The translations under genes and the position numbers were made by a program. A stretch of 64,000 nucleotides of DNA, from positions 1 to 64,000 of the forward strand of contig CANFCG010000006.1 in NCBI GenBank assembly GCA_947445115.1. Direction: 5' to 3'. This document shows positions 1 to 64,000 of the stretch, piece after piece. The first letter of the stretch is position 1. Each line of letters begins with the position of its first letter. The stretch is from Comamonadaceae bacterium. GTDB lineage: Bacteria; Pseudomonadota; Gammaproteobacteria; Burkholderiales; Burkholderiaceae_C. The notes below the pieces were generated by a model. The model did not search any database, was not told where the DNA came from, and was given only the letters and a program-made list of their open reading frames with translations.

Positions 1-915
1 CTGCTCGGGCGTATTGGCCACCACGAGTGAGCCCGTATCTTCAATCTTCTTTTTCACAATCGGATCTTCGACCGCTTTTTTAACGCCCGCATTAATTTTT
101 TCAACCACGTCTTTGGGAAGATTTTTAGGACCATAGATGCCGTAGTAAGCCATACGGTTCACTGGCTCCAAGCCCACTTCTTTAAACGTGGGCACGTTAG
201 GCAGCACCGCCAAACGCGTGGGTGCAGCCACCACAATCGCAATCAGTTTGCCATCTTTAATGAAGGGCAGAGCAGAAGGCAAGTTGTCAAAAATAATAGC
301 CACTTGTCCGCCCACCGTATCACGTAGCGCAGGGCCAGCGCCCGAGTACGGAATGTGCGTAATGAACACACCCGCTAAACTTTTATACAGCTCAGTTTGC
401 AAATGCCCAATACCTCCAATGCCTGAGGATGAGTAGGAGTATTTACCTGGATTCTTTTTGAGCTGCGCGACAAAACCTTTGTAATCGCAAGCCGTGCCTT
501 TGGGCAAATCGTTGCAAAAACTAGGATGCACGGCAATCACGTTAGGCGTAGCCGCGATATTGACAATCGGCGTGAAATCGGTGAGTGGGTTGTAGGGTGT
601 TTTGGGATTAATCGCGGGATTAGCCGCCGTCGTAGACACCGTAGCCATGCCCAGCTGATAGCCATCAGGAAATGCGCGTGAAGTTTCTGCTGCACCGACA
701 ACGCCGCCGCCGCCCACCTTATTGAGCACAATCACGCTTTGCCCCAGCATTTTGCCAAGCGGATCGGCAATCACGCGTGCCACGATATCCGTCGTTCCAC
801 CCGGAGCAAATGGCACCACAAGGCTGATCGGCTTGTTAGGATAATTCTGCGCCAACAAGCTTACAGATAAAAGCGTAGTAACAAGGAGGACTGAAAGTTT
901 GAGTAGAGTATTCAT
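1..915 (-). CDS. Bug-family tripartite tricarboxylate transporter receptor (3' end cut by window)
   Basis: A 305-codon open frame runs from ATG at 915 off the left edge with no stop, so the C-terminus is missing. It opens with a signal peptide ending near LLAQ, followed by the Bug hallmarks: [16 protein letters not shown], then GGTTDIVAR and VGGGGVVGA, and later [14 protein letters not shown] and [11 protein letters not shown]. Bug proteins are periplasmic solute receptors that either serve TctAB carriers or sense substrates. No TctA or TctB gene lies in the window. It begins 9 nt after the stop of the spermidine-synthase-like gene on the same strand, so co-transcription is possible. The ligand cannot be told from sequence. 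Confidence 0.9.
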
Positions 916-924
916 AAGGCGATT

Positions 925-1665
925 CTAGGCGCAAGGCTTGAGCAATTTAAGCCATTTTTTAGCTGGTAGCTCCCACCGTGACTCAATAGCATCCGCTCTC
1001 TGAAGAAGCACTTCACGCGTAACATCAGGAGCCGTACGAAACGCCATCACCACCGTATTGCCTTCGCGAGTCGGTTGAAAAGCCCAGACTCTGCCTACTC
1101 CAAAAGCGTATTTTATTTTTTCCAAGCTCGCCGCGTAACTGTTATCGCGACCAAATAAATTGACGGTCATCGTTCCTTCATCGGTCAAAAGCGCTCGGCA
1201 GTTTTGGTAAAACTCAGGGGTATCCATCACAGGTGCGGAAGCTTCGTGGTCATAAAGATCGACCGCCAAGGCATCCACCGCACCCAGCCAACGACTTGCC
1301 TTGATTTCCTTTGCAGCATCCGCCAGCACCAGCTCTAAACGATGGTTATCTGGTGGTAATTTAAACCATTGTCGGCACATAATGATTACTTTAGGGTTAA
1401 TTTCAACGGCCGCCGTTTTCATCCCCAAAATTTTGTAGCAGCACTTGGTAATCGCAGCTGTTCCCAGACCCAACTGCAGGGATTGACGTGCTTGGACAGA
1501 AGTACCCGGTACAAATAAAAGCCACGCCATCATCCGCCGCACGTACTCAAGTTCAATCGCAAAAGGCTGTTTAATGGTCATCGTGCCTTGAATCCAAGGC
1601 GAATCAAAATGCATGCATCGCACGCCATCAAACTCACTAAGCGTGACATCTGGAAGATTTTTCAT
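925..1665 (-). CDS. spermidine synthase-like (SpeE-fold) methyltransferase-type protein
   Basis: About 246 aa with a Rossmann-type aminopropyl/methyltransferase fold: glycine-rich loop LQLGLGTAAIT, acidic turn AVEINP, and a later DALAVDLYDHEASAP segment matching the SpeE active-site region. The family transfers an aminopropyl group from decarboxylated SAM to a polyamine, but short stand-alone members like this one are usually of unproven activity. I prefer ATG 1665 because related proteins, as I remember them, begin close to LPDVTLSEFDGVR. An in-frame ATG at 1701 would add 12 residues. No decarboxylase (SpeD) gene is nearby, so polyamine synthesis is only a possibility. Confidence 0.7.
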   Translation of the reverse strand: MKNLPDVTLSEFDGVRCMHFDSPWIQGTMTIKQPFAIELEYVRRMMAWLLFVPGTSVQARQSLQLGLGTAAITKCCYKILGMKTAAVEINPKVIIMCRQWFKLPPDNHRLELVLADAAKEIKASRWLGAVDALAVDLYDHEASAPVMDTPEFYQNCRALLTDEGTMTVNLFGRDNSYAASLEKIKYAFGVGRVWAFQPTREGNTVVMAFRTAPDVTREVLLQRADAIESRWELPAKKWLKLLKPCA

Positions 1666-1734
1666 TATGCGTACTAATAACCTATAATTAAACGTTTTCA
1701 TCCGTATTCAAAGCACAAGAATCTTACTCTTCAA

Positions 1735-2628
1735 ATGTATTTATCATTTTCTTCACGCGCAATGACCACTCTGAGCTTTTACACATTGTCGTTCGCATTA
1801 TTTTTTTGCGGGAACACGATTGCACAAAACACGGAGATTGATCCACTCACGCAAGCACGCACAGCGATAGCTAAACAAGAATGGCGTACGGCTGAAGCTC
1901 TTTTACAACCGTTGGCGCAAAGTCAGCCTCAAAATCCATTTGTTGTTTATGAGCTCGCTCAAGTTTATGAAAATACGAGCCGTATAGATGCCGCAAAAAG
2001 TATATACCGTGAATTAACTCACGATGCTGATTTAGCAAAACGACAGCCCACCATCGTGATTCGTTCGCCATACGCAAGCCGAATGGTCAGTCTACTAGCG
2101 TTGGCGCAAGCTAAGTTAAACGCGATTGAAGCAAAGCAATTAGCCGCCTTGCCGCTTCCCTCGCCCATGCCTCCCAAACAATCTGCAACAACCTTGCTAG
2201 AAATCACGGCACCTAGACTAGTAGCGACTAGTAGCGATCAGAGCATGTTGCCAGCCTCCATACCCATACAGTCCCAGCTACAAGATGCGAACATTTCAGT
2301 GACCGTATCAGCCGCTATGAAAAGCTGGGCGGAAGCTTGGGCAAGGAAGGATTTACCCAAGTACTACGCCAGCTACACGGACAACTATCGTAGCGAATTT
2401 TTGACCCCAGAGTCTTGGAAAAAACAACGCGAAACGAACATCACAAAAGCTAGGACCATTAGGCTTGATTTCAAAAACGTCGCAATAACGACTTTGTCGC
2501 CTTCCCGTGTTCAAGTGCAATTCATGCAAACCTATGCCTCTAACATTTTGCAAGACAAAGCTCAAAAAACTTTGGTTTTTGTCTCAAAAAATGGACACTG
2601 GCTTATCGAAAGTGAAGTGACGAAATAG
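1735..2628 (+). CDS. exported TPR protein with NTF2-like/Cds6 C-terminal domain
   Basis: 297 aa. An N-terminal signal peptide (hydrophobic up to about residue 30, ending NTIAQ) precedes a TPR-like segment at about residues 38-95 (paired helices including NPFVVYELAQVYENTSRIDAA). After a low-complexity linker comes a C-terminal domain (about 190-297) with KSWAEAWARKDLPKYYASY, LTPESWKKQRE and a terminal [15 protein letters not shown], matching the Cds6/L,D-transpeptidase-associated NTF2-like fold. No L,D-transpeptidase catalytic domain is present, so this is probably a periplasmic accessory protein. ATG 1762 is an alternative start. Its last 45 nt overlap the convergent tatD gene. Confidence 0.65.
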   Translation: MYLSFSSRAMTTLSFYTLSFALFFCGNTIAQNTEIDPLTQARTAIAKQEWRTAEALLQPLAQSQPQNPFVVYELAQVYENTSRIDAAKSIYRELTHDADLAKRQPTIVIRSPYASRMVSLLALAQAKLNAIEAKQLAALPLPSPMPPKQSATTLLEITAPRLVATSSDQSMLPASIPIQSQLQDANISVTVSAAMKSWAEAWARKDLPKYYASYTDNYRSEFLTPESWKKQRETNITKARTIRLDFKNVAITTLSPSRVQVQFMQTYASNILQDKAQKTLVFVSKNGHWLIESEVTK

Positions 2629-3435
2629 ATGTCGGATATTTTGCGAAGTTTGAGCTTGCACCATCTGAATACTGACCCCACGCAAATCTGCGAGCACAGC
2701 ACCCATCCGAGGTAATTCGATAGGTGTATTTTTTTGACCCGTGAGCCCCTGCACTCGATCGCTAGCCTTCACGTAGAGCCACTTCGGTGGAATGTCAGGT
2801 GCATCGGTCTCCAGCACGATGGACTCTAGCGGTAAATCGGCTGCTAAACGCCTGATTTGTAGCGCGCGCTCGTAGGTCAGCGTGCCGCCAAAACCAAGTT
2901 TGAATCCCAAATTGATAAAATTTTTCGCTTGCTGCATGCTGCCGTTAAACGCATGGGCAATGCCTCCCACACTCTTTACCCAACCCTTATTCCGTAAGCC
3001 TTTGAGGAGCATGTCGGCACTGCTGCGCACATGCAAAATGACGGGTAGTTCAAAGTGTTTGGCAAGATCCAACTGTTCGGTATAAAAATGCCACTGCTTC
3101 TCGCGCATCTCAGGCGTACAAAGCGCCGGCACAAAATAATCCAACCCAATTTCACCCACCGCAACAAGGCGCTTGTCGTCCTTTAGGCGCAACAGCTCAG
3201 ACTTCAAAAATGCTAAATCGTTGTCTTTTGCTTGAGGTACATACAGCGGATGAATACCCAGTGCGTAAACATCACCGTGCTGATGGGCAAGCTCTCTAAC
3301 CGCAGAAAAATTGGCGCGTTCTACAGCAGGGATCACGCACAGATCAACGCCCGCTTGCCTGGCCGCCGCGCGCACCGCATCGCGATCGACATCAAACTCG
3401 GGCGCATCTAAATGGCAATGGCTGTCAATCCACAT
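2584..3435 (-). CDS. tatD: TatD family metal-dependent hydrolase
   Basis: About 283 aa. The N-terminus [15 protein letters not shown] carries the TatD HxH metal-binding motif. Further signatures are [24 protein letters not shown] and the C-terminal [10 protein letters not shown], the usual set of metal ligands of the TatD TIM barrel. The family comprises Mg-dependent DNases and deoxyribonucleases. ATG 3435 is chosen over 3447 because the fold begins directly at IDSHCH. The start lies inside the end of lolD (11 nt overlap), making it the third gene of a lolC-lolD-tatD operon. The 3' end overlaps the convergent TPR gene by 45 nt. Confidence 0.9.
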
Positions 3436-4120
3436 GCGGTGCCACATTTACCGCAAGAGGGAATACTCGGTTACACCTCGACGCCAGCGATTCATCATGC
3501 GTCACCAAAACAAAGGCCGTCCCTTGCGCTTTCGCAAGGGCAAGCATCATCTCGAAGATGCCATCAGCCGTACGCCTATCCAAATTACCTGTGGGCTCGT
3601 CGGCCAATACACACGAAGGTTGACAGACCAAACTCCTAGCAATCGCCACGCGTTGACGCTCACCGCCTGATAGCTCGGCGGGCCGATGCGCCATGCGGCT
3701 TGCCAGCCCAACGTTTTTCAAGATTTGTGCGGCTTGCTCCCGCGCGTCATCTCTGTTCATGCGCCGGATCCACAAGGGCATCGCCACGTTGTCGAGTGCC
3801 GAGAACTCAGGTAGCAGGTGATGAAATTGATAGACAAAACCAAGATGCTGATTGCGCCATGCGCCTTGTTCAGATTGACTCATCAAAGTCCAATCTCGCC
3901 CCACGAGAGAGACGTTACCGCTGGTTGGGGCATCCAATCCGCCCAGCAAATGCAAAAGTGTGCTTTTGCCAGAACCCGATGCGCCCACGATAGCCAGCGT
4001 TTCGCCTCTGGTGACGGTTAAATTTAGGTTTTGCAGCACCGTCACATCGAGCACACCGTCGCTGAAGCGCTTACTCAGGCTTTTGGCTTGCAAAATGACG
4101 TTTGTATTTGTATCACTCAT
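3425..4120 (-). CDS. lolD: lipoprotein-releasing system ATPase LolD
   Basis: 231 aa ABC ATPase: Walker [10 protein letters not shown] at about residues 46-54, signature [15 protein letters not shown], Walker B followed by ADEPTGNLD, and H-loop VTHDESLA. Length and neighbours fit LolD, which powers release of mature outer-membrane lipoproteins from the inner membrane to LolA. ATG 4120 is preferred over the longer in-frame start at 4219, because the extension has no homologous look and lies inside lolC. The start overlaps the lolC stop by 8 nt, so the two subunits are probably translationally coupled. Confidence 0.95.
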
Positions 4121-5423
4121 AACGCAATGCCTCCGCGGGGTTGACACGGCTGGCACGCCAGCTTGGATAAAGCGTGGCGGCAAACGCGAGTACGAGTGCA
4201 ATCGCCGTAATCGGCACAATGTCCGCGCTTTGCGGATCGCTAGGCATACGGCTAATTAAGTAAACATCTCGCGGTAAAAAACTCGTATGCAGCAGCGCCT
4301 CAATCGCAGGCACAATCACATCAATGTTGTAGGCGATGAGCAGGCCAAGGCCAAGCCCAGCCAGGGTTCCCACCACACCCACCGCCGCGCCTTGAACCAC
4401 AAAGATACCCATAATGGAGCGAGGCGTTGCGCCCAGTGTGCGCAAGATGGCGATATCGGCGCGCTTGTCTGTCACCGTCATCACCAGCGTACTGACCAAA
4501 TTGAACGCCGCTACCGCCACAATCAAGGTGAGGATGATGAACATCATGGTTTTTTCGACCTGCACGGCGGCAAACCACGTGCGGTTTTGTTTGGTCCAAT
4601 CGCGCACGTATAAGTCACCAAGCCCAGAATTGCTACCTGTGAAAGCCTTATTGGATAAGGCTTGCGAGAGCATATTACCCACAGCAGGCGCATCGTGCAA
4701 GTCTTTAAGTTTGACGCGAACGCCCGTTGCGCCCTCCAACCTAAAAATCTTGGCCGCGTCCGCTACGTGCATCATGGCAAGGCTAGAGTCGTATTCGTAA
4801 TGCCCGGAGCTAAACGTACCAACCACTCGCATTTGCTTCAGACGCGGCGTAATGCCAGCCGGAGTAACTTGTCCGCTCTGTGCAATCAGCGTCACCGAGT
4901 CACCCGCCATCACCCCTAGGTTTCTAGCCAAATCTCGCCCCAGTACCACGCCAAATTCGCCAGCTCGCAAATTTTGAAAAGATTGCTTGGTTTGCGCATT
5001 CACCACGTCGCTGACTTGCGATTCCAACTCCGGCTCAATACCGCGTACGAGCACGCCCTTCATGTCCTCACCACGTGCCAGCAAAGCTTGCGCCGTGATA
5101 AAAGGCGCTGCGCCAATCACAGCCGAGTTTTGCTTGATAACAGCTACGGTAGCAGGCACATCGCGCAAAGAACCGCCATCGTTCGCTACCACTTCAATGT
5201 GCGAGACTACGCCCAGCATACGGTCGCGCACTTCTTTTTGAAAGCCATTCATAACCGACAGCACGATGATGAGCGCCGCCACGCCAAGGCCAATCCCCAG
5301 CATCGACACGCCCGAGATAAACGAGATAAAGCCGTTTTTTCGAGTACTACGCCCCGCGCGCGTGTAGCGCCAGCCAAGCAACCACTCGTAGGGGATTCCA
5401 AATGTTTTGTTGAAGATTTTCAT
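4113..5423 (-). CDS. lolC: lipoprotein-releasing ABC transporter permease LolC/LolE
   Basis: About 436 aa. The N-terminus [15 protein letters not shown], the first membrane helix preceded by [18 protein letters not shown], and [11 protein letters not shown] are typical of LolC/E. A large periplasmic domain (about 50-270) is followed by three C-terminal membrane helices ([19 protein letters not shown], then [17 protein letters not shown], and a final segment before [18 protein letters not shown]). Only one LolC/E-type permease is encoded here, so it may act as a homodimer or pair with a copy elsewhere. ATG 5423 fits the family start; ATG 5441 would add six residues. It is divergent from the rpfE-like gene with 16 nt between starts. 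Confidence 0.93.
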
Positions 5424-5439
5424 AGGGGACAATTGTGGC

Positions 5440-6285
5440 ATGGCTCATACAGGACAACCCTCATCAAATCTCATTATTCCGTTTGCCTCCAGCTTAGGGG
5501 AAGGCTGCCAAGCTGCAATCAAAAAACTGTCACTCCCCAATCTCTCGCAGTTTTTGAAGGCGGCGGATCTTGTGCGCGAAGACAACGGCGATGAATTTGA
5601 TTTCACTCCACCGCACGAACGCGCCTTAGGAGTAACCGATCAAATCATCGTCACCCCCTGCCACTGGCGCGTTGGCATTGACCACATTGGCATGGACAAC
5701 CCCGCCGACTTGGCACTTCATAGCGATGAATCGCAGGCTTTATTTGAGACTATTCGTCCTTATTTTTTAGAGGATGGGATTGAGCTCAAGTACGCAGCGC
5801 CGCTACGTTGGTATGCGCAAAGCCATGCACTACAAGGTCTAGAGCTTGCGTCTCTTGACCGTGTGATCGGTCGCAACGTGGATGTATGGCAACCGCAAAC
5901 GGATGCCAGTAAGCCAATTCGTCGTTTGCAAAATGAAATGCAAATGCTGCTCTACACGCATCTCATTAACGATGTGAGAGAGGCACAGGGGCTACCCACC
6001 GTAAACTCTTTTTGGTTGAGCTACGAAATCAACTTACCTGTAGATGAGGTCACTGGTCTTCACAACGATTTACGCGAATGCACTCTTCGTGGTGACTGGG
6101 CATCGTGGTCGAATAGCTGGCAAGCCATAGACAACAAGGCTTTGCAGCACATCCGTCAAATCACTCTCTGTGGCGAGCGCAATGCCCATACCTATGCGAT
6201 CCCCGCCACGCGCAACCTGGGCAACATAATTCGCCGCCTCCTCAAACCCGCGCCCAGCATTCAATCCGTCCTCTCCGCCCTATGA
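5440..6285 (+). CDS. RpfE-type conserved protein upstream of recJ
   Basis: 281 aa soluble protein without signal peptide or membrane segment. It resembles the proteins annotated in Betaproteobacteria and Xanthomonas as 'regulatory protein, RpfE type', which recurrently sit beside recJ. Visible blocks include VTPCHWRVGIDHIGMDNP and a C-terminal SFWLSYEINLP. The biochemical role is not established, and the regulatory name comes from gene location in the Xanthomonas rpf locus. ATG 5440 has an AGGGGA Shine-Dalgarno sequence at 5424-5429. The stop overlaps the recJ start as ATGA. Confidence 0.6.
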   Translation: MAHTGQPSSNLIIPFASSLGEGCQAAIKKLSLPNLSQFLKAADLVREDNGDEFDFTPPHERALGVTDQIIVTPCHWRVGIDHIGMDNPADLALHSDESQALFETIRPYFLEDGIELKYAAPLRWYAQSHALQGLELASLDRVIGRNVDVWQPQTDASKPIRRLQNEMQMLLYTHLINDVREAQGLPTVNSFWLSYEINLPVDEVTGLHNDLRECTLRGDWASWSNSWQAIDNKALQHIRQITLCGERNAHTYAIPATRNLGNIIRRLLKPAPSIQSVLSAL

Positions 6286-8129
6286 GCACCATCCAAATCA
6301 CCACCAGGGACATCCCGCCACGCAGCCAATGGGCACTGGAGCAATCGGGCGTGCCGCCGCTCTTAGCACGGCTGTATGCCGCACGGGGCGTGGCTTCGCG
6401 GGGTGAGCTGGACGATTCGCTCGCCAAGCTCTTGCCGCCCAGCGGGTTACTCGGCATTGATACCGCCGCCAAGCTGCTTGCTGACATTATCCAACAGCAA
6501 AAGTGCATTTGCATCGTGGCAGACTACGACTGCGATGGCGCAACCGCTTGCGCGGTGGCGATACGCGGCTTGCGGCTGCTCGGCGCGCAGCACGTGGACT
6601 ACCTCGTACCCAACCGCGTCCAAGATGGCTACGGACTCACGCCGCCGATTGCCGAGCGCGTTGCAGCGACGGGCGCGGAAGTGCTTATCACGGTCGACAA
6701 CGGCATCGCCAGCCACACGGGCGTGGCACGTGCGCGCGAATTGGGAATGACAGTCATCGTGACTGATCACCACTTGCCCGTTGCCAGCGCCACCTTGGTG
6801 CTGGACGCGCACGCGATCGTCAACCCCAACCAAATCGGCTGCACGTTTGCCAGCAAAGCCATGGCAGGCGTGGGCGTGATGTTCTATACGCTCTTGGCTA
6901 CACGATCTGAAATGCGTGAGCGTGGTTTGTATGAAACTAGCCCGCAGCCCAAGCTGGACGTGCTCTTGCCCTTAGTGGCATTGGGCACCGTAGCCGATGT
7001 GGTCAAGCTGGACGCCAATAATCGCCGCCTCGTCTCGCAGGGTCTGCGCCGCATTCGTGCGGGGCATTTGCCAGCGGGTATAAGCGCACTCTTTACCGTG
7101 GCGGGGCGCAAATCTTTTGCCGCCACAACGGCCGACTTTGGTTTTGCACTGGCTCCGCGCATCAATGCGGCGGGACGTTTGTCGGATATGCGCCTTGGCA
7201 TCGAGTGTCTCGTGACCGATGACGAAGTGCGCGCTGCTGAACTTGCCAAGATGTTGGACACCATCAACCGCGAGCGGCGCGATATTGAAGGCGGAATGCG
7301 AGATCAGGCGCTAGCCATTGCCGAGGGATTGCTTGATACATCGGAAGAACCGCCCAGCGGCATCAGCGTGTTCGATCCCGACTTCCACGAAGGCGTGATT
7401 GGCATCGTCGCCTCGCGCCTCAAAGACCAATGGCACAGACCAACCTTTGTGTTTGCGCCCAGTGGCGCGGTCGATGCAAGCGGAGAGCCTGTGCTAGAGC
7501 TCAAAGGCTCGGGGCGCTCAATTGCGGGATTCCATCTGCGTGATGCGCTCGATTTGCTAACCAAGCGCCATCCTGATTTACTGCTGCGCTTTGGTGGTCA
7601 CGCCATGGCAGCGGGTTGCACGATTGACGAGGAAAGCTTTGAGCGTTTTGACCTCGCCTTTCAACAAATTGCCAGTGAGTGGCTAGACAAGGAAACCTTG
7701 CAGCGCAAGCTAGCAACCGATGGCTCGCTGCCTGCGTCTGAGTGCCGCTTTGATGTGGCAGAGAGTTTGAACCGCGAGGTGTGGGGGCAAGGCTTTGCGC
7801 CGCCCGTGTTTGTGGATACGGTGGAAGTGGTCAGTCAGCGTATCGTGGGCGAGAAGCACCTCGCACTCAAACTCAAACACCAAGGCGTAATCATTGAGGG
7901 AATTTGGTTTAACCGCGTAGAGCCACTAGCGGCCACAGCCACATTGGCTTACAGGCTAGAAGCGGATGAGTGGCAGGGAAACAAGCGGGTGAAATGGATG
8001 GTAGAAGCGGCTGAGTACATTGTTCGCCTAAAACGGAACGCCGACAATGATTTTGACAATAGCTTTGTCGTCAGTCGCGCCAAACGCACGGCCAACACCG
8101 ATATTGAGATCCCACCCTGCAAGCTCTAA
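6282..8129 (+). CDS. recJ: single-stranded-DNA-specific exonuclease RecJ
   Basis: 615 aa. DHH-superfamily motifs are in order: DYDCDGATA (about residues 81-89), VDNGI (138), TDHH (161-164) and ALGTVADVVKLDANNR. The DHHA1 region contains PDFHEGVIGIVASRL and RFGGHAMAAGCTI, and an OB-fold C-terminus ends VKWMVEAAEYI. RecJ degrades ssDNA 5' to 3' in RecF recombination and mismatch/base-excision repair. The motif I cysteine (usually Ala or Ser) does not touch the catalytic aspartates. The last 30 or so residues run antisense through a neighbouring gene. ATGA overlap with the rpfE-like gene suggests coupling. Confidence 0.96.
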   Translation: MSTIQITTRDIPPRSQWALEQSGVPPLLARLYAARGVASRGELDDSLAKLLPPSGLLGIDTAAKLLADIIQQQKCICIVADYDCDGATACAVAIRGLRLLGAQHVDYLVPNRVQDGYGLTPPIAERVAATGAEVLITVDNGIASHTGVARARELGMTVIVTDHHLPVASATLVLDAHAIVNPNQIGCTFASKAMAGVGVMFYTLLATRSEMRERGLYETSPQPKLDVLLPLVALGTVADVVKLDANNRRLVSQGLRRIRAGHLPAGISALFTVAGRKSFAATTADFGFALAPRINAAGRLSDMRLGIECLVTDDEVRAAELAKMLDTINRERRDIEGGMRDQALAIAEGLLDTSEEPPSGISVFDPDFHEGVIGIVASRLKDQWHRPTFVFAPSGAVDASGEPVLELKGSGRSIAGFHLRDALDLLTKRHPDLLLRFGGHAMAAGCTIDEESFERFDLAFQQIASEWLDKETLQRKLATDGSLPASECRFDVAESLNREVWGQGFAPPVFVDTVEVVSQRIVGEKHLALKLKHQGVIIEGIWFNRVEPLAATATLAYRLEADEWQGNKRVKWMVEAAEYIVRLKRNADNDFDNSFVVSRAKRTANTDIEIPPCKL

Positions 8130-8807
8130 ATCAGCAGCCACAAAGGTCATACGGCTTTTATTTAATCCAGCCACTGGGCCAGAGATCGCACCTAGATAGT
8201 TGTAATTTTCAAAGCCCAGAGACACGGGTTTCCCTATCGAGTCGCCCATTCGGTATGCTAACTTTGTATCTATCTCACTCGTGGTTCCAAGCGCCGATCC
8301 TGCATTCAAAGCGCGACCTAAGTTGTAATTGCCACCCAGTGTCCAATTGCCCGATTTGTATAGCCCAATGAACTTGAGCTCGCCCAAGCGCTGATCCACA
8401 TTAAAACGGGGATTGACTTTACCAACCTCAACATTTACAGCCCAATACCAAGGTGAGCCATTCACTGCCGCACTTACGGATGAGTCTGGGCGCCATTTCA
8501 CGCGTGCTTTGATCCCATCAGACACTACATTGTTATTTGTCTGATCGGGACCTTTAGACGTCAACCAATAGCCCGCTACTTCCCAATTTTTATTGATCCC
8601 GTAACTCAGTTCTGGCGTTGCACGGAGCATCTTGCGATCGTTCGTCACAGCACCTGGCTGTACAGTAAGCACATAATTACTATGTATATCAAGACCCCAT
8701 GTGCCCTGCTCTGCAAATTCATCCAAATAGACTTGGATTTCTTCTGGTGCAGCCATTGCCATTGCAGGTAAGCATAGGCCGAGAATGGTCAGTAGCTTTT
8801 TACTCAA
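8028..8807 (-). CDS. outer-membrane beta-barrel-like protein of unknown function
   Basis: 259 aa. A signal peptide (LLTILGLCLPAMAMA) is followed by alternating polar/hydrophobic strands rich in Gly, Asn, Tyr and Trp, ending in a C-terminal Phe (KIIVGVPF). This is the profile of a small outer-membrane barrel. I do not recognise a family with confidence. The start is TTG at 8807, fused to the rhlE stop as TTGA; the next in-frame Met would destroy the signal peptide. The gene is last in the dcd-ypfJ-rhlE run, and its 3' end overlaps recJ by 102 nt. Confidence 0.6.
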   Translation of the reverse strand: MSKKLLTILGLCLPAMAMAAPEEIQVYLDEFAEQGTWGLDIHSNYVLTVQPGAVTNDRKMLRATPELSYGINKNWEVAGYWLTSKGPDQTNNNVVSDGIKARVKWRPDSSVSAAVNGSPWYWAVNVEVGKVNPRFNVDQRLGELKFIGLYKSGNWTLGGNYNLGRALNAGSALGTTSEIDTKLAYRMGDSIGKPVSLGFENYNYLGAISGPVAGLNKSRMTFVAADLELAGWDLNIGVGRAFGATDDKAIVKIIVGVPF

Positions 8808-10231
8808 GAAAATAACGCTGCAACTTTCTTCTTCGATTTGATATTGGGGGAGAACCCCACTTTGGCAGGCGTCACGTCTACCATGGCTTGCGAAGTAATT
8901 GGCTCTTGATAAGGCGTGCTAAAGAAAGGATCAACGGGGGCCGCCTTGGGTGCTGGTCTAGCCGCGTATCTTGGAGACGCATGCACACGCTCTTCGCGCA
9001 CCGCACGGTGACCACGCTTCGCTTCATCGTCCCAGACACGGTGCCCCGAATTGAAATGTCCTTGATTGCGTATGTCGGGCTGATCGCCAGAGAACTCGAT
9101 CGGTAGCAAGTTAATTTTTTGCTTGGTGAGTTTCTCAATATCACCCATCAACCGCATATCGTTATTGCCCCCCACAAAGCTCACGGCAATGCCACTGGCA
9201 CCCGCACGACCGGTGCGGCCAATGCGGTGAATGTAGTCTTCGGCGTTAAACGGGATGTCATAGTTGAACACGCAGGGCACATCTTTAATGTCGAGTCCAC
9301 GCGCCGCCACATCGGTTGCCACCAGCAAATCGACTTCGCCTTTTTTGAAGGCGTCGAGCGCTTTTAAACGCTCATCCTGCGATTTGTCGCCATGCAGCGC
9401 CGTGGCTTTAAAGCCCGCTTGTTCAAGGCTTCTGGCAAGGCGAGCGCAGCCTAGTTTGCTATTCACAAACACGAAAGATTGCTTGATGTTTTTTTCTTTC
9501 AAGAGCTGAATCAAAGCACGTCGTTTGTCGTCGTCCTTGACGCTATAAAAGCTTTGCTCGATCGTCGATGCCGTCTCGTTCGGCCGAGCCACTTCAATGG
9601 TTACAGGGTTTTGCAGGAAGCTGGCTGACAACCGCTTGATCTCAGGCGAAAACGTCGCCGAGAATAAAAGCGTAGTGCGCGACTTAGGCAGAAAGCTCAG
9701 GATACGCTCTAAATCGGGGAGGAAGCCAATGTCTAACATACGATCCGCTTCATCCAGCACCACGTATTCCACTTGTGCCAGCGAGACATTTTTGGCTTCG
9801 ATGTGGTCTAACAATCGGCCTGGCGTCGCCACCAAAACTTCGACGCCTTTTTTAAGCTCAATCGTTTGCGGCTTCATGTCCATGCCGCCAAAAACCACGG
9901 CGGCTCTTAGCTGCGTGTACTTGGCGTAGGCCTTGACTTGACCCGCTACTTGATCGGCGAGTTCGCGGGTTGGGAGAAGCACCAAGGCACGCACAGGGTG
10001 ACGGGCAGGCGATGTCGAAGCACTTTCGTGTTTGAGCATCCGCTGCAACAGTGGCAGCGTAAACGCTGCCGTCTTGCCTGTGCCAGTTTGCGCTGCACCC
10101 ATCACGTCGCCGCCAGCAATCACCACAGGAATGGCCTGCGCTTGAATCGGGGTCATGGTTTCGTAGCCCATTTCGGCTACGGCGCGCATCAAATTAGGCG
10201 CGAGATTTAATTGAGAAAAAGATAAAGGCAT
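8804..10231 (-). CDS. rhlE: DEAD-box ATP-dependent RNA helicase RhlE
   Basis: 475 aa. Q motif (FSQLNLAPNLMRAVAEMGY...PIQAQAIP), Walker A AQTGTGKT at about 47-54, DEAD in VVLDEADRMLD, SAT in LLFSATFS, and motif VI HRIGRTGRAG are all present. A basic, low-complexity tail follows. RhlE remodels RNA during ribosome assembly and mRNA turnover. ATG 10231 is chosen: the frame extends upstream to 10399, but that part lies inside the peptidase gene and has no helicase character. It sits 19 nt downstream of the YpfJ-like peptidase and is coupled through TTGA to the barrel protein. Confidence 0.93.
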   Translation of the reverse strand: MPLSFSQLNLAPNLMRAVAEMGYETMTPIQAQAIPVVIAGGDVMGAAQTGTGKTAAFTLPLLQRMLKHESASTSPARHPVRALVLLPTRELADQVAGQVKAYAKYTQLRAAVVFGGMDMKPQTIELKKGVEVLVATPGRLLDHIEAKNVSLAQVEYVVLDEADRMLDIGFLPDLERILSFLPKSRTTLLFSATFSPEIKRLSASFLQNPVTIEVARPNETASTIEQSFYSVKDDDKRRALIQLLKEKNIKQSFVFVNSKLGCARLARSLEQAGFKATALHGDKSQDERLKALDAFKKGEVDLLVATDVAARGLDIKDVPCVFNYDIPFNAEDYIHRIGRTGRAGASGIAVSFVGGNNDMRLMGDIEKLTKQKINLLPIEFSGDQPDIRNQGHFNSGHRVWDDEAKRGHRAVREERVHASPRYAARPAPKAAPVDPFFSTPYQEPITSQAMVDVTPAKVGFSPNIKSKKKVAALFS

Positions 10232-10250
10232 TAAATGTACAAAAAGGGAA

Positions 10251-11144
10251 TTAAAGATCCCGTGTATTAAAAGTGTCACAGCGCTGGATGCTGCCACTTT
10301 GTAGTCCTGTGTTAAACCAGCGGACTCGTTGCGCGCTTGTCCCGTGCGTAAAGCTCTCGGGACGCACCGTACTAGAGCTAGCACGCTGCAAAGCGTCATC
10401 GCCTATTTTAGTCGCTGCGTTCAAGGCTGTTTCCACATCGCCCTGCTCAATGCGTAATTGGTCTTTGGCGTGAAACCCCCACACACCCGCCAAGCAATCA
10501 GCTTGCAACTCTAAACGCACCGATAGTGCGTTTTGCTGCACTTCGCTGATGCGACCACGCTGCGCGTCCACCTTGTCACTAATTCCAAGTAAGTGCTGCA
10601 CATGATGACCCACTTCATGCGCAATCACATAGGCTTGGGCAAACTCGCCAGGTGCGCCGAGACGGTTTTTGAGTGTTTGATAAAAATCAAGATCGATATA
10701 AACTTTTTGATCGGCGGGACAATAAAACGGACCTTGTGCGGTAGAGCCTTGTCCGCAAGCCGTGGGATAGCTGCGTGTAAATATCACCAGACGCGGCGCA
10801 CGGTACTGCGAACCTGCCGCTTGAAACAGCTTACCCCAGACGTCTTCAGTACTTGCCAGTGTTTTCTTCACGTGATGCGCCAGCACATCGTCCGCTGGCG
10901 TGGCATGCGGCTGCGCTTGTTGCTGCACCTGTGGCACGGGAGAGCCACCGCCTAAGAAACCTAAGATGGTGAGTGGATTGATACCTAAAAAATACGATGC
11001 GACTAAGGCCACCACAATCGTTCCAACGCCCATACGCCCGCTCAGCAATCCACCCAATAAACCACCACCGCCACCGTCAGAGCCGCCACCATCACCTCGC
11101 ACATCATCCACGTTATCTGATTCGCGTTGTCCGTCCCATTGCAT
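10251..11144 (-). CDS. ypfJ: neutral zinc metallopeptidase, YpfJ/KPN_02809 family
   Basis: 297 aa. A glycine-rich N-terminus and one membrane helix (about 40-60, VGTIVVALVASYFLGI) precede a catalytic domain with zincin motif HEVGHHVQ at about 176-183 and the downstream ELQADCLAGVWG block that supplies the third ligand. This matches the PF04228 putative neutral zinc metallopeptidases, membrane anchored with the domain likely periplasmic. Substrate is unknown. It follows dcd by 24 nt on the same strand and precedes rhlE by 19 nt. Confidence 0.88.
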   Translation of the reverse strand: MQWDGQRESDNVDDVRGDGGGSDGGGGGLLGGLLSGRMGVGTIVVALVASYFLGINPLTILGFLGGGSPVPQVQQQAQPHATPADDVLAHHVKKTLASTEDVWGKLFQAAGSQYRAPRLVIFTRSYPTACGQGSTAQGPFYCPADQKVYIDLDFYQTLKNRLGAPGEFAQAYVIAHEVGHHVQHLLGISDKVDAQRGRISEVQQNALSVRLELQADCLAGVWGFHAKDQLRIEQGDVETALNAATKIGDDALQRASSSTVRPESFTHGTSAQRVRWFNTGLQSGSIQRCDTFNTRDL

Positions 11145-11168
11145 AGCGAGCTCCTGGTTAGGTGGAAT

Positions 11169-11732
11169 TTAGGTCTTAGGCAACGTCACGCCGACTTGCC
11201 CTTGATACTTACCACCGCGGTCTTTGTACGAGGTCTCGCACACTTTACTGGCTTCAAAGAACAGGACTTGCGCGCAGCCCTCGCCTGCGTAAATCTTGGC
11301 GGGCAGCGGCGTCGTGTTAGAGAACTCTAGCGTCACATAACCTTCCCACTCAGGCTCAAACGGTGTGACGTTCACGATGATGCCGCAACGAGCGTAAGTA
11401 CTTTTACCAAGGCACACGGTGAGCAAATGACGCGGGATGCGAAAGTACTCCATCGTGCGTGCCAGCGCAAAACTATTAGGCGGGATGATGCAGAAGTCGC
11501 CTTCAAAATCGACAAAACTTTTTTCATCAAAGTTTTTAGGATCGACCACAGTACTGTGGATATTGGTAAAGACTTTGAACTCCCGCGCACAGCGGATGTC
11601 GTACCCGTAGCTAGACGTGCCATAGCTAATGACGCGATTGCCATCAACTTGCTTGACCTGCTGAGGGCTAAACGGTTCAATCATGCCTTTGGCGGCAAGT
11701 TCGTTAATTTGGGTGTCGCAAAGAATACTCAT
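11169..11732 (-). CDS. dcd: dCTP deaminase
   Basis: 187 aa, normal length. Trimeric dUTPase-fold signatures are [34 protein letters not shown] and [20 protein letters not shown], and the glutamate in the last block is the catalytic one. Dcd deaminates dCTP to dUTP, feeding dTTP synthesis through dUTPase. The C-terminal [11 protein letters not shown] is the nucleotide lid. It is the first gene of a minus-strand run with the peptidase, rhlE and the barrel gene. Confidence 0.96.
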
Positions 11733-11830
11733 GGATGTATTGTAGAAGAGCGTGAGTCAACGAAAACCAAACAGTGGCGTTTAAAAGGCATGGGGACTTC
11801 CCATGCATAACAGCCACTAAGGATGCCATC

Positions 11831-12190
11831 ATGAAATTAAGAACTCTCGCAAGCTTGCTGACATTGGCTTTTGCTGGCGTCGTACTCGCGCAAGCTCCCG
11901 CAGCACCAACGCCTAAAGATCCGACTGCGACGCCGCGCATTGATCAGCGCCAAGTCAATCAGCAAAAACGTATTGACCAAGGCGTCGCCTCTGGTCAGCT
12001 CACACCCAAGGAAACGGCCAAGCTAGAAAAACGCGAAGGCAAAATTGCCGCCGACGAAGCGGCCGCTAAGGCCGACGGCAAGGTAACCAAAGCTGAGCGC
12101 CGCAAACTAAACCGCGAAGAAAACCGTGCAAGTCACGCCATCAAGCGCCAAAAACACGACAAGCAAGTGACTGCGCCAGCAGCCAAGTAA
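11831..12190 (+). CDS. small exported, highly charged protein of unknown function
   Basis: 119 aa. A signal peptide (MKLRTLASLLTLAFAGVVLA) is followed by a Lys/Glu/Ala-rich helical mature part with a repeated theme: KRIDQGVASGQLTPKE then KLEKREGKIAADEA, KADGKVTKAERRKLNREEN and SHAIKRQKHDK. The KADGKVTKAE segment loosely recalls an EF-hand loop but lacks enough acidic ligands to claim calcium binding. Similar small exported proteins are, as far as I recall, common and unnamed in Burkholderiales. ATG 11831 places the signal peptide at the N-terminus; the longer frame from 11774 would bury it. It is a single gene between two minus-strand operons. Confidence 0.7.
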   Translation: MKLRTLASLLTLAFAGVVLAQAPAAPTPKDPTATPRIDQRQVNQQKRIDQGVASGQLTPKETAKLEKREGKIAADEAAAKADGKVTKAERRKLNREENRASHAIKRQKHDKQVTAPAAK

Positions 12191-12227
12191 CAACTAAGGC
12201 GGGGCACCCCCTTCTGATGTAGCTGAG

Positions 12228-12944
12228 TTACCCGCCCAAATAAGCCGCCTGCACCGCAGGATCGCCTTTGAGCTTATCGGCGGGGCCGTGCACCGAGACA
12301 CGCCCGTTCTCAAGCACATAGCCGTAGTCCGCGACGTTGAGCGCCGCTGCCGCGAATTGCTCGACCAAGAGCATGGTCACGCCCTCGGCCTTAAGTCGGC
12401 TAATGATGTTGAAGACCTCTTCCACCAAGATAGGCGCAAGACCCATCGAGGGCTCATCTAACAAAAACACTTCAGGGTTGAGCATCACGGCGCGTGCCAT
12501 TGCCAGCATTTGCTGCTCGCCGCCAGATAAGGTGCCAGCCAATTGGTTGGTGCGTTCCTTCAAACGCGGGAACATCTCAATCGCTTTTTGCAAGTCCGCC
12601 TCCACATCGCCCTTGGCGCGTGCGCCTGTGTAGCGTGCAAACGCGCCAAGGCGGATGTTATCCAGTACCGACAACGTGGGGAATACGCGGCGACCTTCGG
12701 GTGAATGTGCAAGGCCGCGCTTGGCGATTTGGTAGGACGCTTGACCCGTGATGTTGGCGCCTGCCAGCGTGATCGTGCCAGCTGTGGGTTTAATCATCCC
12801 AGAGATCGCTCGCATCGTCGTGGTTTTTCCCGCGCCGTTCGAGCCAATCAAGGTCACGATTTTGCCTTTAGGCACATCAATAGTCACGCCGTGCAACACC
12901 TGCACTTTGCCGTAGCCCGCTTGTAGATTGTCAATTTTTAGCAT
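12228..12944 (-). CDS. livF: branched-chain-type ABC transporter ATPase LivF
   Basis: 238 aa. Walker A GSNGAGKTTT at about 34-43, signature LSGGEQQMLAMARA, Walker B FLLDEPSMGLAP and the LivF-typical EGRRVFPTLSVLDN are all present. It is one of the two ATPases of a HAAT-family importer encoded by livJ-H-MG-F on the minus strand. The gene follows the LivM-LivG fusion by 23 nt and is last in the operon. Given the hydroxycinnamate genes upstream, the cargo could be an aromatic acid rather than an amino acid (inference). Confidence 0.93.
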   Translation of the reverse strand: MLKIDNLQAGYGKVQVLHGVTIDVPKGKIVTLIGSNGAGKTTTMRAISGMIKPTAGTITLAGANITGQASYQIAKRGLAHSPEGRRVFPTLSVLDNIRLGAFARYTGARAKGDVEADLQKAIEMFPRLKERTNQLAGTLSGGEQQMLAMARAVMLNPEVFLLDEPSMGLAPILVEEVFNIISRLKAEGVTMLLVEQFAAAALNVADYGYVLENGRVSVHGPADKLKGDPAVQAAYLGG

Positions 12945-12967
12945 GTTGTTATTCCTCTGCGTTGGCT

Positions 12968-14920
12968 TCAGTGTGCGCCCGAGCCACTGCCCAAGTAAGC
13001 CTCGATCACAGCAGGATGTCTTTGCACATCCGCTGGTTTGCCTTCGGCAATTTTTTGTCCAAAGTCGAGCACCGAGACCGTATCCGACACCCCCATGACG
13101 ACATCCATGTGATGCTCAATCAAGATGACTGTGATGCCGTGATCGCGAATTTTTTTCACCATCGCCATAAGGTCAGGCAAATCGGCGGGAGGCAAGCCTG
13201 CTGCAGGCTCGTCTAAGAGCAAGAGCTGTGGACGCAGACCCAGCGCACGGGCGATCTCTAAAAGGCGCTGCTTGCCATACGGCAAATTGCGCGCCTCGTG
13301 CTCGGCAAGCTCGGACAGTCCGACAAACGCTAGCAAGCTCGCACACTCGGCACGCGCGGCAGCGTCCTCGCGTTTGCAGCGCGGCGTGTTGAAGATCACG
13401 TCCAAGATGTTGCTTTTGTAGGTGTGATGCAGCCCCACCAGCACGTTGTCCGTCGCTGTCATTTCGCCAAACAACTGCACGTTTTGGAAGGTACGCGCAA
13501 TGCCTGACAGCGCAATGGTTGAAGGCGTTTGTCCAGTGATGACTTTGCCGTTAAACGACACCGTGCCCGCGGTGGGTTGGTAGATGCCGGTGAGCACATT
13601 CATCATCGTGCTCTTGCCCGAACCGTTAGGACCGATAAGCCCGTGCACCGACGCGTGCGCCACATTCAAATCGACCAAGTTCAAGGCTTTGAGTCCGCCA
13701 AACTGCATCAGCGCTTGTTTCACTTCTAGCAAATTGGCGCTGCCGTTGCTAGCAACGTAAGCGGGAGTCCATGCTTTAGAAGTCACGACTGGCGTGGTCT
13801 TGGCACTAGCCGCTTTGATGGCGCTTTGTTTGCTCACACGTGCAAACAACTCCCGAACAAAGCCCACCACGCCATCTTGCAGGTAGTAGACGACAAACAA
13901 AATCATCAAGCCAAAAATGGTGAGTCGCCAATCGGTAATACTTTCCAGCCAAAACGAAAACGCCGCCATGCCAACCGTCGCGACCACAGGAATGGCCACT
14001 TCACGCACGGCCTTCACTTGCTTTTTGAGGTTGTACACAGCCATGGCGACAACGCCACTGGCAAGCACCGTTGCGATCTTGCGGAACAGCTCGATGTCCG
14101 ATAACAAGCTGGGCAACATCACAACAATCGCCGCACCAATCAACGCACCTGAGCGTGTTTTACGACCACCCATGATGACAGCGAGCAAGAACAAAATGGT
14201 GAGTTCAAAGTTGTAGGTATCGGGAGAAATGTATTCTTCGGAATAGGTATAGAGAGAGCCCGCAAGCCCCGCCAGTGCAGCGCTTACGACAAACGCATAG
14301 ACTTTGTAGCGATAGACCGATACGCCCATGCAATCGCAAGCAACAGGGCTATCGCGCAAGGCTTCAAACGCGCGACCAAGATGCGACTTGAGCACACGGT
14401 GCACCACAATCAAAGCCAGCACCATGCAGACTAGCACGACGTAGTAGTACTCAACTTCAGTCAGCTTGTGTCCAAAGAAAATCGGCTTGGGCACCTTGAT
14501 ACCAATTGGCCCTTCGGTCAGGAAGGTCATCTCGTTAATCAAGATGCGAATAATCGTGCCAAAAGCCAACGTCACCATCGCAAGGTAAGGACCCGTGACG
14601 CGCAGCGCAGGCAGCGCCAGCACCGCGCCAAAGCAAGCCGTGACCGCGATCGCTGCAGGCACAGCCGCAAAAAACGGCAACCCCAATTTGACGAAGAGCA
14701 CCCCCGCTGTGTACGAACCCACCCCAAAAAGACCAGCGTGACCCAACGAGACTTGCCCTGTATAGCCCACCACGATATCGAGGCCAAACAAGAGAATCGC
14801 GTAGATCAGAATCGTCTCAACCAAATGGATGTAGTACGGGTTCGGAACGATCGTTGGGAAAATGGCCAGCGCCGCCAATAGCGTGATGATGACGATCCAA
14901 GATTTGTTTTTCATATTCAT
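12968..14920 (-). CDS. livM: LivM-LivG fusion: ABC permease and ATPase in one polypeptide
   Basis: 650 aa. Residues 1-305 are a LivM permease (GLDIVVGYTGQVSLGHAG, LRVTGPYLAMVTLAFG, EALRDSPVACDCMG). Residues 305-390 add two extra hydrophobic segments and a Thr/Ala linker. From about 395 a complete LivG ATPase follows: Walker A GPNGSGKST (about 430-438), IARTFQNVQLF, signature LPYGKQRLLEIARA and Walker B LLLLDEPAAGLPP. There is no stop or frameshift between the halves. ATG 14920 is chosen; a TTG at 14929 and ATG at 14914 are alternatives. Fused LivMG proteins are known in Betaproteobacteria; ATPase and permease would form fixed 1:1 half-transporters with LivH and LivF. Confidence 0.92.
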   Translation of the reverse strand: MNMKNKSWIVIITLLAALAIFPTIVPNPYYIHLVETILIYAILLFGLDIVVGYTGQVSLGHAGLFGVGSYTAGVLFVKLGLPFFAAVPAAIAVTACFGAVLALPALRVTGPYLAMVTLAFGTIIRILINEMTFLTEGPIGIKVPKPIFFGHKLTEVEYYYVVLVCMVLALIVVHRVLKSHLGRAFEALRDSPVACDCMGVSVYRYKVYAFVVSAALAGLAGSLYTYSEEYISPDTYNFELTILFLLAVIMGGRKTRSGALIGAAIVVMLPSLLSDIELFRKIATVLASGVVAMAVYNLKKQVKAVREVAIPVVATVGMAAFSFWLESITDWRLTIFGLMILFVVYYLQDGVVGFVRELFARVSKQSAIKAASAKTTPVVTSKAWTPAYVASNGSANLLEVKQALMQFGGLKALNLVDLNVAHASVHGLIGPNGSGKSTMMNVLTGIYQPTAGTVSFNGKVITGQTPSTIALSGIARTFQNVQLFGEMTATDNVLVGLHHTYKSNILDVIFNTPRCKREDAAARAECASLLAFVGLSELAEHEARNLPYGKQRLLEIARALGLRPQLLLLDEPAAGLPPADLPDLMAMVKKIRDHGITVILIEHHMDVVMGVSDTVSVLDFGQKIAEGKPADVQRHPAVIEAYLGSGSGAH

Positions 14921-14938
14921 TTTTTGCAATCCAAATCT

Positions 14939-15829
14939 TTAAACTTTTTTGATCGCCATCTTGCCAAACAGTCCCGCTGGCTTGACCGCCAGCACGAGGA
15001 GCAAGAGCACGAGTCCGGGTACGTCTTTGTAACCCGTAGAAATGTAGTAACCCGTGGTGGTTTCGGCAATACCCAAAATCAGACCACCCACAATCACGCC
15101 GACACCCGATGTCAACCCGCCAATGATGGCAACGGCAAAAGCTTTGAGTCCCAGTACAGAGCCCATGGTCGCACCCGTCAGCGTGAGCGGTGCAATCAAG
15201 ACGCCCGCCACCGCTGCGGTCGCAGATGAAAGCGCATACGAGAACGTAATCACGGCGCCGGTGTTGATGCCCATGAGCGACGCGGCATCGCGGTCATTCG
15301 ATGTGGCGACGACGGCTTTACCGTAAATCGACTTTCGATTAAAAATTTCAACCATCAACATCATGGCGAGCGCCCCCACCACCACCACGATTTCCATGGG
15401 CAAAATATTACCGCCTAAAAACTTAATGGGCGACTCGGATAGCGGGGACGGAAACTTCAAATCATCCTTTCCCCAAATATTTTCAGCCACATTTTTAAAG
15501 ATGATCGCCAGCGCAATCGTGGACATGATCCAACCAAACTCGCTCTTGATCTTGATGGCAGGACGCACACCAATCCACTCCACGATAGAGCCTTGCGCTG
15601 CGCCAAAAATTGCCACCAGCGGAATCATCAACCAATAGTTGAGATAAGGGCCGCCGTGAATCGAGCCTGCAAACGACAAGCCCACCAAAGCACCAAGCAT
15701 CAAGGCTTCGCCCTGACCGAAGTTGAGTGTGCCCGATGTGGCAAACGTGAGCTGATAACCAAAGGCGATCACGCCGTAGATCATGCCCAGCGCAACACCG
15801 CTATAAATAAGTTGGAGAAAAATTTCCAT
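14939..15829 (-). CDS. livH: branched-chain-type ABC transporter permease LivH
   Basis: 296 aa integral membrane protein. LivH marks are IYGVIAFGYQLTFATSGTLN, FGQGEALMLGALVGL, ATSNDRDAASLMGINTG and the late GLKAFAVAIIGGL. About eight membrane helices are expected. ATG 15829 has an AGG-containing Shine-Dalgarno region and fits the family start; ATG 15847 would add six residues. The gene is separated from the receptor gene by a hairpin terminator and a palindromic repeat, so permease and ATPase levels may be set lower than receptor level. Confidence 0.93.
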   Translation of the reverse strand: MEIFLQLIYSGVALGMIYGVIAFGYQLTFATSGTLNFGQGEALMLGALVGLSFAGSIHGGPYLNYWLMIPLVAIFGAAQGSIVEWIGVRPAIKIKSEFGWIMSTIALAIIFKNVAENIWGKDDLKFPSPLSESPIKFLGGNILPMEIVVVVGALAMMLMVEIFNRKSIYGKAVVATSNDRDAASLMGINTGAVITFSYALSSATAAVAGVLIAPLTLTGATMGSVLGLKAFAVAIIGGLTSGVGVIVGGLILGIAETTTGYYISTGYKDVPGLVLLLLVLAVKPAGLFGKMAIKKV

Positions 15830-15857
15830 GTGAGACCTAACAAACAACTAACAACTT

Positions 15858-15882
15858 GGATTCCCGCCTTCGCGGGAATCAC
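15858..15882. repeat. palindromic dispersed repeat, copy 1
   Basis: Inverted repeat ATTCCCGC-CTTC-GCGGGAAT at 15860-15879, preceded by GG and followed by CAC. It belongs to a family of five similar elements in this window (others at 19040, 35780, 54083 and 59249). This copy lies between livJ and livH, about 30 nt from the livH start. Confidence 0.8.
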
Positions 15883-15893
15883 GACGACTCATT

Positions 15894-15924
15894 AAAAAAA
15901 GCCGACTCCAAGAAGTCGGCTTTT
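15894..15924 (-). terminator. rho-independent terminator between livJ and livH
   Basis: A 7-bp perfect stem (GCCGACT at 15901-15907, AGTCGGC at 15914-15920) with a 6-nt loop is flanked by a run of seven A on one side and four T on the other. On the minus strand it reads as stem-loop followed by T7, starting about 20 nt after the livJ stop. It probably ends a share of livJ transcripts before livH, a common way to give more receptor than permease. Confidence 0.8.
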
Positions 15925-15941
15925 CGATTCGATCAAAAAAA

Positions 15942-17177
15942 TTACTTTTTAGCATCCTTAGCCGCTGGTTTGGCGGCTGTTTTTGCTGCTTTGGTGCGAA
16001 CTTCGCCGCCCTTCTTTTTGTCTTCGTCGTAGGCGTACACGATTTGCCCATCCACCGCCTTGCCAATCACCACCATGTTGGCGGTAATCGCCTCGTGGTC
16101 AGCCTTGGTAAACGGGTGGTCGTAAGTGGTGACCACGCCTTCAACTTTGGCATTCAAATTCTCAAGCGCCGCCAAAATTTTTGGGCCTTCGGTGCTGTTG
16201 GCTTGCTTCATCGCAGCCGCCAGCAAATACACCGAGTCATAACCTTGGGCAGCCGACACGGGAGAAGGAATGCGCTTCACTTTATATGCCTTTTGATACG
16301 CAGAAATAAAGCTGGCGCGCTTTGGCGTATTAGGCTCTTGAATAAAGGTTTGCGGCATGATCGCGCCGTCTGCGTTCTTCCCAGCGTTGTCCAAGAAGTT
16401 CGCCATCGACAGTGTCCACGACCCCATCATCGGCACTTTCCAGTTCAGCTTAATCATGCCATTGGCAATTTGTGCCAGCTCAGGGCCAATGCCGTAGGTG
16501 ATAACCACTTCAGCGCCAGCTTCTTTTGCCTTAAGCAACTGCGCGGTCATGTCCACGTCTTTGATGTTGTATTTTTCAGTAGCCACGGCCTTCAAACCCT
16601 TAGCGGCCAAAGCTTTTTCTAGGTCTTCACGTCCCAGTTGTCCGTAGTTCGTGGAGTCTGCAAGAATAGCGACCTTGGTCAGCTTACGGCGTGTGATCAA
16701 CTCCTCCACAATGAGACCCGACTGGATGGTGTCGTTAGCAGAATTACGGAACACGTAGTTTTCAGGCTGGTCAGCAAATTGCTTAGTAATCACGGACGCG
16801 GTTGCCACGTTATTCATCACAGGAATCTTGGCTTCTTGATAAAAGCGCTGCGATGCCAAACCCACACCAGAGTTGATGTAGCCAACGGTTGCAACCACTT
16901 TTTCTTTGTTGATAAGCTCTTGTGCAATCTGCACCCCGCGCTCGTTTTTGGCTTCGTCATCGCGCTCGATCATTTCAATCTTGCGACCCATGATGCCGCC
17001 TTTGGCGTTGATTTCGTTCACCGCCAATTTAGCGCCATCACGCATCGAGACACCCATTGGACTAGAGCCGCCGGTCAGCGGGCCTTGCAAGCCAATTTTG
17101 ATAGAGTCGGCCGCAAAGCCAAGCGTAGCAACGGCTAGCGCAATAGAACCAAGGGCGAGTTTGTGTGTAAATTTCAT
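15942..17177 (-). CDS. livJ: ABC transporter substrate-binding protein (LivJ/LivK family)
   Basis: 411 aa. A signal peptide (LALGSIALAVATLGFAA) precedes a type I periplasmic-binding fold: DSIKIGLQGPLTGGSSPMG, ERDDEAKNERGVQIAQELI, then TVGYINSGVGLASQ. It is the receptor of the downstream livH-livMG-livF importer. The mature protein ends in an unusual Lys/Ala tail (residues about 397-411, repeating AAK), which is not part of the fold. The ligand is not evident; location after a tannase/feruloyl-CoA synthase operon suggests an aromatic or related acid (inference). Confidence 0.92.
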   Translation of the reverse strand: MKFTHKLALGSIALAVATLGFAADSIKIGLQGPLTGGSSPMGVSMRDGAKLAVNEINAKGGIMGRKIEMIERDDEAKNERGVQIAQELINKEKVVATVGYINSGVGLASQRFYQEAKIPVMNNVATASVITKQFADQPENYVFRNSANDTIQSGLIVEELITRRKLTKVAILADSTNYGQLGREDLEKALAAKGLKAVATEKYNIKDVDMTAQLLKAKEAGAEVVITYGIGPELAQIANGMIKLNWKVPMMGSWTLSMANFLDNAGKNADGAIMPQTFIQEPNTPKRASFISAYQKAYKVKRIPSPVSAAQGYDSVYLLAAAMKQANSTEGPKILAALENLNAKVEGVVTTYDHPFTKADHEAITANMVVIGKAVDGQIVYAYDEDKKKGGEVRTKAAKTAAKPAAKDAKK

Positions 17178-17199
17178 AAAAAATCTCCGCGAGTAGGAA

Positions 17200-17242
17200 T
17201 AAAAAAGAAACGCCAGAAACGGTCATAAACCGTTGACTGGCG
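17200..17242 (-). terminator. hairpin terminator after the tannase gene
   Basis: A long interrupted hairpin (CGCCAG 17211-17216 with CTGGCG 17237-17242, and inner AACGGT 17218-17223 with ACCGTT 17229-17234) is followed on the minus strand by the T-rich TTTCTTTTTT at 17201-17210. It lies 70-110 nt beyond the tannase stop and just upstream of livJ. It separates the hydroxycinnamate genes from the liv genes transcriptionally, or attenuates readthrough. Confidence 0.75.
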
Positions 17243-17309
17243 AATTCTAGTAGCCCCATTCAGCTCAAAGCCTAGGTAATACCCGCGACGAGTCGCGCTC
17301 AGGACAGCG

Positions 17310-19019
17310 TCACTGGCAACTAAAGTTTGAGGCATCCTCGACGTTACCCGAGCCGCTGTATTTCGCCGTTTTAGGATAAGCGCACAAAGGACGTGAGCGG
17401 TTTGCCGCCCAGCCTTTGGGAACTTCAGCATTCACGCCGCCAGCGTTACCTGCTCCGCGAGCCGTTGCCACCACGCTTTCAGGTGCAATGCCTTGTTCCA
17501 CCCACTTCACCAGCGAGGTCAGCATGTCGAACTGGTCGACAGATGGGCCGCCACTACAGTGATTCATACCAGGCACGGGGAAGAAGCGTGCAAAATTTGA
17601 CGCCGAGCCGCCGCCTTGTGCTGCGTTGACGCGCTCCACCCATTGGCGGGTGTCCTCTGCTGAGAAGATCGGATCGCTCACACCGTGGTACAGCATAACT
17701 TTTGCCCCGCGAGCTTTGAGCGCCGCCAAGTTAGTTGGGTTGTCGTTTTGCGGCGGTGTCATCAAAGACAGGCCTGACTCTTTGTACGTGTCGTTCACGC
17801 TATTGAACAGTGCCAGTCGCTCATCAGCCTTCATCGTCATTGCATTAACGGGTGTTGGCGGGCTGCTAAACACGGTGCCTACTGACAGAGGATCAAGCGC
17901 TAACGCAAAAGCAAATTTCCATCTTGGCCAATCATTTCCTGCAATGCCAATATCATGTGGAAAGTTGCGGTAAATCGCGCTGCCATCCGCCAGTTTGCCG
18001 CCAGCAAAAACATCCGTAACAACTTGCTTTTGCGCCGAAGTGAGACAACTGCCGCCAGCGTCGCGCGTGTCACCTGCACAGGCAGGCACGTCGCGCATCA
18101 CGTCAAATGCAGCTTGGCACGCCTGCGTCGCCATCACCATGCCGTCTTTTGCACCATCGAGTGCATCGCATTTAGCCAATACAGCGTTGGCGACCGTTTG
18201 GCGCTCGGCTGCATTAAAGCCCGTAGTCAAATCCGCAATGCGCGGCGCTTGTGGGCTAAGTGGATGCGGCGCGGTTGCACCAGCGGTTGCTAGTGGTGCC
18301 CACTGCTGCGCACCCCAGAGCTGCGCCAGTGCCGCATTAGGCAGCCGATAGCCAGGCGCACCCGCCAAATAACCGTCGTACTGATCACCAAAGCGAGACA
18401 TCGCCACCATCACATGCCTGCCGCCGTTTGAGCAGCCGCCAATGTAACTGCGATCGGGTGCTTTACCGTAAGCCTCGCCAATCAAGGCTTTGGCCATGGG
18501 CGTGAGTTTTTGAACAGCTTGATAGCCATAATCCAGACGTGCTTGCGGCTCGGCACCAAACACGCCAGTTTGAGCACCTGTATGACCTGCGTCCGAGCTA
18601 ATCACAGCAAAGCCTTGCGCGAGTGCGCCCGTGAGCGGCCCGCCACCCAGCGCGCCCAGCGCAGGCTGCACCACGCCATCCAGTCCACCATTGCCTTGGT
18701 AGTAAAAGCGACCACTCCAGTCGGTGGGCAAACGCATTTCAAAGCCAATCGCGTAGTCACGTCCGTCCGATCCTTTGCGCTTGAACATCTCGCCCTTCAC
18801 AAGGCAATAGGCACCTGCCGAAGCGGCAGAGTTAATCTGCGTGTTATTAAATTTAAAACTACTTGCCAGCGCTTCACATTGCCCCAAAGCCTTGCCTGAT
18901 GCTGCTTGCAGCTGGGCGGGTTTGTCGTTGCCCGCCATATTGGCGCAACCTAAAAAGCTAAAAAGAAAAACCGCACTAGCGGCTCCGGCAAGGGTTACCT
19001 TTAGTGAGGTCGTTTTCAT
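17310..19019 (-). CDS. tannase/feruloyl esterase family lipoprotein
   Basis: 569 aa. A lipoprotein signal (FSFLGC lipobox near residue 25) precedes a PF07519 tannase/feruloyl esterase domain. Visible are the nucleophile loop GGCSNGGRHVM, the acid region YHGVSDPIFSAEDT, the catalytic His in PGMNHCSGGPS and several family cysteines. Such enzymes cleave ester bonds of gallate or hydroxycinnamates (ferulate, coumarate), here probably at the outer membrane or in the periplasm. It is last of a minus-strand run crotonase, feruloyl-CoA synthase, Bug receptor, esterase, which fits release of ferulate-like acids for the CoA ligase. Confidence 0.9.
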   Translation of the reverse strand: MKTTSLKVTLAGAASAVFLFSFLGCANMAGNDKPAQLQAASGKALGQCEALASSFKFNNTQINSAASAGAYCLVKGEMFKRKGSDGRDYAIGFEMRLPTDWSGRFYYQGNGGLDGVVQPALGALGGGPLTGALAQGFAVISSDAGHTGAQTGVFGAEPQARLDYGYQAVQKLTPMAKALIGEAYGKAPDRSYIGGCSNGGRHVMVAMSRFGDQYDGYLAGAPGYRLPNAALAQLWGAQQWAPLATAGATAPHPLSPQAPRIADLTTGFNAAERQTVANAVLAKCDALDGAKDGMVMATQACQAAFDVMRDVPACAGDTRDAGGSCLTSAQKQVVTDVFAGGKLADGSAIYRNFPHDIGIAGNDWPRWKFAFALALDPLSVGTVFSSPPTPVNAMTMKADERLALFNSVNDTYKESGLSLMTPPQNDNPTNLAALKARGAKVMLYHGVSDPIFSAEDTRQWVERVNAAQGGGSASNFARFFPVPGMNHCSGGPSVDQFDMLTSLVKWVEQGIAPESVVATARGAGNAGGVNAEVPKGWAANRSRPLCAYPKTAKYSGSGNVEDASNFSCQ

Positions 19020-19039
19020 ATGGTTCCTTTAAATAATGT

Positions 19040-19064
19040 GGATCCCCGCCTTCGCGGGGATGAC
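19040..19064. repeat. palindromic dispersed repeat, copy 2
   Basis: Perfect inverted repeat ATCCCCGC-CTTC-GCGGGGAT at 19042-19061 with GG before and GAC after. It lies between the tannase start and the stop of the Bug receptor gene, the whole gap being 58 nt. Confidence 0.8.
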
Positions 19065-19077
19065 CCGTGGAAGAAGA

Positions 19078-20064
19078 TTAGGAGTCTGCTTTAAAACCCG
19101 TGATCTGGACCATCTTGCCAGCCACAATAGTGTCAGCTTTGATCTGCTCAGCAAGCTGCGCAGGCGAGCTAGAGACCACTTCCATTGCAAACTGTTTCAC
19201 GCTCTCAGCCACATCAGGCTGCGCGAGTGCTACTTTAAAGATCGCAGCGGCCTTCTCACGCTGTGCCATGGTCGCTTTACCAGGCAAGAAGAAACCAAAC
19301 CACTCACGGAACACGAGGTCTGGGAAGCCTTGCTCCTTATAGGTTGGCACGTTTGGAGCGAAGGGAGAGCGCGTTCCGCCTGACATCGCGAGTAAGCGCA
19401 GCTTGCCAGTCGCCACGTGCGGCAAATAGTCGCCCAGCGGCGAAGACATGGCGGCAATCTGACCACCCAAGAGTTGCGCAATGCCAGGACCCGAACCTTG
19501 AAATGGAATGTTATTGAGCGGCGCACCCGAGAGTTTTGCCAGCGTCGCCGACAGCATGTGCGGCATTGAACCTGCACCTGGATTACCGACACTCGATTTA
19601 TCCGGATTAGCCTTCGCCCATGCGATAAACTCCTTGAGCGTTTTGACGGATTCTGGTACGGCAGGCCCCACACCAAAGCCATGTGGCATGTAGATACCTG
19701 TTGAAACAGGCGCCACATCATCAACTTTATAGCCAAGCTTGGAGAAAGTGTGCGGGAACAAGATCAACATGGACGCTGGTGTGAACAAATACACCGAACC
19801 ATCAGCTGGTGAGTCCTTCATATTCAAAATACCAAACTGCCCGCCTGCGCCAGGCTTGTTATCAACCACAACCGCAGTGCCTAGCGTACCCGTCACTTTT
19901 TGTGCGATGCGGCGTGCAAACGTATCCGTTGGGCCACCCGGTGGAAAACCCACCACGATGCGAGCTTGCTCTGGCATAGCCTGTGCAAATGCGCTATTAG
20001 CAAAACCAAAAGCAGACGCGATAGCAGCGCCAAGGCTTGCTTGAGTAAATAAACGACGATCCAT
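19078..20064 (-). CDS. Bug-family tripartite tricarboxylate transporter receptor
   Basis: 328 aa. The N-terminus MDRRLFTQASLG followed by a hydrophobic stretch and SAFAQA may be a Tat-like or Sec signal. The mature part has RIVVGFPPGGPTDTFARRIA, VVVDNKPGAGGQFG, NNIPFQGSGPGIAQLLGGQ and APNVPTYKEQGFPDLVFREWFGFFLP, all standard Bug blocks. Bug proteins bind small carboxylates with high affinity. It is embedded between feruloyl-CoA synthase and the esterase, so an aromatic acid ligand is likely (inference). No TctAB membrane proteins are encoded nearby. Confidence 0.93.
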   Translation of the reverse strand: MDRRLFTQASLGAAIASAFGFANSAFAQAMPEQARIVVGFPPGGPTDTFARRIAQKVTGTLGTAVVVDNKPGAGGQFGILNMKDSPADGSVYLFTPASMLILFPHTFSKLGYKVDDVAPVSTGIYMPHGFGVGPAVPESVKTLKEFIAWAKANPDKSSVGNPGAGSMPHMLSATLAKLSGAPLNNIPFQGSGPGIAQLLGGQIAAMSSPLGDYLPHVATGKLRLLAMSGGTRSPFAPNVPTYKEQGFPDLVFREWFGFFLPGKATMAQREKAAAIFKVALAQPDVAESVKQFAMEVVSSSPAQLAEQIKADTIVAGKMVQITGFKADS

Positions 20065-20113
20065 GAGATGACTCCTTTTAAAAAATGAAAAACACTAAAA
20101 TCTAAAATCCAAT

Positions 20114-21904
20114 TTAGCTCTGCGGCTTGATGATTCCCAATGCCGTATCCGTGTGCAATGCGTCCACTAAATCTGCTCGGTGCGAGAGCACCGCGCGCTG
20201 ATTGATGGACCCCTTATCGGTGATTTCACCCTTGTCGATTGATGGCAACTCTTCCAGCACAATCAGCCGCGCCACACGGCTCGCACTGCCAGTGGACGTT
20301 TTAGCCAGTTCGTTCATCATGTTTTGAAAATGCGCTGATAGCACGGCCTTATCAAGCGCTCTTGCGGCGGGTAGCGGGAAAATCATCGCGCCCACTTCTT
20401 TCATGTTCAAACCCGTAATAACCGCATCTTGAACATAAGGCGCACCCGCCGCAATGATCTTGGCCCGCATGGGGCCAACGCTCACAAACGTGCCTGTCGC
20501 CAGCTTGAAGTCTTCCGCAATGCGGCCATCGAATTTGAGACCTTGATGGATGTCAGCGTCGTCAATCCACTTGACCGCATCGCCTGTGCAGAAGTAGCCT
20601 TCTTCGTCAAACGACTCTTTGGTTGCCTCAGGATTCTTCCAATACCCAGGCGTAATGTTGTCACCCTTGTAGCGAACCTCCACCTTGCCATTGCTAGGCG
20701 CAAGCTTGAGCGTAAGTCCTGCCGTGGGCAATCCCAAATAACCCGCCTTCACGTCTTTGCTCGTCACAAAGAGTCCGAACGGCGAAGACTCCGTCATGCC
20801 AAGCCCTGTTGTCATCACGATGCGTTCGCCAATTTCGCGCTCTTGGCTTTCAAACAAGCTATCCCAAATCGGCTGCGCCAGTGCAGCGCCTGCATAGAAA
20901 AACATCTGTACATTTTTTAGCAATGTTGTGCGCAATTGATCATCTGTTTTCATCGCATTGGCAATGTACTCAAAGCCAGTCGGCACATTTAAATAAATGG
21001 TCGGAGAAATTTCACGCAAATTACGGAATGTCTCCTCAATCAGGGCGGGAGTGGGTTTGCCCTCGTCAATGTAGATCGTTCCGCCGTTGTACATGATGAG
21101 ACCGAAATTGTGATTGCCCGAGAACGTGTGGTTCCACGGCAGCCAATCCACTAGCGTGTGCCAGCCCTCGGCAAGCGCGGGCATAGAGGTGCGCATTTGC
21201 TCTTGGTTGGCACACCACATGCGTTGGGTGTTGATCACCGCTTTAGGCAATTTGGTTGAGCCACTGGTAAACAAAAATTTGACGATGGTGTCGGCATTTG
21301 TCGCAAGCATGGCAGCTTCGACTGCATCGGTTGCAGGCGTTGCCAAAAGTTCGGCAAAACCGTCGTCGATGTAAATGACCTTGGCGTCATTGGCAACCAC
21401 CGCCTCAATCGCCTTGCCGTAGCGTGCTTTGCTTGCTGCAAACACCAAACCTGGTGTGAGCGTGGATAGCACGTGGCGCAATTTTTCAAAATCTTGGCTC
21501 ACCGTGGAATACGCTGGCGATACCGAACAATACGGCACACCCGCATAGATACAGCCCAAGATGAGCTGGGCATGTTCCAAATCGTTATCCGACAAAATCG
21601 CTACGGGACGATCGGCTGAGAGGCCAAGCTGGATAAGGCCTTGCGCAATACGGCGTGCGCCAGCCAAGGCATCACCCCACAGCAAATGTCGCCAGTTGCC
21701 CTTGGTTCCATCCGCATTTCTGACGCGCTGCGCCATAAAGATTTTGTCTGGATTGGCGCGTGCATTAGCCACGAAGCGATCTGTGATGCGCTGGGCATAA
21801 CTCCCAAGCGGTACCGAGCGCAGATATTGCACGCCGCCCTCGCCCGCTGTGACCTCGCCGCTGGTCACGCCAAACTTAAATTCACGATATTTAGGAGTGT
21901 TCAT
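20114..21904 (-). CDS. fcs: feruloyl-CoA synthase
   Basis: 596 aa acyl-adenylate-forming enzyme. The P-loop is FTSGSTKLPKAVINTQRMW, preceded by the long N-terminal region with GVQYLRSVPLGSYAQRITDR typical of feruloyl-CoA synthases. Other blocks are LVDWLPWNHTFSGNHNFGL, TGLGMTESSPFGLF and EEGYFCTGDAVKWID, with the hinge region DGRIAEDFKLATGTFVSVG. It would activate ferulate or p-coumarate with ATP and CoA. It lies 19 nt downstream of the crotonase gene, and the pair forms the core of the operon. Confidence 0.9.
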   Translation of the reverse strand: MNTPKYREFKFGVTSGEVTAGEGGVQYLRSVPLGSYAQRITDRFVANARANPDKIFMAQRVRNADGTKGNWRHLLWGDALAGARRIAQGLIQLGLSADRPVAILSDNDLEHAQLILGCIYAGVPYCSVSPAYSTVSQDFEKLRHVLSTLTPGLVFAASKARYGKAIEAVVANDAKVIYIDDGFAELLATPATDAVEAAMLATNADTIVKFLFTSGSTKLPKAVINTQRMWCANQEQMRTSMPALAEGWHTLVDWLPWNHTFSGNHNFGLIMYNGGTIYIDEGKPTPALIEETFRNLREISPTIYLNVPTGFEYIANAMKTDDQLRTTLLKNVQMFFYAGAALAQPIWDSLFESQEREIGERIVMTTGLGMTESSPFGLFVTSKDVKAGYLGLPTAGLTLKLAPSNGKVEVRYKGDNITPGYWKNPEATKESFDEEGYFCTGDAVKWIDDADIHQGLKFDGRIAEDFKLATGTFVSVGPMRAKIIAAGAPYVQDAVITGLNMKEVGAMIFPLPAARALDKAVLSAHFQNMMNELAKTSTGSASRVARLIVLEELPSIDKGEITDKGSINQRAVLSHRADLVDALHTDTALGIIKPQS

Positions 21905-21923
21905 GCCATTACCTCAAAAAATT

Positions 21924-22721
21924 TCAAGCTTTCACTTTGTCTTTGCCATGCTCTAAAAACGCTTTGATGCGCGCTTTGGCTTCGGGTGCAGACTGCGCAA
22001 CCGAGGCCAAGAGCGACTCGGTAAAGAAACCGTGATCCGCTGGCTGCTCGGCAATGCGCGGCAGACCATGCATGAGCGCGTAGTTCGTCATCGGTTCGTT
22101 TTGGGCAATGCGCTTGGCCAACTCAATGGCTTTATTCAAAGCGCCTTGTCCGTCCGCGCCACGCGCTTCAAAATACTGCGCAAAGCCAAGCTGGGTGCAC
22201 TGCTCGCCTTTGTAGACACGGCCTGTGAGCATCATGTCCATCATGCGGTGCGCACCAATGAGCTTAGGCACACGCACCGAACCGCCGCCTCCCACAAAGA
22301 TGCCGCGCGAGCCTTCAGGCAAGGCAAAAAATGTCGTCTCGTCCATCACTCGGATATGGCATGAGGTTGCAAGTTCCAGTCCGCCGCCCACTACCGCACC
22401 ATGTAACGCGGCAATCACGGGAATACGGCCAAACTCGATATTGGTCAAGATGCGATGCCATGAGCGCGAATGGTGCACACCCTGCACTGCATCGCGCTCT
22501 TTGATTTCGGACAAATCAAGTCCCGCGCAAAAGTGATCGCCTTCGCCGTCAATCACCGCCGCTTTCACGGTGGATGGCAAATTTTCAAACGTCACCTCCA
22601 ACGCGGCCATCAAGCCATCAGATAGTGCGTTGCGTTTTTTGCCACGCATCAAACGAATGATGGCAATGTCGCCTTGGATATCAACTGAGATTTCGGAAAG
22701 GGATGGAACTACTGAGCTCAT
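21924..22721 (-). CDS. crotonase-family enoyl-CoA hydratase
   Basis: 265 aa. The oxyanion region is HGAVVGGGLELATSCHIR, and both glutamates of true hydratases are retained: GLELA (equivalent to rat Glu144) and LPEGSRGIFVGGGGS (equivalent to Glu164). Classical feruloyl-CoA hydratase-lyase lacks the first, so this enzyme may hydrate feruloyl- or coumaroyl-CoA without the retro-aldol step, or act on another enoyl-CoA. Neighbours argue for hydroxycinnamoyl-CoA. ATG 22721 (MSSVVPSLSE) is chosen over 22763, since the longer form would run through the palindrome at 22750. Confidence 0.85.
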   Translation of the reverse strand: MSSVVPSLSEISVDIQGDIAIIRLMRGKKRNALSDGLMAALEVTFENLPSTVKAAVIDGEGDHFCAGLDLSEIKERDAVQGVHHSRSWHRILTNIEFGRIPVIAALHGAVVGGGLELATSCHIRVMDETTFFALPEGSRGIFVGGGGSVRVPKLIGAHRMMDMMLTGRVYKGEQCTQLGFAQYFEARGADGQGALNKAIELAKRIAQNEPMTNYALMHGLPRIAEQPADHGFFTESLLASVAQSAPEAKARIKAFLEHGKDKVKA

Positions 22722-22749
22722 GGATTTTGGTCTTTGGTTTTTATGATTA

Positions 22750-22769
22750 GCTAATTTAATCAAATTAGC
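22750..22769. promoter_or_regulatory. perfect palindrome, candidate MarR operator near the crotonase start
   Basis: GCTAATTTAATCAAATTAGC is an 8-bp perfect inverted repeat with a 4-bp spacer, 28 nt upstream of the crotonase ATG in the divergent intergenic region. The TTAG/CTAA arms recur in the second palindrome at 22824. MarR regulators bind such AT-rich palindromes, so the divergently encoded MarR protein is the likely ligand (inference). Confidence 0.6.
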
Positions 22770-22823
22770 GTCAAATGAGATCGGTATTTACCCCTATTAA
22801 CATATGAAACACTGCATCCACAT

Positions 22824-22840
22824 AATTAGTAAAACTAATT
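22824..22840. promoter_or_regulatory. perfect palindrome, candidate MarR operator near the marR start
   Basis: AATTAGTAAAACTAATT is a 7-bp perfect inverted repeat with a 3-bp spacer, ending 13 nt before the marR ATG and just ahead of its AAGGA ribosome site. Position fits autorepression. It shares the TTAG/CTAA arms with the element at 22750. Confidence 0.6.
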
Positions 22841-22853
22841 AAAAGGACTTGAT

Positions 22854-23276
22854 ATGCCACTCCATCGAATTTTTGGCTACCAGCTAGTTCAAGCGGGCAT
22901 CGTCACAGGTGGCAACTTCATGCGCGCAGTAGGCAAGCCGCACAAATTGCGCCCAGTTGAATTCACCATCTTGCAACTCATCCGCGAAACACCGCATATC
23001 AGCCCTACCACACTCGCCAAGACGCTGGCAATGACAACGCCCAGCATGACGGCATGGTTAGACAAACTCTCTAAGCGCAAACTACTGATTCGCGAAAAAA
23101 GTGTGAGCGATGGACGTGGTCAAAAGCTAGCGCTCACGGCTTCAGGTAGTGCTTTAGTGGAGAAGGCGTTGGCTGCCTTGCTTGAGTCAGAAGCTGCGCT
23201 GCTAGCGCACCTCAGCTTGGGTGAGCGGGAGATGTTTTTGGAAATTTTGAAAAAAATTAGCAATGGCAAAAACTAA
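22854..23276 (+). CDS. MarR family regulator, probably of the hydroxycinnamate operon
   Basis: 140 aa winged-helix protein: PVEFTILQLIRETPHISPTTLA, recognition helix TTPSMTAWLDKLSKRKLLIRE, wing SVSDGRGQKLALTASG. It has the size and layout of MarR proteins such as CouR/FerR that respond to hydroxycinnamoyl-CoA. It is divergent from the crotonase-fcs operon with two perfect palindromes between the starts, supporting repression of that operon and itself. ATG 22854 has AAGGA at 22843-22847. Its stop overlaps the convergent GIY-YIG-like gene by 4 nt. Confidence 0.85.
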   Translation: MPLHRIFGYQLVQAGIVTGGNFMRAVGKPHKLRPVEFTILQLIRETPHISPTTLAKTLAMTTPSMTAWLDKLSKRKLLIREKSVSDGRGQKLALTASGSALVEKALAALLESEAALLAHLSLGEREMFLEILKKISNGKN

Positions 23277-23599
23277 GCCTGCCACACCCCATACCCTGCT
23301 TCGCGCAGCGTAATACCTAAATCCACTTCGATGTACTGCGCGTCGGCGTAATCCATCGGGTTGTAGTGCTCATAGAGCTTGGGTAGTAAATGCAGGCCAA
23401 ACTCTTGGGCATATTTATTGGCTTGAATGCCCGCCTTGTGTTTATCAAAACGAACATCAGGGTCTAAGCCCGTCATGCCCACATACACGCAGGGCTTGCC
23501 AAAAATATAGCCTGGGTTCGAGCGCCTAAAGCGCGGCTTGTCCAAAACGTCTTTGGAGAGTTCAATCACATAGACGTGATAGTGCGGCTTCTTGGCCAT
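23273..23599 (-). CDS. small GIY-YIG-like protein
   Basis: 108 aa. YHVYVIELS and PCVYVGMTGLDPDVRFDKHKAG match the two tyrosine-containing strands and the arginine-bearing helix of GIY-YIG nucleases, and LYEHYNPMDYADAQYIEVDLG could supply the metal-binding glutamate. The domain is near-complete but minimal, with no extra DNA-binding domain. Catalytic competence is uncertain, since the usual late Asn is not evident. It ends against marR and begins 2 nt from the acyltransferase stop. Confidence 0.55.
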   Translation of the reverse strand: MAKKPHYHVYVIELSKDVLDKPRFRRSNPGYIFGKPCVYVGMTGLDPDVRFDKHKAGIQANKYAQEFGLHLLPKLYEHYNPMDYADAQYIEVDLGITLREAGYGVWQA

Positions 23600-23601
23600 C
23601 G

Positions 23602-25599
23602 CTACTTCATCGTTCTTAGCAACGGCAATAGCTGGTTTGCCATTTTGGAGCTTGCAAAATCAGAGATGTGATTGCCGTAGCTATAAAGAAACTGGCGCCC
23701 TTCGTGATACGTGCACAAGTCAGCAGCGGCATCACACAAAAGCGGCGTTGTATCGAATAGCACCATGCTAGGCTTGGCTTTTGCCACGTCCTCAAAGAAG
23801 GCGCGGTAAGTCACCGTCCCCGCCAAATGAGCCTTCAAAGATAACCTGCAATCGAGATTGGCTTGTCGATAAATGACATGATTTAACCAAGCATAAGGCG
23901 TCATGTCGCCTTGGATGCAGCTATTAGGGTCGGGCAGCGTTGGGTTATCTAGCACCAGCACCACGCGTTTGCCACTGGCATTGAACTCATCAATCAAGTC
24001 GCTGTAGTTTTGCTTCCATTTCACTAATTGATCTTGTGGTTGCGACGCATCGATCAAACCTTGTTTATTGGTACGCACCGCATGCACCAAGGTATTGCTC
24101 AAAATAACCCACTCGATATTCGGATCATTTTTAAGTCGTGCCACCACCACTCTGGCTCGCGCTGTTTTATCAGCCAAGGTGATGGAACCCATCAGCAGCA
24201 CACTCTCATCAAGTCGGGCAACACGTGCCAATCCGTAATACAAAGCTTCTGCTTTGCTATCGCCCACCACGGCATAGCGTGCAGGTACTGGTTTGCGTTG
24301 GCTCAAGCACCACTCAAAGCTGGCCATATCGCTTGGTGACAAGCCGCACTCACGCTGAAGCAAGCCTCGATCCGCACCAATCACGATACTATTCGCGTCC
24401 GCGTGCAGTCGATTCAGATGGCGAAATTTCAAGCCGTCATTTCGATTGATGGCGTAGCCGCCAAACAAGAATGCCAGCATGCCAAGGCACAGTAGCCATA
24501 GCAGCGCACGCGTCCGCGCAGGCGACCCTCCACCAAAACGCACAGGGCGCTCAACCCACCGATACGTCGCATAAGCCAGCACTACGCTAACGGTAAGCAG
24601 GCCAATACGCAGCAGGACAGATGGCGTTTGCGCTTCAAAAATCCGCGCGAAGCTAAGCAGTGGCCAGTGCCACAAATAAAGCGGATAACTAATCAACCCC
24701 AGCCACACCATAGGGCGACTCGCCAAAATCGTGCGACTCACTGAAGACGCCATTCCCGCCCGCAGCATGCAAGCTGCGCCAAGCGTCGGCATCAACGCCC
24801 AAGCACCCGGGAAGGCGCGTGCAGGATGAATCACACACAGGGACGTTAGCAATAGCGCAAGACCCACCCAGCCCAGCCATTGGCTCATGCGAGTAGACAC
24901 GGTTCGCTGTGCGGTCGCGGCCAAGCCAGCGCCGAGCAGCAACTCCCAAGCACGGGATAGAGGGGAGTAAAAGTTGCCTGTGCTATCGCGCCCTACTTGC
25001 CACAAACTGAATCCTAGAGAAGCAACAAGCAGCACCCCGAGCAACCACACCGCGCACGCAGAAAAATCGAATGCCGTGCATCTTGTTTTGATGCGCCGCG
25101 CTACACTTGCCAGCGCCATCAACAGCAAAGGCCAAACCAAATAAAACTGCTCTTCAATCGCCAGCGACCACAGATGCAGCAAAGGCTTGGTGTCGGCTTC
25201 GTTATCAAAATAGCCCGCATCACGCCAAAATAAAAAGTTGTTGAGAAAGGCTGCGCCGCCTGCCGTGTAGCGCCCGAGCTGCTTGTATTCACCCGACGTG
25301 AGTGCAAGCCAACCGACACCCAAGCAGAACAAAAGAATCAGCGACAACGCAGGAAAAATGCGGCGCACGCGCTGGGCATAAAAATGCCGCAAAGAGAAAC
25401 GCTCTTGCTGCAAGCCCTTCAGCACAATGCCTGTGATGAGATAGCCAGAGATGACGAAAAACACATCGACACCAATAAAGCCGCCGGGCAGCAGGGTCGG
25501 AAACGCATGGAAAATCAGGACCACGCACACCGCAAATGCGCGCAGGCCATCAATATCGGGACGGTAGCTGGCAGAAGCTGGCGGCACTGCAGCACTCAT
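23602..25599 (-). CDS. acyltransferase-3 / SGNH-fused O-acetyltransferase (OafA type)
   Basis: 665 aa. Residues 12-380 are an acyltransferase-3 membrane domain: YRPDIDGLRAFAVCVVLIFHAF, GFIGVDVFFVISGYLIT, RRIFPAL, LWSLAIEEQFYLVWP and about ten helices. Residues 430-665 are a periplasmic SGNH-like domain. Its block I is VVGDSKAE (GDSK instead of the usual GDSH), and the C-terminal histidine lies in YSYGNHIS, where the usual catalytic Asp three residues before His is Tyr. Such proteins acetylate lipopolysaccharide or other surface sugars. The altered triad suggests weak or changed esterase chemistry in the second domain. Confidence 0.85.
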   Translation of the reverse strand: MSAAVPPASASYRPDIDGLRAFAVCVVLIFHAFPTLLPGGFIGVDVFFVISGYLITGIVLKGLQQERFSLRHFYAQRVRRIFPALSLILLFCLGVGWLALTSGEYKQLGRYTAGGAAFLNNFLFWRDAGYFDNEADTKPLLHLWSLAIEEQFYLVWPLLLMALASVARRIKTRCTAFDFSACAVWLLGVLLVASLGFSLWQVGRDSTGNFYSPLSRAWELLLGAGLAATAQRTVSTRMSQWLGWVGLALLLTSLCVIHPARAFPGAWALMPTLGAACMLRAGMASSVSRTILASRPMVWLGLISYPLYLWHWPLLSFARIFEAQTPSVLLRIGLLTVSVVLAYATYRWVERPVRFGGGSPARTRALLWLLCLGMLAFLFGGYAINRNDGLKFRHLNRLHADANSIVIGADRGLLQRECGLSPSDMASFEWCLSQRKPVPARYAVVGDSKAEALYYGLARVARLDESVLLMGSITLADKTARARVVVARLKNDPNIEWVILSNTLVHAVRTNKQGLIDASQPQDQLVKWKQNYSDLIDEFNASGKRVVLVLDNPTLPDPNSCIQGDMTPYAWLNHVIYRQANLDCRLSLKAHLAGTVTYRAFFEDVAKAKPSMVLFDTTPLLCDAAADLCTYHEGRQFLYSYGNHISDFASSKMANQLLPLLRTMK

Positions 25600-27027
25600 T
25601 TACGCGGCAGCCAGCACTTTGTTCGGATTCATGATGCCTTGCGGATCGAGCGCCTGCTTGACCGCCCGCATCATGTTCATCTCCACGCTAGATTTATAAC
25701 GCGCGGCCTCGTCACGGCGTAGCGTGCCAAGGCCATGCTCGGCGGACACCGAACCATTGAAACGTGCCACGCTGTCGTGCACGATGAGGTTGATGGCATC
25801 TTGATTTTTTAAAAATTCTTCATGCGGTTGATCCATTGGCGGCGACACGTTGTAATGCAAATTGCCATCGCCCACATGCCCAAACGTGACCATGCGCACA
25901 GCAGGAAAAGCCGCTGCCACCAAGGCACCCGTCTCTTGCACAAAGTTGGCAATTTGCGACACTGGAACGGCAATGTCATGTTTGATATTTTTGCCCTCAG
26001 CCGCTTGCGCTTCGGACACATCTTCGCGCAGCGCCCAGATGGCTTTGTATTGCGCCTCAGAGCTTGACACCGCTGCGTCCGTTATCAGCGATGCTTCGAA
26101 GGCCGATTCCAATATGGCTTGCAGGGCAGCCGTGCAGGCCTCGTCGTTATTAAAGTCCACAACTTCCATCAGCACATACCAAGGCGATACATCTGCGAGC
26201 GGTCTGCGGGAATTAGGAACATGCTTGAGCACGAGGCCATGTGCCATCTCGCTTACCAGCTCAAATGCCGTCAAAGCCTCGCCCAGCTTTGCCTGCGCGA
26301 GACCCAGCAGCTGCAACGCCACGTCGGGAGATTCCACACTCATCCACGCCACTTGCCTGCTAGCTGGCAACGGATACAGCTTGAGCACCGCGGCGGTGAT
26401 GATGCCCAGCGTACCCTCCGCGCCAATAAACAAATCGCGTAGGTCGTAGCCAGTATTGTCTTTGCGCAGGCCTCGCAGACCATTCCACACCTCGCCTTGC
26501 GCCGTGACGACTTCAAGCCCAAGGCACAGCTCGCGTGCGTTGCCGTAGCGCAGCACATTCACACCGCCCGCGTTGGTCGATAAATTGCCGCCCACGGTAC
26601 ATGAGCCTTCCGAGGCTAAAGACAGCGGGAAGAGTCGTCCCGCTTGACTTGCAGCCTCTTGGATGGTCTCTAAAATGCAACCCGCTTCAACGTTTAGCGT
26701 GTTGTTGATCGTGTCGATTTCACGGATGAGGTTCATCTTTTTGAGTGAGATCACGACAGCTGGACGCACCGCTGTCTCGACTGGCTCAGGCGTCCCGCCA
26801 CCCGACAGCCCTGTGTTCCCGCCTTGCGGCACAACGACCACATTGTTGGCTGCGCACCACCTGACCACACTTGCCACAGCCTCAGCCGAGTCAGGTTCAA
26901 CCACCGCCAAAGCCACGCCCTGCTTGCGTTTTCGCCAATCGAGCAAATACGGCTGCATATCGGCAGCATCGGCAAACAAGCGGCCTGTGTAGGCTCTTTT
27001 GAGGGAAAATAAAAGTGATTCAGTCAT
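25600..27027 (-). CDS. FAD-linked D-2-hydroxyacid oxidase/dehydrogenase (GlcD/Dld type)
   Basis: 475 aa VAO-family flavoprotein. The FAD-binding block VVPQGGNTGLSGGGTP, SEGSCTVGGNLSTNAGG and FIGAEGTLGIITAAVLKLYP are followed by the substrate/cap part VTFGHVGDGNLHYNVSPP and the C-terminal HGLGTLRRDEAARY with ALDPQGIMNPNKVL. This is the D-lactate/D-2-hydroxyglutarate/glycolate oxidase GlcD group. No GlcE/GlcF partner is encoded here. It abuts the acyltransferase gene (stop 25600, start of next 25599) and lies 1 nt from the PanE-like gene. Confidence 0.9.
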   Translation of the reverse strand: MTESLLFSLKRAYTGRLFADAADMQPYLLDWRKRKQGVALAVVEPDSAEAVASVVRWCAANNVVVVPQGGNTGLSGGGTPEPVETAVRPAVVISLKKMNLIREIDTINNTLNVEAGCILETIQEAASQAGRLFPLSLASEGSCTVGGNLSTNAGGVNVLRYGNARELCLGLEVVTAQGEVWNGLRGLRKDNTGYDLRDLFIGAEGTLGIITAAVLKLYPLPASRQVAWMSVESPDVALQLLGLAQAKLGEALTAFELVSEMAHGLVLKHVPNSRRPLADVSPWYVLMEVVDFNNDEACTAALQAILESAFEASLITDAAVSSSEAQYKAIWALREDVSEAQAAEGKNIKHDIAVPVSQIANFVQETGALVAAAFPAVRMVTFGHVGDGNLHYNVSPPMDQPHEEFLKNQDAINLIVHDSVARFNGSVSAEHGLGTLRRDEAARYKSSVEMNMMRAVKQALDPQGIMNPNKVLAAA

Positions 27028-27028
27028 A

Positions 27029-28012
27029 TCAGTGATAAATTTTTTTCGATTGTCCCATTAGCCGTGTCAGCCCAAGCAGGGCATCAATGTTAGGGGTAGG
27101 TATCGCAAGGCGCTCTCCTATTTCGCGCACAGCGACAACAAGGGCATCCAGCTCAATCGCGCGCCCAGCTTCCACATCTTGCAGCATCGAGGTTTTGAAG
27201 GCCCCCAGTTTGGCAGTCACAGCGTGGCGGTCCTCGGGCGACTCGTCAATCACGCAGCCAATGCGCGCACCAATCGCTTTGGCCTCCAGCATGACGGCAG
27301 TGACAAACGCACGCGTCAGCGGATCTGCCAACACCTTGTCCACCGTCGCACCCGTGATGGCGGAGATGGGGTTCATAGTCATATTGCCCCACAGCTTGTA
27401 CCAGATATCGTAGCGAATATTTTTGCTGTGAATCGCCTCGAAACCCGCACCAGATAAGGCGCGCACGAGTGCCATCACTCGCTCAGAGCTGACGCCTTCG
27501 GCTTCGCCAAGAGGCTCACCCACAATCAATTTTTGCCCCGCAACGTGTTGGATCAGTCCAGGCTCCATACCTCGCGTGCTGGCATGTACCACGCAGCCAA
27601 TCACCTGGCTAACTGGCAAAGCTTGTTGGATAAGGCCTGTCGGATCGATGCTTTGCAAAGGCTGGCCTACAAACCACCACGGCACGCCATTCATGGCGGG
27701 CAAGATGAGCGTGTGCTTGCCCATGAGCGGCGCGAGCGTCGGCGCAACCTGCCCGAGTGATTGCGACTTCACTGCAATCACCACCAAATCTTGCTCACCC
27801 AAATCAACAGCATCGCTGGAAGCCATATGGAGTGGGGCTTGCACGAGACCCGTTTTTGCTTCCGCCGTCGTCTGAAGCCTCCAACCATGCTGACGCAGCG
27901 CAGCCAGCGTATCGCCACGCGCCAAGGCACTGACTTCGTGCGTGCCTGTTGCTGCGAGCTTGGTGCCAATAAAGCCGCCAATCGCGCCTGCGCCAACAAT
28001 GCAAATTTTCAT
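27029..28012 (-). CDS. ketopantoate reductase family protein (PanE-like)
   Basis: 327 aa. NAD(P)-binding N-terminus MKICIVGAGAIGGFIGTKL, catalytic region IRYDIWYKLWGNMTMNPISAITG carrying the Lys/Asn pair of 2-dehydropantoate 2-reductases, and a C-terminal EIGERLAIPTPNIDALLG helix. True PanE reduces ketopantoate in pantothenate synthesis. Paralogues near oxidases and ring-cleavage genes act on other 2-oxoacids, so the exact substrate is open. It is 16 nt from the intradiol dioxygenase gene. Confidence 0.85.
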   Translation of the reverse strand: MKICIVGAGAIGGFIGTKLAATGTHEVSALARGDTLAALRQHGWRLQTTAEAKTGLVQAPLHMASSDAVDLGEQDLVVIAVKSQSLGQVAPTLAPLMGKHTLILPAMNGVPWWFVGQPLQSIDPTGLIQQALPVSQVIGCVVHASTRGMEPGLIQHVAGQKLIVGEPLGEAEGVSSERVMALVRALSGAGFEAIHSKNIRYDIWYKLWGNMTMNPISAITGATVDKVLADPLTRAFVTAVMLEAKAIGARIGCVIDESPEDRHAVTAKLGAFKTSMLQDVEAGRAIELDALVVAVREIGERLAIPTPNIDALLGLTRLMGQSKKIYH

Positions 28013-28028
28013 ATTTTTGTTCTCGCTC

Positions 28029-28922
28029 TTATTTAATCGGCGGCTTAGGCAGCACTGCCTCGCCTGCCTGCATCACGTAGGTGTAGCGCAGCACGTACGA
28101 GCCATCCGACTGTTTAGAGAAATGTCCCGTCGTTGCGCGTGTCACGCCAAACTGCACATCGGTCTCTAGGTGTTCATCGTCGTCGCTATAGACCTGCGAA
28201 ATCAAAGTCTTAAAACCTTCTTTGAAGATCAACGCGTGCAAATGCGCAGGGCGATACGGGTGGCGATTTTGCGCTACAAGTAAGCGCCCAACCACGCCGC
28301 CAGTAGGAATCGGGTAGCCGGTGGGCTTGACGCTGGTGAACCAAAATTTCCCGTCAGCATCAGTTGTAAATTTCCCGCGCAAATTCATGTCGGCTTGGCT
28401 CTCATCCTGCTGCTCATAGAGTCCCACGGGTGAGGCGTGCCAGATATCGACTTCGGCATTCGTAATAGGTTTTCCACTGCTGTCCACCACCAAGCCCTCG
28501 ACCCGCAAAGCAGCACCAGGCGTGGGACTGCGCAGAATCGATTCGCCATTTTCTGTACGCGGTGAGTGCATACGCCAAAAGGGGCCGAGTAGATTTTGTG
28601 TCGTTTGAATAGAGCCGTCGTCGTCCACAACGCCACCGTTATTGAGCAAGCAAACTAACTGCGAAACACCTAGCGTTCCCGCCATCAAAACGGCTTCGTT
28701 GTGAGAGTCGTTGCTACGCTGCCCGATCTCGTTGATGAGAGCGGCCGCCTGCCGAAATTCGGCTTCTGTGAGCCGCGCGTCGGCCACAAAGCAATGCAAG
28801 TGCTTGACTAACGAAGTCATGATCTCGCGCAGGCGCGGATCACTCGTTTGCTGCATGACCGCTTGCACGGCCGTGGTCACGTCTTGGGGGGATTGAATAA
28901 AACTCGGCTTATTAGATTGCAT
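28029..28922 (-). CDS. intradiol ring-cleavage dioxygenase (catechol/hydroxyquinol 1,2-dioxygenase type)
   Basis: 297 aa. An N-terminal helical dimerisation domain (about 1-105) precedes the catalytic domain with LGPFWRMHSPRTENGESI. The four Fe(III) ligands are present: Tyr169 (SPVGLYEQ), Tyr203 (TGYPIPTGG), His227 and His229 (HPYRPAHLHALIF). The N-terminal domain and the LGPFWR block point to hydroxyquinol or catechol 1,2-dioxygenases rather than protocatechuate 3,4-dioxygenase. No maleylacetate reductase or muconate cycloisomerase is encoded nearby, so the pathway is incomplete locally. Confidence 0.88.
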   Translation of the reverse strand: MQSNKPSFIQSPQDVTTAVQAVMQQTSDPRLREIMTSLVKHLHCFVADARLTEAEFRQAAALINEIGQRSNDSHNEAVLMAGTLGVSQLVCLLNNGGVVDDDGSIQTTQNLLGPFWRMHSPRTENGESILRSPTPGAALRVEGLVVDSSGKPITNAEVDIWHASPVGLYEQQDESQADMNLRGKFTTDADGKFWFTSVKPTGYPIPTGGVVGRLLVAQNRHPYRPAHLHALIFKEGFKTLISQVYSDDDEHLETDVQFGVTRATTGHFSKQSDGSYVLRYTYVMQAGEAVLPKPPIK

Positions 28923-28964
28923 GCCCCTAGTTTATTCAATCCCTATTCTTCCTACGACAGACTC

Positions 28965-29399
28965 TTAAACCAAGGTGAGCGTCACGTCGATATTGCCACG
29001 CGTCGCGTTGGAGTATGGGCACACGATGTGCGCTTTGTTAATCAAGTCTTGAGCCACAGCGCGGTCCATGCCCGGCAAGCTGATATTCAGTGCGACTTCA
29101 ATACCAAAGCCGTTCGGGATTTGACCAATCCCGACTGCGCCGTCAATTTTTGCGTCCGTTGGAATCGCCACTTTGGCTTGACCTGCGACAAACTTCATCG
29201 CGCCCATAAAGCAAGCGCTGTAACCCGCTGCAAACAGTTGCTCTGGGTTACACACCGCGCCCTGTGCATCACCTGCGCCGCCCATCTCTTTTGGTACACC
29301 CAGCTTGACGTAAAGCGCACCATTGCTAGATGCGGCATGACCGTCGCGGCCCCCAGTGGCTGTGGCGTGGGCGGTATAGACTACTTTTTCGATTGACAT
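28965..29399 (-). CDS. ohr: organic hydroperoxide resistance protein Ohr
   Basis: 144 aa, standard length. The two redox cysteines are Cys63 in AAGYSACF and Cys127 in [14 protein letters not shown], the defining peroxidatic and resolving residues of Ohr. It reduces fatty-acid and organic hydroperoxides using lipoylated proteins. It follows ohrR by 45 nt on the same strand and has a good AAAGGGA ribosome site. Confidence 0.96.
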
Positions 29400-29444
29400 G
29401 ATTTCCCTTTCAAGGAATGGTTAATGAAACTTTATAAAGAAACT

Positions 29445-29912
29445 CTAGATCTGTGCCGCAACTAAGTTGGCACGTAAAACTTTCAATTGGTCCGCCATTG
29501 CGCGCACGGCGGGCAGCTCACAACCCGAGGCCTCCAATACGCAAGCAGGAATGCTTTGACTTTTGGCTTGCAACTTGCGCCCTACTTGGGTGAGGCTCAC
29601 GATGACTTGGCGCTCATCCTCTTTACTTCGGGTACGTTCTACAAGTCCAAGTGCTTCCAATTTTTTAAGCAAGGGCGTCAGCGTGCCACTGTCCAAATAC
29701 AGTGCCGCGCCAATGTCGCTCACGCGCTGAGCATCTCGCTCCCAAAGCACCAGCATCACTAGATATTGCGGATAGGTCAGATGGAGTGCTTTCAAAAGCG
29801 GCTTGTACACCTTGGTCATTGCCAGCGATGCCGAATACAGCGCAAAGCACAAATGCTGATCGAGCGGAATAAATTCTGCAAGGGTTGAGGATATTGTTTT
29901 TTTATTGCTCAC
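29445..29912 (-). CDS. ohrR: organic-peroxide-sensing MarR regulator OhrR
   Basis: 155 aa. FIPLDQHLCFALYSAS places the sensing cysteine at Cys22, the position used by OhrR. Recognition helix region DSGTLTPLLKKLEALGLVERT and wing SKEDERQVIVSL follow. Oxidation of the cysteine releases DNA and derepresses ohr. The start is GTG 29912, since no ATG precedes the conserved Cys block. Two direct CACAATT heptamers (29910-29916 and 29925-29931, 15 bp apart) overlap the start and may be part of its operator. Confidence 0.92.
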   Translation of the reverse strand: MSNKKTISSTLAEFIPLDQHLCFALYSASLAMTKVYKPLLKALHLTYPQYLVMLVLWERDAQRVSDIGAALYLDSGTLTPLLKKLEALGLVERTRSKEDERQVIVSLTQVGRKLQAKSQSIPACVLEASGCELPAVRAMADQLKVLRANLVAAQI

Positions 29913-29977
29913 AATTCTATTTTACACAATTTAAATAAAAACACTCTATAAAAAAACTGATATTATGTACAGCCATT

Positions 29978-31090
29978 ATGCAAACTGAACAACGCATCCC
30001 CATTCAATTCATCAAAGGTCGTGGCTCTGCGAGCCATATCCAGCATAGGTTTTCGCTGGATCAACGCGAACAGTTTGATGATGGATGGGAAGGTGACGAT
30101 TCGCTGGTGAGCGCTGATAAATTACCGCCTAAAACTGAAATTAGATTTGAAAATGCCAAGTCAGCACTCACCAAAAACGACTCGCCAGATCTGCCGTTTC
30201 GCCTGACGCTCAACCCGTATCGCGGCTGCGAGCATGGTTGCATTTATTGTTTTGCACGGCCAACGCACAGTTACTTGGGCTTGTCGCCTGGACTCGACTT
30301 TGAAACTAAAATCATCGCCAAGCCCAATATCCATGAGGTTCTTGCCAAGGAACTGCAAAACAAAAGCTATCAGCCGCAAGTCATCAACGTGGGCGGCGCA
30401 ACCGATTGCTATCAGCCTTGCGAGCGAGAACTCAAACTCACCCGCGCGTGCATTGAGGTGTTTGCTAAAACCAATCACCCGTTTACACTGGTCACAAAGT
30501 CGTCGCTCGTGGAGCGTGATCTCGATCTCCTCGTGCCGATGGCGCAAAAAAATCTCGTCGCCATCTACGTGACGATCACCACGCTAGACGTGCATCTCGC
30601 CCGCATCTTGGAGCCCCGTGCCGCCGCACCGCACAGGCGACTTCGCGTAATTGAAACATTGGCAAAAGCTGGCGTGCCCGTGGGCGTGAGCGTTTCGCCG
30701 CAAATCCCGTTTATCAACGACGACATGGAGCAAGTGCTGGAGGCGGCGTACCAAGCAGGCGCTCGCCGAGCTTTTTACACCGTGCTGCGCCTGCCTTGGG
30801 AAGTTGCACCGCTATTCAAAGAATGGCTGAGCCTGCACTACCCCGATCGCGCTGAGCGCGTGATGGCTCGCGTTGCCGACATGCGTGGGGGTAAAGACTA
30901 TGACGCAGATTTCGCCTCCCGCATGAAGGGCTCAGGGCTATGGGCTGACCTCATCAAACAGCGCTTTCAAAAAGCAGCACTGCGCTACGGTTTTGCTCCT
31001 GCGCTCTCGGGCGAAACCCGTGCATCTCTCGACTTTAATTGTGCGGACTTCGATGCCAGCGTTTTGGGGAAACAAGCGCGGCTGTTTTAA
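29978..31090 (+). CDS. PA0069-family radical SAM protein (SplB-like)
   Basis: 370 aa. The 4Fe-4S motif is CEHGCIYC (Cx3Cx2C) at about residues 87-94, preceded by RLTLNPYRGC and followed by YCFARPTHSYLGLSPG, the signature of the PA0069/Rv2578c group related to spore photoproduct lyase. The GGATDCYQPCERELKLTR block and FTLVTKSSLVERD are family marks. Function is unknown; a DNA-repair-like role is guessed from SplB kinship only. It is divergent from ohrR with about 65 nt between. Confidence 0.9.
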   Translation: MQTEQRIPIQFIKGRGSASHIQHRFSLDQREQFDDGWEGDDSLVSADKLPPKTEIRFENAKSALTKNDSPDLPFRLTLNPYRGCEHGCIYCFARPTHSYLGLSPGLDFETKIIAKPNIHEVLAKELQNKSYQPQVINVGGATDCYQPCERELKLTRACIEVFAKTNHPFTLVTKSSLVERDLDLLVPMAQKNLVAIYVTITTLDVHLARILEPRAAAPHRRLRVIETLAKAGVPVGVSVSPQIPFINDDMEQVLEAAYQAGARRAFYTVLRLPWEVAPLFKEWLSLHYPDRAERVMARVADMRGGKDYDADFASRMKGSGLWADLIKQRFQKAALRYGFAPALSGETRASLDFNCADFDASVLGKQARLF

Positions 31091-31105
31091 GCCGCCACTC
31101 GGCCA

Positions 31106-31771
31106 CTACTTCGGGTTATTCACTTCATCCCGTGGCGCAGTTTGCAAATGCGCGGTATCCGACCAGCCCACCAGTGAGAAGCCTTGCGGCGTCCACAAGA
31201 GACGGTTGATTTCGGCGTTGCCAAGGCTCCACGTGCGCGGAGCATCCAGCGCCAAGCCTGTCGCGGCGCGATACAAGATGTCGTTGTCGCCGCCATGCGA
31301 GACGACGACGATTTGCTGGCCTGGATGACGAGCGGCTAGATGGCTCACGCACTTGAGGATTCGATCTCGAAAGGTGATGAGCGACTCGCCACCTTCGGGA
31401 CAATAACTAGGCTCACGCTTGCGCCAACGCTCGGCCTCGTCTGGCCAGAGTAGCGCCACTTCGGCAAAGGTTTTTCCTTCAAATTTACCGAAGAGCCGCT
31501 CGCGCAAACCCTCCGTGGGAATAGTGCTCATGCCAACGGCTTCGCCAATCGCCATCGCCGTGTCATGCGCGCGCCACAAGTCGCTGGAGTAGATGGCCGC
31601 AATGGATTCGTGCTGCAAAGCCTGCGCGACGGCTTTGGCCTGTTCGTGCCCGCGTTTGTTCAATTTGATGTCAAGCGAGCCTTGAATGCGCGTATCCACG
31701 TTCCATGCGGTTTCGCCATGACGAATGGCGATGATGCGGGTGGGTTCTTGCATCGTCGGCGCAGCGCTCAT
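31106..31771 (-). CDS. histidine phosphatase superfamily protein (GpmB/CobC-like)
   Basis: 221 aa. The RHG motif [18 protein letters not shown] starts near residue 13. The second histidine is in [14 protein letters not shown], with [13 protein letters not shown] and [12 protein letters not shown] between. This is the cofactor-dependent phosphoglycerate-mutase-like phosphatase fold. Substrate is unclear; many such proteins are broad phosphatases. ATG 31771 overlaps the ttcA stop as ATGA, so translation is coupled to ttcA. Confidence 0.9.
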
Positions 31772-32739
31772 GAGCACGCCCCAACAGAAGACTCCGTCGC
31801 GATAGAAATCATTTTTTGCCCCAAAGCAGTCGACGGCAAGGCTTCTTTAAACACCTCTGGGTCAAAGGCTTTATCGCCATCAGGGTTTGGCGTGCCCGTG
31901 GTCTTGAGTCCCACAAAGTCGTAGAGTTTTTTATCCAACAGGTGCGAGGGACGAATGTCTTGCATTGCGCTAAACATGTTTTCCACGCGGCCTGGATATT
32001 TCTTTTGCCACTCGCGGAGCAAGTTGCCGACTTGCACGCGCTGCAAGCCATCTTGGCTACCGCACAACGTGCACGGAATGATGGGGAATTGCTTGTGCTC
32101 GGCCCACGCGATGAGGTCGGTTTCGGGCACATAAGCCATCGGGCGAATCAGGATATGGTTGCCGTTATCGGACACGAGTTTTGGCGGCATAGCCTTCATC
32201 TTGGCTGCGAAGAACATATTCAAAAAGAAAGTTTGCAAGATGTCGTCGCGGTGGTGCCCCAGCGCCACTTTGGTTGCGCCCAATTTATCCGCCACCTTGT
32301 ACAAAATGCCGCGCCGCAGACGCGAACAAAGCGAACACATAGTCTTGCCTTCTGGAATCAAACGCTTGACGATGGAATAGGTATCCTGATTTTCGATGTG
32401 GTACTCCACCCCAATGGATTCAAGGTACGCGGGCAAGATGTGATCGGGGAAGCCTGGTTGCTTTTGATCGAGATTGACCGCGACGAGCGTAAATTTGACA
32501 GGTGAACGTTGCTGCAATTTGATCAAAATATCCAGCATGCCGTAGCTATCTTTGCCGCCCGACACGCAGACCATCACGCGGTCGCCCTCTTCGATCATGT
32601 TGTAGTCGATGATCGCGCGGCCTACTTCGCGGCACAGGCGCTTTTCTAGTTTTTGAATCTCTAGCGGCATGGCCGCTTTACGCTCGCGGGCTGTGAGTTT
32701 TTGCGCAGTTTGCACGGGGTTTCCAGTTTGTAATTCCAT
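31768..32739 (-). CDS. ttcA: tRNA 2-thiocytidine biosynthesis protein TtcA
   Basis: 323 aa. PP-loop [11 protein letters not shown] at about 60-70, and two CxxC pairs binding the Fe-S cluster: CSLC in the [14 protein letters not shown] block and CTLC in [12 protein letters not shown]. TtcA thiolates cytidine 32 of certain tRNAs. [17 protein letters not shown] is the usual adenylation-domain helix. It follows folB by 12 nt in a minus-strand run that starts with the FolM-like reductase. Confidence 0.95.
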
Positions 32740-32751
32740 GTTTATTGTTCT

Positions 32752-33105
32752 TTATTTTTTAGCTGTCACTTCGACAGCAACTGAATCGCAATCGGTAAAT
32801 ATGCTGGGTTTATCCACGCGAATTTTGACTTCCGTGACAACATCATGCGCGAGCAAACGTTTAGCGATGCGTCCAGCCAAAGTCTCCAGCATATTAATAT
32901 GCCCTGTCTCAATTTCCTCTAAGGCTGCATTGCGCAAATGGCGATAGTCCAGCACATGGGTCACTTGATCTATTTGAGGGATAAGGTCAGCATCTGCTAA
33001 CACCACAGAAATGCTGATAAATAGCGGCTGCTTGGCTGCAAGCTCATGCTCGAGAATGCCGACACTTGCCAGTACGCGAAGTCGGTCTAAATAAATGGAT
33101 CGCAT
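32752..33105 (-). CDS. folB: dihydroneopterin aldolase
   Basis: 117 aa, typical FolB size. VGILEHELAAKQPLFISISV, LDYRHLRNAALEEIE and NMLETLAGRIAKRLL carry the pterin-binding glutamate and tyrosine, and the C-terminal VRVDKPS-type block (VKIRVDKPSIFTDCDSVAV) the catalytic lysine. The enzyme splits dihydroneopterin in folate synthesis. An unrelated membrane-protein gene separates it from the FolM-like reductase. Confidence 0.92.
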   Translation of the reverse strand: MRSIYLDRLRVLASVGILEHELAAKQPLFISISVVLADADLIPQIDQVTHVLDYRHLRNAALEEIETGHINMLETLAGRIAKRLLAHDVVTEVKIRVDKPSIFTDCDSVAVEVTAKK

Positions 33106-33112
33106 GTCGTGC

Positions 33113-33874
33113 CTAAAGAGGTGAAGGCTCTTCGAGAGAGAGCTGAACTTTATTACGGATCGCTGTCCGCCAAAACGATTCCGTCATCATGGCAATGTCT
33201 TGCATCCAAAACAAACGATCAGATGGTTGAAGCAACAAATTTTGCTCTAGCTTAATGTTTGACCAAATAGACACAATTGGCTTGTTAGTCGGCGATCTTG
33301 CCGGCTCAAAGTTGGTTGAAAAACCTACTTTATTTGCGCCTTCAAATGTGAAGAAAAATGCTTTCTGAAGATCAATAATGACTTTGCTTTGATCTGTGCT
33401 TTTGTCTACATCAATCCAATACACCACAATGATGCGACTTACATTTAAGCCGACCCATAATTTCATTTTTTGTGTTCCGCAACTGAGTTCGTAAGCTGCT
33501 CCAAAAATATCACTACGCCCGAGTTTTGTTACGCGGCTCCCTATATGTCGCTGGTCATAGCTTGGACTAATTTTTGCCAGCACACTTGGCAATAGTTCAT
33601 TTAAAAATTGATCTGTCTTTTGTTGCAATACATCCGTCCCGACTTCACGTTCACTAAAGAACAAAACAAGCCCACCAGCAAACCCTGCTAGCGTTATTTG
33701 CACGACGGACATACTCAACAAAATCCAATCGGCATACTTGGGATCTTTTGGGTTATCCGCTGCGACGTAAAACGTTGTCATTACAACTGCGCTCAACAAT
33801 GCTACCCCGAGCAACCATAAAGCAATATTGCGAATCTTTTGAGGTATGTGAATTAATCCTACCGAATCAATCAT
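33113..33874 (-). CDS. unrecognised membrane protein with two N-terminal helices
   Basis: 253 aa. I do not recognise a family. Two membrane helices (about 16-38 and 50-72) form a hairpin with a short DNPKDPKYAD loop. The remaining 180 residues are soluble, with SREVGTDVLQQKTDQFLNELLPSVLAKI after the second helix and an alpha/beta mix later (LWVGLNVSRIIVVYWIDVD). The coding sequence looks more AT-rich than its neighbours. It sits 7 nt from folB and 9 nt from the FolM-like gene, apparently within the same operon, which suggests insertion of a foreign or lineage-specific gene. Confidence 0.6.
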   Translation of the reverse strand: MIDSVGLIHIPQKIRNIALWLLGVALLSAVVMTTFYVAADNPKDPKYADWILLSMSVVQITLAGFAGGLVLFFSEREVGTDVLQQKTDQFLNELLPSVLAKISPSYDQRHIGSRVTKLGRSDIFGAAYELSCGTQKMKLWVGLNVSRIIVVYWIDVDKSTDQSKVIIDLQKAFFFTFEGANKVGFSTNFEPARSPTNKPIVSIWSNIKLEQNLLLQPSDRLFWMQDIAMMTESFWRTAIRNKVQLSLEEPSPL

Positions 33875-33883
33875 ATTTTGCTT

Positions 33884-34651
33884 TCATAAAAAACTAACAT
33901 CCCGCTGCATAGCCGTCAGATGCTGACCAGCATCAACCAGCAAAGTGGCTCCCGCTACCGAGGCATTTTCCAGCATGAAAACAGCTGCTTTAGCAATGTC
34001 TCGCGGATTGCTGATTTGACCAGTTAGTGAATATTTAGCCGCACGTTCAAAATCTTCTGCGCTTTGCAAATAACTAGGGAATGAAAGGCCTGGCGCGATG
34101 GCGCATACGCGTACACACGGCGCTAATGATTGCGCAAGCATTTGAGTAGCCATTTGCAAAGCAGCTTTGCTAAGCGAATAGCTTAAAAAATCAGGATTGA
34201 CGTTCCACAATTTTTGATCGAGTAAGTTGAGCACTGCACCTTGAGCCGATCGCGCTTGAACATGTTCGTGCAACGCATTTGCCAAGATCACTGGCGCACC
34301 CACGTTACCCAGCATATGTTTTGTCAATTTTTCGTAGCTGAAATCTTTAGCGGCATCCAACTCAAAAGTCGAGGCATTATTGACTACTGCATCAACGTGC
34401 CCCATTGCCGCAATGACGGAAGGAATTAAGCCAAGGGTCTCGTCTTCGTCATTCAGATTTGCTTTAAAACACATGCTGCCAATCGTATGTTTTGAACAAG
34501 CATTCGCCGTCTCCATTGCATCTTGCTCGCTCAATCGGTAGTGCACGGCAACCCGCCAACCCGCCTGCGCCAACGCTAGCGCAATTTCGCGTCCCAGCCT
34601 TTTAGCGCCGCCAGTGATGAGTACCGTTTTTTGTACGTTTTTTTGAGCCAT
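33884..34651 (-). CDS. FolM-like short-chain dehydrogenase (pteridine reductase type)
   Basis: 255 aa SDR. The nucleotide motif TGGAKRLGR is the TGxxxRxG form of pteridine reductases and FolM rather than the TGxxxGxG of ordinary SDRs. VVNNASTFEL, the SYSLSKAAL active-site tyrosine/lysine, and APGLSFPS follow. FolM-type enzymes reduce dihydromonapterin or dihydrofolate. Co-orientation with folB supports a pterin role. ATG 34651 lies 26 nt from the divergent midA start. Confidence 0.82.
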   Translation of the reverse strand: MAQKNVQKTVLITGGAKRLGREIALALAQAGWRVAVHYRLSEQDAMETANACSKHTIGSMCFKANLNDEDETLGLIPSVIAAMGHVDAVVNNASTFELDAAKDFSYEKLTKHMLGNVGAPVILANALHEHVQARSAQGAVLNLLDQKLWNVNPDFLSYSLSKAALQMATQMLAQSLAPCVRVCAIAPGLSFPSYLQSAEDFERAAKYSLTGQISNPRDIAKAAVFMLENASVAGATLLVDAGQHLTAMQRDVSFL

Positions 34652-34677
34652 AAAATTGATTTTTCGTTTTCTCGTTT

Positions 34678-35775
34678 ATGTCCATTTTCTCACCCTTATC
34701 AGCACACTCAGGTTGGCAGCCTTTCGACACCTTCATGTCGGATGCGCTCTACCACCCCGAGCACGGCTACTACACGCGCTCGCAAAGCCAAATCGGCAAT
34801 GACGCGGCCACGTCCGACTTTGCGACAAGCCCCGTGATTTCGCCCTTCTTTGGTAAGACGCTCGCCAAACAAGTCGCTGAATGTCTAGAGGCCACGGGCA
34901 CGTCCGAGGTGTGGGAGTTCGGCGCAGGCACGGGCGCGCTTGCCTTGCAGCTTTTGACGGCGCTAGGCGACAAAATCACGCGCTACAACATCGTCGATTT
35001 GTCAGGCAGCTTGCAAGCGCAGCAAAAGGCAACGTTAGAAGCAGGTCTACAGGCCACACCAGATATGCTCTCCAGAGTGCATTGGCTGCAAGCATTGCCA
35101 GACATGTTCTCTGGCGTGATTGTCGGCAATGAAGTGCTGGATGCCATGCCCGTCAAGCTCTTGGTGCGAACTAACCATGTGTGGCACGAGCGTGGCGTGG
35201 TCAATCTCAATGACGACCTCTCGTTTGCTGACCTGCCGACGGAGCTGCGGCCGCCATTCGATGTTGCAGGTACGCATGACTACCTCACAGAAATCCATCC
35301 GCAAGGCGAAGCTTTCATTCAAACGCTCGCTGACAAGCTGCTCAAATCCCGGCAATTGACTGGCAAGGGCGGTGCCATCCTCATGATTGACTATGGCTTC
35401 GGCGAGAGCGAGTACTACCACCCCGAGCGCAGCATGGGCACGCTGATGTGCCACCAAGCGCATCAATCCAGCACGAATCCGCTAGAGCACGTGGGCGAGA
35501 AAGACATCACCTCCCACATCAATTTCACGGGAATTGCGTTGGCGGCGCAGGACGCGGGTCTCACGGTGAACAGTTACACCTCGCAAGGACGGTTTTTGTT
35601 GAATTGCGGCTTGCTGGATCATCTCGTCAATGCTTCACTGGCTGAACGCGCAATGGCACAAAAGCTGGTGACTGAGCACGAAATGGGCGAGCTCTTCAAA
35701 GTCATTTGCCTCTCGACGCTCCCTGATTTTGAGCCTCTAGGATTCGTTGCTGGTGATCGAAGTCACACTCTTTAA
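34678..35775 (+). CDS. MidA/NDUFAF7-family SAM-dependent methyltransferase
   Basis: 365 aa. FDTFMSDALYHPEHGYYT, DFATSPVISPFFGKTLAKQ, EFGAGTGALALQLL (SAM loop) and GNEVLDAMPVKL are the PF02636 signatures. The mitochondrial member methylates an arginine of complex I subunit NDUFS2; the bacterial role is assumed similar but unproven. The C-terminal half keeps LIDYGFGESEYYHPERS (as MIDYGFGE) and GEKDITSHINFT. It is divergent from the FolM-like gene and followed by the palindromic repeat and the recA control region. Confidence 0.88.
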   Translation: MSIFSPLSAHSGWQPFDTFMSDALYHPEHGYYTRSQSQIGNDAATSDFATSPVISPFFGKTLAKQVAECLEATGTSEVWEFGAGTGALALQLLTALGDKITRYNIVDLSGSLQAQQKATLEAGLQATPDMLSRVHWLQALPDMFSGVIVGNEVLDAMPVKLLVRTNHVWHERGVVNLNDDLSFADLPTELRPPFDVAGTHDYLTEIHPQGEAFIQTLADKLLKSRQLTGKGGAILMIDYGFGESEYYHPERSMGTLMCHQAHQSSTNPLEHVGEKDITSHINFTGIALAAQDAGLTVNSYTSQGRFLLNCGLLDHLVNASLAERAMAQKLVTEHEMGELFKVICLSTLPDFEPLGFVAGDRSHTL

Positions 35776-35779
35776 GCAT

Positions 35780-35804
35780 GGATTCCTCCCTTCGCAGGAA
35801 TGAC
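35780..35804. repeat. palindromic dispersed repeat, copy 3 (diverged)
   Basis: Copy with arms ATTCCTCC-CTTC-GCAGGAAT, one mismatch in the stem, GG before and GAC after. It lies 5 nt beyond the midA stop and about 60 nt upstream of the recA LexA box. Confidence 0.7.
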
Positions 35805-35862
35805 TAAAAAGTCTATTAAATTGACTATTAATATGAAATTTTCATTTTTACTTCTGCTACAT

Positions 35863-35882
35863 TACTGTTATCCCATACAGCT
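35863..35882. promoter_or_regulatory. LexA (SOS) box upstream of recA
   Basis: TACTGTTATCCCATACAGCT contains the core CTGT-N8-ACAG at 35865-35880, the proteobacterial LexA consensus. It ends 28 nt before the recA ATG, consistent with SOS repression of recA-recX. An AGGAG ribosome site follows at 35900-35904. Confidence 0.88.
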
Positions 35883-35910
35883 TTTTGACAGTTTTTAACA
35901 GGAGTACACC

Positions 35911-37050
35911 ATGAGTTTTGAAGAAATTACCATCCCAGCAAGCCCAGCCTTCGAAGCCAAAGCAGCTAAAGCCGCCAAAGCGCCCACCAAGGCCGATCAG
36001 GCCGCAACCAGTAAACTGGATGCCGAGCGTGCAGAAAAGTCCAAAGCACTGCAAGCCGCATTGGCGCAAATCGAAAAACAATTCGGCAAGGGCACGATCA
36101 TGCGCCTTGGCGAAGGCGAAGTGATTGAAGACATCCAAGTCGTCTCCACAGGCTCCCTTGGACTTGACGTGGCGCTAGGCGTTGGCGGCTTGCCACGTGG
36201 CCGCGTCGTCGAAATTTATGGCCCTGAGTCTTCGGGCAAAACCACCCTCACCTTGCAAGTGATTGCTGAAATGCAAAAAATTGGCGGTCAATGCGCTTTT
36301 GTCGATGCCGAGCACGCGCTCGATATCCAGTACGCGCAAAAATTGGGCGTGAATCTACAAGATTTATTGATTAGCCAGCCTGACACAGGCGAGCAAGCGC
36401 TAGAGATTGTCGATTCGCTGGTTCGCTCAGGCGGCGTCGATTTAATCGTCATCGACTCGGTTGCCGCCCTCACCCCCAAGGCTGAGATTGAAGGCGAAAT
36501 GGGTGACTCGCTGCCAGGTCTGCAAGCACGGCTCATGAGCCAAGCGCTGCGCAAATTAACGGGTTCGATCAAACGCACTAACTGCATGGTCATCTTTATT
36601 AACCAAATTCGCATGAAGATTGGCGTGATGTTTGGCTCACCAGAGACGACCACAGGTGGAAACGCGCTCAAGTTCTACGCATCCGTTCGCTTAGACATTC
36701 GCCGTATCGGCACGATCAAAAAAGGCGAAGAAGCCATTGGTAACGAAACCCGCGTGAAGGTGGTTAAAAACAAGGTCGCCTCGCCGTTCAAAATGGCAGA
36801 GTTCGATATTTTGTTTGGTGAAGGCATCAGCCGCTTGGGCGAGGTGATCGACATGGGCGTGGAAGCCAAAATCGTAGAAAAATCAGGTGCTTGGTATGCG
36901 TATAAGGGCGAAAAAATTGGCCAAGGTCGCGACAATTCGCGCGAGTTTTTGCGCGAAAACCCAGAGCTCGCGATCGAGATTGAAAACAAAGTGCGCGAGT
37001 CGCTGGGCATTGCCCCGATTCAAGATGCTGTGCCACGTAGTGTTCAATAA
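35911..37050 (+). CDS. recA: recombinase RecA with long N-terminal extension
   Basis: 379 aa. Walker [10 protein letters not shown] at about 104-112 (66-74 in E. coli), [24 protein letters not shown] (loop region), [18 protein letters not shown] and [14 protein letters not shown] are intact. The first 40 residues before [20 protein letters not shown] are extra: an acidic start then an Ala/Lys-rich part with repeated AAK. The start is well supported by AGGAG six bases upstream. RecA drives strand exchange and LexA cleavage. A LexA box lies upstream, and recX overlaps the end. Confidence 0.97.
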
Positions 37051-37495
37051 ACCTTCGCTAAAGGGTCGCGCGCTGCGTTACCTCGCAGCGCGCGAATACT
37101 CTCGCTTTGAGTTGGAACAAAAACTCAAAGAGCATGAAGAGTTTGATGGCGAACTCAAAGCCGCGCTTGACGACTTGGAAGCCAAAGGTTTTATATCGGA
37201 GGCACGCGTCGTCGAGTCCACGCTGAATCAAAAGGCCAGCAAGTTTGGCTCGGCTCGCCTGCTCAATACGCTCAAGGCGAAAGGTATTGATGCAGGCGCC
37301 ATCTTGGACGCAGCCGCACAACTCCGCGAGACCGAATTCGACCGCGCCATGGAGGTGTGGACACGCAAGTTTGGTGAACCCTACTCGTCACCCAGCGAAT
37401 ACGCGAAACAAGCCAGATTTTTAGCGTCGCGTGGATTTAGTGGTGAGGTCGTTGGGCGGGTGCTGAGGCAAAGCAAAACTATTTTGACAATTTAA
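37025..37495 (+). CDS. recX: RecA regulator RecX
   Basis: About 156 aa. [48 protein letters not shown] and [17 protein letters not shown] are the three helical repeats of RecX, which caps RecA filaments. ATG 37025 overlaps recA by 26 nt; GTG 37040 is possible and would leave an 11-nt overlap. Either way recX is coupled to recA and under the same SOS control. Its last 17 nt overlap convergent metW. Confidence 0.92.
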
Positions 37496-38057
37496 ACACC
37501 GCCGTACCCGCACGCAGATTGGGCTGCCAGCGAATGACCGCATCATCTTGGATGCCAAAACTATCTTCAATTTTGAGATTATTTTGCGCGGCTAGCGCGG
37601 CAAAATCTTCATAGGTTCCCACGCGGATATTAGGCGTGTCGTACCACTGATGCGGCAGGCGTTTGGTCACGGGCATACGGCCAAACAGCACACTCAAGCG
37701 ATTCGGCCAATGCGCAAAATTAGGGAACGCAACGATGCCCGTTTTGCCCACGCGCACGGTCTCCCGCAGCATCACTTCGGCGTTGCGTAAATGTTGCAAA
37801 GTGTCGATTTGCAAGACGACATCAAAACTGTTGTCGTCAAACAAATTCAGACCTTCGTCCAGATTGAGCTGAATCACATCTACACCGCGTTTCACACATC
37901 CATGCACGGCCGCATCATCAATCTCGATGCCGTAACCCGTACAGCCCTTGACGTTTTTTAAATGAGCCAAAAGTTCGCCATCGCCACAGCCGAGGTCCAA
38001 TACCCGCGAGCCTTGTGGAACCAGCGCTGCAATAGTTTGGAGTACGAAAGGCGTCAC
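37479..38057 (-). CDS. metW: methionine biosynthesis protein MetW
   Basis: 192 aa. SAM-binding loop [16 protein letters not shown], acidic GYGIEIDD, then [17 protein letters not shown] and [12 protein letters not shown] typical of MetW. MetW is needed with MetX for homoserine acylation in Betaproteobacteria, possibly as an activator. The start is GTG 38057, fused with the metX stop as GTGA, so the pair is translationally coupled. Confidence 0.94.
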
Positions 38058-39178
38058 ACCGAGACTCCTTCAAAGTAGGCGCGCACCACATGGATGTAAC
38101 GTTCGTCTTCCAGCAAAAACGCGTCGTGACCTTGCGAAGCATTAATCTCGGCATAGCTGACGCACAGCTTGTTGTCCACCAGCGCCTTCACAATCTCACG
38201 ACTACGCTCGGCAGGAAAGCGCCAGTCTGTGGTGAAGCTCACGACCAAAAACTTAGCCTTGGCCTTTGCGAGCGCCGCACTCAAATCGCCCGCAAAAGCT
38301 TTGGCTGGATCGAAGTAATCTAAGGCGCGGGTAATCAGTAAATACGTATTGGCATCAAAGTAGCTGGCAAACTTTTTGCCCTGATGTTTAAGGTAGCTCT
38401 CAATTTGAAACTCTTCGTCAAAACCATATGCAGCTTGACCTGCCAGCGATTCAATCCGCTCGCGTCCAAACTTTTCATCCATCGCGTCGTCGCTCAAATA
38501 CGTAATGTGCCCCACCATGCGGGCAAGGCGCAGGCCGCGCTCGGGCACAGTTGCATGGGCATAAAAATCGCCGCCATAAAAATCGAGGTCGGTCGTAATG
38601 GCACGCCGCGCCACTTCGTTAAACGCAATGTTTTGCGCTGATAAATTCGGGGCGCTGGCAATGCAGACGCAGTGACGCAGTCGATCAGGATATTGCAGCG
38701 TCCAAGACAGCGCTTGCATCCCGCCCAAACTGCCGCCCATCACGGCGGCAAGCTGTGTGATGCCAAGCTGGGTGACTAAGCGCTCTTGCGCGTTCACCCA
38801 ATCTTCCACCGTCACTACGGGAAAGCTTGATCCATAAGGCTTGCCAGTCGATGGGTCAAGATGCGCAGGGCTGGTCGAGCCAAAGCACGAGCCCAAATTA
38901 TTCACGCCAATGACAAAAAATTTGTTCGTGTCCACGGGCTTGCCAGGGCCAACCATATTGTCCCACCAACCCACATTTTTGTCGTCATCGGCATACACGC
39001 CCGCCACGTGGTGCGAGGCATTCAAAGCATGGCAAATCAGCACTGCGTTCGATTTATCTGCGTTCAATATGCCATAAGTTTCATACGCCAAATCGTAGCC
39101 AGCGATTTGTTTGCCGCTGCTAAGAAGCAAAGCATCGGCAAAGTGCATGGATTGAGGCGTGGGTGTGAGCTGCGTCAT
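38054..39178 (-). CDS. metX: homoserine O-acyltransferase MetX
   Basis: 374 aa alpha/beta hydrolase. Nucleophile Ser150 in [16 protein letters not shown], oxyanion/substrate part [16 protein letters not shown], and a late [17 protein letters not shown] with catalytic Asp and [10 protein letters not shown] with His. It acylates homoserine at the start of methionine synthesis. Proteins of this group paired with MetW often use succinyl-CoA, but I cannot assign acetyl versus succinyl specificity here. It shares a divergent control region of 156 nt with amt. Confidence 0.93.
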
Positions 39179-39266
39179 ACGTGCTCTAGTGTAAATGAAG
39201 CGCCGCGCTTGCTAGATCGCCCACATTTCGACAAGTTCAATGCGAACAAGAGCGATAGCACCATTT

Positions 39267-39283
39267 TGGGTATTAATCTTGCA
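39267..39283 (+). promoter_or_regulatory. candidate sigma-54 promoter of amt
   Basis: TGGGTATTAATCTTGCA has GG (39269-39270) and GC (39281-39282) exactly 10 bp apart with TTGCA at the -12 side, fitting sigma-54 elements. Transcription would begin about 40 nt before the amt ATG. Nitrogen-controlled sigma-54 expression of ammonium transporters is well known, but the -24 box is a weak match and no clear NtrC site is seen. Confidence 0.35.
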
Positions 39284-39334
39284 TCATTTTTGTGATAATC
39301 ACTATTTACCCGTCAAATAATTTATGGAAACAAA

Positions 39335-40537
39335 ATGGAAGCACTAAAACAGGGCAATGACGCGCTATTTATCTTATTAGGCGCGATTATGGTGCTTGCC
39401 ATGCACGCGGGATTTGCATTCTTAGAGCTGGGCACCGTTCGTAAAAAGAATCAAGTCAACGCGCTCGTCAAAATTTTGGTAGATTTTTCAGTCTCCACCG
39501 TCGTGTACTTCGCAGTCGGCTACGGCATTGCGTATGGCACGAGCTTTATGGTGGGTGCAGATCAACTTGCCGCCAAAAACGGCTACGAGTTGGTCAAGTT
39601 CTTCTTCCTACTCACCTTCGCCGCTGCTGTGCCTGCCATCATCTCGGGCGGCATTGCCGAGCGCGCCAAGTTTTGGCCTCAACTTATTGCCACCGCCGTC
39701 ATTGTGGGCGTTATCTATCCGCTGTTTGAAGGCCAAGTGTGGAACGAAAACACCACATTCCAAAATTGGATTAAGGCTATCAGCGGTGAGAACTTTCATG
39801 ACTTTGCAGGCTCGGTCGTTGTCCACGCCGTAGGCGGCTGGATCGCCCTGCCCGCCGTGCTGTTGCTTGGCGCACGCGTAGGTCGCTATCGCAAAGACGG
39901 CAGCATTTCGGGGCATCCGCCGTCATCCATTCCTTTTCTCGCGCTAGGCGCATGGATCTTGGCCGTGGGCTGGTTTGGCTTTAACGTGATGAGCGCACAA
40001 ACCATCGACAAAATTTCAGGTCTAGTGGCGGTGAACTCGCTGATGGCGATGGTCGGCGGAACGCTGGTCGCATTGGTAATCGGACGCAATGACCCCGGCT
40101 TCGTCTACAACGGCCCTCTGGCTGGCTTGGTAGCAGTATGCGCAGGCTCAGACCTGATGCACCCGATGGGCGCGCTGATGGTAGGCGGCATCGCAGGCGC
40201 CATCTTCACATACATGTTTGCGCTCACGCAAAACAAATGGAAGATTGACGACGTGCTCGGTGTATGGGCACTGCACGGCCTATGCGGGACATGGGGCGGC
40301 ATCGCAGCGGGTATCTTCGGCGCGAAGGCGCTTGGCGGCATCGGCGGGGTGAGCTTCCTTGCACAACTGATCGGCACAGGCGCTGCGGTTGCATGGGCGT
40401 TGATTGGCGGCTTCGTGGTGTACGGCGTGCTCAAAGCCACGATGGGCCTGCGCCTCTCTGAAGAGGAAGAATTTGCTGGCGCGGATTTGTCCATACACAA
40501 AATCGGCTCAACGCCTGAGCACGAGTCGAGCTGGTAA
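39335..40537 (+). CDS. amt: ammonium transporter
   Basis: 400 aa, about 11 membrane helices. MVLAMHAGFAFLELGTVRKKN, the pore histidine region FHDFAGSVVVHAVGGWIAL and the second histidine block VWALHGLCGTWGGIAAGIFG are present, as required for Amt conduction. The C-terminal tail (EEEFAGADLSIHKIG) resembles the regulated tail of AmtB, but no glnK lies beside it. ATG 39335 is used; an upstream ATG at 39324 is in another frame. Confidence 0.95.
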   Translation: MEALKQGNDALFILLGAIMVLAMHAGFAFLELGTVRKKNQVNALVKILVDFSVSTVVYFAVGYGIAYGTSFMVGADQLAAKNGYELVKFFFLLTFAAAVPAIISGGIAERAKFWPQLIATAVIVGVIYPLFEGQVWNENTTFQNWIKAISGENFHDFAGSVVVHAVGGWIALPAVLLLGARVGRYRKDGSISGHPPSSIPFLALGAWILAVGWFGFNVMSAQTIDKISGLVAVNSLMAMVGGTLVALVIGRNDPGFVYNGPLAGLVAVCAGSDLMHPMGALMVGGIAGAIFTYMFALTQNKWKIDDVLGVWALHGLCGTWGGIAAGIFGAKALGGIGGVSFLAQLIGTGAAVAWALIGGFVVYGVLKATMGLRLSEEEEFAGADLSIHKIGSTPEHESSW

Positions 40538-40587
40538 GCCTCTAGCTACGCATTGATAATCTGAGGGATTCATCGGAGTCCCCCTAA

Positions 40588-41373
40588 ATGCAATTCCTCA
40601 AAGCTATTTTTTGGCTAACTCTCACGCTTAGCCACTCCGCATTGTGGGCACAGTCGCAAAGCTCAATCGAGAGTCGGGGTCAGTGTTCTGCGGATTTCAA
40701 CTCAAACTACCAAAGTCTGGCTATGCGATTTAACCGCGAGCTAGCTGGTCGCTTTCCGTTTGGGGCACCTGAAAGGCCTGATGCTGATTCAAAAGACGCG
40801 CATCTTTTTTTTGCAGACTATGCTCCGCAGCATGATCGACTCATGTCCTTGTACGAGTGTTCAGATGTTCGAAACATTCAAACTTCCAAGCAGCTAGCTT
40901 GGCTGAAGCAACTAAAGGCAGCGTCAGATTGGTTTTTGCAACCGCAGCCCCTGCACATTAGCATCGAGCCCGAATCTATCAGTCCATCCATAGACTTAAT
41001 TGGGCGCACCCAAGTGGTATCTGTAAGCCTGAGCAGCGGGTTAAAAAGTATCCGCTATCCTGGCGCTACGAAGGCCTTGGCATGGCAAGCAGGCGAGCCG
41101 CTAATCTTAGATTTCCAATGGGCTGCGGGATCTTTGTGGCAACCCCAGCCAGACCCGCGTCAATACGACCTCTCCGTAGAGGGCGCTACTGCCACGTTCC
41201 AAAATGGCGGCGCTTGGAGTTTGCTGCGACTGTTCAATACGCCTCAAGGCGAAACGCTGTTTGCAGTACCAATCAAACAACAGAATGGAATGAAAAGTAT
41301 GGCGCAGTTGAAGGTCAAAATTTCAATTGTTGATGGGAAGCAAGTACCAGTTTTCCTGCAATTTGCTCCATAA
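40588..41373 (+). CDS. exported protein resembling the TssM (IcmF) C-terminal domain
   Basis: 261 aa. A signal peptide (LKAIFWLTLTLSHSALWAQ) is followed by two parts. The first has FNRELAGRFPFGAPERPDAD and HLFFADYAP, matching the helical TssM segment with its RYPF and acidic DF...FF pattern. The second has IRYPGATKALAW, LILDFQWAAG and GGAWSLLRLFNTP, matching the beta domain with its WPG and GPWALFRL pattern. TssM is the inner-membrane ring protein of type VI secretion, but here its C-terminal periplasmic part would stand alone. No other T6SS gene is in the window. The match is by eye and needs a profile search. Confidence 0.5.
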   Translation: MQFLKAIFWLTLTLSHSALWAQSQSSIESRGQCSADFNSNYQSLAMRFNRELAGRFPFGAPERPDADSKDAHLFFADYAPQHDRLMSLYECSDVRNIQTSKQLAWLKQLKAASDWFLQPQPLHISIEPESISPSIDLIGRTQVVSVSLSSGLKSIRYPGATKALAWQAGEPLILDFQWAAGSLWQPQPDPRQYDLSVEGATATFQNGGAWSLLRLFNTPQGETLFAVPIKQQNGMKSMAQLKVKISIVDGKQVPVFLQFAP

Positions 41374-41378
41374 GTGAG

Positions 41379-41400
41379 ACGCGCTGAAAAGCCAGCGCGT
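41379..41400 (+). other. 8-bp perfect hairpin after the TssM-like gene
   Basis: ACGCGCTG (41379-41386) and CAGCGCGT (41393-41400) pair perfectly around AAAAGC, starting 6 nt beyond the stop codon. No T-run follows, so it is not a classical terminator by itself; it may stabilise the transcript end or help the terminator at 41427. Confidence 0.5.
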
Positions 41401-41426
41401 TCGAATCTCGATTCGCGCCACTTCCG

Positions 41427-41461
41427 AAGCCTGAGCCACCAATGCGTGCAGCAGGCTTTTT
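41427..41461 (+). terminator. probable terminator between convergent genes
   Basis: AAGCCTG (41427-41433) pairs with CAGGCTT (41452-41458) and is followed by TTTAT on the plus strand. The loop is long (18 nt), so stability is moderate. It would end transcription of the TssM-like gene just before the lysR stop at 41463. Confidence 0.5.
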
Positions 41462-41462
41462 A

Positions 41463-42374
41463 TTACCCCAACACCTTCCCCACGACACTAGCCAATACAT
41501 CCTGCGCCTTTTGCTGCGTCAATGTTGTTGGTCTTTGGCTTGGCCGCACCAGCATCAGTTGACTCATCAATTTTGGTTGCGTAATCGCTCGCACCACAAA
41601 GCTATCTTTTGGGTAATGCGCCAGCGTGTAGCTGGGCAGCACGGCGTGGCCTAGGCCTTCTTGCACAAGGCTCAGAATGGCGTTCAGGCCATCGACTTCC
41701 ATCACGATTTTGGGTTTAACGCCCAGGCGTGTTAGTTCGATGTCTAGCAGTTGCCTAAAGGCATTGGGGCGGCTGGGCAGGATCAAAGGCAAGCGGGACA
41801 AGGCTTGCAGCGTGATACTGCCTGCCGAGTCAATAGTTATAGGCCCTGCAACAGATTCGACTGCACTGGAAATCAGCACCAACGCTTCTTCATGCAATAG
41901 TGTTTGCTCCAAATCCGCGCTGCTAACTGGGTTGTAGAGCAAGGCCATGTCCAAGTTGCCGATGCGCATGCCCTCCAGCATCAGCACCGAAAACCCTTCC
42001 GTGAGTCTGAGCTTCGCCATAGGTAATTCTGCTTGAAACGACTTGGTCAGCGGCACGGTCAGCAACCGCGACAAACTGGGCGGCAAGCCAATGGACACAA
42101 GGCCCGACAGCTCGCCGCGCGCACTACTCAAATCTTCTTTCGCCAGCGCCACCTGATGCAAGATGCCACGCCCGTGCTCCAAGAGGCGCTTGCCCGCCTC
42201 GGTGGGCACCGCGCCGCGCCCGTTGCGCGTGAGCAAGTTTTGCCGCAGCTCCACCTCCAGTAGCCGCAGATGTTTGGAGAGCGCCGGCTGGGTCACGCCT
42301 AGCTGCGAAGCCGCTCGGGTAAAGCTGCCCAGCTCAGCTACGCGGACGAAGTATTCGAGTTGTTTCAAATCCAT
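41463..42374 (-). CDS. LysR family regulator of the protocatechuate cluster
   Basis: 303 aa. The N-terminal helix-turn-helix MDLKQLEYFVRVAELGSFTRAASQLGVTQPALSKHLRLLE is textbook LysR, followed by an effector domain (about 90-295) with VSIGLPPSLSRLL and GLGHAVLPSYTLAH. It is divergent from the ModA-like gene and ligK, with a T-N11-A palindrome between them, and occupies the place of PmdR in Comamonas. The effector would be protocatechuate or a ring-cleavage product (inference). Confidence 0.88.
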   Translation of the reverse strand: MDLKQLEYFVRVAELGSFTRAASQLGVTQPALSKHLRLLEVELRQNLLTRNGRGAVPTEAGKRLLEHGRGILHQVALAKEDLSSARGELSGLVSIGLPPSLSRLLTVPLTKSFQAELPMAKLRLTEGFSVLMLEGMRIGNLDMALLYNPVSSADLEQTLLHEEALVLISSAVESVAGPITIDSAGSITLQALSRLPLILPSRPNAFRQLLDIELTRLGVKPKIVMEVDGLNAILSLVQEGLGHAVLPSYTLAHYPKDSFVVRAITQPKLMSQLMLVRPSQRPTTLTQQKAQDVLASVVGKVLG

Positions 42375-42378
42375 TTTT

Positions 42379-42399
42379 GATATTCTAATTAGTTATATC
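42379..42399. promoter_or_regulatory. LysR-type binding site (T-N11-A)
   Basis: GATAT at 42379-42383 and ATATC at 42395-42399 form a perfect inverted repeat with an 11-bp spacer, itself holding the palindrome CTAATTAG. It lies 5 nt upstream of the lysR ATG and about 54 nt before the ModA-like gene, where a LysR regulator would bind for autorepression and activation. Confidence 0.55.
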
Positions 42400-42452
42400 T
42401 GCTAGTTTGTTATGCCGCTTAATCTAGGCTATTTCAGCATCACAATCTAGTC

Positions 42453-43169
42453 ATGCAAACACCGACTCCCACTCTCAAAGGTCTTTCCTCGCTCGCCACT
42501 AAGCATGTGCTGCTGGCTCTTGCCGCGCAATATCAAAATGACTTAGGGACGGTCATCAACGTTGAGACGCTTGGCGGCGTGGACGCAGCCAAGCGCGTGG
42601 CGGAATCAAACACGTCGGGTGAATTGATTGATTTGATATTTTTGGGTTCAGATGCCATAGACAAGCTCATTGCCGCAGGCCATGTCCAGCAAGGCTCGCG
42701 CGTGGACTGGGTGAAGTCAACGGTCGCTATCGCTGTGCGTACAGGCTCCGCCAAGCTAGACATCAACAGCGAAGCGGCCGTACGCGCGGCCGTCGTTGCA
42801 GCACCGTCTATGAGCTATTCCACGGGCCCCAGCGGCGTATACCTAGCCAAGCTGTTCGAGCGCTGGGGCATCGCGGATGTGGTGAATGCAAAACTTGTGC
42901 AAGCCCCGCCAGGCGTGCCTGTGGGCTCTTTGGTGGCGAGCGGAAAAGTAGCACTTGGCTTTCAACAACTGAGCGAATTGCTGGGCATGGACGGTATTGA
43001 TGTGCTCGGCAATTTACCCAATGAGATCGCTTGCATCACAACCTTTTCAAGTGGCATACCCAGCACATGCAGCCCTGCGGCAAGCCAGGCAGCGCGTGGC
43101 CTACAGGCGCATTTAGCATCTAGTCAAACGGAATTTATCAAGCAAAAATACGGCATGTATTGGCACTAA
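42453..43169 (+). CDS. ModA-like substrate-binding-fold protein without signal peptide
   Basis: 238 aa. The fold is that of ModA-type binding proteins: GLSSLATKHVLLALAAQYQN at the start, LIFLGSDAIDKLIAAGHV, PSMSYSTGPSGVYLAKLFERWG, LVQAPPGVPVGSLVASGKVALGFQQ and SELLGMDGIDVLGNLP. The first methionine leads straight into the first strand with no signal sequence, so the protein is probably cytoplasmic. No ABC permease or ATPase accompanies it. As first gene of the lig operon it may be a sensor, a binding protein or an enzyme on this scaffold; the function is unknown. Confidence 0.65.
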   Translation: MQTPTPTLKGLSSLATKHVLLALAAQYQNDLGTVINVETLGGVDAAKRVAESNTSGELIDLIFLGSDAIDKLIAAGHVQQGSRVDWVKSTVAIAVRTGSAKLDINSEAAVRAAVVAAPSMSYSTGPSGVYLAKLFERWGIADVVNAKLVQAPPGVPVGSLVASGKVALGFQQLSELLGMDGIDVLGNLPNEIACITTFSSGIPSTCSPAASQAARGLQAHLASSQTEFIKQKYGMYWH

Positions 43170-43200
43170 CCCTTCACTTAATTTTTAAAGGAAATCCAAA

Positions 43201-43893
43201 ATGAACCTCGCAACTACTTTAGGCGTTGTCAAACGCAACATCACCCGCACCGACGCAGCCACTTGCGCCAAACTGGGTAAATACGGCGTCGCCACCGTAC
43301 ACGAAGCGATGGGTCGCATGGGTCTCATGTCGTCCTACATGCGCCCCATCTACAAGAGCGCAAAAATGTGCGGCCCTGCCGTGACCGTACTCTTGCACCC
43401 CGGTGACAACTGGATGATGCACGTGGTGGCGGAGCAAATTCAAAAGGGTGACGTAGTGGTGGCAGCCATGACCTCGCCCAACACGGACGGCTTTTTTGGT
43501 GACCTCTTGGCGACCAGCTTTCAAGCACGCGGTGCAAACGGACTCGTCATTGACGGTGGCTGCCGCGACGTCGCAGAGCTAGAACAGATGGGCTTTCCAG
43601 TCTTCAGCAAAGCCATCAGCGCCAAGGGCACGATCAAGGCAACCATTGGCTCGGTCAATATCCCTGTAATCTGCGCTGGCGCGTTAGTCAACCCAGGCGA
43701 TGTCGTTGTGGCAGATGCTGACGGCGTGGTCGTGGTGCCCGCATCCCTTGCCGCCGCCGTTGCCGATGCCGCCGAAGCACGCGAGGCACTAGAAGGTGAA
43801 AAACGCGCCAAGCTAGCGGCTGGCGTGCTCGGGCTGGACATGTACAACATGCGCGAGCCTTTGGCTAAAGCGGGTTTAAAGTACATTGACTAA
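43201..43893 (+). CDS. ligK: 4-carboxy-4-hydroxy-2-oxoadipate aldolase/oxaloacetate decarboxylase
   Basis: 230 aa RraA-fold class II aldolase. The catalytic Arg122 and metal Asp123 lie in [20 protein letters not shown], and Asp101 in [10 protein letters not shown]. The enzyme cleaves 4-carboxy-4-hydroxy-2-oxoadipate to pyruvate and oxaloacetate, the last step of the 4,5-cleavage pathway, and also decarboxylates oxaloacetate. Called LigK in Sphingobium and PmdF in Comamonas. It is 31 nt downstream of the ModA-like gene and has an AAAGGAAA ribosome site. Confidence 0.93.
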
Positions 43894-43912
43894 AGACTTC
43901 GATTTCAGCAGC

Positions 43913-44788
43913 ATGATGCTCCGCCGCCCTTTCCTAGCAAGCCTTGCCAGCCTTGTCGTCCTGACGACCACACTGGTCGTGGGCTGCGGGACAGCGGTCA
44001 TTCCACAATCGGCAAAACCCGATGCTGCGCTCGTTCAAACGCTTGCGCCCACGGGCACGCTGCGCATTGGCGTGTACAAGGGCAGTCCTAGCTCGCTAGT
44101 CACGGCGGCTGACGGCACAACGGCTGGCGTGGCGCACGACGTGGGGCAATCGATGGCGAAGCAGCTGGGCGTGCCTGCGCAAGTCGTCGTCTTTGACCGC
44201 ATTGCACTGGTACTTGAAGCTTTGAAAGCTGGGCAGATCGACATGACGTTTACCAACGCCTCGCCTGCGCGGCAGCGCGAGTTTGCGTTTTCTCAGCCCA
44301 TGCTGAGCGTGGAGCTGGGCTATCTGGTTCCCGCCAATGGCAAACTGCAAAACATCGACCATGCGGATGCAGGAATGCGCATCGGCGTTTCTCAAGGCAG
44401 CAGCTCGCAAGCCTCACTAGGTGAGGCCTTCAAGGCAAGCAAGCTCACAGCCTTTGCTAGTCTTGACCTAGCGAAGACCGCCTTGCGCAATAACGATATT
44501 GATGCGTTTGCGACCAATAAGGGGATCTTGAATGAACTCTTGGACGACTTAAATAAAAGCGACGAAAGCGGCACTCAAAAGCTGTCTTACAAAATTTTGG
44601 ACGGCCGCTGGGGCTATGAGCACATGGGCATTGCCATCCCGCTTGAGCGAGCATTGAAATCCTCAGCCGCTGTGGCTTTTGTGGGTGGTCTTGGTCGCAA
44701 ATTAAAAGCTTCTGGTGAGCTAACCAAGATGGCAGAACGCGCAGGGCTGCGCGGCACAGTGAATGTTGATATTGGAGGCATGAAATGA
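43913..44788 (+). CDS. ABC-type periplasmic solute-binding lipoprotein (PF00497), orphan
   Basis: About 291 aa. ATG 43913 (or 43916) gives a lipoprotein signal ending in VVGC. The mature domain is an amino-acid-type binding protein: LRIGVYKGSPSSLV, GVAHDVGQSMAKQLGV, LKAGQIDMTFTNASPARQREFAFSQP and VSQGSSSQASLGEAF. No permease or ATPase gene of that class is nearby. An in-frame TTG at 43886 inside ligK would put a polar leader before the signal and is less likely. Its stop overlaps the next Bug gene as ATGA. A ring-acid or keto-acid ligand is plausible from context. Confidence 0.8.
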   Translation: MMLRRPFLASLASLVVLTTTLVVGCGTAVIPQSAKPDAALVQTLAPTGTLRIGVYKGSPSSLVTAADGTTAGVAHDVGQSMAKQLGVPAQVVVFDRIALVLEALKAGQIDMTFTNASPARQREFAFSQPMLSVELGYLVPANGKLQNIDHADAGMRIGVSQGSSSQASLGEAFKASKLTAFASLDLAKTALRNNDIDAFATNKGILNELLDDLNKSDESGTQKLSYKILDGRWGYEHMGIAIPLERALKSSAAVAFVGGLGRKLKASGELTKMAERAGLRGTVNVDIGGMK

Positions 44789-45750
44789 ATTTTCTTAAAT
44801 GGCTGATCGCGGCTACAAGTACGGCAGCATTTGCGCTGTCAGTCTCAGCACAAACCTATCCCGCTAAGCCCGTCAAAATCGTCGTCGGTTATGCCGCTGG
44901 CGGTGCGGTCGACTTGGTCGCCCGTGCCGTGGGACAAGGCTTGCAAGCGAACATGGGGCAAACGTTTGTGATTGAGAACAAACCCGGCGCGGGCACCAAC
45001 ATCGCGGTCAAATCGGTGATTGACGCACCCGCCGACGGCTACACGATGCTGATGGCGGCGAACGCGCTTGCCGTAAACATGGCGCTCTACTCACCCGCGC
45101 CATTTGATGCAGAACGTGACCTAGTCGCCGTGTCACTCATAGGCCGCGTGCCTGTGGTGATTGCCGCGAATGTGAACGCGCCGTACGCCAACGTGCAAGC
45201 GCTTATCGCCGCTGCCAAGGGCAAACCCAACACCATCGCCTACGGCAGCCCCGGCAACGGATCAACCCCGCACATGGCACTGGAACTCTTTGCACGCGCC
45301 GCGGGCATTTACCTGCAGCACATTCCGTACAAAGGCGGCTCGCAGGCGATTACCGACGTGCTGGGTGGACAATTGCCGCTGGTCGCAGTGAATGCGCTGG
45401 AAGCCTTACCGCAAGTCAAAGCAGGCAAGCTCAAAGTGCTGGCAGTGCTCAGCCCAAAGCGCAGCGCCATCTTCCCCGACGTGCCAACCATTGCGGAGTC
45501 TGGCTTTGCTGGATTTGAAGCGTCCGTCTGGTACGGCCTAGTAGCACCTGCCGCCACGCCAAAAGATATCGTCGCCAAGCTGCACCTAGAGGTGCAAAAA
45601 GTGCTGCAAACCAAAGAGTTGAAAGACCGAATGTCGGCTGCGGGCGGCGAAGTGATTCCAGCCAGTAGTGAAGCGTTTGGTGCGCTGATTAAATCTGAGC
45701 GGGCTCGCTATGCGAAGCTTGTAAAAGATGCGGGAATTAAGCCCGATTAA
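44785..45750 (+). CDS. Bug-family tripartite tricarboxylate transporter receptor
   Basis: 321 aa. A signal peptide (AFALSVSAQ) is followed by PVKIVVGYAAGGAVDLVAR, VIENKPGAGTNIAVK, IAYGSPGNGSTPHMALELF, LQHIPYKGGSQAITDVLGGQLP and FPDVPTIAESGFAGFEASVWYG, a complete Bug protein. It is coupled (ATGA) to the preceding solute-binding lipoprotein and 24 nt before ligI, so it is co-transcribed with the lig genes. Likely ligands are protocatechuate, its precursors or pathway acids (inference). Confidence 0.93.
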   Translation: MNFLKWLIAATSTAAFALSVSAQTYPAKPVKIVVGYAAGGAVDLVARAVGQGLQANMGQTFVIENKPGAGTNIAVKSVIDAPADGYTMLMAANALAVNMALYSPAPFDAERDLVAVSLIGRVPVVIAANVNAPYANVQALIAAAKGKPNTIAYGSPGNGSTPHMALELFARAAGIYLQHIPYKGGSQAITDVLGGQLPLVAVNALEALPQVKAGKLKVLAVLSPKRSAIFPDVPTIAESGFAGFEASVWYGLVAPAATPKDIVAKLHLEVQKVLQTKELKDRMSAAGGEVIPASSEAFGALIKSERARYAKLVKDAGIKPD

Positions 45751-45774
45751 TACAAATACTAACGAAAGCAACTT

Positions 45775-46698
45775 ATGAGCAAACCAACAACCGGTGATTT
45801 CACCAAAACAACAGGCTGGATGGACTGGTACACAGGTCCTGCCAAACCGACATTCAAGCTGCCCGCGGGCGCAGTCGATGCGCATTGCCACGTCTTTGGA
45901 CCTGGCGCGGAGTTCCCCTACGCGCCCGAGCGCAAGTACACGCCTTGCGACGCGAGCAAGGCCGAGCTTTTTGCGCTGCGCGATCATTTGGGTTTTGACA
46001 AAAACGTGATCGTGCAAGCCACATGCCACGGCGCAGACAACCGTGCGATGGTCGATGCGCTCAAAGCCAGCAATGGCAAGGCTCGCGGCATTGCGACCGT
46101 CAAGCGTTCGGTGACTGACGAGGAAATTCAAGCGTTGCACGATGCAGGCGTGCGCGGTGTGCGCTTTAATTTTGTGAAGCGTCTTGTGGACTCTACGCCG
46201 CGCGATGAGCTCTTAGAAATTGCCACGCGCATCAAAAAATGGAACTGGCAAGTGGTCATTTATTTTGAAGCCGTGGACTTGCCTGAGCTGTGGGATTTCT
46301 TTGCCTCTTTGCCTACCACTCTGGTGGTCGATCACATGGGCACGCCCAACGTGAGCAAACCAGCCGATGGCCCCGAGTTTGAACTCTTCGTTAAATTTAT
46401 GCGCGAGCATAAAAATGTGTGGAGCAAAGTGACTTGTCCTGAGCGCTTATCCGTCAGCGGCCCTGCTGCTTTGAACGGCGAACAAAATGCGTACACGGAT
46501 GTGATCCCGTTCGCCAAGCGTCTTGTCGAGGAGTTCCCCGACCGCGTGATTTGGGGCACCGATTGGCCACATCCCAATTTGAAAAAACACATGCCAGATG
46601 ATGGCTTGCTCGTTGACTTCATCCCGCATATCGCGCCTACCAAAGAGCTGCAGCAAAAGCTGTTGGTGGACAACCCGATGCGCCTGTATTGGAGCTAA
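45775..46698 (+). CDS. ligI: 2-pyrone-4,6-dicarboxylate hydrolase
   Basis: 307 aa amidohydrolase. VDAHCHVFGPG (Asp35, His37, His39) is the LigI start of the barrel; RKYTPCDAS, RFNFVKRLVD, VVDHMGTPN and VIWGTDWPHPN with the catalytic Asp follow. The enzyme opens the lactone made by LigC to give 4-oxalomesaconate. Unlike most of the superfamily LigI works without metal. It is followed within 2 nt by the pirin gene. Confidence 0.94.
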   Translation: MSKPTTGDFTKTTGWMDWYTGPAKPTFKLPAGAVDAHCHVFGPGAEFPYAPERKYTPCDASKAELFALRDHLGFDKNVIVQATCHGADNRAMVDALKASNGKARGIATVKRSVTDEEIQALHDAGVRGVRFNFVKRLVDSTPRDELLEIATRIKKWNWQVVIYFEAVDLPELWDFFASLPTTLVVDHMGTPNVSKPADGPEFELFVKFMREHKNVWSKVTCPERLSVSGPAALNGEQNAYTDVIPFAKRLVEEFPDRVIWGTDWPHPNLKKHMPDDGLLVDFIPHIAPTKELQQKLLVDNPMRLYWS

Positions 46699-46700
46699 GC

Positions 46701-47615
46701 ATGACCGCCAAATCCATCATCCGCATTGACTCCGCTCCGCCGCGCCACTGGGTCGGCGACGGCTTTCACGTGCACAGCATGTTTAGCTACAACCAAGATG
46801 CCCACCTGTACAGCCCGTTTTTGATGCTGGACTATGGCGCGCCGTACCTGTGCGAGCCGCGTGATGTAGCGAGTGGCGCAACCCCACGCGGCGTGGGCTC
46901 GCACCCGCACCGCGGCTTCGAAACAGTGACGATTGCCTACAGCGGCGAAGTCGCGCACCGCGACTCATCGGGCGGCGGAGGCATCATTGGCGTGGGTGAT
47001 GTGCAGTGGATGACCGCTGGCAGCGGCCTCGTACACGACGAGTTCCACTCCCCCGCGTTTAGCCAAGCGGGCGGCATGATGCACATGGTGCAGCTGTGGG
47101 TGAATCTGCCAGCCAAAGACAAAATGACGAAGCCTGGCTATCAAGCGATTAAAAATAACGATATCCCCAAAGCCGCTATCCCAGAGGCCACAGTGGATGG
47201 GGCTTCTGTGCGCATCATCGCGGGAAACCATAGCGGACAAAGCCTAGCGGGCAGCATCATTACAAAAGGTGCTGCTAGTACATTCACCCCCATGAATGTG
47301 TGGGACGTGCGCATCCACGCAGGACAAACCGTTTCGCTACCGCAGCCCGAGGGCTGGACGACGCTGCTGCTCGTGCAAAGCGGCAAGGTCACGGCGAATA
47401 ACGGCAAGGCGGCTGGTGCGGCGCAGCTGGTCATGCTGTCGCGCAGCGGGACCGAGGTGTCGATCACGGCATTCGAGGACACGCAATTGCTTTTGCTGGC
47501 AGGCGAGCCGATCAACGAGCCTGTGGTCGGCTACGGCCCGTTTGTGATGAATACGCGGCAAGAAATTCTGCAGGCGGTTGAGGACTTCAACGCTGGCAAG
47601 TTTGGGCAAATTTAA
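46701..47615 (+). CDS. pirin family cupin protein
   Basis: 304 aa. Pirin marks: HVHSMFSYNQDAHLYSPFLMLDYG, the metal site SHPHRGFETVTIAYSGEVAHRDS with three histidines, GSGLVHDEFHS supplying the glutamate, and a C-terminal cupin half with LAGEPINEPVVGYGPFVMNT. Some pirins act as quercetin dioxygenases, others bind transcription factors. Placement between ligI and ligA within 2 and 14 nt indicates co-expression with protocatechuate cleavage, hinting at an oxygenase or stress role there (inference). ATG 46701 is chosen over an upstream TTG. Confidence 0.9.
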   Translation: MTAKSIIRIDSAPPRHWVGDGFHVHSMFSYNQDAHLYSPFLMLDYGAPYLCEPRDVASGATPRGVGSHPHRGFETVTIAYSGEVAHRDSSGGGGIIGVGDVQWMTAGSGLVHDEFHSPAFSQAGGMMHMVQLWVNLPAKDKMTKPGYQAIKNNDIPKAAIPEATVDGASVRIIAGNHSGQSLAGSIITKGAASTFTPMNVWDVRIHAGQTVSLPQPEGWTTLLLVQSGKVTANNGKAAGAAQLVMLSRSGTEVSITAFEDTQLLLLAGEPINEPVVGYGPFVMNTRQEILQAVEDFNAGKFGQI

Positions 47616-47629
47616 CTAGAAGGAAACTT

Positions 47630-48975
<1,346 letters not shown>

Positions 48976-48995
48976 ATCAGCAATCACACATCATC

Positions 48996-49952
48996 ATGAG
49001 CAAAACCATCAAAGTCGCCTTGGCTGGCGCAGGCGCCTTCGGCATCAAGCATTTAGACGGCATCAAAAATATTGACGGCGTGGAAGTGGTCTCGTTGATT
49101 AGCCGTGACCTAGAAAAAACCAAAGAAGTTGCGGACAAATACGGCATCAAACACATCACCACCGATTTGAACGAGTCCCTTGCGCTCAAAGAAGTCGATG
49201 CCGTGATTTTGTGCACGCCCACGCAAATGCACGCCGATCAAACCACAGCGTGTTTGAAAGCGGGCAAGCATGTGCAAGTGGAGATTCCGCTGTGCGACAT
49301 CTACGCCGAAGGCCAAGCGGTAGCAAACCTCGCCAAGAGCAGTGGGCTGGTGGCGATGTGCGGTCACACGCGCCGCTTTAACCCTAGTCACCAGTACGTA
49401 CACAACAAAATCAAAGCTGGCGAATTCAACATTCAACAAATGGATGTGCAAACGTATTTCTTCCGCCGCACCAACATGAATGCGCTGGGGCAAGCGCGTA
49501 GCTGGACGGATCATTTGCTGTGGCATCACGCCGCGCACACCGTAGATTTGTTTGCGTACCAGGCGGGCAGCCCCATCGCGCGCGCCAACGCCGTGCAAGG
49601 CCCGATTCATCCTGCGCTTGGCATTGCGATGGATATGAGTATTCAACTGCAAGCGGCGAACGGTGCCATCTGCACGCTCTCGCTCTCGTTCAACAACGAT
49701 GGCCCGCTCGGCACGTATTTCCGCTACATCGGCGACACGGGCACGTACCTTGCGCGTTACGACGATCTGTTTACGGGCAAAGAGGAAAAGATTGATGTGA
49801 GCCAAGTGGCTGTGTCGATGAACGGCATCGAACTACAAGACCGCGAGTTCTTTGCAGCTATCAAGGAAGGCCGTGAGCCCAATAGCAGTGTGGCTTCCGT
49901 ACTGGACTGCTACCGCGTACTGCACGATTTAGAGCAGCAACTAAACGCTTAA
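48996..49952 (+). CDS. ligC: 4-carboxy-2-hydroxymuconate-6-semialdehyde dehydrogenase
   Basis: 318 aa Gfo/Idh/MocA fold. N-terminal NAD(P) loop VALAGAGAFGIKHLDGIKNI, CTPTQMHADQTTACLKAGKHVQVEIPLCD and LWHHAAHTVDLFAYQ are characteristic of LigC/PmdC. It oxidises the hemiacetal of the ring-cleavage product to 2-pyrone-4,6-dicarboxylate, the substrate of LigI. It lies 20 nt after ligB. Confidence 0.94.
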   Translation: MSKTIKVALAGAGAFGIKHLDGIKNIDGVEVVSLISRDLEKTKEVADKYGIKHITTDLNESLALKEVDAVILCTPTQMHADQTTACLKAGKHVQVEIPLCDIYAEGQAVANLAKSSGLVAMCGHTRRFNPSHQYVHNKIKAGEFNIQQMDVQTYFFRRTNMNALGQARSWTDHLLWHHAAHTVDLFAYQAGSPIARANAVQGPIHPALGIAMDMSIQLQAANGAICTLSLSFNNDGPLGTYFRYIGDTGTYLARYDDLFTGKEEKIDVSQVAVSMNGIELQDREFFAAIKEGREPNSSVASVLDCYRVLHDLEQQLNA

Positions 49953-49981
49953 ATTCATTTATATCAACGAGAAAAGCATCT

Positions 49982-50965
49982 ATGAAACTCAAAATTAAAT
50001 TACTTGCAACGACTGCCACCTTCATGGCTTTGTCCACGCTCTCTTTAGTCAGTCACGCGCAAGAGTGGCCAACTAAATCTGTGCGCATCATCACGCCCTT
50101 CCCTGTGGGTAGCGGCCCCGAAGGCGTGCTGCGCTTGGTGGCGGACAAGCTCTCCAGAACATGGGGCAAACCTGTGATTGTGGAAAACAAGCCTGGTGGC
50201 AATGGCTTCATCGCGATTGATGCCTTTAAGCGCGGCGCAACCGATGGCTCCGATTTGATTCAATTGGACAACGTCCATTTGTCGGCTTACCCACACTTGT
50301 TCAAAAAATTGCCTTACGACGTAAAGGCCGACTTTGATCCTTTGCTGCCGCTGTTTAAAACTTACTTCTTCTTTGCTGTTGCCACCAATAGCAAATACAA
50401 AACCGTTGGCGACATCATTGCTGACGCCAAAGCCCATCCAGACAAACTCAACTATGGTTCATGGTCGGTGGGTAATCCTGTTCACCTCGGTTCGGCGCTG
50501 TTTGAGTCGGTCACGGGTACGAACATGCAGCATGTGATCTACAAAGAAACCACCATGCTCTACACGGGTGTCGCCAATGGCGAAATGTCGTTCTCGCTAG
50601 GTAGCAATGCCACAGCAGGCGCCATGTACCGCGCTGGAAAAATTCGCTACATCGCCGTCGCAGCGCCTAAGCGCGTGGCAGCATTTCCGAATGTACCGAC
50701 CGTGGGCGAGTCGGGTGGACCCGCAGGCTTTGAAGTGAGTGGTTCGACCTACATCGCTGCACCACGTGGCCTGCCTAAAGCCGTGACGGAGAAGATCCGC
50801 CGCGATATCGAACGCGCATTGGCCGAACCCGATATGCGTGAAAAATTTGCCTCCTTTGGCTACGAGTCATTCCCGACCACGCCTGAGCAATTCAATGCCT
50901 ACATTCAAGCCGAGTCCGTTCGCTTTGCAGCTGTTATTAAGAAGGCTGGCGCTTCGCTGGATTGA
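49982..50965 (+). CDS. Bug-family tripartite tricarboxylate transporter receptor
   Basis: 327 aa. A signal peptide (ALSTLSLVSHAQ) is followed by SVRIITPFPVGSGPEGVLRL, VIVENKPGGNGFIAIDAF, GSWSVGNPVHLGSALFES, MQHVIYKETTMLYTGVANGEMSFS and FPNVPTVGESGGPAGFEVSGSTY. The usual TD after the Gly loop is replaced by EG, a variant seen in some Bug proteins. It is 29 nt after ligC and closes the lig operon before the second liv transporter. Confidence 0.92.
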   Translation: MKLKIKLLATTATFMALSTLSLVSHAQEWPTKSVRIITPFPVGSGPEGVLRLVADKLSRTWGKPVIVENKPGGNGFIAIDAFKRGATDGSDLIQLDNVHLSAYPHLFKKLPYDVKADFDPLLPLFKTYFFFAVATNSKYKTVGDIIADAKAHPDKLNYGSWSVGNPVHLGSALFESVTGTNMQHVIYKETTMLYTGVANGEMSFSLGSNATAGAMYRAGKIRYIAVAAPKRVAAFPNVPTVGESGGPAGFEVSGSTYIAAPRGLPKAVTEKIRRDIERALAEPDMREKFASFGYESFPTTPEQFNAYIQAESVRFAAVIKKAGASLD

Positions 50966-51073
50966 TGGGGTCTATCCCCGTACTTACCCTTGTGCAAAAA
51001 ACCTCGTTGGCGACTTGGGCTTTGGTACAGTAGCGACTGGTCAAATTTAACATTAATATTATTTGGAATCATC

Positions 51074-52246
51074 ATGAAAAAACGCGTTCTTTTATCCGCC
51101 ATTGCGGCTGCCAGTTTGCTAGCAGCATCACCCTTCAGCTTCGCCGCTGATGACACCTTCAAAATCGGTTTGATTCTCCCGATGACGGGTCAGCAAGCCT
51201 CCACAGGCAAGCAAATTGCTGCGGCCGCGCATCTCTACATGGCGCAAAACGGCAGCACCGTCGCGGGCAAAAAAATTGAGCTCATCATCAAAGATGACGC
51301 CGCCACACCTGACGTGACCAAGCGCCTCGCACAGGAGCTCATCGTGAACGACAAGGTCAACGTCATTGGAGGCTTTGGCGTGACGCCGGCGGCACTGGCA
51401 GCCGCCCCCATTGCGACGCAATCGAAAACACCCATGGTTGTGATGGCCGCCGCAACCTCCATCATTACGCAGGCCTCGCCCTACATTGTCCGCACCAGTT
51501 TTACGTTGCCCCAAGCCGCAGTAGCGATGGGCGATTGGGCACCTAAAAATGGCATCAAAAAAGTGGTGACCTTAGTCAGCGATTACGGCCCTGGCATTGA
51601 TGCGGAAAAATTCTTCAAAGAACGATTGATTTTTAACGGCGGCCAAGTCGTAGAGGCGCTTCGCGTACCACTGCGCAGCCCCGACTTTGCGCCCTTCTTG
51701 CAAAAAGTTCGTGATTTAAAACCCGATGCGCTCTTTGTTTTTGTGCCGTCTGGCGCAGGTGCGGCAGTGATGAAGCAGTTTTTAGAGCGCGGCATGGACA
51801 AAGCCGGCATCAAGCTGATTGGCACTGGCGACGTGACTGATGACGACCAATTGAACGACATGGGCGATGGCGCGCTTGGCGTGGTGACTTCGCACCACTA
51901 CTCGGCTTCGCACAACTCGGCTACCAACAAAAAGTTTGTCGCCGCATTTGAAGCCGCCAACAAGGGCATGCGCCCCAACTTTATGGCAGTCGGTGGCTAC
52001 GACGGCATGCGCGTGATTTACGAAGCTTTGAAGGCCACTAAGGGCAAAGGCACGGGCGACGACTTACTGGCTGCCATGAAGGGCCAAATTTTTGAAAGTC
52101 CGCGCGGCCCCATGTTCATCGATGCGCAAACCCGTGACGTGGTGCAAAACATCTATATCCGCAAAGTGGAGAAGGTCGGTGGCAAACTGTACAACACGGA
52201 ATTTGACACACTCAAAGACGTGAAAGATCCAGGCAAGGCGAAGTAA
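51074..52246 (+). CDS. livK: ABC transporter substrate-binding protein (LivK family)
   Basis: 390 aa. A signal peptide (LLSAIAAASLLAASPFSFAA) precedes a type I fold: DTFKIGLILPMTGQQASTGKQI, IELIIKDDAATPDVTKRLAQEL, VIGGFGVTPAALAAAPIATQ and RPNFMAVGGYDGMRVIYEAL. ATG 51074 (MKKRVLLS) sets the signal peptide; the longer frame from 50990 has no such start. It heads the livK-H-M-G-F-dsbA run, 108 nt after the lig operon, and may carry aromatic acids for that pathway (inference). Confidence 0.93.
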   Translation: MKKRVLLSAIAAASLLAASPFSFAADDTFKIGLILPMTGQQASTGKQIAAAAHLYMAQNGSTVAGKKIELIIKDDAATPDVTKRLAQELIVNDKVNVIGGFGVTPAALAAAPIATQSKTPMVVMAAATSIITQASPYIVRTSFTLPQAAVAMGDWAPKNGIKKVVTLVSDYGPGIDAEKFFKERLIFNGGQVVEALRVPLRSPDFAPFLQKVRDLKPDALFVFVPSGAGAAVMKQFLERGMDKAGIKLIGTGDVTDDDQLNDMGDGALGVVTSHHYSASHNSATNKKFVAAFEAANKGMRPNFMAVGGYDGMRVIYEALKATKGKGTGDDLLAAMKGQIFESPRGPMFIDAQTRDVVQNIYIRKVEKVGGKLYNTEFDTLKDVKDPGKAK

Positions 52247-52248
52247 CA

Positions 52249-53121
52249 ATGCTGACCATCCTATTTGACGGCGTTGCCTATGGGATGCTGCTGTTTATCC
52301 TAGCCGTCGGCCTCGCCGTGACGATGGGGTTGATGAATTTCATCAACCTAGCGCACGGTGCGTTTGCCATGGTGGGCGGTTACATCACTGTGCTGCTTAT
52401 GCAAAAAATGGGCGTGCCCTTTTTGTGGTGCTTACCTTTGTCGTTTTTAGGTAGCGCCTTGCTAGGTGCGGTTCTGGAGTTCACGCTCTATCGACGTTTG
52501 TATGGCAAACCGCATCTCGATCAAGTGCTGTTCTCGATCGGCCTGGTATTTATGGCGGTCGCCAGCACCGACTACTTTATTGGCAGCACGCTGCAGATCA
52601 TGCAGTTGCCCGAATTTTTGAAAGGCCGAACCGAGCTTTGGGCTGACACGCCTTTTATGCTGGGCATGGGGCATTACCGTTTATTCATCATCATCGTTTG
52701 TGCCTTGCTGACTGTGGCGTTACAGTCCGTGCTCTCCAAAACTCGCTTTGGTAGCCGCTTGCGTGCCGCGGTGGACGACCAGCGCGTGGCGGCGGGACTT
52801 GGCATCAATGTGAATATCGTCTTCCTCGCGACATTCGCGGTAGGCTCTGGCCTTGCGGGTCTTGGCGGGGCGCTGGGCGCCGAAGTGCTAGGACTCGATC
52901 CCACCTTTCCACTCAAGTTTATGGTGTACTTTTTAATCGTCGTGGCGGTTGGCGGAACCACATCCATCACGGGGCCCTTGCTGGCTGCGTTGTTGCTGGG
53001 CATTGCAGATGTGGCGGGCAAATACTACATCCCCAAAATGGGCGCGTTTACCGTTTATGCCTTGATGATTGCGATTTTGATTTGGCGTCCACAAGGACTG
53101 TTCTCGCGGGGTAGTAAATGA
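52249..53121 (+). CDS. livH: branched-chain-type ABC transporter permease LivH
   Basis: 290 aa membrane protein. GVAYGMLLFILAVGLAVTMGLMNFINLAHGAFAMVGGY is the LivH N-terminus; GSRLRAAVDDQRVAAGLGIN and the late LIVVAVGGTTSITGPLLAALLLG complete it. It starts 2 nt after livK and overlaps livM by ATGA. Confidence 0.94.
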   Translation: MLTILFDGVAYGMLLFILAVGLAVTMGLMNFINLAHGAFAMVGGYITVLLMQKMGVPFLWCLPLSFLGSALLGAVLEFTLYRRLYGKPHLDQVLFSIGLVFMAVASTDYFIGSTLQIMQLPEFLKGRTELWADTPFMLGMGHYRLFIIIVCALLTVALQSVLSKTRFGSRLRAAVDDQRVAAGLGINVNIVFLATFAVGSGLAGLGGALGAEVLGLDPTFPLKFMVYFLIVVAVGGTTSITGPLLAALLLGIADVAGKYYIPKMGAFTVYALMIAILIWRPQGLFSRGSK

Positions 53122-54134
53122 CAACGGCCATCGAATCCACTTTGCAGCGTGATAGTCGCGTCAAAAAATGGGAGCCTCTGGTTTGGTTGCTCGCATTTGC
53201 TTCGCCGCTCTTGCTGCCCAGCCACTCCCTGCTCATCAGCGAAATCGCCATTACTGCACTTTTTGCCATGTCGCTTGATTTAATTCTGGGCTATACGGGC
53301 ATCGTCTCTTTAGGACATGCGGCCTTTTTTGGCATGGGAGCGTACAGTGCGGCTATTTTTGCCAAACTCGTGATGCCCGATCCGCTGGTTGGTTTGCTGG
53401 CAGCCATCCTGCTCGCAACCCTTTTGGGCGCTGCTTGCAGTTTCACTATCCAGCGTGGCTCAGACCTCACACGGCTGATGGTCACGCTCGGCGTGGGATT
53501 GCTGCTCTATGAAGCCGCCAACAAACTAGACTGGCTCACAGGCGGTGCAGACGGCCTGCAAGGCGTCTTAATGGCGCCTGTGCTGGGTCTCTTTGAATTT
53601 GATTTGAATGGAAAAACCGCGGCCTGGTATGCCCTCGTCATCGCCAGTCTCTTCTTTGTCTTGTTGCGTCGCTGGGTTCATTCGCCATTTGGCGCGGGGC
53701 TGAAGGCGATTCGCGATAACCGCCTCCGCGCCGCCAGCATTGGCATTCATGTCAGCCGCCAAATCGCCATCATCTATACGCTGGCAGCGGGCGTAGCAGG
53801 CGCAGCAGGCGCACTGTTCGCACAAACCACAGGGTTTGCCTCGCTTGACGTGTTTGCTTTTGACCGCTCAGCGGACTTGATGCTGATGCTCGTCATCGGT
53901 GGTACCGGTTGGTTATGGGGCGGTATCGCTGGTGCGGTGGTCTTCAAATTACTGCATACCGTGATTTCTAATATCACACCGCAATATTGGACATTTTGGA
54001 TTGGACTTTTTTTGGTTGTGCTGGTAATGGTAGGACGCGAACGGCTGCTTAGTCCCAAAACTTGGTTTGGCAAAAAAAGCATGGATTCCCGCCTTTGCGG
54101 GAATGACAAGCGTGAGGGCAATGCGCATGAGTAA
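53118..54134 (+). CDS. livM: ABC transporter permease LivM with repeat-derived C-terminal tail
   Basis: 338 aa. LivM blocks: LDLILGYTGIVSLGHAAFFGMGAYS, FTIQRGSDLTRLMVTLGVG, GLKAIRDNRLRAASIG and VIGGTGWLWGGIAGAVVF. The natural protein seems to end near RERLLSPKTWFGKK. The last 20 or so residues (SMDSRLCGNDKREG...) are encoded by a copy of the window's palindromic repeat at 54083-54107, and the reading frame then runs into the start of livG. The tail is probably cytoplasmic. ATGA overlap joins it to livH. Confidence 0.92.
   Translation: MTTAIESTLQRDSRVKKWEPLVWLLAFASPLLLPSHSLLISEIAITALFAMSLDLILGYTGIVSLGHAAFFGMGAYSAAIFAKLVMPDPLVGLLAAILLATLLGAACSFTIQRGSDLTRLMVTLGVGLLLYEAANKLDWLTGGADGLQGVLMAPVLGLFEFDLNGKTAAWYALVIASLFFVLLRRWVHSPFGAGLKAIRDNRLRAASIGIHVSRQIAIIYTLAAGVAGAAGALFAQTTGFASLDVFAFDRSADLMLMLVIGGTGWLWGGIAGAVVFKLLHTVISNITPQYWTFWIGLFLVVLVMVGRERLLSPKTWFGKKSMDSRLCGNDKREGNAHE
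54083..54107. repeat. palindromic dispersed repeat, copy 4, inside livM
   Basis: Perfect inverted repeat ATTCCCGC-CTTT-GCGGGAAT at 54085-54104, GG before and GAC after. It lies in the last codons of livM, where it is translated as MDSRLCGND, and ends 20 nt before the livG start. Confidence 0.85.
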
Positions 54135-54924
54135 TGTCGTTCTCAGTTGCAAGGGGCTAATTAAACGCTTTGGCGGTATCACCGCCACGGACAACGTCAC
54201 GTTTGAGTTAAAGCAAGGCGCACGTCACGCGTTGATTGGCCCTAATGGGGCAGGCAAAACAACGCTCATCAATTTGCTGACGGGCGTGCTGGAACCCACC
54301 AGCGGCAGCATTCAATTGCAAGGCGTTGACATCAGTCGACTGGCCCAGCACGAGCGGGTGCGGCGTGGCATGGTGCGTACGTTTCAAATTAATCAGTTGT
54401 TTGATACGTTCACACCTTTGCAAACACTGGCGATGGTCGTGTCGCAAACACAAGGTCTTGGCAGCAAGTGGTGGCACGCCATTGGCTCGCAAGCCTTATC
54501 CAGCCAGCCCGCGCACCGTACTGCCGTGACCGAGCGATGCTTGGAGTTACTCACGCAATTTCATTTGCTGGAGGTCATGGATCAGCCCACCAAGCTGCTG
54601 GCTTATGGCAAACGGCGCTTGCTAGAAATCGCCATTGCGCTTGCTTGTAACCCCAAGGTGCTGCTGCTCGATGAGCCCGTCGCTGGTGTACCTGCCGGCG
54701 AACGCGAAGAGTTGCTGCAAACCGTGGGCGCGTTACCCGCCGATGTGTCTATTCTTTTAATTGAACACGATATGGATTTGGTATTTGAATTTGCCACGCG
54801 CATCACGGTACTGGTCAATGGCGCGGTACTGACGGAAGGTACGCCCGACGTCATTGCGAACGACCCGCAAGTCAAAGCCGTGTATCTCGGGCATTCGCTG
54901 GATGCAGCACAAGGGAGCCATTGA
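54127..54924 (+). CDS. livG: ABC transporter ATPase LivG
   Basis: 265 aa. Walker A GPNGAGKTTL, VRRGMVRTFQINQLF, signature KLLAYGKRRLLEIAIAL (LivG-type, not LSGGQ) and Walker B LLLDEPVAGVPAGE. ATG 54127 gives MSNVVLSCKGLIKRFGG; ATG 54121 is an alternative. The frame extends upstream to 54067, but that part (KAWIPAFAGMTS) is translated repeat and is rejected as coding. It overlaps livM by 8 nt and touches livF through TGATG. Confidence 0.93.
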   Translation: MSNVVLSCKGLIKRFGGITATDNVTFELKQGARHALIGPNGAGKTTLINLLTGVLEPTSGSIQLQGVDISRLAQHERVRRGMVRTFQINQLFDTFTPLQTLAMVVSQTQGLGSKWWHAIGSQALSSQPAHRTAVTERCLELLTQFHLLEVMDQPTKLLAYGKRRLLEIAIALACNPKVLLLDEPVAGVPAGEREELLQTVGALPADVSILLIEHDMDLVFEFATRITVLVNGAVLTEGTPDVIANDPQVKAVYLGHSLDAAQGSH

Positions 54925-55628
54925 TGCGCGCCTTACTTCAAGTAGAAAACGTCAGCGCAGGTTACGGCGAAGCGGTTGTTTTAACTGACATCAGCCTCGC
55001 CATCAACGCCGGCGAAACGCTAGCGCTGCTGGGCCGTAATGGCACAGGCAAGACCACGCTCATCAATACATTGGCGGGCGCGACGCGTCAGCATGCGGGC
55101 CGCATCACCTTATCTGGCGTGGCTTTGCACACACTCAAGGCACACGAACGAGCAGCGGCGGGCATTGGCTGGGTACCGCAAGAGCGCAATATTTTTAAAT
55201 CACTCACGGTGCACGAAAACCTGACAGCCGTGGCGCGTGCGGGGCACTGGACACCCGAGCGCGTGTACGACATGTTTCCGCGTTTAGCCGAGCGCAAGAC
55301 CAATATGGGCACGCAGCTTTCGGGCGGCGAGCAGCAAATGTTGGCGCTGGGCCGTGCGCTGGTACTCAATCCAAAGCTGTTGCTGTTAGACGAGCCGCTA
55401 GAAGGCCTCGCGCCCATCATTGTCGAAGAGCTTTTGGCTGCTATCGCCCGTATCACCAGGGACGAGGGGATGAGCGCCATCATCGTGGAGCAGCATCCTC
55501 AAGCGATTTTAAAAATTTCTCACACAGCTGTCGTCCTCGATCACGGTACGGTGGTACACGCTAGTCGTGCGGACGAGTTGCTGAAGCAGCCTGAACGCTT
55601 AGACAAATTATTAGGAGTAGCACGATGA
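54924..55628 (+). CDS. livF: ABC transporter ATPase LivF
   Basis: 234 aa. Walker A GRNGTGKTTLI, GIGWVPQERNIFKSLTVHENL, signature LSGGEQQMLALGRAL and Walker B LLLDEPLEGLAPI, as in LivF. ATG 54924 shares its A with the livG stop (TGATG). An in-frame TTG at 54921 is possible but less likely. Its stop overlaps the DsbA-family gene by ATGA. Confidence 0.94.
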   Translation: MRALLQVENVSAGYGEAVVLTDISLAINAGETLALLGRNGTGKTTLINTLAGATRQHAGRITLSGVALHTLKAHERAAAGIGWVPQERNIFKSLTVHENLTAVARAGHWTPERVYDMFPRLAERKTNMGTQLSGGEQQMLALGRALVLNPKLLLLDEPLEGLAPIIVEELLAAIARITRDEGMSAIIVEQHPQAILKISHTAVVLDHGTVVHASRADELLKQPERLDKLLGVAR

Positions 55629-56296
55629 AAATCGATTTTGTCTCCGACGTCGCCTGTCCATGGTGTGCTGTGGGGCTTGGGGCCTTAGAGCAAGCACTGG
55701 CGCATTTGGCGCTGACTAACCCCAGCATCAAAACTGAGATTCACTTTCAGCCGTTTCAGCTCAACCCCGATATGCCACCCGAGGGGCAAGACATTGGCGA
55801 GCATCTCTCGCAAAAATATGGTTCGACTGCGGCTCAGCAAGAGCAGACCTACGCCATGATTCGGGCGCGCGGTGCGGAGGTGGGATTTGATTTCAGGCTA
55901 GGCGGTCGTGGGCGTACTTGGAACACCCTCGATTGCCATCGCCTGCTGCACTGGGCGAGCGAATTAGGGAATGACAAAGACGACGTGAGCATCCAGCACA
56001 AGATGAAAAAAGAGATGCTCAAAAGCTATTTCACCGACGGTAAAAATCCAGCTGCTCGCACCACCTTGCTGGATCTCGTGACCCGCATGGGGCTAGATGC
56101 AACAAGGGCTGCCGCGATATTGGACAGTGATGAATACACTGCCGAGGTTCGCGCACGCCAGCGTTTTTATCACTCGCAAGAGATTCATTCTGTGCCTGCC
56201 GTCATCATTAACGACAGACATCTCATTTCAGGCGGTCAGCCCGCTGCTGTGTTTGAAAATGCGCTGCGACAAATAGCGAGTCAAGCACGAGGCTAA
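55625..56296 (+). CDS. DsbA-family (FrnE-type) oxidoreductase
   Basis: 223 aa without signal peptide. The CPWC redox site is in MKIDFVSDVACPWCAVGLGAL, then FQPFQLNPDMPPEGQDI, TWNTLDCHRLLHWA and VPAVIINDRHLISGGQP with the cis-proline. This is the FrnE branch of cytoplasmic DsbA/HCCA isomerase-like proteins. It is coupled to livF by ATGA, so it belongs to the transporter operon. It may be a thiol oxidoreductase or a glutathione-dependent isomerase acting on an aromatic intermediate; the second is only suggested by context. Confidence 0.88.
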   Translation: MKIDFVSDVACPWCAVGLGALEQALAHLALTNPSIKTEIHFQPFQLNPDMPPEGQDIGEHLSQKYGSTAAQQEQTYAMIRARGAEVGFDFRLGGRGRTWNTLDCHRLLHWASELGNDKDDVSIQHKMKKEMLKSYFTDGKNPAARTTLLDLVTRMGLDATRAAAILDSDEYTAEVRARQRFYHSQEIHSVPAVIINDRHLISGGQPAAVFENALRQIASQARG

Positions 56297-56326
56297 GCAC
56301 AGCAAAACTCAGGGGAGAACAGACGC

Positions 56327-56926
56327 TCATAACGTCTTAATCCACACTTTACTGAACTTGATCGTACCGCCTGCGGATTGCAGTGCAATCGGGCCGCTTG
56401 CAAATTTAGTATCGCGAATATCGGCCGTCACCACGCCATTGAGCGTGACCTTCAGTTGATCGCCTTTAGCCGTGATCTCGTACACATTCCACCTACCACC
56501 AGCTTTAGGCATGGGCGAGATTTTGCTGTAATTCACAATCGCACCTGTGCCGTAGCTAGGATCAGGGCGTTTGTCAAAAATATTGACCTCATAAGCGTTA
56601 TCTGCCGTCACCACTTTAGGATCGGACAAGCGAATAAAAATGCCACTATTAGCATCGTCGTCCGCCCAAAACTCGGCTTTGATTTGGAAGTCTCTATAAG
56701 ATTTTTTAGACACCAAATATCCAGCGCCAAGCTCGGCCTGTAATACGCCGCGCTGAACACGCCAATTGGCGTTGCCAATCACGTTCCATTCATTCATATG
56801 CGCGCCCCCCACTAAGACCTCCCAACCAGGCTCGGTAGGCGCAGTCGCTGTAGGCATACTGGTACAACCCATGAGGCTGAAGGCTGAACAAGTCAACGTA
56901 ACCATCCAAGTGACGAGATGTTTCAT
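56327..56926 (-). CDS. DUF1080 lipoprotein (3-keto-disaccharide hydrolase family)
   Basis: 199 aa. Lipoprotein signal with SLMGC lipobox, then a concanavalin-like DUF1080 domain: EWNVIGNANWRVQRGVLQAE, SYRDFQIKAEFWADDDANSGIFIR, YEVNIFDKRPDPSYGTGAIV and WNVYEITAKGDQLKVTLNG. The family binds or cleaves sugars; the substrate is unknown. It lies alone between the dsbA-like gene and the divergent aldo/keto reductase. Confidence 0.88.
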   Translation of the reverse strand: MKHLVTWMVTLTCSAFSLMGCTSMPTATAPTEPGWEVLVGGAHMNEWNVIGNANWRVQRGVLQAELGAGYLVSKKSYRDFQIKAEFWADDDANSGIFIRLSDPKVVTADNAYEVNIFDKRPDPSYGTGAIVNYSKISPMPKAGGRWNVYEITAKGDQLKVTLNGVVTADIRDTKFASGPIALQSAGGTIKFSKVWIKTL

Positions 56927-57017
56927 AAAGAACTCCTAGTTAAAAATGTAGACTAAGCGGTTTTATACTGCGGTTACCCCATCACTCCTATAGCGTTTTT
57001 CCCTAAAACTGTCACCT

Positions 57018-58025
57018 ATGCAAAAACGAAAAATTGCTCACTTCCAAGTCAATCCCATCGGCCTTGGCTGTATGAACCTCAGCCACGCTTATGGTGTGCC
57101 GCCGTCCGCCGAACAAGCTGAACGGGTGCTACTGGGTGCATTAGATGCTGGCTACGACTTCTTTGACACCGCCACGCTCTACGGGTTTGGCGCGAATGAA
57201 ACCTTGGTTGGCGAGGTGCTGTCTGCGCATCGCAAGCGCTTCACGCTCGCTAGCAAATGCGGCATGGGTGGCGAAATGCTGGACGGCAAACTCACCCGTG
57301 TGATTGACGGTTCACCAGCAAAAATTCGTGCTCAGTGCGAAGCAAGCTTAAAGCGACTCAAAACCGACGTGATCGATCTGTACTACTTGCACCGCTGGGA
57401 TAAAAAAATACCCATCGAAGAATCCGTAGGCGCTTTGGCCGATTTGCAAAAAGCAGGGAAGATCCAAAGCATTGGTCTCTCGGAGGTCTCCGCTAGCACG
57501 CTGCGTAAGGCGTACAAGGAAGCGCCCATCGCCGCCGTGCAAACCGAATACTCGCTGTGGACGCGTAACCCTGAGATTGCCGTGCTGGATGCTTGCAAGA
57601 ATCTGAACGTGACTTTTGTCGCGTTTAGCCCTGTGGCACGCGGATTTTTATGCGGCGACTTGACGGACGCCAATACGCTGGCAAACAATGACATCCGCAA
57701 AACCATGCCAAGGTTTTTGCCTGAAAACTATCCGCAAAATCTAGCGCTACTGCCAGATTATTTGGCGCTTGCCCAAAGTCTAGGCTGCACAGGTGCGCAG
57801 TTGGCGCTGGCTTGGATGCTAAATAAGCACCCTGCGCTCATCGCGATTCCAGGCACGACACAAGTAGCGCACATGCAAGACAATTTCACCGCAGGCCATA
57901 TCCAACTTGATGCGCGAAGCATCGCTGCCGTGGAAGCCTTACTGGATAAGGCGCGAATCGTTGGCAATCGTTACAACGCGCAGGCGCGTAGCGAAGTGGA
58001 TACGGAAGAATCGCTCCTTTTTTAG
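57018..58025 (+). CDS. aldo/keto reductase
   Basis: 335 aa TIM-barrel. The tetrad is visible: Asp50 (YDFFDTATLYG), Tyr55, Lys80 (LASKCG) and His125 (YYLHRW). VAFSPVARGFLCGDLT and the NADPH site IPGTTQVAHMQDNF follow. It probably reduces aldehydes or ketones with NADPH. It is followed 8 nt later by a MarR-like gene, which may regulate it. Confidence 0.93.
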   Translation: MQKRKIAHFQVNPIGLGCMNLSHAYGVPPSAEQAERVLLGALDAGYDFFDTATLYGFGANETLVGEVLSAHRKRFTLASKCGMGGEMLDGKLTRVIDGSPAKIRAQCEASLKRLKTDVIDLYYLHRWDKKIPIEESVGALADLQKAGKIQSIGLSEVSASTLRKAYKEAPIAAVQTEYSLWTRNPEIAVLDACKNLNVTFVAFSPVARGFLCGDLTDANTLANNDIRKTMPRFLPENYPQNLALLPDYLALAQSLGCTGAQLALAWMLNKHPALIAIPGTTQVAHMQDNFTAGHIQLDARSIAAVEALLDKARIVGNRYNAQARSEVDTEESLLF

Positions 58026-58033
58026 CCTAGCTA

Positions 58034-58540
58034 ATGAAAATAGGCCTCAAATCCACACCTAGAGCCGCCGAAATGGGTGTGCAAGGTACTGATCAGCGTC
58101 ACCTTGGGCATTTGCTGGGTGACGCACTGCGGCATTTTGACGGTCGCGTCTTAATGCTCATGGCGGCACATCCTGATTTGCCACTGGCGTTGTCTAACCT
58201 TGCGGCGCGAGACCAAATTAGTGCAGCACATATTCACCTCACACGCCATTTACCCGAAGGCGGTGCGCGTGCATCGACGCTGGCTGCCAGTGCAGGCATT
58301 AGCAAGCAAGCAATGAGTGATGTGCTGGATCAGTGCGAAGCATGGGGTTTAATTGCACGCTTGGTCGACCCATTAGATGCTCGTGCAAAATGGATCCGCT
58401 ACACGGTCATAGGTCAGCTTTGGCTGACGGCTTTCACCGATGCGGTACGCAAGGCTGAGTTGGAGTTTCGCACCGAAATAGGGGACGACATTGCACTCGT
58501 CGTGCGTCTAGGCTTAGAGGCCTATGCCCACGGTTATTAA
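58034..58540 (+). CDS. MarR-like winged-helix regulator
   Basis: 168 aa. HLTRHLPEGGARASTLAASAGISKQAMSDVLDQCEAWGLIARLVDPLDARAKWIRYT has the MarR recognition helix and wing. The first 30 residues and the C-terminal helix are less typical. It is downstream of the aldo/keto reductase in the same direction and ends 39 nt before the response regulator, so it could control either. No ligand-binding cysteine is evident. Confidence 0.75.
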   Translation: MKIGLKSTPRAAEMGVQGTDQRHLGHLLGDALRHFDGRVLMLMAAHPDLPLALSNLAARDQISAAHIHLTRHLPEGGARASTLAASAGISKQAMSDVLDQCEAWGLIARLVDPLDARAKWIRYTVIGQLWLTAFTDAVRKAELEFRTEIGDDIALVVRLGLEAYAHGY

Positions 58541-58579
58541 ATAGAATGTTGTTACACACTTTCACCACGAGGAATTGCC

Positions 58580-59251
58580 ATGCGAATTTTGATTGCTGAA
58601 GACGACCAAGTATTGGCGGACGGTTTGCTGCGCACGCTGCGTCAAAGCGGCGCCGCCGTTGATCATGTCGCAGACGGCAATCTGGCCGACGCCGCTTTAA
58701 TGACGCACAGTGAATTTGACTTGCTGATTCTCGATTTAGACTTGCCAAAAATGCATGGGCTTGATGTGCTCAAACGCCTGCGATCACGGAATGCAAAAAT
58801 CCCCGTCCTGATTTTGACTGCCTCAGACAGCATCGAAGACCGAGTCAAAGGTTTGGACTTGGGTGCGGACGATTACATGGCCAAGCCCTTCTCGTTGCAA
58901 GAGCTAGAGGCGCGGGTGCGCGCGCTCACTCGCCGTGGCTCCAACGTCTCCTCCAGCATCATCAGTCACGGTCCGTTGCAATATGACCAAGCTGGACGCG
59001 TAGCAACCCTAGAGGGCAAAATGGTGGATCTTTCGGCACGAGAACTTGGGCTTTTGGAGGTGCTACTTCAGCGCACGGGACGTTTGGTTAGCAAAGACCA
59101 GTTGGTAGAGCGCTTGTGCGAATGGGGTGAAGAAGTAAGCACCAACGCCATTGAGGTGTACATCCATCGCCTGCGCAAAAAAATTGAAAAAGGCACGGTC
59201 CGCATCGCCACCGTGCGTGGTCTGGGTTACTGCCTAGAAAAAATTAGCTGA
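58580..59251 (+). CDS. tctD: OmpR-type response regulator, TctD/QseB-like
   Basis: 223 aa. Receiver: acidic EDD at residues 7-9, phosphorylated Asp52 in LLILDLDLPKMHG, Thr/Lys in LTASDS and YMAKPFSL. C-terminal winged helix: LSARELGLLEVLLQRTGRLVSKDQL, EVYIHRLRKKIEKG and TVRGLGYCLEK. With the kinase downstream it forms a two-component pair; TctDE systems control tricarboxylate uptake, which would suit a genome rich in Bug receptors (inference). The stop TGA is the first base triplet of palindromic repeat copy 5. Confidence 0.88.
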   Translation: MRILIAEDDQVLADGLLRTLRQSGAAVDHVADGNLADAALMTHSEFDLLILDLDLPKMHGLDVLKRLRSRNAKIPVLILTASDSIEDRVKGLDLGADDYMAKPFSLQELEARVRALTRRGSNVSSSIISHGPLQYDQAGRVATLEGKMVDLSARELGLLEVLLQRTGRLVSKDQLVERLCEWGEEVSTNAIEVYIHRLRKKIEKGTVRIATVRGLGYCLEKIS

Positions 59252-59273
59252 TCCCCGTCTTCGCGGGGATGAC
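59249..59273. repeat. palindromic dispersed repeat, copy 5
   Basis: ATCCCCGT-CTTC-GCGGGGAT at 59251-59270 with one stem mismatch, followed by GAC. It begins at the stop codon of the response regulator gene and ends 11 nt before the kinase ATG, so it forms nearly the whole intergenic space of the two-component operon. Confidence 0.8.
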
Positions 59274-59284
59274 GAACATTTACG

Positions 59285-60754
59285 ATGGCCTACAATTTTT
59301 TCCAACGCAGCAAACGTAGCTTGTTCGGTGAAATTCTGGATTGGATGCTCATCCCTTTGATGCTGATTTGGCCACTCAGTCTGGTCTTGACTTGGCTAGT
59401 CGCTCAAAACACCGCTGGCAGGCCATTTGATCGTGCTTTAGAGTACAACGTGCAAGCTTTGGCTCAGCTGGTAAAGGTGCAACAAAACAAAGCTCAACTC
59501 AATCTCCCAGCCCCCGCCCGCGAGATTTTACGCGCCGATGACGCCGATATTGTTTACTACCAAGTGCTTGGTATTTGGGGCGAATATGTGGCCGGGGACC
59601 GTGATCTACCTCAACCCTATTTGGAAGATAAACCCCTGCTTGGCAAGGTGTACATCAGGGCAGATGAATATCAAGGACGCGACATTCGTGTTGCCTACAT
59701 TTGGGTCGATCTACAAACGGCACAAGATCGAAAGTCTGGCGACAAACCCGTCTTGATTCAAGTAGCGGAAACGCTTGAAAAACGCTCCACGCTAGCAACC
59801 GAAATTATCAAAGGCGTGATGTTGCCACAACTTTTGATGTTGCCCTTAGTCGTTCTTTTAATTTGGCTGGCGCTGATACGCGGTACGGAGCCGATTAAAG
59901 AGCTGGAACATCGCATCCGCCAACGTAAGAGCGATGATGTCAGCCCTCTAGACCTTGCTGATGTGCCGAGGGAGGTCTCGCCACTCATTGCATCGGTTAA
60001 TGATTTGTTGGCAAGACTGAGCGACTCGATGGCCATTCAAAAGCGGTTCTTGGCGGACGCGGCCCACCAGCTAAAAACACCGTTAGCCGGACTGCGTATG
60101 CAAGCCGATTTAGCTCTGCGTGAGGGCACGAGCACGGAGGAGTTAAAACACTCTCTTCAGCAGGTGGGACGCTCCAGCGTGCGTGCCACACGCACGGTCA
60201 ATCAGCTCTTGGCATTAGCACGTGCTGAAGCCACTGGCAGTGAAGTTGCGAAGACGCACATCAACTTAGAACGCATTGTCATTGAGGCAGTCAAAGGGGC
60301 GCTACCTCAGGCTTTAGATAAACGGATGGATTTAGGCTTTGACGATACGTCCGTCGTGCGTGACAGCACCATGCTGGGCAATGCCGTCCTCCTCAAAGAG
60401 TTGGTTCGAAATTTATTAGAAAACGCCATTAACTACACCGCTGAACGCGGCATGATTACCGCACGAGTCCTGCAAGACCCGTTGAGTGGCGCCTTGTCTT
60501 TACAGGTAGAAGATACCGGTCCGGGTATTCCTGCTGCCGAGCGAGAACGCGTCTTACAGCCGTTTTACCGTATGAACGACAGCCTCAGCAACCGCGTGGA
60601 TGGCTCTGGACTGGGCTTAGCCATCGTGCAAGCTATTGCAAGGCAGCACGGAGCCACGGTGATCGTGGAGGATGCCCACCCCACGCAAGTGCCCGTTGGA
60701 ACGCGATTTACGATCCAGTTTGAAACACGTTCAGTTGCAAACGCTCACGCGTAA
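59285..60754 (+). CDS. tctE: sensor histidine kinase, TctE/QseC-like
   Basis: 489 aa. A first membrane helix (about 18-42), a periplasmic TctE-type N-terminal sensor (about 43-175), a second helix (178-198), a HAMP-like linker, then DAAHQLKTPLAGLRMQ with phosphoacceptor His261, N box NLLENAINYT, DTGPGIPAAERERV and GSGLGLAIV. It probably senses a carboxylate and phosphorylates the TctD-like partner. The gap to tctD is a palindromic repeat. The last 47 nt overlap the convergent GST gene. Confidence 0.9.
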   Translation: MAYNFFQRSKRSLFGEILDWMLIPLMLIWPLSLVLTWLVAQNTAGRPFDRALEYNVQALAQLVKVQQNKAQLNLPAPAREILRADDADIVYYQVLGIWGEYVAGDRDLPQPYLEDKPLLGKVYIRADEYQGRDIRVAYIWVDLQTAQDRKSGDKPVLIQVAETLEKRSTLATEIIKGVMLPQLLMLPLVVLLIWLALIRGTEPIKELEHRIRQRKSDDVSPLDLADVPREVSPLIASVNDLLARLSDSMAIQKRFLADAAHQLKTPLAGLRMQADLALREGTSTEELKHSLQQVGRSSVRATRTVNQLLALARAEATGSEVAKTHINLERIVIEAVKGALPQALDKRMDLGFDDTSVVRDSTMLGNAVLLKELVRNLLENAINYTAERGMITARVLQDPLSGALSLQVEDTGPGIPAAERERVLQPFYRMNDSLSNRVDGSGLGLAIVQAIARQHGATVIVEDAHPTQVPVGTRFTIQFETRSVANAHA

Positions 60755-61394
60755 CCACTTCAGCCACAGCAGGATGCGCCGCAACCTTTTGAATATGTGC
60801 CCAAAGCGCTGCGTTGTGTGCAGTCGGATCGACGCCTGCAATGCCGCCCCATCGGGCGAGTGTGAGGCAATACAAATCAAGCGGACCTATCTCGGAACCC
60901 AATAAATACGTGGCTTTTCGCGCGTTCTTGGCGTCAACCATCGCATTGAGTTCTGCCAACTGCACGGCATAAAGTTTGCGATTAAATGCACCCAAATCAC
61001 CGTGAATAGCCGCGTTGTCGGTAAACTTTTGCGGCATAAAAATATGCGTAAAAGTCGGATGTATGGTGTTGTTCATCCAGGCCAAAGTGGACATTGCACG
61101 CGCCTTAGCAAGCGGCTCGGTTGGTAAAAACTGCGTGTTTGGGAACACATCGTTTAAGTAACTAATGATTGCCACAATTTGCGTCAGCACCACGGGCAAA
61201 TCCGATTCAGGATTCACCACCAGCACGGGCACTTGTCCGCGTGGATTGATGGCATGGTACTCGGGCGAATTTTGCTCGCCCTTGTGCAGCTTCACCATCA
61301 CGGGCTCAAAATCTGCTCCTGCGATTTGCAGCATGGCATGCGGCACAAACGAACAAGCGCCTGGCGCGAAATAAAGTTTGAATTTCATAGCCAT
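60708..61394 (-). CDS. glutathione S-transferase (beta-class-like)
   Basis: 228 aa. Thioredoxin-like N-terminus KLYFAPGACSFVPHAMLQIAG with the beta-class Cys/Ser and His, and NPRGQVPVLVV carrying the cis-proline for glutathione binding. A helical C-terminal domain has WMNNTIHPTFTHIF and LLGSEIGPLDLYCLTLARWG. Likely detoxification or glutathione-linked catabolism. ATG 61394 overlaps the topB stop as TAATG; ATG 61388 is also possible. Confidence 0.9.
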   Translation of the reverse strand: MAMKFKLYFAPGACSFVPHAMLQIAGADFEPVMVKLHKGEQNSPEYHAINPRGQVPVLVVNPESDLPVVLTQIVAIISYLNDVFPNTQFLPTEPLAKARAMSTLAWMNNTIHPTFTHIFMPQKFTDNAAIHGDLGAFNRKLYAVQLAELNAMVDAKNARKATYLLGSEIGPLDLYCLTLARWGGIAGVDPTAHNAALWAHIQKVAAHPAVAEVVTRERLQLNVFQTGS

Positions 61395-64000
61395 TACTTA
61401 GCTACCTTCTTAGCAGCTACCTTCTTAGCGGCAACTTTCTTGGCTGGTGCTTTTTTGGCCGCAGCCTTTTTAGCAGGCGCTTTTTTAGCGGCCACCTTCT
61501 TAGATGCTGGTGCTGCTGTTTTAGCTGCTGTTGTTTTTCGTGGCGGAAACTTACGTGCCCCTTCTGGCCTTGGCTCAAATTCGAAGGCAACTTTGTTTTC
61601 TTCTTTGTTCCAAGCCAAAAAGGCTTTGAAGCCACGCCGCGTGCGCATCGAGACAAAACCTTCCAGTAAATCGGTCTTACCGGTTGCCAATAGTTTGGTC
61701 ATTTGCGCAGGCTCTACCGTTTGCTGCAAGATAATGCGGCCGCTCTTGAAGTCACAAGTCGGCGTGGTTTGGGTCAATGTGGGAATCGTCTTTTCGCAGT
61801 AATAGCTAGAGCCGAGTTCGTACACACCGCTACCGCATTTGGGGCAAGCGCCCAGACTAGTTTTGTCGCTTAAGTCTTGTAATTCGCCACTCTCAGCCGC
61901 TTCTTTGGCCGCGTTACCAAAATCAAACTCGAGCTTAAAGTTATTCGTCTCTTCGTCTTTGACTAACGCCAGCTCCGCCACAAAAGGCCAGCCCGCTTTG
62001 GAGCGGAATCCTTCGAGTGGTCCAATTTTTTGATCGCGTAAAAATTGGTCGGCTTCTACCAATTCGAACGTGCGCCCTGCTGGCGTTTTGGTGAACGAGA
62101 AGCCGCAGCCCTCGTCGCTTCCCGCTTTACCAACGCAGCCATAACGGCGGTAATTTTCTTTGACGACACCGCCGCAATTAGGACAAGCTTGCGTCAAGGT
62201 GGAGTAATCACCTGGCACAGTATCACGGTCGAACGATTTCGCCTTTTGCACCATGCTTTGTGTCATGGCGGCAATCTCACCCATAAAGGCTTCGCGCGTG
62301 AATTTGCCTTGCTCCATTTGCGAGAGCTTGTACTCCCACTCACCCGTCAACGCTGGCTTAGAGAGCTCCTCCACATCCAGTCCGCGCAACAGCGTCATGA
62401 GCTGAAACGCCTTGGCTGTAGCGATGAGTTCTCGCCCTTCTCGTAGCATGTACTTCTCGGCAATCAAGCCCTCAATGATGCTGGAGCGCGTGGCAGGCGT
62501 CCCGAGACCTTTTTCCTGCATGGCTTCGCGCATATCGTCGTCTTCGACCAGCTTACCTGCGCCCTCCATCGCGCCGAGTAGTGTGGCCTCTGAATAACGA
62601 GCGGGAGGGCGAGTCTTCAGTGCTTTACTTTCAATTTCGGCGCAGAGCGGTTCTTCGTTCGCATTCACGGCAACTAAATTTTGCCCGCCCTCGGTATTTT
62701 CATCTTGCGCTTCTTTGCCAAAAATGGCGAGCCAACCTGAATTGACCAGCACTTTGCCGTTCGATTGGAAGGTGTGATTTTTAACCACCGTGAGGCGTGT
62801 CGTGACCATGTATTCGGCACTTGGATAGAACACCGCCATGAAGCGACGCACCACGAGGTCATACACCTTTTGCTCCGCTTCGGAGAGTCCACTCGGTGCT
62901 TCTAGTGTTGGAATGATGGCAAAGTGATCACTCACCTTAGCGTTATCAAACACGCGCTTGGTTGGCTTGATGTAGCTCTTTGCTAAGGCCATCTTGGCGT
63001 GAGGCGCAAGGTGACGCATGGGGGAATCAGCCAGCATTTCAAACGTTTGTTTCACGACAGGAACGTAATCTTCAGGCAGTGCACGCGAGTCGGTTCGTGG
63101 ATAGGTCAGCGCTTTATGACGCTCATATAAGGACTGTGCAATCGACAGCGTGGTCTTGGCGCTAAAGCCGAAGCGACCATTGGCCTCGCGTTGCAAGCTC
63201 GTCAGATCAAACAACAATGGGCTAGCTTGCGTGGTCGGTTTGGATTGCTCAGAGACCGACCCCGTTTGCCCGCGAACCGCATCCGCTATGACTTTGGCAT
63301 CTGGCGCGTTCCATACGCGATCGGCTCTGGCGTGCTCATCCAAACCGTCAGCGCCGCCCTTTTTCCACGCCGTATCAATCCACTTGGCGGGATAAGAGCC
63401 TGCAGCCACATCAAAGCTGGCGTGCACCTCCCAATAGTCACGCGAGACAAATTTACGGATTTGCTCCTCACGCTCGACCACCACCGACAGCGTGGGCGTT
63501 TGCACACGGCCCACTGTGGTTAAAAAGAAACCTCCATCGCGCGAATTGAATGCCGTCATGGCACGCGTGCCATTGATGCCGACTAACCAATCGGCTTCGG
63601 ATCGGCAGCGCGCCGCGTCCGCGAGTGGCTGCATCTGTTTGTCGCTGCGCAAATTGGAAAAACCGTCACGAATCGCTTGCGGTGTCATCGATTGCAACCA
63701 CAGACGCTTCACCGAGTGTTTAGATTTTGAGTGCTGCTGAATTAATCGGAAGATCAGCTCACCTTCGCGCCCCGCGTCACACGCATTAATGAGTGAGCCA
63801 ATGTCTTTGCGCTTGACTAATCGCATGACCGCAGCAAGGCGTGTTTTGGTCTTATCAATAGGCTTTAAATCAAAGTGAGGTGGAATGACGGGCAAGTTTG
63901 CAAAACTCCATTTGCCGCGCTTTACATCAAATTCTTCTGGCGCTTGAATCTCCAGCAAATGCCCTACCGCGCTGGTGACGACATAAGCATCGTTTTCAAA
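61394..64000 (-). CDS. topB: DNA topoisomerase III (N-terminus cut by window end)
   Basis: 868 residues are visible; the frame is open through base 64000 (the first codons read FENDAYVVTSAVGHL), so the true start and the first part of the Toprim domain lie outside. Present are NACDAGREGELIFRLI, LWLQSMTPQAIRDGF, catalytic Tyr in ALTYPRTDSRALPEDY, GMGTPATRSSII (as LGTPATRSSIIEGLI), and C-terminal zinc fingers CPNCGG and CPKCGSG. It is a type IA enzyme that decatenates DNA. The last 50 residues are a Lys/Ala tail with AAKK/PAKK repeats, like a histone H1 tail. Confidence 0.95.
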   Translation of the reverse strand, partial: FENDAYVVTSAVGHLLEIQAPEEFDVKRGKWSFANLPVIPPHFDLKPIDKTKTRLAAVMRLVKRKDIGSLINACDAGREGELIFRLIQQHSKSKHSVKRLWLQSMTPQAIRDGFSNLRSDKQMQPLADAARCRSEADWLVGINGTRAMTAFNSRDGGFFLTTVGRVQTPTLSVVVEREEQIRKFVSRDYWEVHASFDVAAGSYPAKWIDTAWKKGGADGLDEHARADRVWNAPDAKVIADAVRGQTGSVSEQSKPTTQASPLLFDLTSLQREANGRFGFSAKTTLSIAQSLYERHKALTYPRTDSRALPEDYVPVVKQTFEMLADSPMRHLAPHAKMALAKSYIKPTKRVFDNAKVSDHFAIIPTLEAPSGLSEAEQKVYDLVVRRFMAVFYPSAEYMVTTRLTVVKNHTFQSNGKVLVNSGWLAIFGKEAQDENTEGGQNLVAVNANEEPLCAEIESKALKTRPPARYSEATLLGAMEGAGKLVEDDDMREAMQEKGLGTPATRSSIIEGLIAEKYMLREGRELIATAKAFQLMTLLRGLDVEELSKPALTGEWEYKLSQMEQGKFTREAFMGEIAAMTQSMVQKAKSFDRDTVPGDYSTLTQACPNCGGVVKENYRRYGCVGKAGSDEGCGFSFTKTPAGRTFELVEADQFLRDQKIGPLEGFRSKAGWPFVAELALVKDEETNNFKLEFDFGNAAKEAAESGELQDLSDKTSLGACPKCGSGVYELGSSYYCEKTIPTLTQTTPTCDFKSGRIILQQTVEPAQMTKLLATGKTDLLEGFVSMRTRRGFKAFLAWNKEENKVAFEFEPRPEGARKFPPRKTTAAKTAAPASKKVAAKKAPAKKAAAKKAPAKKVAAKKVAAKKVAK
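61397..61515. repeat. degenerate repeat coding the Lys/Ala tail of topB
   Basis: About 120 bases of imperfect 15-base units (recurring TTCTTAGC and CTTTTTTAGC on the plus strand) encode the repeated AAKK, APAKK and VAAKK units of the TopB tail. Such tracts vary in copy number between strains by slippage. Confidence 0.7.

What the first reader, a model, noticed from the sequence alone, without database searches (positions are those of the whole stretch)
42453..43169. Cytoplasmic ModA-like protein as first gene of the protocatechuate 4,5-cleavage operon
The protein has the fold marks of a periplasmic binding protein but no signal peptide and no ABC partner, and it precedes ligK by 31 nt. The lig cluster lacks a recognisable 4-oxalomesaconate tautomerase and hydratase. 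A binding-protein scaffold working as an intracellular sensor, chaperone or even an enzyme of the missing step would be new. The enzyme idea is speculation.
Basis: partly seen in the sequence, partly recalled or inferred. Interest (0 to 1): 0.55.

Follow-up and report, generated by a model that had tools for sequence, protein, structure and literature searches.

The report
Binding-protein-fold isomerase for protocatechuate breakdown
A gene that databases label as a nutrient-binding or molybdate-transport protein is most likely an enzyme inside the cell that carries out a key step in breaking down lignin-derived protocatechuate and gallate, standing in for an unrelated enzyme that other bacteria use.

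Summary
In detail: 42453-43169 encodes a 238-aa protein with the ModA fold and no signal peptide, first gene of a protocatechuate 4,5-cleavage operon. Its most likely role is the 4-oxalomesaconate (OMA) isomerase ("tautomerase") step, replacing the unrelated PrpF-family LigU/GalD. Of 150 genomes of the same family 93 have LigK: 82 carry this gene (here "ModL"), 8 carry LigU in the same slot before LigJ-LigK, none both; 49 of the 82 have no PrpF-family match. On a LigJ-LigK tree of 96 clusters LigU and ModL change at least 8 times. In a genus of 53 genomes 28 have ModL, 20 a LigU-type gene, none both. Gallate clusters with only gallate dioxygenase, LigJ, LigK and ModL pin the step. The "missing" hydratase LigJ is elsewhere in this genome; LigU was not found. 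Caution: a Comamonas record has ModL where pmdU lies in the pmdUKEFDABC operon (order recalled), so the step is probably already known genetically as PmdU (Kamimura 2010, not readable here). What may be new is the ModA fold of the enzyme, its transport-like annotation, and its repeated exchange with LigU. No assay supports it yet.

The parts
42453..43169 (+). ModL: ModA-fold protein without signal peptide (SBP_bac_11), proposed 4-oxalomesaconate isomerase; probably PmdU orthologue
   Evidence: complementarity with LigU; tree
41463..42374 (-). LysR-type regulator, divergent from the operon
   Evidence: beside ModL in many relatives
43201..43893 (+). [quoted passage not shown]
   Evidence: TIGR02798 391.5 bits, cut-off 304.5
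43886..44788 (+). SBP_bac_3 solute-binding-like protein, overlaps the ligK stop; role unknown
   Evidence: similar proteins in 5 of 140 loci
44785..45750 (+). TctC-type binding protein of tripartite tricarboxylate transporters
   Evidence: PF03401 238.8 bits
45775..46698 (+). LigI, 2-pyrone-4,6-dicarboxylate hydrolase (amidohydrolase)
   Evidence: PF04909; conserved position in lig clusters; function name recalled
46689..47615 (+). pirin-family protein inside the operon
   Evidence: homologue in 2 of 140 loci
47630..48070 (+). LigA, protocatechuate 4,5-dioxygenase alpha
   Evidence: TIGR02792 207.4 bits, cut-off 108.6
48073..48975 (+). [quoted passage not shown]
   Evidence: NF009903 532.3 bits, cut-off 317
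48996..49952 (+). LigC, CHMS dehydrogenase (Gfo/Idh/MocA)
   Evidence: PF19858, PF01408; homologue in L270 matches PDB 9azo PmdC

Best explanation
ModL is a soluble cytoplasmic enzyme built on the ModA (type II periplasmic-binding-protein) fold. It binds 4-oxalomesaconate, the tricarboxylate made from 2-pyrone-4,6-dicarboxylate by LigI or directly from gallate by gallate dioxygenase, in the cleft between its two lobes, and moves a proton so that the double bond shifts (OMA to 2-keto-4-carboxy-3-hexenedioate, KCH), giving the substrate of the LigJ hydratase; LigK then cleaves the hydrated product. It is a non-homologous replacement of LigU/GalD. Shown here: predicted fold, absence of a signal peptide, co-occurrence, same-slot exchange with LigU, presence in gallate clusters. 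Inferred: the catalytic activity, the double-bond chemistry, and the cleft residues (the invariant S13, R48, S123, S127, Q171, Q172, E175 are candidates only).
For: (1) Phyletic complementarity: of 93 LigK+ genomes among 150 of the family, 82 have ModL (>=134 bits), 8 have LigU 1.06-1.42 kb upstream of LigK, 0 have both, 3 neither by these criteria; one of the 3, G014, has a divergent ModL next to LigK. 3 of 57 LigK-negative genomes have ModL, all fragmented drafts that do have LigA. 49 of the 82 have no PF04303 match. (2) Same slot: LysR-ModL-LigJ-LigK-LigI-LigA-LigB-LigC against LysR-LigU-LigJ-LigK-LigI-LigA-LigB-LigC as the commonest orders. (3) At least 8 changes between LigU and ModL on a LigJ+LigK tree of 96 clusters; starred branches force 7 for the LigU label. 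(4) One genus, 53 genomes: ModL 28, LigU-type PF04303 20, both 0, neither 5. (5) ModL is kept in 19 genomes where its locus shows no lig gene and no neighbour shared by more than 3 of 24 such loci. (6) Gallate clusters of Burkholderia, Caballeronia and Paraburkholderia hold gallate dioxygenase, LigJ, LigK and ModL without LigI/LigC in the stretch read, leaving the OMA isomerisation unassigned; a genome of another family of the order has LigU before LigJ-LigK in such a cluster (L300). (7) Arthrobacter/Pseudarthrobacter plasmid operons have LigJ, LigK, LigI, LigAB, LigC and ModL, with no LigU match; a Streptomyces plasmid is similar (L201). (8) The LigU used here is PrpF family with best PDB match (4E)-oxalomesaconate Delta-isomerase and shows no significant alignment to ModL.
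Against: No assay, no mutant, no ligand. Genomes are related, so the Fisher p-values (7e-26, 2e-9, 3e-10) overstate independence. 24 of the 82 ModL+ LigK+ genomes hold an unlinked PrpF-family gene of LigU-like score; the 21 such genes fetched, from 18 of the 24 genomes, are 29-58% identical to LigU and 19 of 21 lie near a TctC-type gene, but a LigU-like activity of theirs is not excluded. G132 and G095 have LigJ-LigK with neither gene (G095's contig ends there, G132's cluster shows no LigAB). In the phylum sample 9 further LigK+ PrpF-negative genomes (8 of one family, 1 other) hold only weaker ModA-like relatives (130-194 bits); in the 6 of their LigK clusters read there was no LigAB, and no LigJ in 5: they neither help nor refute. 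One plasmid gallate cluster (L313) has a ModL-type gene lacking two of the signature motifs and no LigK in the stretch. In the genus test neither LigK nor the position of the LigU-type hits was checked, save for G115 and G318.
Confidence: 0.87

Rival explanations
1. It is a cytoplasmic sensor or chaperone: it binds OMA or another pathway intermediate and modulates the LysR regulator or a pathway enzyme, but does not catalyse.
For: Binding-protein fold; divergent LysR gene next door in the window and many relatives.
Against: One-for-one exchange with the isomerase LigU, none with both; kept in clusters with and without the neighbouring LysR and in 19 genomes away from lig genes; otherwise 49 of 82 genomes would have no PrpF-family enzyme for the step.
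Confidence: 0.06
2. It is an ordinary molybdate or tricarboxylate binding protein of a transporter (the reading in databases and in the Sphe3 paper, 'ABC-type molybdate transport system').
For: PF13531 and ModA fold; named so as pcaT in PMC8431788 (figure legend) and 'substrate-binding domain-containing protein' in plasmid records.
Against: No signal peptide in the window protein nor an obvious one in 8 annotated plasmid members; no ModB/ModC among the window genes scanned; aligned ModA ligand positions differ (Tyr170 to Gln, Ser39 to Gly; alignment, ModA ligand residues recalled).
Confidence: 0.03
3. The OMA step runs without an enzyme or with an unrelated unknown enzyme in these bacteria; ModL has some other pathway role and the exclusion with LigU reflects two ancestral operon types.
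For: No biochemical data here; genomes of a family share history.
Against: Operon types would be inherited as blocks, but LigU and ModL alternate at least 8 times on the tree of the neighbouring LigJ-LigK genes, within one genus, and in gallate as well as protocatechuate clusters.
Confidence: 0.04

Closest known systems
PmdU of Comamonas sp. E6 (pmdUKEFDABC operon; Kamimura et al. 2010, recalled, not read)
   Same: A Comamonas record (L270) has ModL, MFS transporter, LigJ, LigK, LigI, LigA, LigB, LigC in the recalled pmd order with ModL at U; first gene of the operon in both; recalled as needed for the OMA tautomer step.
   Different: The window operon has no MFS gene at that place and has ligJ on another contig.
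LigU / GalD, (4E)-oxalomesaconate Delta-isomerase (PrpF family)
   Same: Same proposed reaction, same slot before LigJ-LigK, same pathways.
   Different: No significant sequence alignment and a different family (PF04303 against PF13531); about 230 aa against about 350 aa.
ModA molybdate-binding proteins
   Same: Fold, Z about 21-24, 14-19% identity; PF13531.
   Different: No signal peptide, no ModBC found, other residues at aligned ligand positions.
Aconitate isomerase of Pseudomonas sp. WU-0701 (recalled as ModA-like; title seen in reference lists only)
   Same: Precedent, if recall is right, for a ModA-like protein doing allylic isomerisation of a tricarboxylate; the aconitate isomerases TarA and TbrA are PrpF superfamily (PMC11495376 passages), the same pair of families as ModL and LigU.
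   Different: Recalled as periplasmic; its sequence was not compared. ModL has its own signature (SSMAT, GGVD, STGPSG, QQxSE).

Membership tests
SBP_bac_11 / ModA-like proteins (PF13531) | Match to the Pfam model | tested here: met
   123.5 bits, cut-off 25
SBP_bac_11 / ModA-like proteins (PF13531) | ModA-type two-lobed fold | tested here: met
   AlphaFold pLDDT 96.3; 1wod Z 23.9
Periplasmic molybdate-binding protein ModA | Export signal | tested here: not met
   In-frame stop 10 codons upstream, protein starts at the first strand. The crude hydropathy score alone does not separate: the secreted TctC control scored 1.81, equal to the maximum of 75 family members; the window protein scored 1.57
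Periplasmic molybdate-binding protein ModA | Partner permease and ATPase (ModB, ModC) | tested here: not met
   None among 28 window ORFs scanned; no neighbour shared by more than 3 of 24 unlinked loci
Periplasmic molybdate-binding protein ModA | Oxyanion-ligand residues | tested here: inconclusive
   Profile alignment puts Gly at Ser39 and Gln at Tyr170 of E. coli ModA; ligand residues recalled, binding not measured
LigU/GalD (PrpF family, PF04303) | Sequence homology | tested here: not met
   No significant alignment; different Pfam families
LigU/GalD (works like) | Occupies the isomerase slot and excludes LigU | tested here: met
LigU/GalD (works like) | OMA isomerase activity | not testable with these tools
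   needs an enzyme assay
PmdU | First gene of the pmd operon, before the transporter and PmdE in Comamonas (order recalled) | tested here: met
   L270, uncultured Comamonas; a homologue of its MFS gene follows ModL in 8 of 8 loci L314-L321 of genus g115
PmdU | Sequence identity with E6 PmdU | not tested
   paper and the accession tried are not held
ModA-like aconitate isomerase | Same clade as the WU-0701 enzyme | not tested
   sequence not available; relation recalled only

The most novel reading that the evidence does not exclude
A whole branch of ModA-fold proteins are not transport proteins but isomerases of unsaturated tricarboxylates. The cytoplasmic ModL subfamily (signature SSMAT / GGVD / STGPSG / QQxSE) catalyses OMA isomerisation in protocatechuate and gallate breakdown in Burkholderiales, some Alphaproteobacteria and Actinobacteria, and has been exchanged with PrpF-family LigU many times in the same gene slot: two unrelated folds trading one reaction, mirrored by two families of aconitate isomerase.
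Probability: 0.6. Interest if true: 0.68.

Novelty: new variant of a known kind. Interest (0 to 1): 0.55.

Why it matters
It closes an apparent hole in the protocatechuate/gallate pathway of many genomes (49 of 82 ModL-type genomes have no PrpF-family match), corrects an annotation that reads 'molybdate transport' or 'substrate-binding', and offers a clean case of repeated one-for-one exchange of two unrelated proteins in one gene slot. It makes a family of binding-protein-fold enzymes testable, of use for engineering lignin or PET monomer use. If PmdU proves to be this protein, the step is already assigned genetically and the new part is the fold, its spread and the exchange with LigU.

Tried and rejected
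Hydratase role for ModL: rejected, LigJ is in the genome and beside ModL in most relatives read. An earlier start with signal peptide: rejected. Molybdate transport: see rivals. A wider test in Pseudomonadota: of the 63 LigK+ genomes tabulated (72 in all; 9 were already in the family sample) 52 have a PF04303 match at E <= 1e-40 and the other 11 all have a ModA-like match at E <= 1e-25. This looked perfect, but 9 of the 11 have only weaker relatives; in the 6 of these 9 that were fetched the ModA-like gene had no lig gene near it and the LigK cluster had no LigAB. Not counted as support. In that sample 16 LigK+ genomes outside the family show a PF04303 gene within 1 kb of LigK in the rows printed; the listing was cut, so the full number is unknown. 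Literature for PmdU's identity and for an earlier assignment of a ModA-like OMA isomerase: searches listed none that I saw stating it; only listings and passages were read and the library lacks most subscription papers, so this is no proof of novelty. The second structure job was not used. No known isomerase appeared among the 50 rows of the fold comparison, which is no evidence against one.

Rows dropped: one search used 66 relatives of the 83, chosen by length 224-245 aa, complete ends, ATG start and identity above 41.3%, plus the window protein. One search left out three truncated and five near-duplicate loci. One search used clusters with LigJ of at least 250 and LigK of at least 170 residues (96 rows, 1 with neither gene). 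The count of 82 uses a 134-bit cut; G014 falls below it though adjacent to LigK. Two of the 21 genomes first called 'ModL elsewhere' (G142, G016) in fact have ModL beside LigJ at a contig end or beside LigI-LigABC, hence 19.

Full report
WHAT IS THERE. The window gene 42453-43169 (+) encodes 238 aa and ends 31 nt before ligK; a LysR gene diverges from it. Pfam gives only SBP_bac_11. Downstream follow LigK, an SBP_bac_3 protein, a TctC-type binding protein, LigI, pirin, LigA, LigB, LigC. The AlphaFold model (67-row alignment, mean pLDDT 96.3) has the ModA fold (1wod Z 23.9, 224 residues, 14% identity). The frame opens only 10 codons before the ATG.

THE GENOME. The held genome is 2.34 Mb in 59 contigs, 97% complete. 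PrpF family (LigU/GalD): no match. LigJ: present on contig C31, a 348-aa protein whose best PDB match is 4-oxalomesaconate hydratase 2gwg. So the operon lacks two enzymes, but the genome lacks only the isomerase. Three weaker paralogues of the gene exist in the genome: one with a hydrophobic leader on C32, two close together on C24.

CO-OCCURRENCE IN THE FAMILY. The same 150 genomes were searched for ModL, PF04303, LigK and LigA. LigK: 93 of 150. Of these, 61 have ModL (>=134 bits) within 25 kb of LigK, 60 of them on the same strand and upstream (the other, G063, is 19 kb away on the other strand); 21 have ModL elsewhere or on another contig; 8 have a PF04303 gene 1.06-1.42 kb upstream of LigK on the same strand and no such ModL; G014 has a divergent ModL next to LigK; G095 and G132 have neither. 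LigK-negative: 3 of 57 have ModL, all drafts with LigA. Both genes: 0 of 93. 49 of the 82 ModL+ LigK+ genomes have no PF04303 match. 24 of the 82 hold an unlinked PF04303 gene in the LigU score range; 21 such genes from 18 of the 24 genomes were fetched: they are 29-58% identical to the LigU reference and 19 of 21 lie near a TctC-type gene, whereas the LigU of seven other lig clusters is 71-76% identical to it, and 55% in L133, whose LigB-type gene is of the gallate kind.

NEIGHBOURHOODS. 140 loci were fetched, 118 of them around LigK or ModL, and read with tblastn. The common order is LysR-ModL-LigJ-LigK-(TctC)-LigI-LigA-LigB-LigC; with LigU in the same place it is LysR-LigU-LigJ-LigK-LigI-LigA-LigB-LigC. 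The three genomes of the window's genus (G000, G027, G140) lack LigJ between ModL and LigK. Of the 21 'elsewhere' genomes two have ModL beside other lig genes (G142 at a contig end, G016); in the other 19 the ModL locus shows no lig gene, and no neighbouring gene family is shared by more than 3 of 24 such loci, so it is kept for its function rather than by linkage. The best 80 GTDB loci (Rhodoferax, Polaromonas, Acidovorax, Hydrogenophaga, Variovorax and others) have LigJ in 66, LigK in 55 and LigU in 0 of 80 at 150 bits; 13 have neither LigJ nor LigK in the stretch held, in part because contigs end.

EXCHANGE ON A TREE. A LigJ+LigK tree of 96 clusters (65 ModL in cluster, 21 ModL elsewhere, 9 LigU, 1 none) needs at least 8 changes between LigU and ModL; starred branches force at least 7 for the LigU label, which is about as scattered as under shuffling (mean 8.7, as low in 116 of 500). 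The tree is a quick one and some rows are long. In one genus (that of G115, 53 genomes) ModL of the main clade (>=315 bits) is in 28, a LigU-type PF04303 gene (303-335 bits) in 20, both in 0, neither in 5, three of these five under 90% complete. LigK and gene position were not checked there except for G115 and G318 (PF04303 gene 2.6 kb upstream of LigK in G318).

WHICH STEP. Gallate clusters decide. Gallate dioxygenase makes OMA directly, so LigI and LigC are not needed (established pathway; PMC12314914 passage). Caballeronia sp. Lep1P3 has gallate dioxygenase, MFS transporter, LigJ (76% to the window genome's LigJ), LigK, ModL and then unrelated genes; Paraburkholderia largidicola, Burkholderia multivorans and B. 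pyrrocinia are alike. One genome of another family of the order has LigU before LigJ-LigK in such a cluster (L300). What is left for ModL is OMA isomerisation. A further plasmid (L313) has LigJ, gallate dioxygenase and a ModL-type gene that lacks two signature motifs, with no LigK in the stretch. In Arthrobacter keyseri pRE1 and Pseudarthrobacter Sphe3 the operon is LigJ, LigK, LigI, fused LigAB, LigC, aldo/keto reductase, ModL; the Sphe3 paper labels this gene pcaT, 'ABC-type molybdate transport system', and reports the PCA 4,5 genes as one transcriptional unit (PMC8431788: abstract, section 2.1 and a figure legend seen).

SEQUENCE SIGNS. In 160 aligned ModL rows S13, A15, G42, R48, D60, S123, G125, P126, S127, G128, G154, V157, Q171, Q172, E175, P189 and F198 do not vary. 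The signature SSMAT / GGVD / STGPSG / QQxSE marks ModL, with small changes also in Actinobacteria and Methylobacterium; the paralogues tabulated differ in the other loops, and all but one (L297) keep Q-x-[ST]-E. Of 8 annotated plasmid proteins 6 have SSMAT, 8 STGPSG and 7 QQxSE. Against E. coli ModA the profile puts Gly at Ser39, Ser at Ala125, Gly at Val152 and Gln at Tyr170 (that these bind molybdate is recalled).

WHAT IS ALREADY KNOWN. LigU/GalD as OMA isomerase/tautomerase is established (PDB 6p3h, 6p3j, 6p3k, '(4E)-oxalomesaconate Delta-isomerase'; PMC12314914 passages). The operon of Comamonas sp. E6 is recalled as pmdUKEFDABC with pmdU reported in 2010 as a new pathway gene; the paper is not held, only its title was seen in reference lists. 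An uncultured Comamonas record carries ModL, an MFS transporter, LigJ, LigK, LigI, LigA, LigB, LigC in that order (L270), its LigC matches PmdC (PDB 9azo), and in 8 of 8 ModL loci fetched from genus g115 a homologue of that MFS gene follows ModL. In C. testosteroni KF-1 PmdK is PD1893 and PD1895 is discussed as the PmdF counterpart (PMC10154247 passages), which leaves the place before PmdK for pmdU. I therefore think it about 80% likely that PmdU is ModL, so the function would be known genetically while its fold and its relation to LigU are overlooked in annotation. The precedent of a ModA-like aconitate isomerase (Pseudomonas sp. WU-0701) is recalled; only its title was seen. TarA and TbrA, other aconitate isomerases, are PrpF superfamily (PMC11495376 passages).

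LIMITS. All evidence is comparative. Relatedness inflates p-values. Activity, ligand and catalytic residues are untested.

Noticed in passing
G000:C24:19955-20572 and 21348-21716 (L003, L004); G000:C32:785-1456 (L002): Three ModA-like paralogues in the same genome: one with a hydrophobic leader near a TctC-type gene (C32), one between a TctC-type gene and a lipB-like gene with no clear leader, one beyond that gene. They keep Q-x-[ST]-E but not the ModL loops; candidates for other tricarboxylate isomerases.
   Followed up: partly
L286-L295, L303, L304 (family f56): ModA-like proteins of about 230 aa (32-38% identical to ModL; five of six with signature STLxL/SRGASG/QQISE) in genomes whose LigK lies with a LigI-like amidohydrolase but without LigJ or LigAB in the stretch: another possible pathway variant.
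   Followed up: partly
window 43886-44788: SBP_bac_3 protein whose TTG start overlaps the ligK stop, with a Cys after a hydrophobic leader; similar proteins in L082, L089, L100, L128 and L142. Role unknown.
   Followed up: no
window 46689-47615: Pirin-family gene between ligI and ligA; among the loci compared a homologue was found only in L142 and L144.
   Followed up: no
window 50990-56296: Branched-chain-type ABC transporter (binding protein, two permeases, two ATPases) followed by a DSBA-like gene, downstream of ligC; possibly aromatic-acid uptake.
   Followed up: no
   Followed up: partly
L138 (G132) and L065 (G016): LigJ-LigK with a TctC-type gene but no LigAB in the stretch: a further cluster type of unknown substrate.
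   Followed up: no
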